Assembly: GCA_964017185.1 (NCBI GenBank)
Contig: OZ024884.1
Span: forward strand, 19,748,048 to 19,812,047
Length of the DNA: 64,000 nucleotides
Origin: Rugalucina vietnamica
Lineage: Eukaryota; Mollusca; Bivalvia; Lucinida; Lucinidae
Reading direction: 5' to 3'
Under the pieces are notes generated by a model. The model saw only the letters and a program-made list of their open reading frames with translations, had not been told where the DNA came from and did no database searches. Both the position numbers and the translations under genes were made by a program. How positions within the stretch are numbered: the stretch's first letter is position 1; each line of letters starts with the position of its first letter. Shown in pieces: positions 1 to 64,000 of this stretch.

Positions 1-1030
1 GGGGAAAACATAAAAAAATCTTCTTCTCTGAAACCACAAGGCCCAGAGCTTTCATATTTTGTGTGTAGCAATGTATAGTGGTCCTCTTTATAAATCCTGC
101 TAACCGTGGCCCTGGGGTCCATACAGGCTCCGCCCTGGGGGCATCATTATCTGCCATAGGCTTACAATGAGAAAATACATGAAAAAATCTTCTTCTCTGA
201 AAGCACAACAGCCAAAACTTCTATATTTGGTATGCAGCATTGTTATGTGGAGCTTTACATAAATCCTGCCTAGCATGCCCCTGGAGTCAGAAATGGCCCC
301 ACTCCAAGCGGTCAATAGCTCCCTTAGACTTACATTTGGAAAAACATAAAAAAAAATCTTCTTCTCTGAAACCATATGGCCCAGAGCTTTCATATGTTGT
401 GTGGACTAATGTATAATACTCTCCTTTATAAATGCTGCCAACGGTGCCCCTGGGGTCCATACAGGCCACACCCCAGGCATGTAGTCTTATAATGGAAATA
501 CACCTCAACCTCTTTATAAGACTATTGCTGGGGTCCAAGCCAATTTCCGTGTTAGCTATCAAATCCATGTTCTAAAGAGAGTAAAATCTATAGACATATA
601 GCAAAAACAGTCTGATTGTGGATCAGTGTTATATCCAAAAACGGTGTTGTAACGAAACGTGTTGTAAAGAGGTCCAGATGTACATGAAAAAATCTTCTCT
701 GCAACAGTATGACACAAAGCTTGTATATTTGATATACAACAATGTCATGTGGAGCTCTACATAAATCCTGCCAATCATGCCCCTGGGGTCAAATTATAGG
801 ACCTTGACCTTGTTAGATGATTTTTTTCAAGTGAACCAAAATGGCAGACAAGAGGATACACAATCCAGACAAGAGCTATTCTGCTGATGTATGAATAAGT
901 AGGGTTTCAAGGTCACATGACCAAGATGGCCACCATACCCATATAGGTAAAACCCCCAATTACTTTGTCCAGTGACTGTACTTTTGGACTCTCAGGTGAG
1001 CGACCGTTGCCCTTGGGCTACTTGTTATGC
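1..1030. repeat. Interspersed bivalve repeat, tandem ~170-bp subunits
   Basis: About four diverged subunits, each beginning near AAAATCTTCTTCTCTGAAAC (around 15, 185, 350 and 690) and ending in a C/G-rich 'CCCCTGGGGTC' stretch. The right end (about 1,000-1,025) reads CTCAGGTGAGCG followed by a small palindrome (GCCCTTGGGC), like the right end of the longer family member at 28,145-29,674. The palindrome near a fixed end recalls Helitron 3' ends, but no transposase is present and the class is not proven. The open frames here are by-products of the repeat. Confidence 0.6.
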
Positions 1031-1817
1031 AGAGTGACCATAGACTGTCCCTACGATTCTACGGCTTCCTACGATCTCTGTAGCCTCTAGGATTTTGTAA
1101 TAGTCTGCACTTTTACAAAGTTTTAAAAATCGTAAGAACGTATAGCCTATAGACACGTCATACAGGCGCCATTCGGACACCCTGTGATGATGGTGCAGTC
1201 ATCACACAATATTTTTAAATGATATTTTAGGGACAAAAAATCGTATGGTGATTGTTGGGAGGCTGCAAGGGCTGAGTCAGAAATTGTAGGGACTCCCCTC
1301 GAACATCTCACAGGCTCTGTACTAATTCCACTTAAAATGTGCGGATACCCTGAGATTTCCGTATGATTTCCTTAAGATCTCCATACGCTTCTGACTTAGA
1401 ATGTCGGCGAAAGCCAGAACAAGAAATCATACGATGCCCGTATGGATTGTAAACACTTATGTCGTAGCCCATGATCACTTACGATGTCTAAAAAATCGTA
1501 GGGAAAATTGCAGACCAAAAAATCTACATCTAAAAAATCGTAGGGAAAATCTCGGACCGAAAAATGGTACGATGATCGGGGCAAATGTAACCTAGGCATA
1601 AGCAGGGCATTAACTGTATCCAAATTTGTGTAAAAAGTAATTTCGAGCCACTGGGGAAAATGTCCAAATAAAGCAGATAGTCCGAGTCTTTATGGGTTGC
1701 CTGAAAATGTGGGCCAAAGTTGGGGTAATTTACATTAGGGTATGAGGGAAAAAGTGCAGTGTTCCTATTTTGAGCAGTGTAATTTCATTAGGTTGACAAC
1801 TTGTATTCATAAGCTAC
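1031..1817. other. Unassigned intergenic DNA
   Basis: No gene recognised. A short motif TAAAAAATCGTAGGGAAAA occurs twice (about 1,488 and 1,528), and several 'TACGATTT'-like words recur on both strands between 1,060 and 1,580, so this is probably an old inverted-repeat element whose ends I cannot place. Confidence 0.3.
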
Positions 1818-3530
1818 TGAAAATGTGAAAGTTAAGGCATTAACTTTGCTGACATTGCTTAATACTGCACAGCATCTATAATATAGTCTCAAGAAAATGC
1901 CAAGAGAAGCAGCTGGGCATCATAACCAGGAACTAATCATATTAGTGTGTCTATAAAATGCCTTAACTTGGTAGTTATTATCCCAGAAAATTTCTCGGAA
2001 AATTGTTAAGTGCAAAAAGAAATCTTGAAAGACAGAATTACACAGCCTGCAAATGATAGAGTTGTTCTCTGGAGGGCAATTTGGTTAAGCCTTGTATGGA
2101 AATGTGCCCGATTTCTCAGAACAATTATTGCATTATCATACAAAGTCAATATCTTGGAAGCCAGAGTTGAGGAAAACCAGGTTTATAACTAAGTCGGTAC
2201 AGACCAGCTTGCTTGACTATGCTCTAGAATTAGTACCTTAGCTGTTTTGTATATACACCTCTGTTCTTAACATAGAATTAGGCTGGCTAGTTTCTTTTGC
2301 TAAGTAGTTTCTTTTGGGCATCACTGGTTACTTGTCAAAAATTAACCTTAAGCTGATGGTTGTTTTTGTGGAAAGGCTCATTACAAGAGCAATTCAAAGA
2401 AAAACACCCACATGCAGTTTAAGTCTTGTAATTTGCTATGTAAGGTTATGTCATATTTTATTCATAGAGAGATATGTGATGCCAAGGTTTGCCCGAATTA
2501 CTTTACATGGGAATCTTCAGTTTGAGTGAAAAATTTTCTTTGAGATCCAAGACCAAACTGCAGCATTTTGAATCTTAGGACACAATTTGGGCAATTCTGT
2601 TACCTTGGATTAGAATTGTTTTGTCAATCTTTCTCATTATTGTGGAGAGGTGTGTTGGGTTGGGGAAATCACGGGGGGAGGGGGGGGATTCAAATTATGC
2701 TACTGGTGTTGTCTTCTGATTCATTTTCATTTGTATACCATCACATGCAAAACCCTGCTGTTGTCCCGAGTATATGGTCGATGGCCGTAAGATGATACTA
2801 GTGATTTTGCGCTCGTCCAAGGCATAAAACGACTGTCGATTCGGACAACAGCAGTGTTTTGCTTGTAATGATTTACAAATTACTTAGACAACTGGGCAGG
2901 TAGCATCATTTTAATCACCCCAGCAGAAATGAAACAAGCTGACCTTGATTATGCAGACAGTAACAACTTGGAAACAAGCACCAATTATGAAATTATTGAG
3001 TTCTCAAACTGATTGCCTTTTTTGTGACATGTTTATCGATGTTCATCCTGAATGAACTTGGTTAAGACTCACACTGTCCTCTCTATGCTTATAATTGTCG
3101 CTTTTGTCAGATCATTAGTGCTTCCATACACATCCTGTTCTTTTTCGCCATCTTTTTCATGCTACTAAATGTTTCAATAAAATGGCCGTAAAGGTGTTTT
3201 AATTTTAAGGTGATATAATTGCTGCACAACTGTTGTTTCAAACTTGAAGTGACACACAGAAGTGTCCTGACGATTAAAATTGTTTGTTCAGTCTTCAAGT
3301 GCGAGAATTAATGCATTTATGGTATCATCTAATTGCTGTTTTTGAGAACATTTGCAAATATTGTATTTGTTTAACATTGATTGGTGAAAAGAAATCTTTT
3401 GTATTTGTTTACATTGATTGATGAAACTGTTATACATGTGTTTGGAAAAAATAAATATGTCACAGAATTGTTATATAATAGCAACAGAAATGATGTGCAC
3501 AGCATAATTCTTTGGAGGAGGAGGAGATGT
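1818..3530. repeat. 1.7-kb direct duplication, copy 1
   Basis: This segment is repeated in the same orientation at 4,393-6,100 (offset about 2.57 kb) with many substitutions and small indels. Both copies start at a GAAAATGTG..AAAGTTAAGGCA block and end at a GATGTGCACAGCATAATTCT block. No long frame is conserved between copies: the matching short frames (2,010-2,192 and 4,584-4,841) differ in their ends. Non-coding repeat is the best reading. A foldback element lies at the same place inside both copies. Confidence 0.75.
2747..2862. mobile_element. Foldback/MITE-like element inside duplication copy 1
   Basis: The left arm begins GCAAAACCCTGCTGTTGTCC and the right arm is its near-perfect reverse complement ending in CAGCAGTGTTTTGC. 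Arms are about 24 bp around an ~70-bp spacer. There is no coding capacity. The same structure is at 5,309-5,431, so it was present before the duplication or is part of the duplicated repeat. Confidence 0.65.
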
Positions 3531-3544
3531 TTTGCAGCACAATT

Positions 3545-4380
3545 TCAAAGATCTTTCATCTCTGAAACCGCTTAGCCAATCAAAGCCAAATTTCATATGA
3601 AGCATCTATAGGAAGGGGGAACCAATATGTATATTAATAATCCAGGTCACATGACCAAGATGGCCGCCATGCGCATATATGGTAAAAACCCTTCAAAAAT
3701 CTTCTCTGAAACTGGTATTGGCAGATTTCAACGAAATCATGAAGCATCAATGACTCAAGTACTACAATTTGTATATAAATCATGACCCTGTGATTACCCT
3801 GACCTATTTTACGGCAAGGCCAACATAGGTCGCCTATGCGTTTAAATGGGGGAAAACTGTTAAAATGTCATTTAATGCGAAAAACTTGCAGGAAATGAGC
3901 AACAGGACTGAATATTAATTATTCTGAAAACAAATTTGACCCCAGGGGCTCATATGCCCCCACCCCGGGGCAATATTCATGTGTATTACCATAATATTCA
4001 AACATCTTCTCTGAAACTGCTTGGCCAATCAAAGCCAAATTTTATATGAAGCATCAATAGGAAGGAAGAATCAATTTGTATATAAATAATTTGGGTCACA
4101 TGACCAAGATGGCCACCATGCCCATATATGGTAAAAACCGTTCAAAAATCTTCTTCTCCAGAATCGGTGGACCGATTTCAACAAAACATGGCATAAAGTA
4201 TCGATGACTCAAGTTCTACAATGTATATATAAATCATGACCCTGCAATGACCATGACCTATTTTACGGCAAGGTCAACATAGGTTGCCAATGCATTTGAA
4301 TGGGGAAAACTTTTAAAATGTCATTTAAAGTAAAAGTCTTGCAGGAAATGAGCAGTAGGACTGAATATTAATTACGCCCT
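3545..4380. repeat. Two ~450-bp units of the 'GGTCACATGACCAAGATGG' repeat
   Basis: Units start near 3,549 and 4,000 with CTCTGAAAC.GCTT.GCCAATCAAAGCC, then carry GGTCACATGACCAAGATGGC and a 'TGACCTATTTTACGGCAAGGTCAACATAGG'-like block (quoted loosely). They match the three-unit array in intron 4 of the kinase gene (28,145-29,674). This repeat separates the two copies of the 1.7-kb duplication. Confidence 0.7.
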
Positions 4381-4392
4381 TGATAGCTGCAG

Positions 4393-6100
4393 AAAATGTG
4401 GAAAGTTAAGGCATTAACTTTGCTGACATTGCTTTATAATGCACAGCATCTATGATATAGTCTGAAGAAGATGCCAAGAGAAGCAGCTAGGCATCATAAC
4501 CAGGAACTAATCATATTAGTGTGTCTATAAAATGCCTTAACTTGGTAGTTATTATCTCAGAAAATTTCTTGGAAAATTGTTAAGTGCAAAAAGAAATCTT
4601 GAAAGACAGAATTACACAGCCTGCAAATGATAGAGTTGTTCTCGGGAGAGCAATTTGGTTAAGCCTTGTATGGAAATGTGCCCGATTTCTCAGAACGATT
4701 ATTGCATTATCATACAAAGTCAATATCACGGAAGCCTGGGTTGAGGAAAGCCAGTTTTATAACAAAGTCGGCACAGACCAGCTTGCACAACCATGCTCCA
4801 GGATTAGTACATTAGCTGTTCAGTTCTTACTCTGTATTTAACATAGAATTAAGGCTAGCCAGATAATCTTTTGCTAAGTAGTCTCTTTTGGGCATCACTG
4901 GTTACTTGTCAAAAAACAATGTGATGGTTGTTTTTGTGGAAAGGCTCATTACAAGAACAATTCAAAGAAAAACGCCCACATGGGTTTAAATCTTGTAATT
5001 TGCTATGTAAGGTTATGTCATATTTTATTCATAGAGAGATATGTGATGCCAAGGTTTGCCCGAATTGCTTTACATGGGAAATTGGGAATCATCATCTTGA
5101 CTTAAAGTTTTCTTGGAAATATATATCAGACCAAACTGAAGCATTTTGAATCTTTGGACACAATGTGGGCCAATTCTGTTACCTTGGATTAGAATTGATT
5201 TATTAGTCTCTCTTTCTATCTTCTTTATTATTGTGGAGAGGTGTTTTGAGTCAGGGAAATCATAGGGGTGATTCAAATGATGCTACTGGTGCTGTCCTCT
5301 AGAGTTACGCAAAACCCTGCTGTCCTCCGAGTATATTTTCAATGGTCGATGACCATAAATATGATACTAGTGATTTTGCTGTCGTCCGAGGCATGATACG
5401 ACTATTGATTCGGACAACAGCAGTGTTTTGCGTGTAATGGTTTACAAATTACTTGGACAACAGCACAGGTAGCATCATTTGAATTACTCCCATACAAATG
5501 AAACAAGCTGACCTTGATTATGCAGACAGAATAACAACTTGGAAACAAGCACCAATTATGAAATTATTGAGTTCTCAAACTGATCGCCTTTATTGTGTGA
5601 CATGTTCATTTCTGCTCATACTGGATGAACTTGGTTGCTCACACTATCCTCTCTTTGCTTATTTGTTGCTAATGTCAGATCATTAGTGCTTCCATACACA
5701 TCCTGTTCTTTTTCGCCATCGTTTTCATGTTACTAAAATTAATGTTTCAATAAAATGGCCTTAAAGGTGTTTTAATTTTAAGGTGATATAATTGCTGCAC
5801 AACTGTTGTTTCAAACTTGAAGTGACACACAGAAGTGTCCTGACGATAATAATTGTTTGTTCAGTCTTTAAGTGTGAGAATTAATGCATTTATGGTATCA
5901 TCTAATTGCTGTATTTGAGAACATTTGCAAATATTGTATTTGTTTAACATTGATTGGTGAAAAAAAAATCTTTTGTATTTGTTTACATTGATTGATGAAA
6001 CCGTTATGCATATGTTCGAGGAGAAAAAAAATGTCACAGAATTACTATTATAGCAACAGAAATGATGTGCACAGCATAATTCTTTGGAGGATGAGATGTA
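4393..6100. repeat. 1.7-kb direct duplication, copy 2
   Basis: Second copy of 1,818-3,530, same orientation, collinear from end to end, including the poly-pyrimidine, foldback and 'CAATAAAATGGCC' segments. Divergence is spread evenly with several indels (for example AGGAGGAGGAGATG against AGGATGAGATG at the right end), so the duplication is not recent. No conserved coding frame. Confidence 0.75.
5309..5431. mobile_element. Foldback/MITE-like element inside duplication copy 2
   Basis: Counterpart of 2,747-2,862 with the same GCAAAAC...GTTTTGC ends; the inverted identity extends outward (TTACGCAAAAC against GTTTTGCGTGTAA). Confidence 0.65.
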
Positions 6101-6189
6101 CTGCTGCTAGATGGTGAAAAGAACCCACAGTTAAAATGTTCCTTTAATTTAATGTTACCAAATTTAAGTTGCTGGTCTTGTTGATTATT

Positions 6190-6297
6190 CCCAGCAGGCA
6201 TATGACGTCAGAATGACGTCAGATCCACGTCGATGTGACGTCATGACGTCGCATCGAGGTTGATATGACATCATTTTGACGTCATGTGCCTGCTGGG
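6190..6297. mobile_element. 108-bp MITE carrying four CRE palindromes
   Basis: Terminal inverted repeats start CCCAGCAGGCA and end TGCCTGCTGGG, with inverted identity continuing through 'ATGACGTCA'. The element is flanked by ATT on both sides, a possible 3-bp target duplication. It contains four exact TGACGTCA octamers, the consensus site of CREB/ATF factors, plus TGACGTCG and TGACATCA variants. It is too short to code. Confidence 0.75.
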
Positions 6298-6329
6298 ATT
6301 ATGTATGTTTGCCTGAGTACTTTCCATAG

Positions 6330-6620
6330 TCAGCAGCTCTTAAGTCATGTTTGGATGGTCAATTATCCTTGCTGCACTGTTCCTGGGTCAACCTCCTAGG
6401 AGCAGGTTACCAGTACCAAGTGCACATTTCATTAACCACTAACTGACAAATGCACTTCTTGAATCATGAGAAGAGGGAGAAAAATATTTTCATGACAAGT
6501 GTTCATGAAAGAAATGTGCGGGTCATGAAGATACACAGCCTTGAATTGATGGGCTAGTTCGAACTGAAAAACATGTTCCTTTTTTCAATTGCATAGAATT
6601 ATAAAAGATATTTTTTGGCC
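6330..6620. repeat. Interspersed repeat shared with 18,050-18,300
   Basis: Shares ordered blocks with 18,050-18,300: GTCATGT..GGATGGTCA, TTAT, GCTGTTC.TGG, TACCAGTAC, TAACTGAC, CTTGAATCA and TTCATGAAAGAAAT. The copies are diverged and no frame is conserved. Confidence 0.5.
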
Positions 6621-6674
6621 ACATACTAATTGACAGTTACTGGTTGAAAGATGTGCATTGAGGAATGGTTATTT

Positions 6675-6828
6675 CCTATTGGGAAAATAGCTGCTCATTC
6701 GGCTTACGATATGTTTCATGGTATAAGTACCTGATTGTTAGTTTGGTTTTTTCCCACCTCGGTTTTTGGAGTGGGAATCTTTTTCTGATTGCGCCTTTTC
6801 CTGATCTTTGCCTACTTGTACCTTTTTA
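6675..6828 (+). mobile_element. 5'-truncated Naiad retroelement, 3' end only
   Basis: These 154 bp appear identical to 53,455-53,608, the 3' end of the full-length Naiad element in this window. They end at the same position (TGTACCTTTTTA), with unrelated flanks on both sides. Severe 5' truncation with a fixed 3' end is what target-primed reverse transcription leaves. The near-identity suggests the family has been recently active. A short open frame here (6,665-6,859) is untranslated-region sequence. Confidence 0.8.
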
Positions 6829-6860
6829 TCACCTGACTTGCATGGTTTGTTTGTATTGAG

Positions 6861-7048
6861 GCTTTATGTCCCAATCAACAATTTTTCAGTCATGTCGGGA
6901 CAGAGCCAACGCTTCCTGGGTTTAACCAGTACTGCAGGGAGTTAATATGTCTTGCTCAAGGACACAAGACGGTGCCACTTGTGGGAATCGAACCCAGGAC
7001 CTCTCGATTTGGAGTCCGATGCTCAACCACTTTGCCACCGCGCTCCCT
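6861..7048 (-). mobile_element. tRNA-derived SINE
   Basis: Read on the minus strand it begins AGGGAGCGCGGTGGC, has an A-box-like and a B-box (GGTTCGATTCC), then the body 'TTGAGCAAGACA...CCCTGCAGTACTGG' and a tail ending GGGACATAAAGCC. It is the same family as 8,782-8,970. The tRNA-like head supplies an internal RNA polymerase III promoter. It is not a tRNA gene, because the acceptor stem and 3' half do not close and the sequence continues into a SINE body. Confidence 0.75.
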
Positions 7049-8087
7049 GTACTTGCATGTTGAATTTACAAAGTTGTGCCATAGCTTCAAAGCTGTTATT
7101 TCAAGTAATTTTTCTACACATTCAAACAAGATGGAACATTGTGTTGTTATTGTCTGCCATTAAAACCATTAAAAACAATATTGTGGCGACAGTATCTTTG
7201 TCTTAAAATTAATTGCATCATCATGATTAGACAAAAGCTTTCAACTTAACGCTGCAGGCTCCTAAAGATATTGATTATTCTGAATACTTTCAGCATTAAA
7301 GAAGATCAAAGCAGATCGTAGACTAATTAAAGAGAGTATTTCTGATAATTTTCAGATTAATGCTAAATATAAATTGCCATTATCTGACCAGGAAAAAGTA
7401 AGCAATGATCAGGAATTCACGCAAGCAAGTCAAAAGTCCCACTCCGAAATTAAGGTGGGTAAAAACTAAATTGACAAACAGATATACTTATACAAAGAGA
7501 ACTTATAAGCCAAGTGAGTAGCTATTTCCCAGTAGGTATCTGATTTTGCTTTGAAATTAAAGGCAGTATATTTTATATTCTCTTAATCTGCAGTTTCAAT
7601 CCTCTTTCCATGTTCTGCATTTGTACAGGCTAGTTTGTGTCATTTATTTATTTATTTATTACTCTACATTTGTGTTCCTTTCTATGAATGTGATCAGGTT
7701 TTCTAAAACTTTCTGAATCCCAGACATGTTGGAAAATGAGCATCAGGTGCGTCTAGTGGAAGTCATTGTCTTGAAATTCCGTTGTGTCCCAATAATGGAG
7801 GCCTGTTGCCGTAAACAGATTGCATTTTCCATGGGAGCTGGCATTCCGTTGAATAATTCATGATGCTCAAAACAATTTATGATGATTGAGAATAATTGAA
7901 GGATAATTTTTTTTGTTAGTTCTTCCTAAAAACCGATATTGTGGGTGGTCATTAGAACCTCCTCAGCCAGTCAATCCCAATGAGTACCCAAAGCATAGGT
8001 TTTTATAAAGAAATAAGCAAAATTATCCCTTAATTATTATCGAATACTCTCCTGATGCGTCAGAGTTGGCCTTGCTCTAATCCATTT
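7049..8087. other. Intergenic DNA, nothing recognised
   Basis: AT-rich, no exon-like frame with credible splice signals, and no repeat that I can match elsewhere in the window apart from a short TTTA run near 7,645. Confidence 0.4.
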
Positions 8088-8328
8088 GAGCCGCGTCATG
8101 AGAAAACCAACAATTTGCATATGCGAAAACAGAGGCGCAGATAAGCTTCGCAGTAACTGTGAAGCTGATCAGCACTTTTGTTTTCGCTACATGGATAGTA
8201 CAATTCCTGTACTTCCTAAATCCAAAATTTCAAGCTTCTTATTAATAGTCATCTTCTGTGACTGTACAGACGGGTTTGTGTCAGACTTGGTCTGAAACCA
8301 CAATGTTGGTTTTTTCGCGTCGCAGCTC
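8088..8328. mobile_element. MITE, 'GAGCCGCG' family, copy 1
   Basis: Ends GAGCCGCGTCATGAGAAAAC / TTTTTTCGCGTCGCAGCTC form imperfect terminal inverted repeats. Near the left end is an internal palindrome around GGCGCAGAT.AGCTTCGCAG / CTGTGAAGCTGATCAGC. Further copies or parts lie at 19,229, 34,270, 39,439, 41,440, 41,872 and 43,899. Non-autonomous DNA transposon; no coding capacity. Confidence 0.75.
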
Positions 8329-8781
8329 AAATCCATATAGAGTCAATTTGAAAGTCGCAATCAGCAGCCGGAGTCTCACCGATCAATATCCGAGTTAATT
8401 TGTTTTGGTTTCCAATTATGGCTCCTCGCAAATTAGTTTGCTCTAATATCAGGGTTTCTTATTTTCTGTATAATGCTGGGACCTTTGCAACAAGTCGGGT
8501 TTATAGGTCCCAAGAGATGTAAGTGCTGAATTTACAATATTAATTGGATGATTGAAATAATTGAAAAATGTTTTCTTCATTATAATTTTGTTGCCATAAA
8601 TATTTAAAGATTATGTACCATATTTTGTTTTCATCAGAACAACTCCCAGCTGTTGCTCCTCATTATTGTCAGCCTCGAGGCGTGGGAGTGGGGGTGTGGA
8701 TAGCAGATGATAGGTGCATTTTAAGTGCTGAAAACCAAGTGAAAGGTGTGCATGTTTATATCACTCAGAATTAAGATATCT

Positions 8782-8970
8782 AGGGAGTGCGGTGGTGTAG
8801 TGGTAAAGCGTCAGACTCCAAATCGAGAGGTCCTGGGTTCGATCCCCACAAGCGGCACCGTGTTGTGTCCTTGAGCAAGACACATTAACTCCCTACAGTA
8901 CTGGTTAAACCCAGGAAGCGTTGGCGCCGTCCGAACATGACTGAAAAATTGTTGACTGGGATGTTAAGCA
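8782..8970 (+). mobile_element. tRNA-derived SINE
   Basis: Head AGGGAGTGCGGTGGTGTAGTGG with an A-box-like TGGTGTAGTGG and B-box GGTTCGATCCC, body CTTGAGCAAGACACATTAAC and CTGGTTAAACCCAGG, and 3' part GTTGACTGGGATG. It is in opposite orientation to the copy at 6,861-7,048 and better preserved than the one at 9,612. Confidence 0.8.
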
Positions 8971-9139
8971 AACAAAAATTAAGATAATTTTGAACTGCCA
9001 TTGCTCACATTCCATTTACTGTCCACACTAACAAATCTGCAAACCTCTAGCCTATGTCGATGTCGAGCTGCTTTTAATGATGATCATATACCTAGAAATT
9101 TCTGTCAATTGCCGCATAAACTCATATAAGCCTGTTGAC

Positions 9140-9345
9140 CTTTTTTGTGAGACATAGGCAAACAGCATAGCCCCAGATGTGACGCCTCAGAATGCTCAGG
9201 GGCTATTCTGTTTGCTTAGACAAAATTCATCAAAAATGAGATAAAAATTCAAAATCACCCCTGATGTCCCTCGGAATGAAAGTGGACTCGCACAAATGAT
9301 GATAATGGGCAAGTCCATTCGTCAAAAATGGGTTTAACAAATGCC
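9140..9345. repeat. Interspersed repeat shared with 23,915-24,105
   Basis: Ordered matches to 23,915-24,105: GGGACATATGCAAATAG.ATAG-like block, TTCTGTTTGCT, AATTCAT..AAAATGA, ATCNCTGCTGATG.CCCT, GATAATGG...AAGTCCATT and ATGGGTT. No coding content. Confidence 0.5.
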
Positions 9346-9611
9346 ACCTTAATCTGATGCTTCTAGAATACCATACTTGGAAAACTGTCTACAGATTTCC
9401 AGGAATGGAAACTCTGCTACATGAAGTTGCCATTCATCATTCTGTATACAGAAAAAAGGAGAAATCTATTGATTGTGTATCCAATTTCACCAGAATTGAT
9501 TTGTCTTCCGAGCAAATGTCAGTCTGTTTTTTAATGCATGATCCATGTCCTTCACTTTGAATGTACCGGCAGATGCAGTAACTACATGTACATCTTACTC
9601 TGCGACTTAAA

Positions 9612-9800
9612 GAGTAGGTGGGTGTACGATTGCTTAGTGGTAGGTATCAGACTCTGATTCGAGAGGTCCTGGGCTTGAACCTGCTGGGTATGTGCCAGAT
9701 TGTCTGTGAGCAAATCACATTAACTACCCCTATTACTGGTTAATACCCAGGTAGAGGAGGCTTTATCCCCTTATGGCTGAAAATTTGTTGACTCCAGCTT
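9612..9800 (+). mobile_element. Degenerate tRNA-derived SINE
   Basis: Retains GAGAGGTCCTGGG, a mutated B-box (GCTTGAACCTG), CACATTAACTACC, ACTGGTTAATACCCAGG and a GTTGACT tail of the SINE family at 8,782, with many substitutions. Confidence 0.55.
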
Positions 9801-10223
9801 TTTTTACAAAACGAGCACAAACCATTAAAGAGTATAGGTAGCAGTGGGATTTCTACTATAAACGTAGTTAAAACAGGCCAGGCTGGCCAGCGTATAAAAT
9901 CATGGTTTCGGAAACAATCTTTCTGTTTGAAACCATATGAATGAAATAAGATAAACAATTTTGGATTCTGAAGGTTTTCCCAGAATTTGTAAGGTTTCCG
10001 CAATGATAATAAATAGTGTCAAGTCGACTTTCTCATTTTGTCTCAAGAAAAATCTGACTTCTTTTTTACAGTCCTTCAAGTTGGATATATCCAACAAGGC
10101 TGTTACTATTAAACTTTGTTCAGTCTACAAGAAGCAAGATTTTGAAAATTGTCCAGTTGTGCCTGCCAAAAATGCTCGCGAGGGCGTAGGCAGTATTTGA
10201 ATATAGAATTATATTGCGCTGAC

Positions 10224-10452
10224 AAGGGTTTTCCCTGGCGCACCAAAGTGTGCAATTTGACCCCTTTTTGCCTCCAATGACCCCTAAAACTGTCAACAGA
10301 GGGGACAGTGATGTCCCCCAAAATTCTCAAATATTTCTGTTTCCTGAAGTAAATTTCCCCCAATTTCTCAATAATGTTGTCAAAATGTCCCTGAGAAGCT
10401 GCCAGTAGCGGGACACTGGTCCCCTAATTTCAAACTCCAAGGGAAAACCCTG
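10224..10452. mobile_element. hAT-like MITE with 8-bp target duplication
   Basis: The 8-mer GCGCTGAC occurs at 10,216-10,223 and again at 10,453-10,460. Between the copies the ends are AAGGGTTTTCCCTGG and CCAAGGGAAAACCCTG, an imperfect inverted repeat. An 8-bp target duplication with CAGGG/CCCTG-type ends is typical of hAT superfamily elements (established knowledge). 229 bp, no transposase. Confidence 0.75.
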
Positions 10453-11564
10453 GCGCTGACGGTGACACAAGATATTCTAATCAGTGGTTTTTCTGACCTG
10501 AAATTCTACATGTGGCTGCTGCCACAGAAAATGTTTTTCCATTCAGATTGTTGATGCTTTAAGTTATTTTGTTGATTTTATGCTGGATATTCAGCTAAAA
10601 TACATTTGGTTTGCACTTAGGCAGTGAAACATCTGGGCCTATAATCTTAAGGTATTACTTTACTTTAAGAGAGGAATGTAATTTTGGGCTCAGGTTATAG
10701 ATCTTTCTTAGATCTAAGGAAACCGTTATAAACAAAGAAAATCGACTCATCCACATTTTAGGGTTTACAGGTATGACATATTTACCACAAAGTTTAAAAT
10801 ATTACTGCTTATTTCAACATGCAATGCTATCCAAGGTGCTAGAATGCATCGGTACTGATTATAGTTGTTTACTGTTATTTACCTGTTCGTGCGAAAAATG
10901 GCATAGCCTTATTACCATGCATCTATAAATCGACTGTACCTGCACTTTTTATTTTGTCAACAATGCAAAAAGCAGGCTTGCATATGAAATGTCTCATCAT
11001 TAAACTTGTAATGCTGTTACTTTTTGCATTGATTGAACATGTATTGAAAACGTATTTTCCAGTTCAAAAGTCATGTGATCAATATTTGAGGTCACATGAC
11101 CTGACACAAAGGTGATATAAAACATTTTTCATGTCAGTCAGCATAAAAAAGGATGCTGATAATCAATATGTATCCGACATGTCGTGAGAAAATAGGATTA
11201 TGGACTTATTATTTGATATTTATACTTCACTACAAATATTCAGAAATTATTGCAAGATTATTGAAGAAAAATTATGAAAGATAGTAAACCCTGTGGCTCA
11301 GAACTTTAATGGCTACCATTAAAGCAGCAAACAACGTGGTCTCACCCTCATGAGATATGCCTTATGCTTTGCAGGGCCTTTAATGCTCACCTAAGACATC
11401 CTTTCTGATGATGATGCTGATGTCAAGTCCCAGGTGGGGATTAGCATTGATATTATGGAAATGGTGGCTGGGGGAAAATGTCACAGAAACATTATAATGC
11501 CAGAAGCACTCAGACTTCTTGTATTAAATTATTGATTCAAATATATTGCACTAAAACCCCTTTG

Positions 11565-11790
11565 TGTTACCACTTCATCTTGGTTACAAACATGAAAGTC
11601 CAATACATCAGGAAAACATAGATTGCTGAGGCGGTTCTAACAAGTACCCACAATCTATGTTTTGGAGCAAAAATAAGAAAAATAGGCATAACCCCTACAT
11701 ACCTCAGTTTTGCTATGTAAAAGTGGGGTTCAAGGGGGTATACATTGCACAGACATGTTTTCCTGATGGCATCATTTATGATTGCCAGCA
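11565..11790. repeat. Foldback-family repeat ('ACATAGATTGTGGGTA')
   Basis: Contains GAGGCGGTTCTAACAAGTAC, CCACAATCTATGTTTTGGAG, and further on 'AAAAGTGGGGTTCAAGGGGG' and ACATGTTTTCCTGATG. Related copies are at 33,835-33,985, 35,817-36,060 (part), 41,135-41,255, 43,177-43,365 and 45,355-45,540. The best copies carry CATAGATTGTGGG and its reverse complement CCCACAATCTATG on either side of a short GC-rich centre. Confidence 0.6.
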
Positions 11791-12835
11791 TGTGTTTTTT
11801 GGCAATCAGAAGCGTTAGATTTGCGTTTGACGATCATCCTTTTGCAATTCAAAATGCCCTTTTTTGACAATCAGGAATGATTCTTGTAAAAAATTGTTTG
11901 TTTTAATTCCTGTCAATGCAGTTTGTTTCCTGTCACAAGTGTTTTTGCTAAGTATGTGTACTTAAGTGCTCACTAAATCAGCTCCAATATGTGGAGCCAC
12001 TGCATGTCTGCAATTAAAATCTTTCACTAGAAAATGTGTCTCATAATAATTAGATGCTGTATTTGGTCTTAGTACATTAATATTGATCTGACATGTCTAT
12101 ATGTAATCAAAATTCTTCATTAAAGCACTTTTATTTCTCCACAGGCCATTAATTTCTGCCCATAACGCTTCTCTTGACGTCAGAATCCGAGGTTAACTCA
12201 TCTCAAAGCTTAATCTACAAAAATCAATAGCGGAATATAGGCTGTTTTGTCATTTGCTTTTCTCGGTCATAATTTCGAAATACCAGCTGAATCATGAAAT
12301 AAGACGGTTTCGTATCTAATCCCATGAGGCATTGTAACAGCTTCAGTTAGTGTGTACAGTCTCCAAATTATTGATAATGGATGTTTGTTCGTCTTTCTTT
12401 GTACTTGTTAATTAATGCTTATTGTCCTAATGAGCATTTGCATAATTTGATCATCGGGAGTAAACATCAAAGAACCAGTCCATTTTCTCACCTGTATCAA
12501 TAAGCGTTTGATTGACCTTGATTGAAAGAAAGTAAACAAGTCTTCCTGGATAAGTTGAGACTGGTTCCAATATATTTCTCAGAAACTGATTCATCTATAT
12601 GGTTTACTCATGTAAAACTTTGATGTTTATCGATGTTATCAGTTTTTCTCAGGTGTAACATTGTTACCTTGTTAAAGAGTGATTGATTAAACACGACTTT
12701 CATCATCTCTTCAGGAAGAAAGGATGGTGCACCTGATTGTGTATGTTCATGATGTTTGTGGTGAGGAAAGTGCACAAATAATCACATGGGATCAATGGAA
12801 AATCCTGGATTTTATATTAGGTGGTTGTTTTGAAG

Positions 12836-13090
12836 ATGAAAACAGATTCTGTTAGATTAAAAGTTGTAAACTTTTCAAAACAGATTCTGTTGGATTAGAA
12901 GTTGTAGACTTTTCAAAGTTTTAGATCACCTAGCTGTTACAAAATGATCATTTGTAAGAGATTGACAGTGTGATTCTTTCAACAAAGTGATTCTAGTGAC
13001 ATTCTGATTTTATTGACAAAGTCATTCTATTGACATAATGACTCTATTGACATTGTAGTTCTATTGACATTGTGATTCTATTGACTCGTG
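12836..13090. repeat. Short tandem repeats
   Basis: A roughly 47-bp unit (AAACAGATTCTGTTRGATTA.AAGTTGTA.ACTTTTCAA) is repeated twice at 12,840-12,920. Then a 14-18-bp word based on GATTCTATTGACATTGT recurs about seven times to 13,085. Confidence 0.6.
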
Positions 13091-13739
13091 ATTTTAAATG
13101 ACATACTTTATGATTCTTAAAAAATTGGAACAATATAAAATCGACAATGTAATTAACCTCTATCTATGAAAGTGAAATTTTGCAAGTTTAAATATTGACA
13201 GTAACTGTTACAGGATGCAAGGTCATACCCCTTTAAATTCTGGAAATGAGAGTTTTATATCAGTCTAAAACTGAAATAGACATTTAAGATGCAAGAACCA
13301 AACAATGTACGTCCAATAAGAGTAAGTGAAATTTGGATTTGCTTGGCATGTCACCCACATAAGTATAGACTTATCTAGAATTGACATCACTACCACTCTC
13401 TGTGTGACCCTGAAACACTGTTTGAGGAGCTGTAAAACACATCCGGAGCGTAATCTGTTTGGTGACATCACTGACAATTTGTTTTTGGGTTGCGGATAAT
13501 GGTATTATCAATGAACTTATAGATAAAGATAACAACATGATTTAAATATGTGCATAATAAACATACGAAGGCAAAGTGTTACCGGTGATTCAGATCAGAA
13601 TGCTATGCCTTTATAACTTAAGAGGAGTACTTTTGGTATAATAATATAGTTTTTCATAACGTAAATTTACCATGCACACATTGCCTTCATTACTTATTGT
13701 CTATACAAGTTTATTGGGTTTCACCTGAATGTTTTCTTT

Positions 13740-14705
13740 TGCCGTGTTTTGTTATACCCCCGGCATTTATGCCGACGGGTATATAGTTTTCGCTTTTCCG
13801 TTCGTCCGTTCGTCCGTTCGTATGTTCGTTAGTTCGTTGGTTCGTTGGTTCGTTAGTTCAGTTAAAATGTCAAAGTTTTGGTTAAAGTTTCTCTGCTGGT
13901 GTATATCTCATGAACTAAATATCAGAAACCATTCATATTTGGACTATAGGTACCCTATAGGGTTAGCTTTGTTTCTATGAGTTTGGACCCCAGGGTCCAT
14001 GCCTGGGGGTGGGGCTAGAGTTCAAAATCTAGGTCACCTTTAATTTGCGTCAAAGTTTTGGTTAAAGTTTCTCTGCTGGTGTATATCTCATGAACTAAAT
14101 ATCAGAAACCATTCACATTTGGACTATAGGTACCCTATAGGGTTGGCTTTGTTTCTATGAGTTTGGACCCCAGGGTCCATGCCCGGGGGTGGGGCTAGAG
14201 TTCAAAATCTAGGTCACCTTTAATTTGCGTCAAAGTTTTGGTTAAAGTTTCTCTATTGGTGTATATCTCATGAACTATATTATCAGAAACCATTCATATT
14301 TGGACTATAGGTACCCTATAGGGTTAGCTTTGTTTCTATGATTTTGGACCCCAGGGTCTATGCCCGGGGGTGGGGCTAGAGTTCAAAATCTAGGTCACCT
14401 TTAATTTGCGTCAAAGTTTTGGTTAAAGTTTCTCTATTGGTGTATATCTCATGAACTAAATATCAGAAACCATTCATATTTGGACTATAGGTACGCTATA
14501 GGGTTGGCTTTGTTTCTATGAGTTTGGACCCCAGGGTCCATGCCCGGGGGTGGGGCTAGAGTTCAAAATCTAGGGTCACCTTTAATTTGCGTCAAAGTTT
14601 TGGTTAAAGTTTCTCTAGTGGGGTATATCTCATGAGCCAATCATCAGAAGCCATTCATATTTGGACTATAGGTACCCTATAGGGTATAGGGTTGCGTCCA
14701 TGTCG

Positions 14706-14747
<42 letters not shown>

Positions 14748-15240
14748 AGAGGGGGCGCTTGAGTTCAAGATCTAGGACATCAATACTTTTATTATTACTA
14801 TTATTTTTTTTTTAATTTAGACTGACATTCTATTTTCATTTTCCATCTAGGACTGAGGGGGCGCTTGAGTTCAAGATCTAGGACATCAATACTTTTATTA
14901 TTACTATTATTTTTTTTTTTAATTTAGACTGACATTCTATTTTCATTTTCCATCTAGGACTGAGGACCTAACCCTAAGTCCTAGATGGAGTACACAAGTC
15001 AGCTCTGTGTACTGCTCTAAAGAAGATATGTCACTCTAAAAACTACACTCCCTCATGTCTGTGGTCAAAGTGCTTTAGAATGCACACTTCTATAAAGTAT
15101 TTGATAAGGGTACTGTCTTTTGTTCGGGATTTGTGATTCAATGTCAGGGGTGTACAGGTGCTGGGTGGTTGTGGGAGGGAGAAGGAGGACTGGGTGACCA
15201 CTAGCCGGGGTATACGTGCCTCTCAAGGCACTTTTTCTAG
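13740..15240. repeat. Composite repeat with five 180-bp tandem units
   Basis: Begins with a hairpin (CCCCGGCATTTATGCCGACGG) and a TTCGTCCG/TTCGTTGG run. Five units of 180-182 bp follow, starting GTCAAAGTTTTGGTTAAAG at about 13,868, 14,048, 14,228, 14,411 and 14,592. Each contains TGGACTATAGGTACCCTATAGGG-type palindromes and a 'GGGGGTGGGGCTAGAG' block. Next come a G40 run and a ~105-bp unit repeated twice (14,752-14,957). The right limit near 15,210-15,240 again reads CCGGGGTATACGTGCC. It is a mobile or satellite-like repeat without genes. Confidence 0.7.
14707..14746. repeat. G40 homopolymer
   Basis: Forty consecutive G on the + strand, replacing the 'CGGGGGTGGGG' step of the last 180-bp unit. 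It could form G-quadruplexes, and its true length is likely uncertain in any assembly. Confidence 0.85.
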
Positions 15241-15639
15241 TTATTATTGATGTGACTCAGATTGCGACTTGATGCTTTTCCCAAATGATTATACACTGAT
15301 CACCTACATTATCTATCAGAAAAGTTGTAGAATTGACTGAGTCAGCCAATAGTACTACTGAGGTGACTAACGGTTGACCTGATAAAGTTGGTTGAAGGAT
15401 TGTGGTTAGAAAGGTCGACTTTTGTGGTTAGAATCAGATGCCAATATTTTGATTGATAGTTCTTTTACAACTGCTATAATGAAAGACATGATAATTTAGT
15501 GGTAATAAGTTTTTTGTTGTGGTGGAACTTATGTTGTGGTTAAAATGATATTTTTTGATGACAATTAAATTAAATAGATAATAATGTAAGTGAATGATAT
15601 TGATTCAGCAATGGTTGCCCATGTTGTTGATGAATATGA

Positions 15640-15826
15640 TGATGATTATGATGATGGTCTGCATAAATGATTAACATTTTTGTTGGCTGTCATTTTGTTG
15701 TTAAATCAAGTTGATTCTGCTTATGATGACGATTATGATGATGATGATTATTATGATGATGATGACAATTATGATGATGATGATTATTATTATATGATGA
15801 TTATTATTATGATGATGATGATGTCA

Positions 15827-15859
<33 letters not shown>

Positions 15860-15917
15860 CTGCATGAAAATTTTTTGATGGCTGTCAATTTGTTTTTAAA
15901 TAAAGTTGATCCTGCGT

Positions 15918-15980
<63 letters not shown>

Positions 15981-16106
15981 GTGATGGAGATGATAATGAT
16001 GATGATCTGCATAAATTATAAACATTTTTGATGGCTGTCAATTTGTTTTTAAATCAAGTTGATCCTGCTTATGTTGATGATGACAATTATGATGGGGATG
16101 ATGACA

Positions 16107-16171
<65 letters not shown>

Positions 16172-16172
16172 A
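15640..16172. repeat. Three GAT microsatellites in a ~150-bp tandem frame
   Basis: (GAT)n blocks at about 15,724-15,857, 15,917-16,005 and 16,072-16,168 are each preceded by the same unique segment (CTGCATAAA...TTTTTGATGGCTGTCAATTTG...AAATCAAGTTGATCCTGC). The microsatellite and its flank were thus amplified together. The poly-Asp, poly-Ser, poly-Met and poly-His frames are artefacts of the triplet repeat. Confidence 0.85.
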
Positions 16173-17176
16173 TTTAAGTTTTTGGGAATGTTGATATATA
16201 AGAGCATGGAAAACTGGACAGTTATAATTTATAGCCAATTAGAAATTAAGAACTAATAAAAGTATCGATAATCAATGATTAAACATCTTAGCTGATTGCC
16301 TATCTCAGCATTGGACATATTTTTGGAATTGATTTTGGTTCACTCCCACGCTTTCAGTTACATCAGGTGATGTTTTGACCAGTTTATTGATTGGAATCAT
16401 CCTGATATTGTCTGCGAGTCTTTGAATGTGTTCTGCCCTTGGAATAAGAAGGTTGTCAACAAATTCGATATTGACATACAGGAGCTTTGAATGTCAGTTT
16501 TGTTGAACTTTGTTTAAATTGAAGTTGTAGTATTAATTTGGAATGAGTTTTTAACTTGGAAAAAATCCTTTAACCAGGTAAGACTACCGTAAGTAATTAA
16601 TTAATTTGGGACTTAAAGTTTTCTTTTTGTCTTTTTTCGAATGTGTTTTCTGAAGCAATGCAGTTTCTTTGAGATTCAGAGATTTGATTTACGAATATCA
16701 TGGTACCAAAATAGGTAGAGCTGTCCTGCTCGGATGGTGCAAGACCTTTTTCTGACAGATGGGTTACAGGGCTTGCTGATATCACTGCAAGTATACACCG
16801 ATACTAAAATTTTGGATAACATTAATTTGTAAATGGATAATGATACAGAATAAAAAATAGACAACAAAACAATGAACTAGTATTCATAAACAACCTAATT
16901 CCCAGCTGGCATTGAATTTGATTTCAAATTGTGAAATATTCATTAACTTATTAGTTTTATCTTTTACCTCTTGGCTGATATCTATATTTGGGTTACGTTA
17001 ACCTTGGCGTATTGTAATCTTAAATTTCTAAATTTAGATATGACTGCATGGTTGGGCGCTATCTCTGAAAGGTCAGAAGTTCATGATAGTATTAAACAAT
17101 CAGGTGATTTTTTAAAAAAAAGAAAAGATTTATTTGCAACACCTGAATGAAGTAAAAAAAAAAAGAATTTAATACA

Positions 17177-17239
<63 letters not shown>

Positions 17240-18049
17240 ACTGTACCCCACAGAATCAGTGAATGTGACTTTACCCAGTGAATGAGGGCAAGAAAGAAAT
17301 TTTGGCCATTTGCAAGTGTTAGAAGGATTTTGATTTTTCTGTTAATCAGATTTGTTATTGCTGAGTCATATTTTGATATGTGCATTCATGTCATTTTATG
17401 GCCAAAAAATGCCTGAAAGTATAAGTTTCTGTTGACTCAATTTGAATAAAACAAACTTAAACTTTGACAAATGGTGTTTAATTGCAATTGTCAGTGAAAA
17501 CTTGACAGTATTGGATGCATGATATTGTATAGATATTTAATTTACGCATAATCAATATTCGTACACTGTCCCATTGATCTAGAAATAGACCAATGTTTTG
17601 TTTGTTACCTGTGACTGAAATAGTCAATAAATCTCATGTGACCTAACTTTAAAAATAGACCGAAATAGTTGTGTTGGATAAATTTTACAAATTGAAATCT
17701 GTGGATTTTAACTGTTGTGGACAGCCTTAGTCTGTTGGGAGTGAGACCGAGGATCTGTAATTATTGCCTGAAACTGGTTTGTTGTTGTATTTATTTGTTC
17801 AGCTGTTAGAAATTCAATGCTTTGTTTATGTTTTACATGAAAAATTGGGTGGGGCATTGTTAACGTGGTTTCTGATTGTTTCTCTGTTCAGGACATTTAA
17901 ATTGCCTAAGAGCTTAAAAGGGCAAGGGATAGCTGGTTATATGTTGGGAGGTATTTTGAATGGTTTTAAGGAGAATTAAAGTCAGCATCTTTGGGGAAGA
18001 AGTTTGCAGTGGTCTTTTTTGCATGTGTTTGTTTGTTTGCATTGACGCT
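16173..18049. other. Intergenic DNA, nothing recognised
   Basis: AT-rich, with no gene or matched repeat apart from the TA run at 17,180-17,237. Confidence 0.4.
17180..17237. repeat. (TA)n microsatellite
   Basis: About 29 TA dinucleotides without interruption; it gives a spurious Tyr/Ile-repeat frame on the minus strand. Confidence 0.9.
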
Positions 18050-18300
18050 TTATGTCCAGAATCAGAATCAGAATAGTTTATTGCCCATGGTCAGCCGATA
18101 AGGTCATGTCAGGATGGTCAGTTATCGGAGCCACGCTGTTCATGGGAAAGCCTGCCTCTACCAGTACATATTATTTCTTTCACACTAACTGACTAATATT
18201 CTACTTGAATCAGTGAAAGAGGAAGAATGACCATAAATAAATCTTCATGAAAGAAATAATAAATTGCCCAACACAGGATAAATTAAAGGGGCCTTGCATT
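18050..18300. repeat. Interspersed repeat shared with 6,330-6,620
   Basis: Carries GCATTGACGCTTTATGTCC (the same tail as the SINE copies), a CAGAATCAGAATAG run, and then the ordered blocks listed for 6,330-6,620. It may be a SINE-derived composite. Confidence 0.5.
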
Positions 18301-18974
18301 TCAAATCGGACATGCTACCAAACGAGCTATCATGCCTTGTCTGTCTGTGTTTAAGCAATATATTACCCAGTGCACAATATGAAATTTGGGCATAGTACAA
18401 TAGCATGCATGGGCAGATCCGGGATTTCTAGGAAGGGGGTTCAAATACAGTAATGGAGGTTCGTTTTCTAATTTTCACCACACATTTCTCAAATTTCCTC
18501 ATGAAAATGAAATAATTTGGCCTGAGAGGAGGGTTTGAGCAAACCCTCTGAACCCCCTCTAAACCCGCCACTGGCATGAAAAGATAAAAAATAAGCAATT
18601 ATCAAGAACTGGTGTAATCAGAACCCACCCTAAAAACCAAGGTAGGAAATAATAAATTGATAATCAGGTACTAATACAAAGAGAACATATCATAAATTGA
18701 GCAGCTATTTACCTAAAGGTGGCCACTCAGTTACCCAAACTTAACTACATGTATTAGTATGAAAAAGCACATAAAAGGTGAAAGGAATGTCCACACTAAG
18801 CACTGGAAATCTGCCTTCAGGAGGCTCACCGAAGAAGTGGGACTGGTAATTGAAGGTGATCATATGAATATAGCTAATTTTGGGAATTCTTTGAGTATGA
18901 TACACTACTATACTATACTATTGCAAGCGTGGTTGGGTGGGAATATTGGCCCCCCGCCCGTTGGGGCCTAAAGA
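18301..18974. other. Intergenic DNA, nothing recognised
   Basis: No gene recognised. The stretch 18,411-18,570 (around GGGGGTTCAAATACAG and GGGTTTGAGCAAACCC) looks like an old repeat. Confidence 0.35.
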
Positions 18975-19222
18975 TTGTGCCTCCAGGCTAAGCTTCTACG
19001 CTACTGACTGACCATCTTATCACTGGTTAACCGCTCAGTTGTGAGCCAGCCCAAGAACAGTGGTTCCAGTCAAACCATCCATACTCGTACATATATATGT
19101 TAGTTGGATGGTTATATTTGAAGCACTTTTTGGATGTCTTTGGGTAAAAGTCACATAAAATGGAGGCAACGTCCCAACATGACCATAGCTGTTGACTGGG
19201 ATGTTAATCATCAATTCAAACA
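18975..19222. repeat. Interspersed repeat, inverted relative to 46,150-46,445
   Basis: The reverse complement aligns to 46,160-46,445 through CCCAGTCAACA.C.ATGGTCATGT, GGGACGTTGCCTCC, ACTTTTACCCAA, ATATAACCA and TATGGATGGTTTGAC. No coding content. Confidence 0.55.
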
Positions 19223-19228
19223 AAGTAT

Positions 19229-19444
19229 GAGCCGCATCGTGAGAAAAAGGGATTATTGCCTATGCGAAAACAAAGGCGCAGATCAGCTTACTGCGAAGCT
19301 GATAAGCGCCTTTGTTTTTGCCACATGGGTACAATTCCTCTTCTTTCTAAATCCTAAATTTCAAGCTTCTAGCCTTTTTCTGAGACAGTACAGGCCGATT
19401 TGTGCCTGACCTGGTCGGAAACCGGTTTTCTCGCGTCGCGGCTC
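19229..19444. mobile_element. MITE, 'GAGCCGCG' family, copy 2
   Basis: Ends GAGCCGCATCGTGAGAAAA / TTTTCTCGCGTCGCGGCTC are inverted. The internal palindrome GGCGCAGATCAGC..TACTGCGAAGCTGATAAGCGCC is better preserved than in copy 1. Confidence 0.75.
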
Positions 19445-21223
19445 GTATGATACTACTATAAAAACCACAGGTATAAATATAGCCATTGGTTGAGTTTCAC
19501 TATTTTATTGAGGTTTGTAAGTAAATTGATTAGTTTAAAATTGTAATTAATATTTCATAGAATGATTTATTTATATCAAGCAGACATCATGAGAAAACTT
19601 TTGCCTACCCACTGGCTTTATAGTTACCAGCACTGCAATATTTCAAAATGTGGCTATGCAGAGTTGACAAAATGGAGAGCAGAGCAAACGAAAGCCTGTT
19701 TGATGTTCATTGCCTCTCGGTTGTAGCCCAATCGCTTCAGCTTCCAATCTATGCACTCTATTTTGTGTGATGTTGTACCAATATGCGCAGTAAGACATTT
19801 GGTTGCATCATGGGTATAACTGTTTGTAACAGATTATTACATGTAAGGTGGTGACACAACCATCAGTGTTTAGTAGTCAGAAAAAATCATGTGGTGGGTC
19901 GAGCATACCGGTTACCCATAGGCAACCAACATGACTGAGAATAAGGCTGTAGGATGCAAATATATGTCTGGGATGAACCTAAACAGAGTTCATTCTGTGG
20001 CAAGTTGTTCCCAAACAGGTATTAGCTTTCTGTTAATTGTCACTTATAGTTTCATCTGCATTGGTTGTTCTTAGTCGCGTTGGTTGACTCTGGAAAACCA
20101 GTGTGTGGAGGGTGTGGTTGTTTCTCGCCAATTACAAGTAACATATTTTCTAAAACATCTGCTTCCTGGTAACACACATTGTCGGATCAATTATCATCAA
20201 TTATTTCCCTTCATTGAGAAAAATAAGGTGTCATCGGTTGTAGTAAGGTAGTAACTTGTCAATTTCACCTTTAATTATCTCACCTGGGTTTTGATTGACA
20301 GGTGTGCTCTAATCACCTGACAGGTTAATGATCTAAATATAGAAATGCACATCATGAAACTACTGGGGATTTCCAGGGGGGTAAAACTTGACCTTTATTC
20401 GTTCACTCTTGAGGTTAGAGAGATAAAATAAGTAAATACAGTTGAAAATCGATCAAGTCTGGTTTAATTCAGTTTTATGGATGTTGAATTTAAACTTTTT
20501 GTTTAAAATATTGGCTGCTATAAATTTGGAAAATAATGTTATACATATAGTCCTTTAGATGAAATCAAATATGTGGGCTATTTACGGAGTTCGCTTCACC
20601 CCCCGAGGTACCAAGGTTCCTATACATCATTTTAAAGCTTGAAACATGCTGAACACGATACACAATGTTGTCAAGCTGTAAACCTGTGCAGGTTCCGTGT
20701 AAACACGCAAATGCAGGGAAGGGGTGCGAGAAAATATAAAGTACGTGAATTTCATAGGTTGAATGAAAATTGTCTTCAAACAATGTTCTTTTGGATGTAT
20801 GAACTGAAATTTACAAAAACGGTTATGATAATGATTAGATAATACACAAGAAACACATTTCGATCGATTTATTTCAGAAACCATACCAAAATACTTTAAT
20901 TTGTCTTTGGTGGGTGGGGTAACTTGTGCACAATAAAATAAGATTTTTAATTTGTCATCTTTATTCTTGTCAACGCATGGAAACCGCCTGTTGGTTCATT
21001 AAATCTTATTTCTACACTGACCATCTCTCTCCAGAGTGTATTCACAAGTCTTGTCGGTATGCATATATACCTCCTTTAATTGTAGATGTAGAGTTCGTCG
21101 TTCTGGGATTTACATACAAGTATTGGGGCTATGTTTTAATTAAATTCGGTATATAGTTTTGGCTGCTGGATTGAACTTTGTTTGTAAACGTTTAACGTTT
21201 AACTTGATTAATTAATAAATAAA

Positions 21224-21225
<2 letters not shown>
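19445..21225. other. Intergenic DNA upstream of the small gene
   Basis: No gene recognised. 20,540-20,720 is a repeat whose inverted partner is at 24,840-25,015. The rest has no recognisable feature. Confidence 0.4.
20540..20720. repeat. Inverted partner of 24,840-25,015
   Basis: Its reverse complement matches 24,840-25,015 over CCCTTAGATGA, CACCCCC.GAGGTACCAAGG, TTCATGCTGAA, CACAATGTTGTCA and AACCTGTGCA. Two insertions of one family in opposite orientation, about 4.2 kb apart, bracket the possible gene at 21,431-25,294. Confidence 0.65.
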
Positions 21226-21295
<70 letters not shown>

Positions 21296-21299
21296 TTTG
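21226..21299. repeat. (TTTA)n microsatellite
   Basis: About 17 ATTT units, 130 bp upstream of the start codon of the possible small gene. Confidence 0.9.
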
Positions 21300-21430
21300 G
21301 TATTATCGGTCTGCTAAAATGCATTTGCCGGAAACTCTGTCAGTATAGTTATGAACGGCTTCATTGATATGTTATTCTTAACAAAAAGAAATGGCTATGT
21401 CAAAGCTCTAAAATGAGACCACGTTTAACC

Positions 21431-24300
21431 ATGGAGATACGAACATTTTTGGTAGGTATATACCCATTATCGAAAATCGTGTTGATGGTTGCTATGGAAA
21501 TCGCGCATTTTTACATAGTGCAGTGTATGTTTGAGGACAAATCTATTTTGCATTACATGGACAAGGAACAATTTGATAGCTACGAAAAAAACCCATCCTG
21601 GTGTGCAGGGAAGGTTAAATTAACACTCGTGTTATTTGGTGTTATAGAAGCCTATGGTAAGTTTATTCAATTAACATATTCATGAATTTAGTTTAATCAT
21701 TAGAATAACAAATACATTATTAAAATCATTAATAAACTAATTTCAGGCCCAATCTATCATTGTGACACATTGTTATTACACCAGTAATATCATTGACAAA
21801 TTTATTGATGCCATGGGCCGAAATGGATATTTTCTCATTTTCATAATGATGAAAATTAATTTAAAAATTGAAAATTACAGAAAAAAAACAAAGGAAAGAC
21901 TATTGCCATTGAAGGGTTTCGGGTGAATAATAGCACATATACCTGGCACAAGATTTATGGCTGCCAGATTGGTCAGAGGGACCGCCTAAATGCAAACAAA
22001 TACTGTCATCAACAATGAAAACATTTGCATGATGCAAAATTGAATACTTTCCACAGTCACCCGCAATGTGATTCTAAAGAATGGCATGTACCTACAAATT
22101 ACTCATATCCCAAGCAACAACATGCTCCAGAATACTATTATTGGTATAATAGTAATACAAGGACATAGCAATTTTACATTCATGCCTAATATTTGAAGTA
22201 ATTGAATTTGCAAATTCATGAGAACTTATAAAACATAAGAAATCAGAGAAAATATTGCCAAAAAAAGGAGGTTATACTTACAAAACTCGATCACTTGTTC
22301 CTGGGCTGTTAATAGACCCGGGGATGCTAAAAGTTGATTCAAATTAATACTTAAAATACTTTTGCCTTCAAGTCAGACATATGCATAGCTAGTTTTCAGT
22401 TTCATGAATGTTTATTAAGCTTGAGAAATTTGAGAAGAAAATGGAAACAATTAACAGTTTCGCTTACAAAACAACTTATATCTGGGGGAAAAAAGATTCT
22501 AAAAGGCTTATATCTGGGCAAAGAAAGATTCTAAAAGGCTGAAAATGGTATCAGGAGTATGCTTGTGTTATATTGTATCACCTTACGCTATAATATATAA
22601 GTCATTTGATTTTCGTGTCATGAATATTTATAAAAAAAAATTCTAGAAACTGGAGAACAAATGCGGAAGAATGTGGTGTAGCTATAAAACCGCATGTATC
22701 TTGGCTAATGATAGCCCTATAGAGGCGGAATTAGTATTAAAGGAATGCTAGGACAGTTCAATATAACCATGGTATCTGATATGGTTATCTGTTTTTTGTT
22801 TGATGAATATTTATAAGAACCTTGAAAAAAATCACACAAAAAATGAAGGGGTTATACTAACAAGATCACTCCAACTTCGACTGCTGGTAGCATTAGAGGG
22901 CTGAACTGGTGCAAAAAGTCCTAGGATCATGCATTATTGTCAAGACACCATGCTAGATAAAGTTTTGTGATTATTGAATATACACTGTAATTTCAAAAGG
23001 TTTGGGTATTAATAGAAAATTTGATATTATCCTTCGTCAGAATAACATGTATCTTGGTTGATATCTTATAAACTTTGTATATTTGACCACATGGCAATGA
23101 TACATTGTCATAGCAATTATTTGATGCCCATTTTAGCTCTTTGTGTATATTGGTAGTTATGTTTTTTATGATTTTATTGGTATATCAACTTCATTTTTCC
23201 GTGATTCGTCTCTTATCTATAAGATTCTTATAAATAATTGTGAAACAAAGAATCAGATTTCATACAACATTTTCATTGTAGTGTCATAGCATTCATTTGA
23301 TAGCAATTTTAGCTGTCTAGGATTATCGGTAGCCAAGATATACATGTGGTTTTATAGGTATACCACTTTAATTCTTTCACATTTTTCTCCAATTTCTTAA
23401 GATTTTATTCATGTATAGAAAAATCCAATGACATACATGGTGATATTATATTGCCCTATCAAGCTCTTTATACCATTTTCAGCAATTATCAGTATGTCTC
23501 CGACTAGATACACAAGTTATTTTGTAGGTAAAACATTTAACTGACGTGTTTTTCTCCAATTACTATAGTTCTCATTAGTATCCATGAACTGAAAATCTGA
23601 GGCTTCTTATACCAGATTTGAAGGCAATAGTGCATTGCCATAGGATTCATTTGATGCAACTTTCAGCATCCCTGGTCTATAAACAGCCCAGGAACAAGTG
23701 TTTGTGTAAGTAGTACCCCTATTTTGGCCAGATGATTCTCCATTTGCTTATTTTTTAATATAAATTTTCATGAATCTACAAATTAAATGATTTAAAATGT
23801 TAGGCATTAATGTAAAATTACTATGTCCTTGTAGCAAGTTGAAAACATGCCATTTTGTATGTACCCCTAATTTTCTGCTACTCTTTTCCGATTTCGTACA
23901 TTAATTCATACAGTACAAGCCTGCTGTCCCTTTTGGGACATATGCAAATAGTATAGTCCCAAATGTACCACCCCATGTGTGGAGCTTTTCTGTTTGCTAA
24001 AAGGAATTTCATTGAAAATGAAAACAAAATCGCTGCTGATGCCCCTGAAATACCCAAATGATAATGGTGGGAAAGTCCATTTCTCAAAACATGGGTTAAT
24101 ATTCATGAATATGCAAATCAGTTATTTAAATATTGGGATTTTTTGTAAAATAAGAATGGTATCGAACAGTTGTTTGTAGTCACTGAGGTTGTCAAAACAT
24201 TCCATTCATAATTGCAATGATTCATGTGCTAATTACTCTGTTATAGGTATTGAATATACATGTACATGCAATTGTGTTCATTTGATTATTATTATTATTA

Positions 24301-24352
<52 letters not shown>

Positions 24353-25294
24353 CGACTAGTATGCTATTTGTTATTTTATGCATAATGAAAAGCCATATAC
24401 ATGTATATGAACTATAAATGCATAAATTGTTTTAAATATGTTAGCCATATTTGTGTTATTTTCGATTTTCACCCAAAAACCAATATGTTTCAAGGGGTGG
24501 TACCCCCTATGTCAACCTTGAAACATAACAACTCATTGCCATATACTTTCGTTAGTGCTTTCATGTGTCTTCAAATGTTTTAGAGTCAATAAAACCATCA
24601 ACAAGTGACATAAATGATACAAAGAAACACTACGATCAAGTTTTGATATTTGGTACAAAATTAGATTTTGTCATACCTTGGCCATACAAAATTGTGTTTG
24701 CAAACTTTCTGCACAGAAAACCACCCTTCTAATACTTTAAGAGTCATTAGACCTATCATTAGACCTATCAGTAACTTACAGACATGAAACAGGGAAGCAC
24801 CATGATCGCGTTTTCATATTTGGTGGAAAAAAATAGATTTTGTCATACCCTGGCCACATATAAGTGTTTACAAACTTTATGCACAGGTTGCCAGACTGAC
24901 AACATTGTGCATTGAATTCAGCATGAAAATACCTACAATATGGTATATAGCAACCTTGGTACCTCTGGGGGTGCAGCGAATTTTATTTTTACCTGGGTCA
25001 TCTAAGGGACTAATAAATGTGATTTTAGGATAACAATATTTGGATATCTTCCAATGATGAATACAGGTTTTGAATGGTTTGTTTATAGTAATATTTTAGT
25101 TGTTTTTATGTGATCCAAAATTATAACAAGCACATTATGATTTTTCTGTTTTGTACACAGTGGAACAGAAGGACAGTGATAGCTGCTGCATAAATTTTTT
25201 CCTTTATCAGTCATCTGTGGATTTTACAGCCAGTTTTGTATTGTGTTGGACCTGTAATGAAAACTATGGGGCGTCTTACATACGATATTTATAA
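21431..25294 (+). CDS. Possible two-exon gene, 119-aa membrane protein of unknown family
   Basis: Exon 1 is 21,431-21,656 and exon 2 is 25,161-25,294 (360 nt, 119 aa plus stop). The start is set at the ATG in ACCATGG, a strong Kozak context. An in-frame ATG 18 nt upstream is weaker, and an in-frame TGA lies further up. The donor (TATG/GTAAGT) and acceptor (TTTTGTACACAG/TG) are strong and in phase. A poly(A) signal AATAAA lies near 25,619, about 210 bp before the kinase gene's start codon. The product opens with a hydrophobic segment (residues about 6-32), has a polar Lys/Asp/Glu-rich middle and a second hydrophobic stretch (about 62-74). It ends in a Cys-rich tail (CC, then CWTC), so it may be a membrane protein. 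I do not recognise the family. It could be one end of a longer gene or a chance exon pair. Confidence 0.4.
21950..23870. mobile_element. ~1.9-kb inverted-repeat (foldback) element in an intron
   Basis: The left arm (from about 22,080) and right arm (to about 23,860) are diverged reverse complements folding about a centre near 22,970. Matched pairs include CTTGTTCCTGGGCTGTTAATAG (22,294) with the complement of CTATAAACAGCCCAGGAACAAG (23,675), both given loosely. The ATATTGTATCACC..ATAT block near 22,570 matches the complement near 23,440, and GGCATGTACC near 22,082 the complement near 23,855. No transposase frame is seen. Confidence 0.6.
23915..24105. repeat. Interspersed repeat shared with 9,140-9,345
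   Basis: Same orientation and ordered blocks as 9,140-9,345. Its outer edge abuts the right arm of the foldback element. Confidence 0.5.
24281..24352. repeat. (ATT)n microsatellite
   Basis: About 23 ATT triplets with one TTT interruption. Confidence 0.9.
24840..25015. repeat. Inverted partner of 20,540-20,720
   Basis: See 20,540-20,720. This copy lies within the intron, just upstream of exon 2 of the possible small gene. Confidence 0.6.
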
Positions 25295-25831
25295 TAATAT
25301 CATTCGACAGATTTATAAACAGGAAGACGAGTTACAATTGCCAAAATTATTTCAAAATGTTATGAATGGTGATATTGTCTTGAAGACTTTTGTTTTGTAC
25401 ATCTCTTCATTTTTTGTAGGGACCTGTTAAAGGAAGAACCCATTGAGCTTTTGTGTGATTCAGTCAACAGATTTTCAGTCTAATTTAATGTTGTCTCGAG
25501 GACAATACGGCTTTGTCCTTTCATCATCATTTATTCTTAGATATTCTGTTGTGTAGGTGGGGACTTAAATGGGCTACTAACAGCATGAAATAAAAGATTT
25601 TAGACTTTATCTGTATACAATAAATCATAAGGCTCTAATATTACCTCCGACTTGTTTGATTTCTTGCTTTAAATGTCCATATAAATAAATGTCCATATAG
25701 TAATGCACCAGTCATTTGTAACAGAGTGACAACAACACCATGCACTTGTATTCCTACAGTCATGCATGATGATATGTTTTATTTTCTGTCTTCAGGTGAT
25801 GTCTTAGTAACAGACCAAAACTACCACCAAG

Positions 25832-38953
<13,122 letters not shown>

Positions 38954-39438
38954 AAATTTATGGACATCAACTTTTTATTACTGTTGCCCTATATCTTTAG
39001 ACATCCTTTGTGTTAGCTAGAGTCTGCAAATCTAATACTTATATATGATATTTACCTGTATAAAGAAAAGTGACAATTTTACCAGTCTTGAAACGTTCTT
39101 GTTTGAGTAATTCAATCATCACATACAGACTATTTTATACCCCAATACTCAGCTTGAGAGTACTCTGCAACACGTTTATCAGCAACTGTCAAATTACTTC
39201 CTTGTTTGTCATCTGTGTAGCATAATGGGTAAATTTTAGGAACGGATATTGCCATACGGATACAGGTAAAAATCATACATGTTTTGGATTTTGGTGATTC
39301 AGTGATAGACCCTTAATAAGGGACTACATTAGTTTGTCACTTTGCGTAGAGAACATTCCATATGATCATCATTAAAATTTACATACGATCTTCATTAAAA
39401 ATTGCAAGTGTGAAAAAGTGCAGTACTATTATTTATTT

Positions 39439-39638
39439 GAGCCGCCTCGTGGGAAAACTAACAATGTGGTTTCCGAACAGGTCCGGCACAAATCAGGCTG
39501 TGCAGTCACAGAAGCAGGCTAGAAGCTTGAAATTTCGGATTTAAGAAGAAGAGGAGATGTACTATGCGGTTACCACGAAGCTGATCTGCGTCTTTGTTTT
39601 CGCATATGCAGAATGTTGGTTTTCTCATGAGGCTGCTC
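39439..39638. mobile_element. MITE, 'GAGCCGCG' family, copy in reverse internal order
   Basis: Ends GAGCCGCCTCGTGGGAAAAC / TTTTCTCATGAGGCTGCTC. The interior (TTTCCGAACAGGTCCGG..., AAGCTTGAAATTTCGGATTT, GCTGATCTGCGTC) is inverted relative to copy 1. Confidence 0.7.
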
Positions 39639-40039
39639 ATTTATTAGTTTCCATCTATAGATTAAAGCAGTTAGCACAGACCTCCGACATTCCCATCCAA
39701 TATTAACAAGTTAAGAAATGTGGGAAAATGTTTCTATGGGACCTATAACCGTTTTAATCATTTAGTAGGAGTCATGACAAGGCCATATTATTCAGACAAT
39801 TCTGAAAAAGCATGTTTTATGAGGCTCTACTGTAGTTATTACATGAACTTGTACAGTTCAACCTCTTTATTACATGTCACACTCTAGTGTGGTTTTCAAT
39901 AATACACAACCATGTCATGGCTCTCGAAATGATTATTTTGCTGTATATCTTTTCTAAATTACCTCATTATAACACGGTTTTACCTATAATACAGTATGTT
40001 TCAATGTATCCCAAAGGTAGGGTTACATTGAAATTGACC

Positions 40040-40255
40040 AGTACTACAAATTCGGAAATATTTTCGAGAACTTTATTTTCACTAATATTCACGAGTTTGT
40101 TGCCTCGCGAAAATAAAGTTCTTGCTAATAAAGAATTACTATGAGCTCCATAGACTGCATGAGTACTCGCTCACGAATTTAAGAACTTGTTAATAATTTA
40201 GAAACCGAAAATTTGCGAAACAAAAGTCTCGCGAAAATTTCAGAAATTACAGTAT
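40040..40255. repeat. Interspersed inverted repeat, family of 42,220-42,705
   Basis: AAATTCGGAAATATTTTCG at the left is inverted as CGCGAAAATTTCAGAAATT at the right. The interior (ATTCACGAGTTTGTTGCCTCG, TAATAAAGAA, GACTGCATGAGTACTCGCTC) matches 42,220-42,480. Confidence 0.6.
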
Positions 40256-41134
40256 TATGTAGAGATGCTCTTTAAAATTCACTATCACATGATTATATAA
40301 TAAACAAGGGCTGGCCCCTGAATTGAAAGCATGCATTAAACCATATTGCATACATACCTGTGTCACACTATATCAACAGGCATATATAAGAAAAAAACTG
40401 TGTATTTGTGTGGCAATTCATGTGTGTATGTGCTGTTAATACACCGCATATATTTATGCTCATTACTGTGTGCCACACAATCATTCATCAATATTTGGTT
40501 AATATGCCCTCGGTTTTCAACACTCCTTCCAGAACCTTGAGAATGTTAATGTTTGATTGCCATACAATTATTATGAAATTTTTTTATCTGGTTCAAGAAA
40601 CTAACATGCTCAAAGGGAGATAATAAAGAAGATCTTGCATCATAAAGATCTTGCCTTTTGTTTATGATTATCTTGGATTTTGTGCTGTCTGTAGGAAATA
40701 AATCTTAACACTTAATATGTGAAAGCAGTTATTTGAATAAAAGTCTGAAAACGCACATACATTTTAACATGCATTTTGTCGAGTGAAGAATTGCAGTGCA
40801 GTGTTTTTTTCTCTACTACATTGATATCTTACAAACCTTCCATGATTAAACTCTGCATGAAGTACTTATAAAACACATATTTGAGTCAATTGTTTTGTCA
40901 GTATTGCTTTTGTGAAGTCTTGAAGTCAAAGTCGATTTGTCTCTATTATTCATAGTGTTAACTTAATTCTTGGGATGAGTTCAAAATACGTGTATATACA
41001 AGTTCAAAAATGTTCTACATGTACTTGATCAAACAAACAAACAAAACATATATATCCATGTATTTCAAATCCATTTTGAAATGAATGCCTCGTGAGAAAA
41101 ACTGTTGTTGGCAAGGCCATTTAAATGAGTACTA

Positions 41135-41346
41135 ACAACCTATATTTTGGATCAAAAATAAGAAGAAAAAAGTTTCCCCTGTACACCCCAGTTTTACTTA
41201 ATGAAAGTGGGGTATGAGAGGGTATATATTACATGGATATGTTTTCCTGATGCATATGAAAAACTATTACGGACATTACAGCAGCTTGAATGTTTTTTTT
41301 TTTTTTGTTTTTTTTTTTTGTTTTTTTTTGTTTTTTTTTTTTGTTT
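41135..41346. repeat. Foldback-family fragment followed by a T-rich run
   Basis: 41,135-41,255 matches the CTATATTTTGGATCAAAAATAAG / CCCAGTTTTACTTAATGAAAGTGGGG part of the foldback family (given loosely). 41,291-41,346 is a (T9-10 G)n run. Confidence 0.6.
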
Positions 41347-41439
41347 TTCTGCTCTTGTCTATTTTACAGTATCTATAAAATAATTGATGGCTTAAAAGGT
41401 ATGATTTTTATCTTGAAAGCATGGAGCCTCATGTGATTT

Positions 41440-41648
41440 GAGCCGCAACGCCACCAGATCTGACACAAACCGCCCTTTGCAGTCACTAAAGTAGGCTAGA
41501 AGGTTGAACTTTTGGATTTAGAAAGTAGAGGAAGTGTACTATCCATATAGCAAATACAAAGGCGCTGATCAGCTTCACAGTTACTGCGAAGCTGATCTGC
41601 GCCTATGTTTTCGCATAGGCAAAATCCGTTTTTCCCATGACAATGCTC
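41440..41648. mobile_element. MITE, 'GAGCCGCG' family, copy
   Basis: GAGCCGCAACGCC...CCAGATCTGACACAAACCG at the left and GATCTGCGCCTATGTTTTCG / CATGACAATGCTC at the right. Orientation as at 39,439. Confidence 0.65.
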
Positions 41649-41871
41649 ATTTTAAGATGTGCATGCAGTGCAAACCCAGACAGTTTTCACATAGTATTGC
41701 CCTGTAAAGCTTATGTACCTTCATTGTATATTTTTCCTATATGAACATGTACTTTCAAACTCTATTATATCATATCAGTATTCAAAAATGGCATTGATTA
41801 CTATTGACAATAACAAAAATATTGTTTCCAAATTATTGATTAAAATTGTTGCATACAATTATTGCATATAT

Positions 41872-42089
41872 GTGTCAACGCATCAGAAAACCAACAATCT
41901 GCATATGCAAAAACAAAGGTGCAGACCAGCTTTGCGGTAACTGTGAAGCTGGTCAGCACTTTTGTTTTCGCTTCTCAGATTCTTCTTAAGTCCGAAATTT
42001 CAAGCTTCTAGCCTTCTGTAACTGTCCAGGCTGGTTTGTGTCGGACCTGGTCGAGAACCCAAATTGTTGGTTTTATTGTGCGAAGGCTC
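41872..42089. mobile_element. MITE, 'GAGCCGCG' family, copy
   Basis: ACGCATCAGAAAACCAAC at the left and TTGTTGGTTTTATTGTGCG at the right, with the TTTGCGGTAACTGTGAAGCT centre. Orientation as copy 1, opposite to the neighbour at 41,440. Confidence 0.65.
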
Positions 42090-42328
42090 AATTAAAATTG
42101 TTGTTCACATATATATATATGTGTCAGCTTCATTATGTGAGAGTCTACTTGCAGCACACAATTAATTAGAAACAATGTAAACAAACATTCCAATTTAGAG
42201 CAGCATTTTCACAAATAAACGAAAACCTATTTCATTGTAACTGAGATACTATAAGATTGAAAATGTTCGTGAGAACTTAATTTTCATGAATATTTGTGAA
42301 TTTGACGCCTTGCATAAAAAGAAAAAAT

Positions 42329-42705
42329 TATTCAATGTTCTCTCTAATAAAGATTCTTTTTAAGTCATAAAGACTATATGAACACTCATTCGCAAATTCA
42401 AGACTTTGTGAATTATTTGGAAATAGGAAGTTCGCAAAATAAAAGTCACATGAAAATTTCCAAATTTACAGTACTCTCTCATAGATTTTTTACAACAATC
42501 TCAAAATACCACAATTATTCAATGTTCTCTCTAATAAAGATTCTTTTTAAGTCATAAAGACTATATGAACACTCATTCGCAAATTCAAGACTTTGTGAAT
42601 TATTTGGAAATAGGAAGTTCGCAAAATAAAAGTCACATGAAAATTTCCAAATTTACAGTACTCTCTCATAGATTTTTTACAATAATCTCAAAATACCACA
42701 ATCAC
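42329..42705. repeat. Two ~187-bp tandem copies, nearly identical
   Basis: The unit beginning TTATTCAATGTTCTCTCTAA at about 42,327 recurs at about 42,514 with essentially no differences up to CTCAAAATACCACAAT, so the duplication is recent. The unit belongs to the family at 40,040-40,255. Confidence 0.8.
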
Positions 42706-43176
42706 TAGTATGTATAGTTATTGGATGGTTAGTTTTAAAAGGAGAACACCATCTGCTGGGGCAGTTTGCCTGTGTAGAGAAAAGTAATGGTTCATTAAAT
42801 GATGTTAGTATTTATAGAATTTTAACCAAGGACAAACTGTCTATAAGTTAGTGTTTGTATTGTTAATTGTTTGTTATATTTGTGTTTGTAAACCATATTT
42901 TCTTGTTTACTTGATCTGTACATTTTGAAACAAAATGTATACATTTGTTTGCATGTTATTTCTATTATAAATTGGAAAATGAATATGCAAATGTTTTTGA
43001 AAGGTAATGAATAAACATGAAATCATGCAGACTTTAGATTTTATTCTATATTTTCCCATATTTGATCCCCAAATAATGTTGTGTAAACATCAATTAACAA
43101 CACAAAAACATGCCCATGCAATATAAAGAAATCTAATGGCTGTAAAAAATCTAAAAGTTCATTAAAAATGTTTTGA

Positions 43177-43365
43177 TATTTTTCTTATTCTTGCTCAAAA
43201 CATACTAGATTGTGGGAACCGCCTCGCCGAGGCATTCTAACAAGAACCCACAATCTATGTTTTGGAGCAAAAATAATAGAACTAGGTATATACCCCTGCA
43301 TACCCTAGTTTTACTATATAAAAGTGGGGTTTAAGGAGGTATGCATTATACAGATATGTTATCGT
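43177..43365. repeat. Foldback-family repeat, well-preserved copy
   Basis: AAACATACTAGATTGTGGGA, ACCGCCTCGCCGAGGC (a palindrome) and ACAAGAACCCACAATCTATG give a stem with a GC-rich tip. The usual CCCTAGTTTTAC / AAAGTGGGG tail follows. Confidence 0.65.
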
Positions 43366-43548
43366 GATGTTTAGAACCAATTGCTGATTTAGTATTTTGC
43401 ACGTCTACAATTCTGTCTAGCAATTCTCTTATGCCCGAGTGCCTCGAAAATAAATGTATTGATGTCATCACATGAACAGTCTGGTTTGGATTACATAGCT
43501 TTTGCATATGCTGAACCCCCCAAAGACAGGAGTATTTTGACAGAACAG

Positions 43549-44251
43549 TCAGTCTAAGTCAATTTGACATAAAAATTCACGCAAAGAGCCACAGGTGTAA
43601 TCTCCAAAGTTAAAATCTTTATATATAGCCATACAATTTTGATCTTTGTTGCCTGTAGGTTCTCCATTGCACCATGGAATATAACTTGTCTGTACCGAGT
43701 TGCCATTATTCCACATGTAGACTCCTTCTTCTTCTATGTCGTTACCTCCAATGAACACCTGGGTTGAGACGCCAGCTGAAAGTGCATGCCGAAATGGTTA
43801 GACAGTAGTAGTACATGTAGTAGTAAAGTGCAGGCTTTTAACGTCATCCTGGGCCGAGCGGACTTAATCCATATCTCCACCTCAAGGACGGAAATGGTTA
43901 GACTACACGGATAGTAAAATTCCCCTTCTTCCTAAATCCGAAATTTCAAGCTTCTAGCCCGCTTCTGTGACTGTACAGACCTGGTCGGAAACCCCGAAGA
44001 CCGCTTTTCTCGCCTCGCGGCTCAAGAGCTTGTGTATGCAGTCATGCAGCTTTATGATGCAGTACCCATTTTGGTAATACTTTTGACGAAGCTGTAAACC
44101 AAACTAAATGTCTATTTTACAAATACTTGAAAAGCTTAACTAGCATTTCATCTGGACACGTGCATGGTGCAGAATTTACTATAGATTTAAATGATTTGGT
44201 AAATGGTCTAAGGATTTTACTGTTGTCTTCACAAAAGATGAATGCTTGAAA

Positions 44252-44297
<46 letters not shown>

Positions 44298-45176
44298 GAC
44301 TCTATACATACCTGCTCGCAGGTACTCTTGAATAAAGGTAATTGTATCTGTAGAATTGAATATCATAAGATGTCCTCCTTCCTTTCGACAGTGTTTCTCG
44401 GCAGCGAACCAGTTTAACTTTGGATCTTTATCATGCCACCAGCAAAGATTCAATTTCTGGCTGTACATGTAGCTCAAAGGGCACGATTTCTTTTGAGCTG
44501 CTGAAATATTGTCTACAATATAACGAATTTTAGAAGTTTCTACAAATATATAATCTTGCACGAAAATATCGAAAGTATGAATAGAAAGTCAAGAAATTGA
44601 TATTCAAACATTAAAATTCAAAATTCAAAATTTGAAGGATTGCTGGAAAAGGACTCTACTGTAACAGTAAAGTACACAGTCGGCATAAAGATAAATCACA
44701 GCACAACCGCCCTGGAAGGACCAGGCCAATAAACAAAATATTTAGATTAAAGTCTTGTTTACGCTTTGAACATTGCTTCTCAGTGATTGTTGGAAAATTT
44801 ATATGTATATATTTTTATTTATTTATTTATTTATTTATTTTATAAGAACGTTATCATTTTTGTACGCTTCTTTTAATACCAATCAATGTCCTTTATCGCG
44901 ATAATCAACAGTTAAGAAAAAAAACAAAAGACATTCATCATATTGATAAATGAAATATGACATACCCTTTTCCTGTTGTAGGGCTTCTAGCATCGATTCA
45001 ATTCCTGATACTCTGTCCTCTAATCCATCTACTTTGCTTTCCAGTCGCATAGTTTTAGCCAGTAGCTTTTCTTCATATTCAAATTTTGAGCAAACAGGTT
45101 CGAGTCCTGCGCCTGCCCTGCAACTTTTTGCCAGGGACAGTAGCAGAAATCCAAAGACATTGATGGTAGTCGCCAT
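43549..45176 (-). CDS. Lectin A: secreted C-type lectin, intact
   Basis: Exons on the minus strand: 45176-44966, 44500-44312, 43775-43549 (627 nt, 208 aa). Donors and acceptors are GT/AG and all junctions keep phase 1. Order: signal peptide (residues 1 to about 20, FGFLLLSLA core), a Cys, a coiled-coil neck (EEKLLAKTMRLES...EALQQEK, about 35-70), then one C-type lectin domain from SCPLSYMY to the final CQIDLD. Exon 2 ends at EYLRAG; exon 3 carries VFIGGND, a ligand-site motif EPT and the Cys pair in NCM...DYTC. EPT in place of EPN/QPD, and FGDYTC in place of WND-x-C, make calcium-dependent sugar binding uncertain. It is the most diverged member of the array. Family role: extracellular carbohydrate recognition, often haemocyte or mucosal immunity in bivalves. 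The neck suggests oligomers. Confidence 0.88.
43899..44023. mobile_element. MITE, 'GAGCCGCG' family, right half, in lectin A intron 2
   Basis: TAAATCCGAAATTTCAAGCT, TGTGACTGTACAGACCTGG and TTTTCTCGCCTCGCGGCTC match the right half of the family; the left end is absent. Confidence 0.65.
44254..44296. repeat. (GT)n microsatellite in lectin A intron 2
   Basis: About 21 GT units on the + strand, (CA)n in the transcript, beginning 15 nt after the exon 2 donor. Lectin B has one in the same intron at 46,761-46,798. Confidence 0.9.
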
Positions 45177-45354
45177 GTTTGTAATTGTACAAGATATAAT
45201 TATCAAGTAAATCAGAAAAGGAGCTGGTGTGTTGTTTTCCTTTTCGAACAGTTCAGATAGCTCACAGTTGATCAGCGATTTTGTGTTCGTAAAATTGTCC
45301 GTGCAATTTACACCCCCTTAAAACCCACGTTTATATAGTAAAACGGACTTACAG

Positions 45355-45540
45355 GGCTTTCCCAATTTTCTTATTTTTGATCCAAAACATTGATTGTGGG
45401 TACTCGTTAGAACCGCCTTGCCGTGTACCCACAATCAATGTTTTGAGCAAAAATATTATAAACATAAAAAAAAATTCAAATGAAATTTTGAATTTTTACA
45501 ACTTAAAAAATCTCTTTATATTGCATGTTTTCGTAATGTA
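45355..45540. repeat. Foldback-family repeat upstream of lectin A
   Basis: AACATTGATTGTGGGTACTC, AGAACCGCCTTGCCG and TGTACCCACAATCAATGTTT form the inverted pair. It lies between the lectin A promoter region and the first duplicated unit. Confidence 0.65.
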
Positions 45541-46149
45541 AAATTTATAAGTTGTTGTACAACCGAGTATGTGTCAGACCATATATTTTTTATTAATTTT
45601 AAAAGGTTGTTTCCTTTCTTTTATCCTGTTCTAAAGTGTCTACAAACGACATTCTCAAACTTGAGTGTACGTGATAGATGCTACACACATAACTGCCTTA
45701 TATTTCATTTCAAAGTGCTCTTGACCTTTTTGACGAAACAAAGATCACTTTGCAGTCGTATGCCGAGACATAGCTTCAGTCCACCGGTAACACAACACAA
45801 CACAACACAACTTTATTTCTCTCAAACTGTATACAATGAATACTGATCAAATGTTCATGTGCTATATAATTGCTGAAATAAACAAAATACCAGACACACG
45901 CTTATAGGACATAAGAAGGAACATAACGAGCACGAAAGGGATTTATTTCCATGTTTGGGGGCTTTGAAGACTTACTTGTCATGAAAATATTAATATTGAC
46001 TTATAAGTCCATTAAAAACTAATTTGACGTTTTAAGGCACATCTACGTATATTTGTTAAATTCCAGTGATTGTACATTATCCAACAGTTTGTACTTCTTC
46101 CCTCATTAAATGACCCATTGAATAAAGGGCGTATGTTCATTAGACATCA

Positions 46150-46445
46150 ATTTTTGTTTGTTTGAACTTGTGCTTTACGTCCCAGTCAACACCAATGGTC
46201 ATGTCGGGACGTTGCCTCCTTTATGTGCAACTTTTACCCAACATTAGAATGTCATGACACTCAAAATGTGCTTCACAAATATAACCACCCAAGCAACCAA
46301 TACGGTTTATGTATGGATGGTTTGACCAAACCGTTTTTCCTGGGCAGGCTCAGACTTGATCGGTTTACCAGTAATCTAGTTAAGAAGCTTTGCCTGAGAC
46401 ACAAGCAGCCCATTTATTTCTCCAAGGCACCAATGAGCGGGGGCC
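46150..46445. repeat. Interspersed repeat, inverted relative to 18,975-19,222
   Basis: CGTCCCAGTCAACACCAATG, GTCGGGACGTTGCCTCC, CTTTTACCCAACATTAG and GGATGGTTTGACCAAACC. It interrupts the unit of lectin B just downstream of its last exon and is absent from units C and D. Confidence 0.6.
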
Positions 46446-46757
46446 CATATTCCCACCCGACCACCCTCAGACATCAATTTGACACAGTTCTTCAACATTG
46501 CTAGAGCATTGAGCATCTCCAAATTGAAAGTTCCAATTACTGTGCATCATCACACAGTTTCCACTAGTCCCTTCGTTTGGTTGGTCAGCGTTCCAGGGAA
46601 TATTCTGTACCAGATCTCCATTATCCCATCTAAAGACACCTTCTTCTGCGATGTCACTAGCTCCTACGAAGACGTACGTAGATCCAGCTGTAACACGTAT
46701 TAAAACAATTAATAATAAATGCCTCAGGCCAAGTCGAATAGAGAAAATTAAGATATA

Positions 46758-46760
<3 letters not shown>

Positions 46761-46798
<38 letters not shown>
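46761..46798. repeat. (GT)n microsatellite in lectin B intron 2
   Basis: About 19 GT units; absent from introns 2 of lectins C and D. Confidence 0.9.
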
Positions 46799-46799
<1 letters not shown>

Positions 46800-47519
46800 A
46801 AGGAAGCCGGATATCTTTGCGTTTTTCGTCTATTTTTAATTGGCATATAAACATTATTTTGTTCAGAATATTGAGACATATGATTATCTCATCAATCCAC
46901 AGTATTTAAATATACATTACTCTTGTTTTTAGTGTATTTCAAACATGTACCACGGTAAATCTTCCTCTGTTTTACAGCCTTTTAAACTATACCTGCTCGT
47001 AGGTACTCTGTCATGAATTTGAATGCTTCCGTGGAATTGAAGATGATCTGATCATAAGGTGCCCTCCTTCTCTTTGGCAACTTTTCTCAGCTTCAAACCA
47101 GTTTAGCTTGTGATTTTTATCGTGTCTCCAGCATAGATTAAGCCTTTTATTGTACATGTAACTAGAAGGGCATTCTTTCTTTTGAGTTGCTGAAATGAGA
47201 GATTAAAGCTAGTTTTGAAGTGCAAACGCGACAACTGGTGATGAATTTTCCGAGAAAGAAACCTTTTATTTGTAGCACTAAAGGATATAAAGTCACCTTG
47301 ATCCAAATTCGTCCTACATAGAAACTTAATTATCGCTCTTCGTTTGTGCACTTATATTTTCTGTTATGCCTTGTGTTGTCCTTTCATTTCGGTGTCAGGG
47401 TTGGGATTTTAAAATTTAATTGTTTCGATTCCTGAACTTTCTGTTCTTAAATAAAATGATTATCTACGAATACGTCAAACCGAATTCTGCATGGGAATTC
47501 AAATTAGCAAGAGAAATGA

Positions 47520-47521
47520 CC

Positions 47522-47553
<32 letters not shown>

Positions 47554-47849
47554 ATTTATTTATTTATTTTTTTTTTTATGATCAATTACACTACCATAAA
47601 ACGAAAATAATATTAATAATAATTATTGATCTTCGTTTTTATCAAAATTTCACTCCTACTGACTTTAGAATCCGAGGTCTTTAAGAGATAGGCCACGGGT
47701 TTCTAGTCTTTCGGGCGTCACTTGTACCCGACTGTCCTCTTCATATGACCCAGGATTTGGCAGAACGTTAAAATCATTATTTTGCGCCATCATCACTAAA
47801 TATCATCGAAGTTGGCATATCAAATACCAAAATCAAAAAAAAAAGAAAG

Positions 47850-47884
<35 letters not shown>

Positions 47885-47890
47885 AGAAGA
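47520..47890. repeat. Simple repeats in lectin B intron 1
   Basis: (TTTA)n at 47,525-47,575 and an A-rich run at 47,832-47,890 ending in (AAG)n. The same intron of lectin A has (TTTA)n near 44,812-44,840. Confidence 0.8.
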
Positions 47891-48228
47891 AGAAATAAAT
47901 AAAAAAATAATGTAACGGAAGAAGCGTTTGAATATTTAGCATACCTTACCTTTATCTCGTTGAATCTCTTCTAGACCGGACTCAATGTCTGATAGTCTAT
48001 CCCCTATTTTCTCCAACGCCGCAAGTCTGTCGCCTATTTCCTCTATTCTGCTCTCCAGGCGCATGGTTTTAGCGAGTAGCTTTTCTTCATAATCAAATGT
48101 CGAACAAGTAGGTTCGAGTCTCGCGGCTGTCAGGCAAGCGAACGCCCACGAAAGTACCAAAAAGCTAAGGACCTTGATGGTAGTCGACATTCCGGTATTC
48201 CAAAACTAACTACTTATTAATGCTTCCT

Positions 48229-48244
48229 TATAAAAGTGTTTATA
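48229..48244. promoter_or_regulatory. Overlapping divergent TATA-like boxes upstream of lectin B
   Basis: On the plus strand TATAAAAG lies at 48,229-48,236. On the minus strand TATAAA lies at 48,244-48,239, about 50 nt before the lectin B start codon. The plus-strand box is conserved upstream of lectins C (56,556-56,563) and D (62,111-62,118) and points toward the Cys-rich fragment. A shared bidirectional core promoter is inferred, not shown. Confidence 0.35.
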
Positions 48245-48325
48245 TTCATATTAAAGCCCGTCATAAAACATCCGTCTTCAGTTCCACGCATAGATAACAA
48301 CGAAAAACGATAGTACACAGCTGAT

Positions 48326-49270
48326 ATGTTTTCTTTTCACGAACAGATCTTAAGAACGAATATTCAGTCTAAAAAGAGTACATCCTACCTCGCATCGGAC
48401 ATTATCGGGAATCTCGACGCAGGTCTCCGAGTTTTCCCCGACGCTGCTTTTTTTGTACTTTTTAAGTACGTTAAGAAAGAGGATGTTTCCGGGCTTACTT
48501 CAGGTCAAAGAGGTACAAGGGGTCAAGGTTGGGCCCGGGAAACGATTGAAAAGTTGGTTATCAAGAGTCAAGAAACAAACAAGCAAATTCAGAAAATTTA
48601 TGTCCCCCGCCTTGATTGTTTAGTTACACAAAATATAATCTGAGAATGATGTATATCCAAACCACATGCACTTTAAATGTAAATGCCCGAAAAATTGAAT
48701 AAAAAAGTTATATAAATATAGATAAACCTGAAGATTATATTCAAACCACAAGCACATCTTCAAAGCCTGGTCTAAACCCATCTTCAAACCATGGTCAAGA
48801 CATCTGTTTCAAAAGAATCGGAATAAAACTGAAGGAGGAGTTTCGCACACAAGGTGCACATGTACTATAGGGAACAAAATGACGGAAAGGTGAAAACTAT
48901 GAACCTCCGCTTTTCTTCGAAAATGCGTGGGACAATAATACGAAGAACAGAAGAACAGCAGAAAATGAGAGAAGAGGAACGGATCGTAAGACAACATGAG
49001 CGCGACATTGCTGACAACAAAACAATTGAGTATCAGGTCAAAGAGGTCCAAGTTGTCAAGGTTGACCTTCCTAGGGGCATACACACGACCACATGTCTAA
49101 ACTGCAAATTACCTGCCACGAAGATTGTATTTACGCAGATGATGATCAAAAAATGCTGTGTCTGGCCATGGAGAACAGAATTTGTAGTGAATGTCTGGAT
49201 GAAGACTAACAAGAAGGACAAAAAACCACTGTCCTATAGGCGATCAGCTCTGCATTTGGAGCGCCCATAA
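48326..49270 (+). pseudogene. Divergent Cys-rich gene fragment, copy B (disrupted)
   Basis: Homologous to the open copy at 56,801-57,247. An N-terminal stretch FSFHEQILRT lies near 48,330. REEERIVRQHERDIA then VKEVQVVKVDLPRGIHTTTC lie at 48,960-49,105. A 1-nt deletion after TCLNC (TGCAAATTACC for TGCAACTTTACC, near 49,107) shifts the frame, losing the CHENC pattern. The long frame at 48,854-49,270 therefore ends in an out-of-frame tail. The unit's Naiad insertion lies about 125 bp further on. Confidence 0.55.
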
Positions 49271-49751
49271 AATCAGCCGTATCATTTCATGAACGTTTTG
49301 CTTCAAAGCCCGAAACGACATAACACATAGGTCTATGATCTTGGATACTAGTTAATGGAATGACAGAACAACCAAAAGTATGTTAAGAAAAGTATGTTAA
49401 GTATGTGTGGCGGCCCTAAAAAGTCTCCCCGTACATCCATTTAATGCTCTTATTTTTCCAATCCTCAGGGATTGCTTGCAATCAGTTTGTATTTTCCTAT
49501 CTCTAACTACCACAACTCTTCGATACCGTATTGAAGGTCATTAGTTGACCGTCACTCGTATCTCGTTGTATAAGCGATTCTTACGTTTCTATCCATGGAC
49601 TTGTATTAGACATGGACCTGAGGTGTGGGTTTCGGTTATACCTTTTTCTTTCATTCGAAAGATTTTGCATTACGATTAAGTGCATTATTTATTCTATAAC
49701 CGGTATGAGTGTCGCGCTCCTTTTGGCAGTATCAACACAATACTCCCAACT

Positions 49752-52700
49752 ATGACTATCACAAAAAGATTAGGAATTACATTAACTCCCCTTAGGTTGC
49801 ATGCCGCGTCTACTGTACGGATTCCTCATTCAACTAACAATTTTCAAAATTTATTACCTACTGTAAGGGTGACACCTCTTAATTTATTTTCGGCATCTAC
49901 TGTTAATCTACACGGAGCTTCTAATTCTAATATGTTTCGTAATAATCTTCAGATTAGGTTATCTCCACTCAAATCACCAATTTTACGTAAATATATTAAT
50001 CCGTTCAAGAGACCTGGAATGTACCCTAGTATTTCTAAGTGCAATGCCAAGAAGTGCAACGGTTGCAATCATTTATGCTCTAAGACTACTATCACTTCAT
50101 CTGTGAATGGAAGGACATTTTCAGTGGTTAATGATTCTGATTTAGACTGAAAATCAATGGATCTTGTATATGTTCTTACTTGAAATACAAACAACTGTAG
50201 GATGCAATATGTTGGACAAACTTGTCGAACTTTGCAAAAACGATTTGGTGAGCACTATCGTAGAATCAGAAAGCCCAAAAATAATGATACCTTCCTGTAC
50301 CAGCATTTTAAGCGCACTGGTCATTCTCCCAATGATGTTAAAGTTCAACCAGTGGAGAAAATCTCATATGATGAAAATTCTTCAATTAGATTCAAAAACA
50401 TTAAACGATTTGAAACTGAACTTAAATGGATAAAATTACTGCAAACACCCTTTCCACTGGGATTTAACGACAACATTTACCATGAAGGCAATATTTCCAA
50501 AATGCCCGATTTTGATGTACTTACACTTTCGGACTCTCGTAAACGTAAATCTAGATCTCATGGTATACGGAAAAAGGGTAATGACAAACGTAAACGGTGC
50601 GCTGCATTGAAATTGAACATTTCTCTTAATGATTTAGCTGTTAAACTAAGGATTCACGGTCGACATCCAATGCTGTCGTATCTTAGTTCTCTACCTATTG
50701 CTGCATTACGTTCCTTGGACACAGATGCTAATAGATTTTACGATAGAAATCATCAAATGTATGACGCTGCACTGTTAACAAGATGTTATACTCAGCATGC
50801 TCTTCGTCCATTTATCGATTCCGAATCTAATCACATTAGAAGTTTTATTAAAATTCCTTTCATCAATAAAGGAATTGACTTTATTGATTTACCAAGCATA
50901 TTCCAGGATAAATCAGTGATACAGTCTATACCTACCTACTTCCAAAACTCAGAACCTCCTATTATTTGTTACAAATATAACAAACCAATCAGAAATACAA
51001 TTTTTAATTTCAATAAACTTGTTTCTGATCTTGATATACATGCTAATACTCCTAAGTCTTGAGATTGTAAAGATTCAAAATATGTTTATCAACCCGCTGG
51101 ACATATTGTTACTGGAAATTTAAAAATAATTTCGGATTCTAGAATTCGCAAAATTGTTTCTAAAGGTCCGAAATATAGATTCCCTTCCTACATTAATTTC
51201 GACAAATGTAGAGAGGAGATTTCATCTGCATTAAATGATTTCGGTAATCGATGGTGTAAACGAGAGGTTGTTGATGATAATGCTCTTAAAGAATGGAAAA
51301 GAAGTATCTTCACTATCGTGGATAAACGTATTAAGTTTTATTCACAAAATACTAATCTTTTACCTCCTAAACCCAAATCGTCATTTAGGCATTTGAAGCA
51401 GGGTATCCAAGAATTTCATAGAAAGTATGTCTTGGTTCCGGCAGATAAAGCCGCAAACAATGTTGTTGTCGTTTGTAGGCTTCACTACGTTAACACCTTA
51501 AAACAGGAGCTTGATGGTACCAGGGCTTATCTGGAGACAGATACTGATGAGGTGTCTGTAGTTAATGCCCACTTAAACGATTTACCTGTTAAGTTTTCTG
51601 TTTGTGTCAATGAAGGCCAAGACAAACTTCCTACGATGTATTGGTTACCTAAGCTTCACAAAAGACCATACAAAGCTAGATTTATTGCAAATTCTAGCTC
51701 TTGTACTACCACTGAACTTTCTAAATTATTAACTTCCTGTCTTACTGCTATCAAATCTCATGTTATAAGATACTGTGAGACAGTGTGTGAAACTTCAAAT
51801 AAAAATTGGTTTTGGTCAATTAAAAATTCTGGTGAGGTGCTCAGTAAATTGAAGTGTAGAGGGTTCCGTGCGACAAGCTTGTCCGCATATGATTTTTCTA
51901 CTCTGTATACAACATTACCACATAATCTAATTAAAGAAAAACTTCTGGATTTGATAGAGTGGACCTTCAAAAGGGCATTAAAAAACTATGGTTCACTTTA
52001 TTTGGCATGTAATGACAGAAAGGCTTTTTTCACTTCCTCTGACCAAAGTCGGTATACACTTTGGTCATGTCAGAATGTATGCGACGCCTTATCCTATCTC
52101 CTTGATAATATTTATATTAGATTTGGGACCAAGTTATACAGACAAATTGTTGGAATTCCGATGGGTACAAATTGCGCACCTCTCGTAGCTGATTTATTTT
52201 TATACTGCTACGAAAGAGATTTCATGGATTCTCTTAACCATGATAATCAAGCTGATGTTATCGAGGCTTTTAATTCCACATCTAGGTACCTCGATGACCT
52301 TTTGAACATTGACAACCCTTATTTTGAAGGTATGGTCAATCAAATTTATCCTCCTGAACTTCAGTTGAACAAAGCCAATATCTCAGATACTGAAGCCCCC
52401 TTTTTAGATCTACATCTTTCTGTTGCAAATGGATTTGTTTCTTCTAAAATTTATGATAAGCGCGATGACTTTGATTTTGATATAGTAAATTTTCCTTTTT
52501 TGGATGGTGACGTTCCTCGTCGTGCTTCTTATGGTGTATACATTTCGCAACTTATTAGGTTTGCTAGAGTCTGCAATCATGTTACAGACTTCAACGCTCG
52601 AAATAAATGTTTAACGGCAAAACTTCTCCAACAGGGCTATCGGTATCATAAACTTCGAAAAACATTTTCTAAATTTTATCGTAGACACTATGAATTGATT

Positions 52701-52985
52701 TCCAAATATAATGTTGGGTTAAAGATTCTTTTAAGTGAGGGCCTTTCGGAACCTGAATTTTATGGTGACTTGGTTTACAAATTTAAGAAACTTAAAGGAA
52801 TTAATGATTTTTCTTTTCAGTTCAGAAAAATCATAACACGTTACAGACGTATAGGTTATAACTTGAATGTTATGCGACAGTCTGCATGCTTAGTTTTTAA
52901 CCCAATCATGGTTGATAACTATGCTGCCTTCTTTAATTGCACACCGGTGGGTCGGGCGTCAGACTCTATGATGGCCCCGACATAA
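49752..52985 (+). CDS. Naiad GIY-YIG endonuclease-reverse transcriptase, predicted selenoprotein with three UGA codons
   Basis: One frame of 1,078 codons including the UAA stop, interrupted only by UGA at 50,148 (residue 133), 50,181 (144) and 51,060 (437); there is no UAA, UAG or frameshift. An in-frame TAA at 49,677 precedes it and ATG 49,752 is the first AUG. Order: Cys-rich finger (CNAKKCNGCNHLC), GIY-YIG endonuclease with LVY (138-140), MQYVGQT (151-157), KRFGEHY (163-169) and an acidic FETEL (220-224); a basic linker; a U-D-C motif at 437-439, where this PLE clade has CxC. The reverse transcriptase follows with PKLHKRPYKARFIANSS, motif A YDFSTLY (713-719), motif B GIPMGTN (801-807) and motif C YLDD (846-849). 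Endonuclease first and RT last is the permuted order of Naiads; canonical PLEs have the reverse. Selenoprotein Naiads are reported from clams and spiders. Confidence 0.85.
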
Positions 52986-53043
52986 AGCTATTCATTTTAG
53001 TTGGTTGGGGCCGGAGCTTCTTGTCTGTTGCTTGGCCCACCGG
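52944..53043 (+). promoter_or_regulatory. SECIS-like element overlapping the Naiad stop codon
   Basis: Read as RNA: helix I pairs 52,944-52,964 with 53,023-53,043 (21 positions, one U-U mismatch, several G-U). The core is AUGA at 52,968-52,971 opposite GA at 53,014-53,015. Helix II pairs 52,972-52,981 with 53,004-53,013 (10 bp, outer U-G). An internal loop AUAA (52,982-52,985) follows, then a 5-bp helix III (52,986-52,990 with 52,998-53,002) closed by UUCAUUU. AUGA, GA and the unpaired adenines at 12 nt spacing match eukaryotic SECIS rules, and the extra helix makes it form 2. The UAA stop codon (52,983-52,985) supplies the apical adenines, so the element straddles the end of the ORF. Confidence 0.75.
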
Positions 53044-53989
53044 GGTCCAACTGGTGTTTTTCTTTTGCTCCGGAGTTAGTAGGTTATTCGGCGCCCAGGG
53101 ATCTCCATCGTCGGGCAGCTTACTCAGTCTGTGAGTCCTGGTTTTTGATTCATCAGGATGTTTATCATGATTTATTTGTTTGTTCTTGATGATTCATTAA
53201 CTAGTTAGAGATTCACCACGAGGACCGAATAACTAACTAAATGTTATGAACCACTGCAGAAGCTGAGGGTGAGGTTATGGCCATGTAAAACCGGTTTAAG
53301 CCCGCCAGTAACTTTGTGTTACTGATCGTTCCAAGTCGATACTTCTGTGGTGGTTCTTTTTGTTTTATGTTTTGGTGTATAAAAATTTTTTGTGCTGTTG
53401 GCGCCTTATGTATGTTTTCATATTTTTAGTTAAGTTAAGGTAACTGAGTGGCCACCTATTGGGAAAATAGCTGCTCATTCGGCTTACGATATGTTTCATG
53501 GTATAAGTACCTGATTGTTAGTTTGGTTTTTTCCCACCTCGGTTTTTGGAGTGGGAATCTTTTTCTGATTGCGCCTTTTCCTGATCTTTGCCTACTTGTA
53601 CCTTTTTACATTGTACATGTACTTATCTACAATTCTTTAGTTTTCCAAGTGTTTATCCTTTTCCTTCTCCTTCAAAGGTTTGATCGTCACTCACATTTTT
53701 TTTTCAATTTGTTAATACTGTTTTTATAAAACAAAACTTTATATGCTCGTAACTTGTTGTTTATCACTTTTTAGTCCATTGAAATCATTGGCCCATTCTT
53801 AAATTTTGAAAATATGGAGTGTCACTGGATAGACCAAAGTGGCATAAACTACTTCTTCCTTATACTTCAAAGTGCTCTTGACATTTTTGACGAAACAAAG
53901 ACATGGAGACATACCTTCAATTCATCGGTGGCTATAAAATTGCCAGTGAAACTAGAATTGTCTAGCACCACTTCTGAGCTTTTTTTTCA

Positions 53990-54440
53990 GGGTGAGAAAA
54001 ACAATGACAGGTAACAATCCCAAGCTAGATCTTATCAATGTTGATGTGCATACAAAATTTGGTCAGATCCTGTCAATGAGTTCTCAAGATATTCAGCGGA
54101 AACAAAATTCTGTAGTATATGTGAAGGGTCATAACTCCGTCAAAATTATGCAAAAAATGATGGGTTACAATCACAAGCTAGATCTTGTCAATGCTGATGT
54201 GCATACAAAATTTGGTCAGATCCTGTCAATGCGTTCTCAAGATATTGAGCGGAAACGAAATTCTGATGTAAATCAAGGGCTGTAACTCTGTCAAAATTTT
54301 ACAAAAAGATGGGTAGCTAGGTCTTGTCAATGTTGATACAAAGTTTGGTCAGTCAATTTATTCTCAAGATATTGGGTGGAAACCAAATATTCACGGAATC
54401 ACGGAAAGACGGTAGGGCAGGGCGAATCCAGCATAGCTCC
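53990..54440. repeat. ~150-bp tandem repeats in unit C, array 1
   Basis: About three units based on ATGATGGGTAACAATC, CAAGCTAGATCTTGTCAATG, ACAAAATTTGGTCAGATTCT, CAAGATATTGAGCGGAAAC and GGGCCGTAACTCCGTCAAAA. The array ends in TCCACTTTTCCAAAGCGGG. Longer versions are at 58,280-59,250 and 63,260-64,000. Short frames here are repeat artefacts. Confidence 0.8.
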
Positions 54441-54599
54441 ACTTTTCCAAAGCGGGTATATAATAAATGAAAGACCAGGCACACGCTTATAGAAAGTAAG
54501 AAGGAATAAAACCAGAACGAACATGGAAGTGATTTATTTTCATGTTTGTGGACTTTGAAGACATAATTGTCGTGAAAATGCTAACACTGACTGGTAAGT

Positions 54600-55100
54600 C
54601 CATTAATAAGATCTGTCGCAGCCTGACTTGTGCTTTGCCACAAAATCTATTAAAATCTATGACCCATGACATTGACCTCAAGGTCACTCAGTTGGGTCAT
54701 GATGGTACAGCATAAAACGTAGATCAATATCTACCAACATGCAAAGTATCAACTCGATCTATCTACATGTCGATGAGATATAGATTTACATGTCGAAGAG
54801 ATATAGACTTATAAAGACTTTAACCAAAGACTTTAACACAAAATTTCTAAGTCCGTGACCTTGACCTAATAGTGGTCACCCAGGTGGGTCGTGGTGATAA
54901 AACATAAAACTTCAGACCAATATCTACCAACATACAAAATATCAACTTGATCCACATCAACGACTTCAAAAGATATAGACTCGTAAAAACTTTAACCGAA
55001 AACTTTAACATTTGAGCAACGCCGACGCTAACGCTAACGGCGACGCCGGGGTGACTGCAATAGCTCTTCCTATACTTTCGTACAGTCGAGCTAAAAACTA
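54600..55100. repeat. Tandem 'TGACCTCAAGGTCA' repeat, unit C
   Basis: About two to three ~190-bp subunits with CATGACATTGACCTCAAGGTC, GATCAATATCTACCAACATG and ATATAGACTTATAAA-type blocks (given in part). The terminus is ACGCTAACG.CGACGCCGGGG and TTTCGTACAGTCGAGCTAAA. The expanded version at 59,400-60,780 has inverted ends AGCTCGCCTGACT / ACAGGCGAGCTA. Confidence 0.7.
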
Positions 55101-55233
55101 ATTTGACATGTTTAAGGATTGCTACAGCAAGGCATATCTACGTCTATGTTGTTAACTTCCAACGACTGCATTATCCAATAGTTTGTACTTCTTCCCTCAT
55201 TAGATAACCCATTAAATAAAGGATATATGTTCA

Positions 55234-56517
55234 TTAATAGATATCAATTTGACACAGTTCCTCAAGCTTGGTAGAGCACTGTACATCTCCAAAGTGAAAA
55301 TCCCAATTACTGTGCATCATCACGCAGTTTCCACTAGTCCCTTCGTTTGGCTGGGTAGCATCCCATGGGATATTTTTTACAAGATCACCATTATCCCATC
55401 TAAAGACACCTTCTTCTGCGATGTCACTAGCTCCTACGTATACGCACGCAGATCCAACTGAAACACGTATTAAAACAATAAATAATAGCAAATGCCTCAA
55501 AATAAACAGCCGATATACCTAATGTACCTCTACAATAGAAACTTGACGCGTTTCGGACTGCCCTTGGGCTTGGCACAGAAACTAATGTTTTATTACTAGG
55601 CTTATATTACTACATATACCTGCTCGGAGGTACTCTTTCATGAATTTGAAGGCTTCTGTGGAATTGAAGATCATAAGGTGCCCTCCTTCTGTTTGACACC
55701 TTTTCTCAGCTTGAAACCAGTCTGGCTTAAAATTTTTATCGCGTCTCCAGCATAGATTAAGCCTTTTATTGTACATGTAGTTTGAAGGGCATGTCTTCTC
55801 TTGAGAAGCTGAAATAAATGGTTAAAACATTTTAACGTGCAATCGCGACAACTGTTGGTGAATTTTCCGAGAAATTTTGTTTTGTAGCACAAAATGATAA
55901 ATCACCTCGCACCTCGATCCAAATTTGTCCTAAATAGAAAATTATTTCTCTTCATTCGTGCAGTCATATTTTCTGTTATTAGTATTGTATGCAGTTTACC
56001 GCCCGGTGTCTGGTTTCATTAATTCTTGACTTTTCTTTCTATTCCATAGAATCCGAGGTCTTTAAGAGATAGGGCCCGGTCTTTTAGTCTTTCAAGCGTC
56101 ACTTGAACCCGAACTTCCTCTTATATGACCCAGGATTTGAAGAGCATTTAAATCGTTGATTTGTGCCGTCATCACTAAGTATCATAGAAGTTGATATATT
56201 AAATACCAAAATTAAAAACATAATACAACGAAAGGAGCACTTGAATATTTAACATTCCGGTATTTAGCATTATTACCTTTATCTCGTTGAAGCTCTTCTA
56301 GGCCGGACACAATGTCTGATAGTCTATCCCCTATTTTCTCTACCGCCACCAGTCTGTCGCTTATTTCTTCTATTCTACTCTCCAGGCGCATGGTTTTAGC
56401 AAGTAGCTTTTCTTCATAATCAAACTTTGAACATGAAGGTTCGAATCCCGCGGCAATCAGGCAAGACGATGCCCACAAAACAAAATAAAAGCTATGAACT
56501 TCGATGGTAGTCGACAT
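55234..56517 (-). CDS. Lectin C: secreted C-type lectin, intact
   Basis: Exons on the minus strand: 56517-56277, 55808-55620, 55457-55234 (654 nt, 217 aa), all GT/AG with phase 1 junctions. Signal peptide with hydrophobic core (FYFVLWASSCLIAAG), then FEPSCSKFDYEEKLLAKTM and a coiled coil longer than in A (ISDRLVAVEKIGDRLSDIVS). The C-type lectin domain runs from TCPSNYMYNKRLNLCW through GGHLMIFNSTEAF (exon 2) to VYVGASDIAEEGVF, PWDATQPNEG, NCVMMHSNWDF and ELCQIDIY (exon 3). The ligand motif is QPN, between the mannose-type EPN and galactose-type QPD, so specificity cannot be assigned. NWDFHFGDVQC replaces the usual WND. It is the only intact member among the three close copies B, C and D. The exon 1 donor is GTAATA, weaker than GTAAGG in B. 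Confidence 0.88.
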
Positions 56518-56555
56518 GTTATTCCAAATCTAAGTGCTTATTTATTATTCATTCA

Positions 56556-56563
56556 TATAAAAG
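56556..56563 (+). promoter_or_regulatory. TATA-like box between lectin C and the Cys-rich fragment
   Basis: TATAAAAG, conserved with 48,229 and 62,111, 39 nt upstream of the lectin C start codon on the opposite strand. On the lectin strand the same bases read TTTATATG. Which direction it serves is not determined. Confidence 0.35.
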
Positions 56564-56800
56564 CCCGTCATTAAACATCTGTCTACAGTTTTTAAGCATT
56601 CGAGGACAACGAAAAACGATAGCACACAGCTGAACAACAACTTGTTTTCTCTTCACGAACAGATCTTAAGAACGAAAATTCAAGCTTCAAGAGTACAGCC
56701 TACCTTGCACTGGAACTCCTCGGAAATCCACTCTCAGGTTTATAGACACCCAACGTTTTCTCCGATGCTGCTATTTCTTGTACTTTTTTAATTAAGTTAA

Positions 56801-57247
56801 GAGGATGTTTCCTTTCTTACTTCAAGTCAAAGAGGTTCAAGTGCTCAAGGAAACGGCGGGGGAAACGGTTGGAAAGTCGGATATAGCGTATCCAGAAAAA
56901 TAATACAAGGAACTGAAGAGCAGCAGAAAATGAGAGAAGAGGAACGGATCGTAAGACAACATGAGCGCGACATTGCTGGCAACAAAAATTTCGAGTATCA
57001 GGTCAAAGAGGTCCAAGTTGTCAAGGTTGACGTTCCTAGGGGCATACACACGACCACATGTCTGAACTGCAACTTTACCTGCCATGAAAATTGTATTTAT
57101 GCAGACGATGATCAAAAAATGCTGTGCCAGGCAATGAAGAATAGAATTTGTAGTGAATGTCTAGATAAAGACTACCAAGAAAGGACAAAATGTCAATGTA
57201 CACAAAATAACCATGAACGTTTTGCTTCAAATCCCGAAAAGACATAA
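56801..57247 (+). CDS. Divergent Cys/His-rich protein fragment, copy C (open)
   Basis: Open from 56,801 (after an in-frame TAA) to the stop at 57,245-57,247; the first in-frame ATG is 56,930 (105 aa). A charged, probably helical segment (REEERIVRQHERDIA) leads into VKEVQVVKVDVPRGIHTTTC. A zinc-ligand-like pattern follows: TCLNCNFTCHENC, LCQAMKNRICSEC, TKCQC. TxCLxCxxTCHxxC segments occur C-terminal to P-loop GTPase-like domains in some fish and invertebrate proteins; that link is from memory and weak. No P-loop is present here, so this is either the last exon of a gene whose upstream exons I cannot find or a retained fragment. Copies B and D are frameshifted, which argues against strong selection. 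Confidence 0.4.
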   Translation, partial: EDVSFLTSSQRGSSAQGNGGGNGWKVGYSVSRKIIQGTEEQQKMREEERIVRQHERDIAGNKNFEYQVKEVQVVKVDVPRGIHTTTCLNCNFTCHENCIYADDDQKMLCQAMKNRICSECLDKDYQERTKCQCTQNNHERFASNPEKT

Positions 57248-57249
57248 CA

Positions 57250-57960
57250 TAATAATAATAATAACAATAACTTTATTTAAAGAGGATAACATATTTGGCA
57301 GATATGCCAGTCTAACATATGGTCCTCAACTAACAAATATTTAAATGCTTGACAAAATGAATATACAGTCTAATATTTACAATGGTATGTACAATTTGAA
57401 GATACTATGTGACAGACATGCGAGTACATGCGAGCTACACAACCCCGCTCCATTGCATTGGGTTGAAAGTTGGCTTGACGCCATCCAGTGGCTTGGTTTA
57501 TCATTTCTGCGTATCATTCTTTTATTTTTGTTGACTTAGCATATCGGTTTCCGCATGACTATGGCCATAGCTATTGGGGGTCACATAACGCTATCACAAT
57601 ATCAGGTTCTCGTTTGTAACATCTAGAAAGGTAAGTTATTCTGTCAATTTCTTGATCACTTAGACTGTCCTCCGATATGTTGAATCTCTTAATAACACAC
57701 CTATGAACTTGGATACCTGTTATACAGTAATGGAATGATAAAACAACCAAAAGTATGTTTTACATTGTATATATTATTATGCAGGGATATTGTTGGCTTG
57801 AAAATGAAAGGGGCCATTTCATGAAAAATGCTCGGCTAGAATCATTATTGCCTATCTACTTACATTATAAAACCGGCCCATTATTTCAAAAAGAAGGGGC
57901 CATTTTGAAAATTAAAGGGCAATTTTGCCCATGGCCCCTCCCAAAATTATCCCTGATTAT
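57250..57960. other. Unit C tail with unit-specific insertion
   Basis: Begins with a short (AAT)n run, then a segment absent from the other units (AGAGGATAACATATTTGGC to ACCTATGAACTTGG), returns to AACAACCAAAAGTATGTTTT, and has a further ~200-bp insertion (57,758-57,955) before ACTTATCTACAATTCT. No gene recognised. Confidence 0.45.
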
Positions 57961-58279
57961 GTACTTATCTACAATTCTCTAGTTTTCCAAGTGTTTATTC
58001 TTTTTCTTCTCCTTCAAAGGTTTGATCATCACTCACATTCTTTTTTCAATTTGTTAATACTGTTTATATAAAACAAAACTTTATATGCTCGTACCTTGTT
58101 GTTTATCACTTTTTAGTCCATTGGAATCATTGGCCCATTCTTAAATTTTGAAAGTACGGAGTGTCACTGGATAGACCAAAGTGGCATAAAATACTTCTTC
58201 CTTATACGTTTGACGAAACAAAGATCACTCTGCAGTCACCGGTTGCTATAAAATTGCTGAAACTAGAATTGTCTAGCCC

Positions 58280-59250
58280 CACTTCTGAGCTTTTTTTCAG
58301 GGTGAGAAAAACAATGACAGGTAACAATCCCAAGCTAGATCTTGTCAAAACAAAATATTTGGTCTGATTCTGTCAAATAGTTCTCAAGATATTGAGCGGA
58401 AACAAAATTCTGAAGTAAATCAAGGGCCGTAACTCCGTCAAATTTTTCGAAAAATGATGGGTAACAATCACAAGCTAGATATTGTCAATGTTTATGTGCA
58501 TACAAAATTTGGTCTGATTCAATTCGTTCTGAAGATATTGAGCGGAAACAAAATTCTGTAGTATATTCAGGGCCGTAACTCCGTCAAAATTTTGCAAAAA
58601 ATGATGGGTAACAATCACAAGCTAGATCCTGTCAATGTTAATCGGCATACAAAAATTGATTTGATTTTGTCAAATCGTTCTGAAGATATTGAGCGGAATC
58701 GAAATTCTGATGTAAATCAAGGGCTGGAACTCTGTTTAAATTTTGCAAAAAAAAAAAAAAAAAAAAAAAAAATGATAGCCTACGGTAACAGTCCCAAGCC
58801 AGATCTTGTCAATGTGGATGTGTATACAAAATTTGCTCAGATTCTGTGAATTTATTCTCATGGTATTGAGCGGAATAGCGGAAACTAAATTCTGACATAA
58901 GTCAAGGGCCGTAACTCTGTTTGCTTAAAATGACGGGTAACAATCTCAAGCTCGATCTTGTCAATGTTGATGGCATACAAAATTTGGTCAGATTCTGTCA
59001 ATTCGCTCTTGAAATATTGAGCGGAAACAAAATTCTGACGTTAATCAAGGGCCGTAACTCCGTCCAAATTTCACAAAAAATGATGGGTAGCAATCCCAAG
59101 CTAGGTTTTGTCAATGTTGATGTGTATACAAAATTTGGTCAGTCAATTCATATCAAGATTGAGTGTGGAAACCAAATATTCACGGAATCACGGAAAGACG
59201 GAATGACAGAAGGACAGAGTGAATCCAGCATTGCCCCACTTTTCCAAAGC
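58280..59250. repeat. ~150-bp tandem repeats in unit D, array 2
   Basis: About six units of the array described at 53,990-54,440, with an A-run at 58,747-58,771. The same A-run position recurs at 63,707-63,736 in the next unit, so it was present before that duplication. Confidence 0.8.
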
Positions 59251-59399
59251 GGGGATATAATAAATGAAGGACCAAGCACACGCTTATAGGAAGTAAGAAG
59301 GAACATAACCAGAACAAACATGGACGTGATTTATTTTCATGTTTGTGGACTTTGAAGACATAATTGTCGTGAAAATGCTAACACTGACTTGTAAGTCCA

Positions 59400-60790
59400 T
59401 TAATAAGAGCTCGCCTGACTTTTGCTTTGTCACTTAATCTATTAAAATCTATGACCCATGACATTGACCTCAAGGTCACTCAGGTGGGTCATGATGGTAC
59501 AACATAAAACTTAGATCAATATCTACCAACATGCAAAGTATCAACTTGATCCATCTACATATCGAAGAGATATAGACTTATAAAGACTTTAACCAAAAAC
59601 TTTAACAGAAAATTTCTTAGTCCGTGACCTTGACCTAATAGTCTTCCAGGTGGGTCGTGATGATACAACATAAAACTTCGGACCAATATCTACCAACATG
59701 CAAAGTATCAACTTGATCCATCAACACATTCAAGAGATATAGACTTATAAAAACTTTAACCAAAAACTTTAATACACAATTTCTAAGTCCGTGACCTTGA
59801 CCTCAAGGTCACCCAGGTGGGTCATGATGATGCAGCATAAAACTTCAGACCAATATCTACCATTATGCAAAATATCAACTTGATCCATCAACAACTTCAA
59901 GAGATATATACTCCTAAAAACTTTAACCAAAAACTTGAGCAACGCCGACGTAAACGCTAACGCCGACGCCGGGGTGACTGCAACAGCTCTTCCTGCACTT
60001 TCGTACAGGCGAGCTAAAACTAATTTGACATGTTTTAGGATTGCTACAGCAAGGCACATCTACGTATATTTTGTTAACTTCCAACGACTGTGCATTATCC
60101 AACAGTTTGTACTTCTTCCCTCATTAGATAACCCATTAGATAAGAGCTGTCGCAGGACAGCGTAGCTCGCCTGACTTGTGCTTTGCCACTAAATCTATTA
60201 AAATCTATGACCTATGACATTGACCTCAAGGTCACTCAGGTGGGTCATGATGGTACAGCATAAAACTTAGATCAATATCTACCAACATGCAAAGTATCAA
60301 TTTGATCCATCAACATGTTCAAGAGATATAACCTTAAAGCAAAAACTTTCACACAAAATTTCTTAGTCCGTGACCTTGACCTAAAGGTCACCCAGGTGAG
60401 TCGTGATGATACAGCATAAAACTTCAGACCAATATCTGCCAACATGCAAAGTATCAAGTTGGTCCATCACCATATTCAAGAGATATAGACTTATAAAAAA
60501 CTTTAACCAAAAACTTTAATACAAAATTTCTAAGTCCGTGACCTTGACCTCAAGGTCACCCAGGTGGGGCATGATGATACAGCATAAAACTTCAGACCAA
60601 TATCTACCAACGTGCAAAATATCAACTTGATCCATCTACAACTTCAAGAGATATAGACTCGTAAAAACTTTAACCAAAAACTTTAACATTTGAGCAATGC
60701 CGACGCTAACGCTAACGCCGACGCCGACGCCGGTGTGACCGCAATACCTCTTCCTGTACTTTCGTACAGGCGAGCTAATAAAGGATGTAT
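59400..60790. repeat. Tandem 'TGACCTCAAGGTCA' repeat, two full elements in unit D
   Basis: Two consecutive elements, about 59,405-60,018 and 60,146-60,778. Each starts near AGCTCGCCTGACTT and ends GACGCCGG.GTGAC...TTTCGTACAGGCGAGCTA; the ends are inverted repeats. Each holds three ~190-bp subunits with GTGACCTTGACCTCAAGGTC. The second looks like a unit-specific extra insertion and explains most of the greater length of unit D. Confidence 0.7.
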
Positions 60791-60795
60791 GTTCA

Positions 60796-62070
60796 TTAGA
60801 TATCTATCTGACACAGTTCTTCAAGCTTGGTAGAGCATTCTACATCTCCAAAGTCAAAATTCCAATTACTGTGCATCATCACGCAGTTTCCACTAGTTCC
60901 TTCGTTTGGCTGGTCAGCGTTCCATGGAATATTCTTCACAAGATCACCATTATTCCATCTAAAGACACCTTCTTCTGCAATGTCACTAGCTCCTACGTAT
61001 ACGTATGCAGATCCAGCTGAAACACGTATTAAAACTATTAATAATAGCAAATGCCACAAAATATACAGCTGAGATACCTAATGTACCTCTAAAATAGAAA
61101 CTTGACGCGTTTCGAACTGCTCTTGGGCTTGGCACAGAAAAGAATGTTTTATTACTAGGCTTATTACTACATACCTGCTCGGAGGTACTCTTTCATGAAT
61201 TTGAAGGCTTCTGTGGAATTGAAGATCATAAGGTGCCCCACTTCCCTTTGGCATTTTTTTTCTCAGATTGAAACCAGTCTGACTTATGATTTTTATCGTG
61301 TCTCCAGCAAAGATTAAGCCTTTTATTGTACATGCAGTTTGAAGGACATGTCTTCTCTTGAGAAGCTGAAATAAATGGCCACAACTTTTTAACATGCAAA
61401 CGCGACAACTGATGAATTTTCCGAGAAAGTTTTTTTTTGTAGCACAACATGATAAAATCACCTCGATCCAAATTTGTCCTAAATAGAAACTTATTTCTTT
61501 TTATTCGTGCAGTTTTATTTTCTATTATTAGTATTGTATGCAGTTTACCGCCCGGTGTCTGGTTTCATCAATTCTTGAACTTTCTTTTTTTATTCCATAG
61601 AATCCCAGGTCTTTAAGAGATACATGTAGGGCCCGGTCTTTTAGTCTTTCAAGCGTCACTTGAACCCGAATTTCCTCTTATATGACCCAGGATTTAAAGA
61701 GCATTAAAATCGTTAATTTGTGCATCACTAAATATCATCGAAAGTGATATAGCAAATACCAAAATTAAGGAACATAATGTAACGGAAGGAGCACTTGAAT
61801 ATTTAACATACCGGTATTTAGCATTATTACCTTTATCTCGTTGAAGCTCTTCTAAGCAGGACTCAATGTCTGATAGTCTATCCCCTATTTTCTCTACCGC
61901 CACCAGTCTGTCGTTTATTTCTTCTATTCTACTCTCCAGACGCATGGTTTTAGCAAGTAGCTTTTCTTCATAATCAAACTTTGAACATGACGGTTCGAAT
62001 CCCGCGGCAATCAGGCAAGAAAATGCCCAAAAACAAAATAAAAGCTATGAACTTCGATGGTAGTCGACAT
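60796..62070 (-). pseudogene. Lectin D: C-type lectin gene with two frameshifts
   Basis: Exons by homology: 62070-61831 (240 nt), 61365-61175 (191 nt), 61016-60796 (221 nt). Exon 1 is one base shorter than in C, inside the signal-peptide codons (TTTTGTTTTTGGGC for TTTTGTTTTGTGGGC), which brings a UGA in frame 20 codons from the start. Exon 2 is two bases longer, within the run CATTTTTTTTCTCAG near 61,252-61,261, shifting the frame after a Ser-Glu-Lys. Exon 3 is intact (VYVGASDIAEEGVF, NADQPNEG, NWNFDFGDVEC, CQIDI). All splice sites are conserved. Both lesions touch homopolymers, so sequencing or assembly error must be excluded. If real, the gene is dead. Confidence 0.7.
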
Positions 62071-62157
62071 GTTATTCCGAATCTAAGTGCTTATTTATTA
62101 TTCATATTCATATAAAAGCCCGTCATAAAACATCTGTCTACAGTTTTTAAGCATTCG

Positions 62158-62750
62158 ATGACAACGAAAAACGATAGTACACAGCTGATCAACGACTTGT
62201 TTTCTCTTCACGAACAGATCTTAAGAACGAAAAATTCAAGCTTCAAGAGTACAGCCTACCTTGCACTACCTTACTCATCGGAAATCTACACTCAGGTTTT
62301 TAGACACCCAACGTTTTCTCCGATGCTGCTATTTCTTGTACTTTTTTTAATTAAGTTAAGAGGATGTTTCCTTTCTTACTTCAAGCCAAAGAGGTTCAAG
62401 TGGTCAATGACACGGCTAGAAAGTCGGATATTGCAATTCCAAAAAAAAAACAAATTATACGAGGAATTGAAGAACAGCCAAAAATGGGAGAAGAGGAACG
62501 CATAGTAAGACAACATGAGCGCGACATTGCCGACATCAAAGATTTCCAGTATTAGGTCAAAGAAACTCAAGTTGTCAAGGTTGACCTTTCTAGGGACATA
62601 CACACGACCACCTGTCTGAACTGCAACTTTTCTTGCCATGAAAATTGTATTTATGCAGATGATGATCAAAAACATTTTGTGCCAGGCAATGGAGAATAGA
62701 ATTTGTAGTGAATGTCTGGATAAAGCCTATGCCTACTAAGAAAGGACAAA
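62158..62750 (+). pseudogene. Divergent Cys-rich gene fragment, copy D (disrupted)
   Basis: Homologous to 56,801-57,247. LFSLHEQILRTK lies near 62,196 and EEERIVRQHERDIA near 62,490. TAG replaces the CAG codon at 62,552-62,554 (TATTAGGTCAAAG against TATCAGGTCAAAG). A 1-nt insertion in CAAAAACATTTTGTGCC near 62,667 breaks the Cys-rich part. Confidence 0.55.
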
Positions 62751-62914
62751 ATAACCACTGTCCTATAGGCAATCAGCTCTGCATTTGGGGCGCCCAAAAT
62801 TCATCCATATCATTTCATGAAAGTTTTGCTTCAAAGCCCGAAACGACATAACACACCCATGATCTTGGATATCAGTTAATGGAATGATAAAACAACCAAA
62901 AGTATGTTTTATAC

Positions 62915-63705
62915 GTACTTATCTACAATTCTTTAGTTTTCCAAGTGTGTTTCCTTTTCCTTCTCCTTCAAAGGTTTGATCATCACTCATATTTTTTTTT
63001 CAATTTGTTAATTCTGTTAATATAAAACAAAACTTTATAGGCTCGTATTTTGTTGTTTATCACTTTTTAGCCCATTGGAATCACTGGCCCATTCTTAAAT
63101 TTTGAAAGTACTGGATAGACCAAAGAAGCATAAAATACTTCTTCCTTATACGTTTGACGAAACAAAGATCACTCTGCAGTCACATGGAGACATACCTTCA
63201 ATCCACCAGTTGCTATAAAATTGCTGAAACTAGAATTGTCTAGCCCCACTTCTGAGCTTTTTTTCGGGATGAGAAAACAATGACAGGTAACAATCCCAAG
63301 CTAGATCTTATCAGAACAAAAAATGTCAACTAGTTCTCAAGATATTGAGCGGAAACACAATTCTGAAGTAAATCAAGGGCCGTAACTCCGTCAAAATTTT
63401 TTGAAAAATCATGGGTAACAATCACAAGCTCTTGTCAATGTTACATGTAATGTGCATACAAAATTTTGTCAGATTCTGTCAACTCGTTCTCAAGATATTG
63501 AGCGGAAACAAAATTCTGTAGTATATTAAGGGCCGTTACTCCGTCAAAATTTTGCAAAAACATGATGGGTAACAATCACAAGCTAGATCCTGTCAATGTT
63601 GATCCGCATACAAAATTTGATTTGATTTTGTCAATTCGTTCTCAAGATATTGAGCGGAATCGAAATTCTGATGTAAATCAAGGGCTGTAACTCTGTCAAA
63701 ATTTT

Positions 63706-63738
<33 letters not shown>

Positions 63739-64000
63739 ATAGCCTACGGTAACAGTCCCAAGCTAGATCTTGTCAATGTGGATGTGTATACAAAATTTGG
63801 CCAGATTCTGTGAATTTATTCTCATGAAATTGAGCGGAAAAGCGGAAACGATATTCTGACATAAGTCAAGGGCCGTAACTCTGTCAAAATTTTGCGTAAA
63901 ATGACGGGTAACAATCTCAAGCTCGATCTTGTCAATCTTGATGGCATACAAAATTTGGTCAGATTCTGTCAATTCGCTCTTAAAATAATGAGCGGAAACC
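62915..64000. repeat. Start of a further lectin unit, with ~150-bp repeat array
   Basis: From ACTTATCTACAATTCTTTAG the sequence follows the beginning of units C and D. 63,260 to the end is array 3 of the ~150-bp repeats, with an A30 run at 63,707-63,736. A lectin gene is expected beyond the window on the minus strand. Confidence 0.75.

Follow-up and report, generated by a model that had tools for sequence, protein, structure and literature searches.

The window, that is, the whole 64,000-nucleotide stretch of Rugalucina vietnamica DNA analysed here, contains a retroelement copy with one long open reading frame (ORF) that is interrupted by three in-frame UGA codons and is overlapped at its end by a selenocysteine (Sec) insertion element (SECIS). 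The features discussed below are as follows.

49405..53608, + strand: retroelement copy of about 4.2 kb, missing from a paralogous duplicate within the window
49752..52985, + strand: single ORF of 1,077 residues plus stop, with TGA taken as Sec; predicted N-terminal GIY-YIG endonuclease, linker, and reverse transcriptase (RT)
50148..50150, + strand: UGA1 (LD-U-KS), predicted Sec, residue 133
50181..50183, + strand: UGA2 (YVLT-U-x4-C), predicted Sec, residue 144
51060..51062, + strand: UGA3 (S-U-D-C), predicted Sec, residue 437, in the linker that joins endonuclease and RT
51474..51476, + strand: TGT Cys codon, residue 575, a fourth Sec-capable column
52960..53027, + strand: SECIS element (Rfam RF00031), with AUGA core at 52968-52971 and AAA loop at 52984-52986; it covers the final codons of the ORF together with the UAA stop
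52983..52985, + strand: UAA stop codon, within the apical loop of the SECIS

The sole interruptions of the frame 49752-52985 on the + strand are the TGA codons at 50148, 50181, and 51060; with TGA as a sense codon, the open frame spans 49680 to 52985, and 640 open codons follow UGA3. These results reproduce the preliminary description of this DNA, which had counted the same three UGAs as the only breaks over 1,078 codons (1,077 residues and the stop) and had noted that UAA, UAG, and frameshifts are absent from the frame, as is indeed the case for the window copy. Its statement that UGA1 and UGA2 flank the GIY strand also holds (U-KSMDL-VYVLT-U). The probability that three random nonsense changes in the ORF would all produce TGA is about 0.026, a figure that is only suggestive; the case for Sec is carried by the SECIS, the genomic copies, and a sister family of the element.

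The N-terminal part of the protein matched the GIY-YIG endonuclease model (Pfam PF01541) with 28.9 bits against a cut-off of 22.6 when residues 121-203 were scanned alone with TGA read as Cys; the domain was not reported by a Pfam scan of the entire 1,077-residue protein. The part following the endonuclease contains the motifs PKLHK, DFSTLYTTLP, MGTNCAP, and YLDD, which we take to be those of the RT of Penelope-like elements (PLEs). The RT part found no match among Pfam, NCBIfam, PHROGs, and PDB sequences, so that the RT is assigned by these motifs; a search with the 640 residues after UGA3 against viral contigs and plasmids likewise gave no match. The linker reads U-D-C (51060-51068), as it also does in three copies of the sister family (L058, L059, and L064), and would correspond to a CxC linker if Sec is counted as Cys; no copy with C-x-C was seen. 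No hammerhead ribozyme was matched in Rfam, and the single CTGANGA on the + strand of 49301-53700 falls within the ORF. A twister-P1 candidate at 53293-53357 was rejected (20.8 bits against a cut-off of 67.2), as were the snoRNA and miRNA matches in Rfam, all far under cut-off. From its N-terminal endonuclease, recognized by PF01541, and its RT, recognized by motifs, the element appears to be a Naiad-type Penelope-like retroelement.

The limits of the element are given by comparison with other sequences. The flanks are joined without the element in an empty-site paralogue at 62519-63666, and a less clean one lies at 57700-57980. At the 5' side, the boundary agrees with the base at which the full-length unit begins in nine of the 39 copies fetched from the genome, the same base in all nine (L017, L018, L031, L032, L037, L040, L042, L045, and L046). 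At the 3' side, it agrees with the point where a 154-bp fragment of identical sequence, at 6675-6828, stops. No target-site duplication was seen at the junctions of the element, and a doubled 14-mer (49374-49401) is present at its 5' junction. Upstream of each of the nine copies with a full 5' end are a 3'-end piece and an approximately 24-nt linker, and five head-to-tail units spaced 4,226 bp are found on C15; the window copy is not in tandem, and the majority of the 39 copies are truncated at the 5' side. No microsatellite insertion bias was evident in the flanks of the 39 copies, as judged by eye. Tandems with pseudo-long terminal repeats (pLTRs) and a short tail have been described for Penelope elements (PMC3846280, PMC11167929), and the layout of 3'-end piece and tandem in the window family resembles this pLTR-and-tail layout.

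Several other features were observed around the element and among its fragments. The fragment at 6675-6828 (+ strand) is 100% identical to the 3' end of the element over 154 bp, a further 3'-end fragment at 18579-18747 (- strand) is about 76% identical, and a 129-position match to the 3' end, 84% identical and on the opposite strand, occurs at 3324-3451 of L053, close to a PLE-like endonuclease that belongs to a different family. A local duplication is present in several copies together with arrays of about 150-bp repeats (49000-49384, 53609-54500, 56965-59297, and 62519-64000), and EEQQKMREEERIVRQHERDIA occurs in a short open frame common to two of the duplication copies (48833-49267 and 56801-57244). 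Tandem arrays occupy 13869-14685 (180-bp unit), 28244-29525 (452 bp), 42326-42702 (187 bp), and 59459-59936 (167 bp). Two open frames on the + strand, 36537-37358 (274 codons) and 37629-38012 (128 codons), are without a Pfam match, the former also without a match among PDB sequences, and may represent host-gene exons.

The SECIS that overlaps the ORF end is the single Rfam match at the gathering threshold in the 64-kb window (SECIS_1, RF00031; 37.4 bits, gathering cut-off 35, E = 6.9e-4 for the window). The predicted fold of 52950-53040 has an energy of -41.1 kcal/mol (z = -4.12), which was equalled by one of 200 shuffled sequences. The SECIS begins inside the ORF, its AUGA opening in frame with a Met codon. 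Thirty-seven of the 39 fetched copies cover it, 23 of them without any change, and it was also matched in the divergent window-family copies L062 and L063 (38.5 and 37.4 bits, respectively); no SECIS was matched in L057, a decayed window-family copy of 88% identity that reaches this place. In the sister family, copy L061 gives a weaker match at the same place (21.7 bits against 35, with five non-standard pairs), and its TAA stop sits in the same SECIS loop as the stop in the window. Comparison by hand showed that one stem pair is altered on both sides between L061 and the window, from C-G to U-A. A SECIS is a requirement for any selenoprotein. The preliminary description, which predicted a retrotransposon selenoprotein, had not cited one; its prediction is supported by this SECIS, which scores above the curated cut-off and stands at the correct end of the element.

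The 1.09-Gb genome was scanned with patterns taken from the surroundings of each UGA, allowing at most two mismatches; 654 places matched for UGA1, 571 for UGA2, and 1,388 for UGA3, and the reversed-pattern controls matched none. Among the 100 matches listed per pattern, taken closest first and hence favouring young copies, TGA is retained in 99 at UGA1, 100 at UGA2, and 97 at UGA3, the other codons among these being TAA at UGA1 and TCA, TAA, and AGA at UGA3. The 39 copies examined over greater length are likewise young ones, because they were drawn from the best 40 of 1,617 candidates; copies truncated before a given site were left out of the count for that site. Every covering copy among them has TGA at UGA1 (17/17), UGA2 (18/18), and UGA3 (34/34). 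Decay in these copies is private, amounting to three TAA codons, one extra TGA, and frame-shifting indels in eight copies, each found in a single copy; these counts are lower bounds, because only the longest aligned piece per copy was scored and larger breaks end a piece. Accumulation of UAA, UAG, or frameshifts at rates similar to the UGAs, which had been named in advance as a finding that would speak against Sec, was not seen, the three TGAs being common to all covering copies among the 39. The element is a young, high-copy family. In one copy (L022), a Cys codon at the position aligned to 50076 of the window has changed from TGC to TGA, which may be a chance gain of Sec or plain decay.

Purifying selection extends past the TGAs. 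A codon-aware dN/dS test on genomic copies, as proposed in the preliminary description, found 94 synonymous and 98 nonsynonymous variants among the window and the 39 copies, where about 26% of coding variants are expected to be synonymous without selection, giving a dN/dS of about 0.37 (p = 9e-12). For the segment between UGA2 and UGA3, dN/dS is 0.33 (p = 2e-5), and for the segment after UGA3, 0.37 (p = 1e-7); all these p-values are somewhat too small, because variants were counted as independent and two pairs of local duplicates (L038/L039 and L046/L047) were included. The segment before UGA1, with five synonymous and eight nonsynonymous variants, showed no significant constraint (p = 0.28). 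New stops are mildly fewer (four observed) than the 7.3 expected without selection.

The UGA columns were compared with those of relatives within the same genome. One pattern matched 46 places (four in reversed controls) and led to PLE-like endonucleases of other families; of eight places fetched, five (L049-L053) matched by tblastn and three (L048, L054, and L055) did not. The window endonuclease is 26-35% identical to such PLE-like endonucleases. Both endonuclease columns are Cys in two other families (L050/L051 and L052/L053), L048 and L049 have Cys at the second (UGA2), and the sister copy L058 has Cys at the first, in line with the earlier claim that PLE endonucleases carry a Cys pair at these positions. 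UGA2 would presumably take the place of the first Cys in the CCHH motif of PLEs, and residue 144 is probably a metal ligand. In canonical PLEs, the endonuclease follows the RT. L050-L053 are probably such C-terminal-endonuclease elements; no RT match was found in the 2.9 kb after their endonuclease. They share with the window element a GIY-YIG endonuclease, with Cys instead of UGA at the two columns.

A second pattern, designed for divergent Naiads, matched 28 places, and the eight fetched (L056-L063) consist of window-family copies and copies of a sister family. Though dead, the sister copies (L058, L059, L060, L061, and shorter pieces) can still be read, and they have 69-73% DNA identity to the window; the protein of L059 is 66% identical to that of the window across 630 aligned positions. 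At column 133 (UGA1), the one sister copy that covers it, L058, has the Cys codon TGT, and at column 144 (UGA2), the same copy, again the only one covering, has TGA. Column 437 (UGA3) is TGA in three sister copies (L058, L059, and L064), and the site is missing from L066. The gap that tblastn placed at this column in L058 was rejected; the in-frame translation shows TGA right before Asp-Cys, past a deletion of about four codons. At column 575, where the window-family copies L057, L062, and L063 have the Cys codon TGT, TGA occurs in five of the six covering sister copies (L058, L059, L068, L069, and L071), the sixth (L070) having TGG; L072 leaves this column uncovered, and L060 and L061 align only beyond it, so that these three are not counted. 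In L069, the TGA at column 575 is the sole stop in the 70 codons following an early stop at codon 3. Across columns 133, 144, 437, and 575, the sister family accordingly reads C-U-U-U versus U-U-U-C in the window, all four states being displayed by L058 alone. Sec and Cys trade places between the two families, an exchange that selenoproteins are expected to show and that supports the selenoprotein reading. The earlier claim that UGA3 turns a CxC linker into U-D-C stands as regards the presence of U-D-C; no Cys-x-Cys relative was found here, the sister family also having TGA, and CxC is on our assumption the ancestral form of this linker. Relatives lacking Cys at the three columns, which had likewise been named as contrary evidence, were not seen, with the limit that for UGA3 no relative with Cys was found here.

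With regard to the host machinery for Sec, two of 24 tRNA-Sec matches in the genome exceeded the cut-off (79.0 and 71.2 bits), with five of 14 exceeding it in control genomes. Four SelD-like exon matches are clustered within 3 kb, each under the family cut-off. The search of the genome for SepSecS (PF05889) yielded no candidate, which does not fit Sec decoding; introns may be the cause of both the missing SepSecS and the sub-cut-off SelD exons.

We conclude with high confidence that the locus is a Naiad-type Penelope-like retroelement of a young, high-copy family, encoding a single protein with Sec at three conserved positions. Most likely, translation of the transcript would yield a single endonuclease-RT protein carrying Sec at residues 133 and 144, both Cys columns of the endonuclease, and at residue 437 in the linker. 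In the predicted mechanism, host factors acting on the SECIS that overlaps the ORF end would cause ribosomes to decode the three UGAs as Sec, giving the 1,077-residue product; if Sec decoding failed, translation would end after residue 132. The sequences show the frame with its UGAs, the SECIS, the retention of both in genomic copies, downstream purifying selection, and an exchange of Sec and Cys with a sister family; from these we infer that the UGAs are recoded. The Sec residues may have a chemical role, and transposition may depend on selenium. Since the stop codon lies within the SECIS, a terminating ribosome would cover this structure.

It could be argued that the UGAs are ordinary stops, in a non-autonomous lineage that has spread in trans after three nonsense mutations. 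The private TAA codons and frameshifts of individual copies and the 5' truncation of most of the 39 copies are in keeping with this. Against it stand the purifying selection that persists after UGA2 and UGA3, the SECIS, the sister family, in which two of these columns and an additional Cys column hold TGA, and the identity of all three stops as TGA, and we regard this explanation as very improbable. Slightly less probable still, in our view, is that the UGAs divide proteins that are translated independently, through reinitiation or internal starts, or that a near-cognate tRNA reads through them without selenium. The 640 open codons after UGA3 make a separate RT product possible, but UGA1 and UGA2 are 11 codons apart inside one endonuclease domain, and no stop other than UGA is present, two of the three occupy Cys columns, and a SECIS accompanies them.

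Beyond the selenoprotein reading itself, we tentatively propose, at somewhat less than even confidence, that one genome harbours two retroelement families with differing Sec sets (U-U-U-C and C-U-U-U), in which the SECIS spans the stop and would have to be opened by ribosomes as they terminate. If so, Sec use in this lineage would turn over fast, and both the supply of selenium and competition of ribosome and SECIS for the same bases could restrict synthesis of the full-length protein. That a retroelement has spread to over a thousand places and retained three Sec codons suggests more than mere tolerance of Sec, and the use of other sites by a sister family of the same genome makes Sec-for-Cys exchange open to study within one lineage. 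An annotation reading UGA as a stop would label these copies dead.

The element is worth comparing with known multi-Sec systems. Our literature search met no selenoprotein PLEs, swap of Sec sets between families, or overlap of SECIS and stop; the 2021 Naiad study considered below was outside its reach, and no claim of a first report is made. To our knowledge, most known selenoproteins are host enzymes. Selenoprotein P is the product of a host gene whose SECIS lies within the 3' UTR, clear of the stop codon. Host selenoproteins with several Sec residues, such as selenoprotein P, are described in PMC8230778. The window element would resemble selenoprotein P in having several UGAs read as Sec and a SECIS on the 3' side. 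Closer still in kind are the Naiads, which Craig, Yushenova, Rodriguez and Arkhipova (Mol Biol Evol, 2021) are said to have characterized as having an N-terminal GIY-YIG domain, a CxC linker, an RT, pLTR tandems, no canonical hammerhead ribozyme, and several selenocysteines; those of clams and spiders reportedly became multi-Sec selenoproteins independently. The window element is like the clam and spider selenoprotein Naiads in its N-terminal GIY-YIG domain, putative RT, the pLTR tandems of its family, lack of a hammerhead match, and several predicted Sec residues and, multi-Sec Naiads being already known, it adds a member to a known type.
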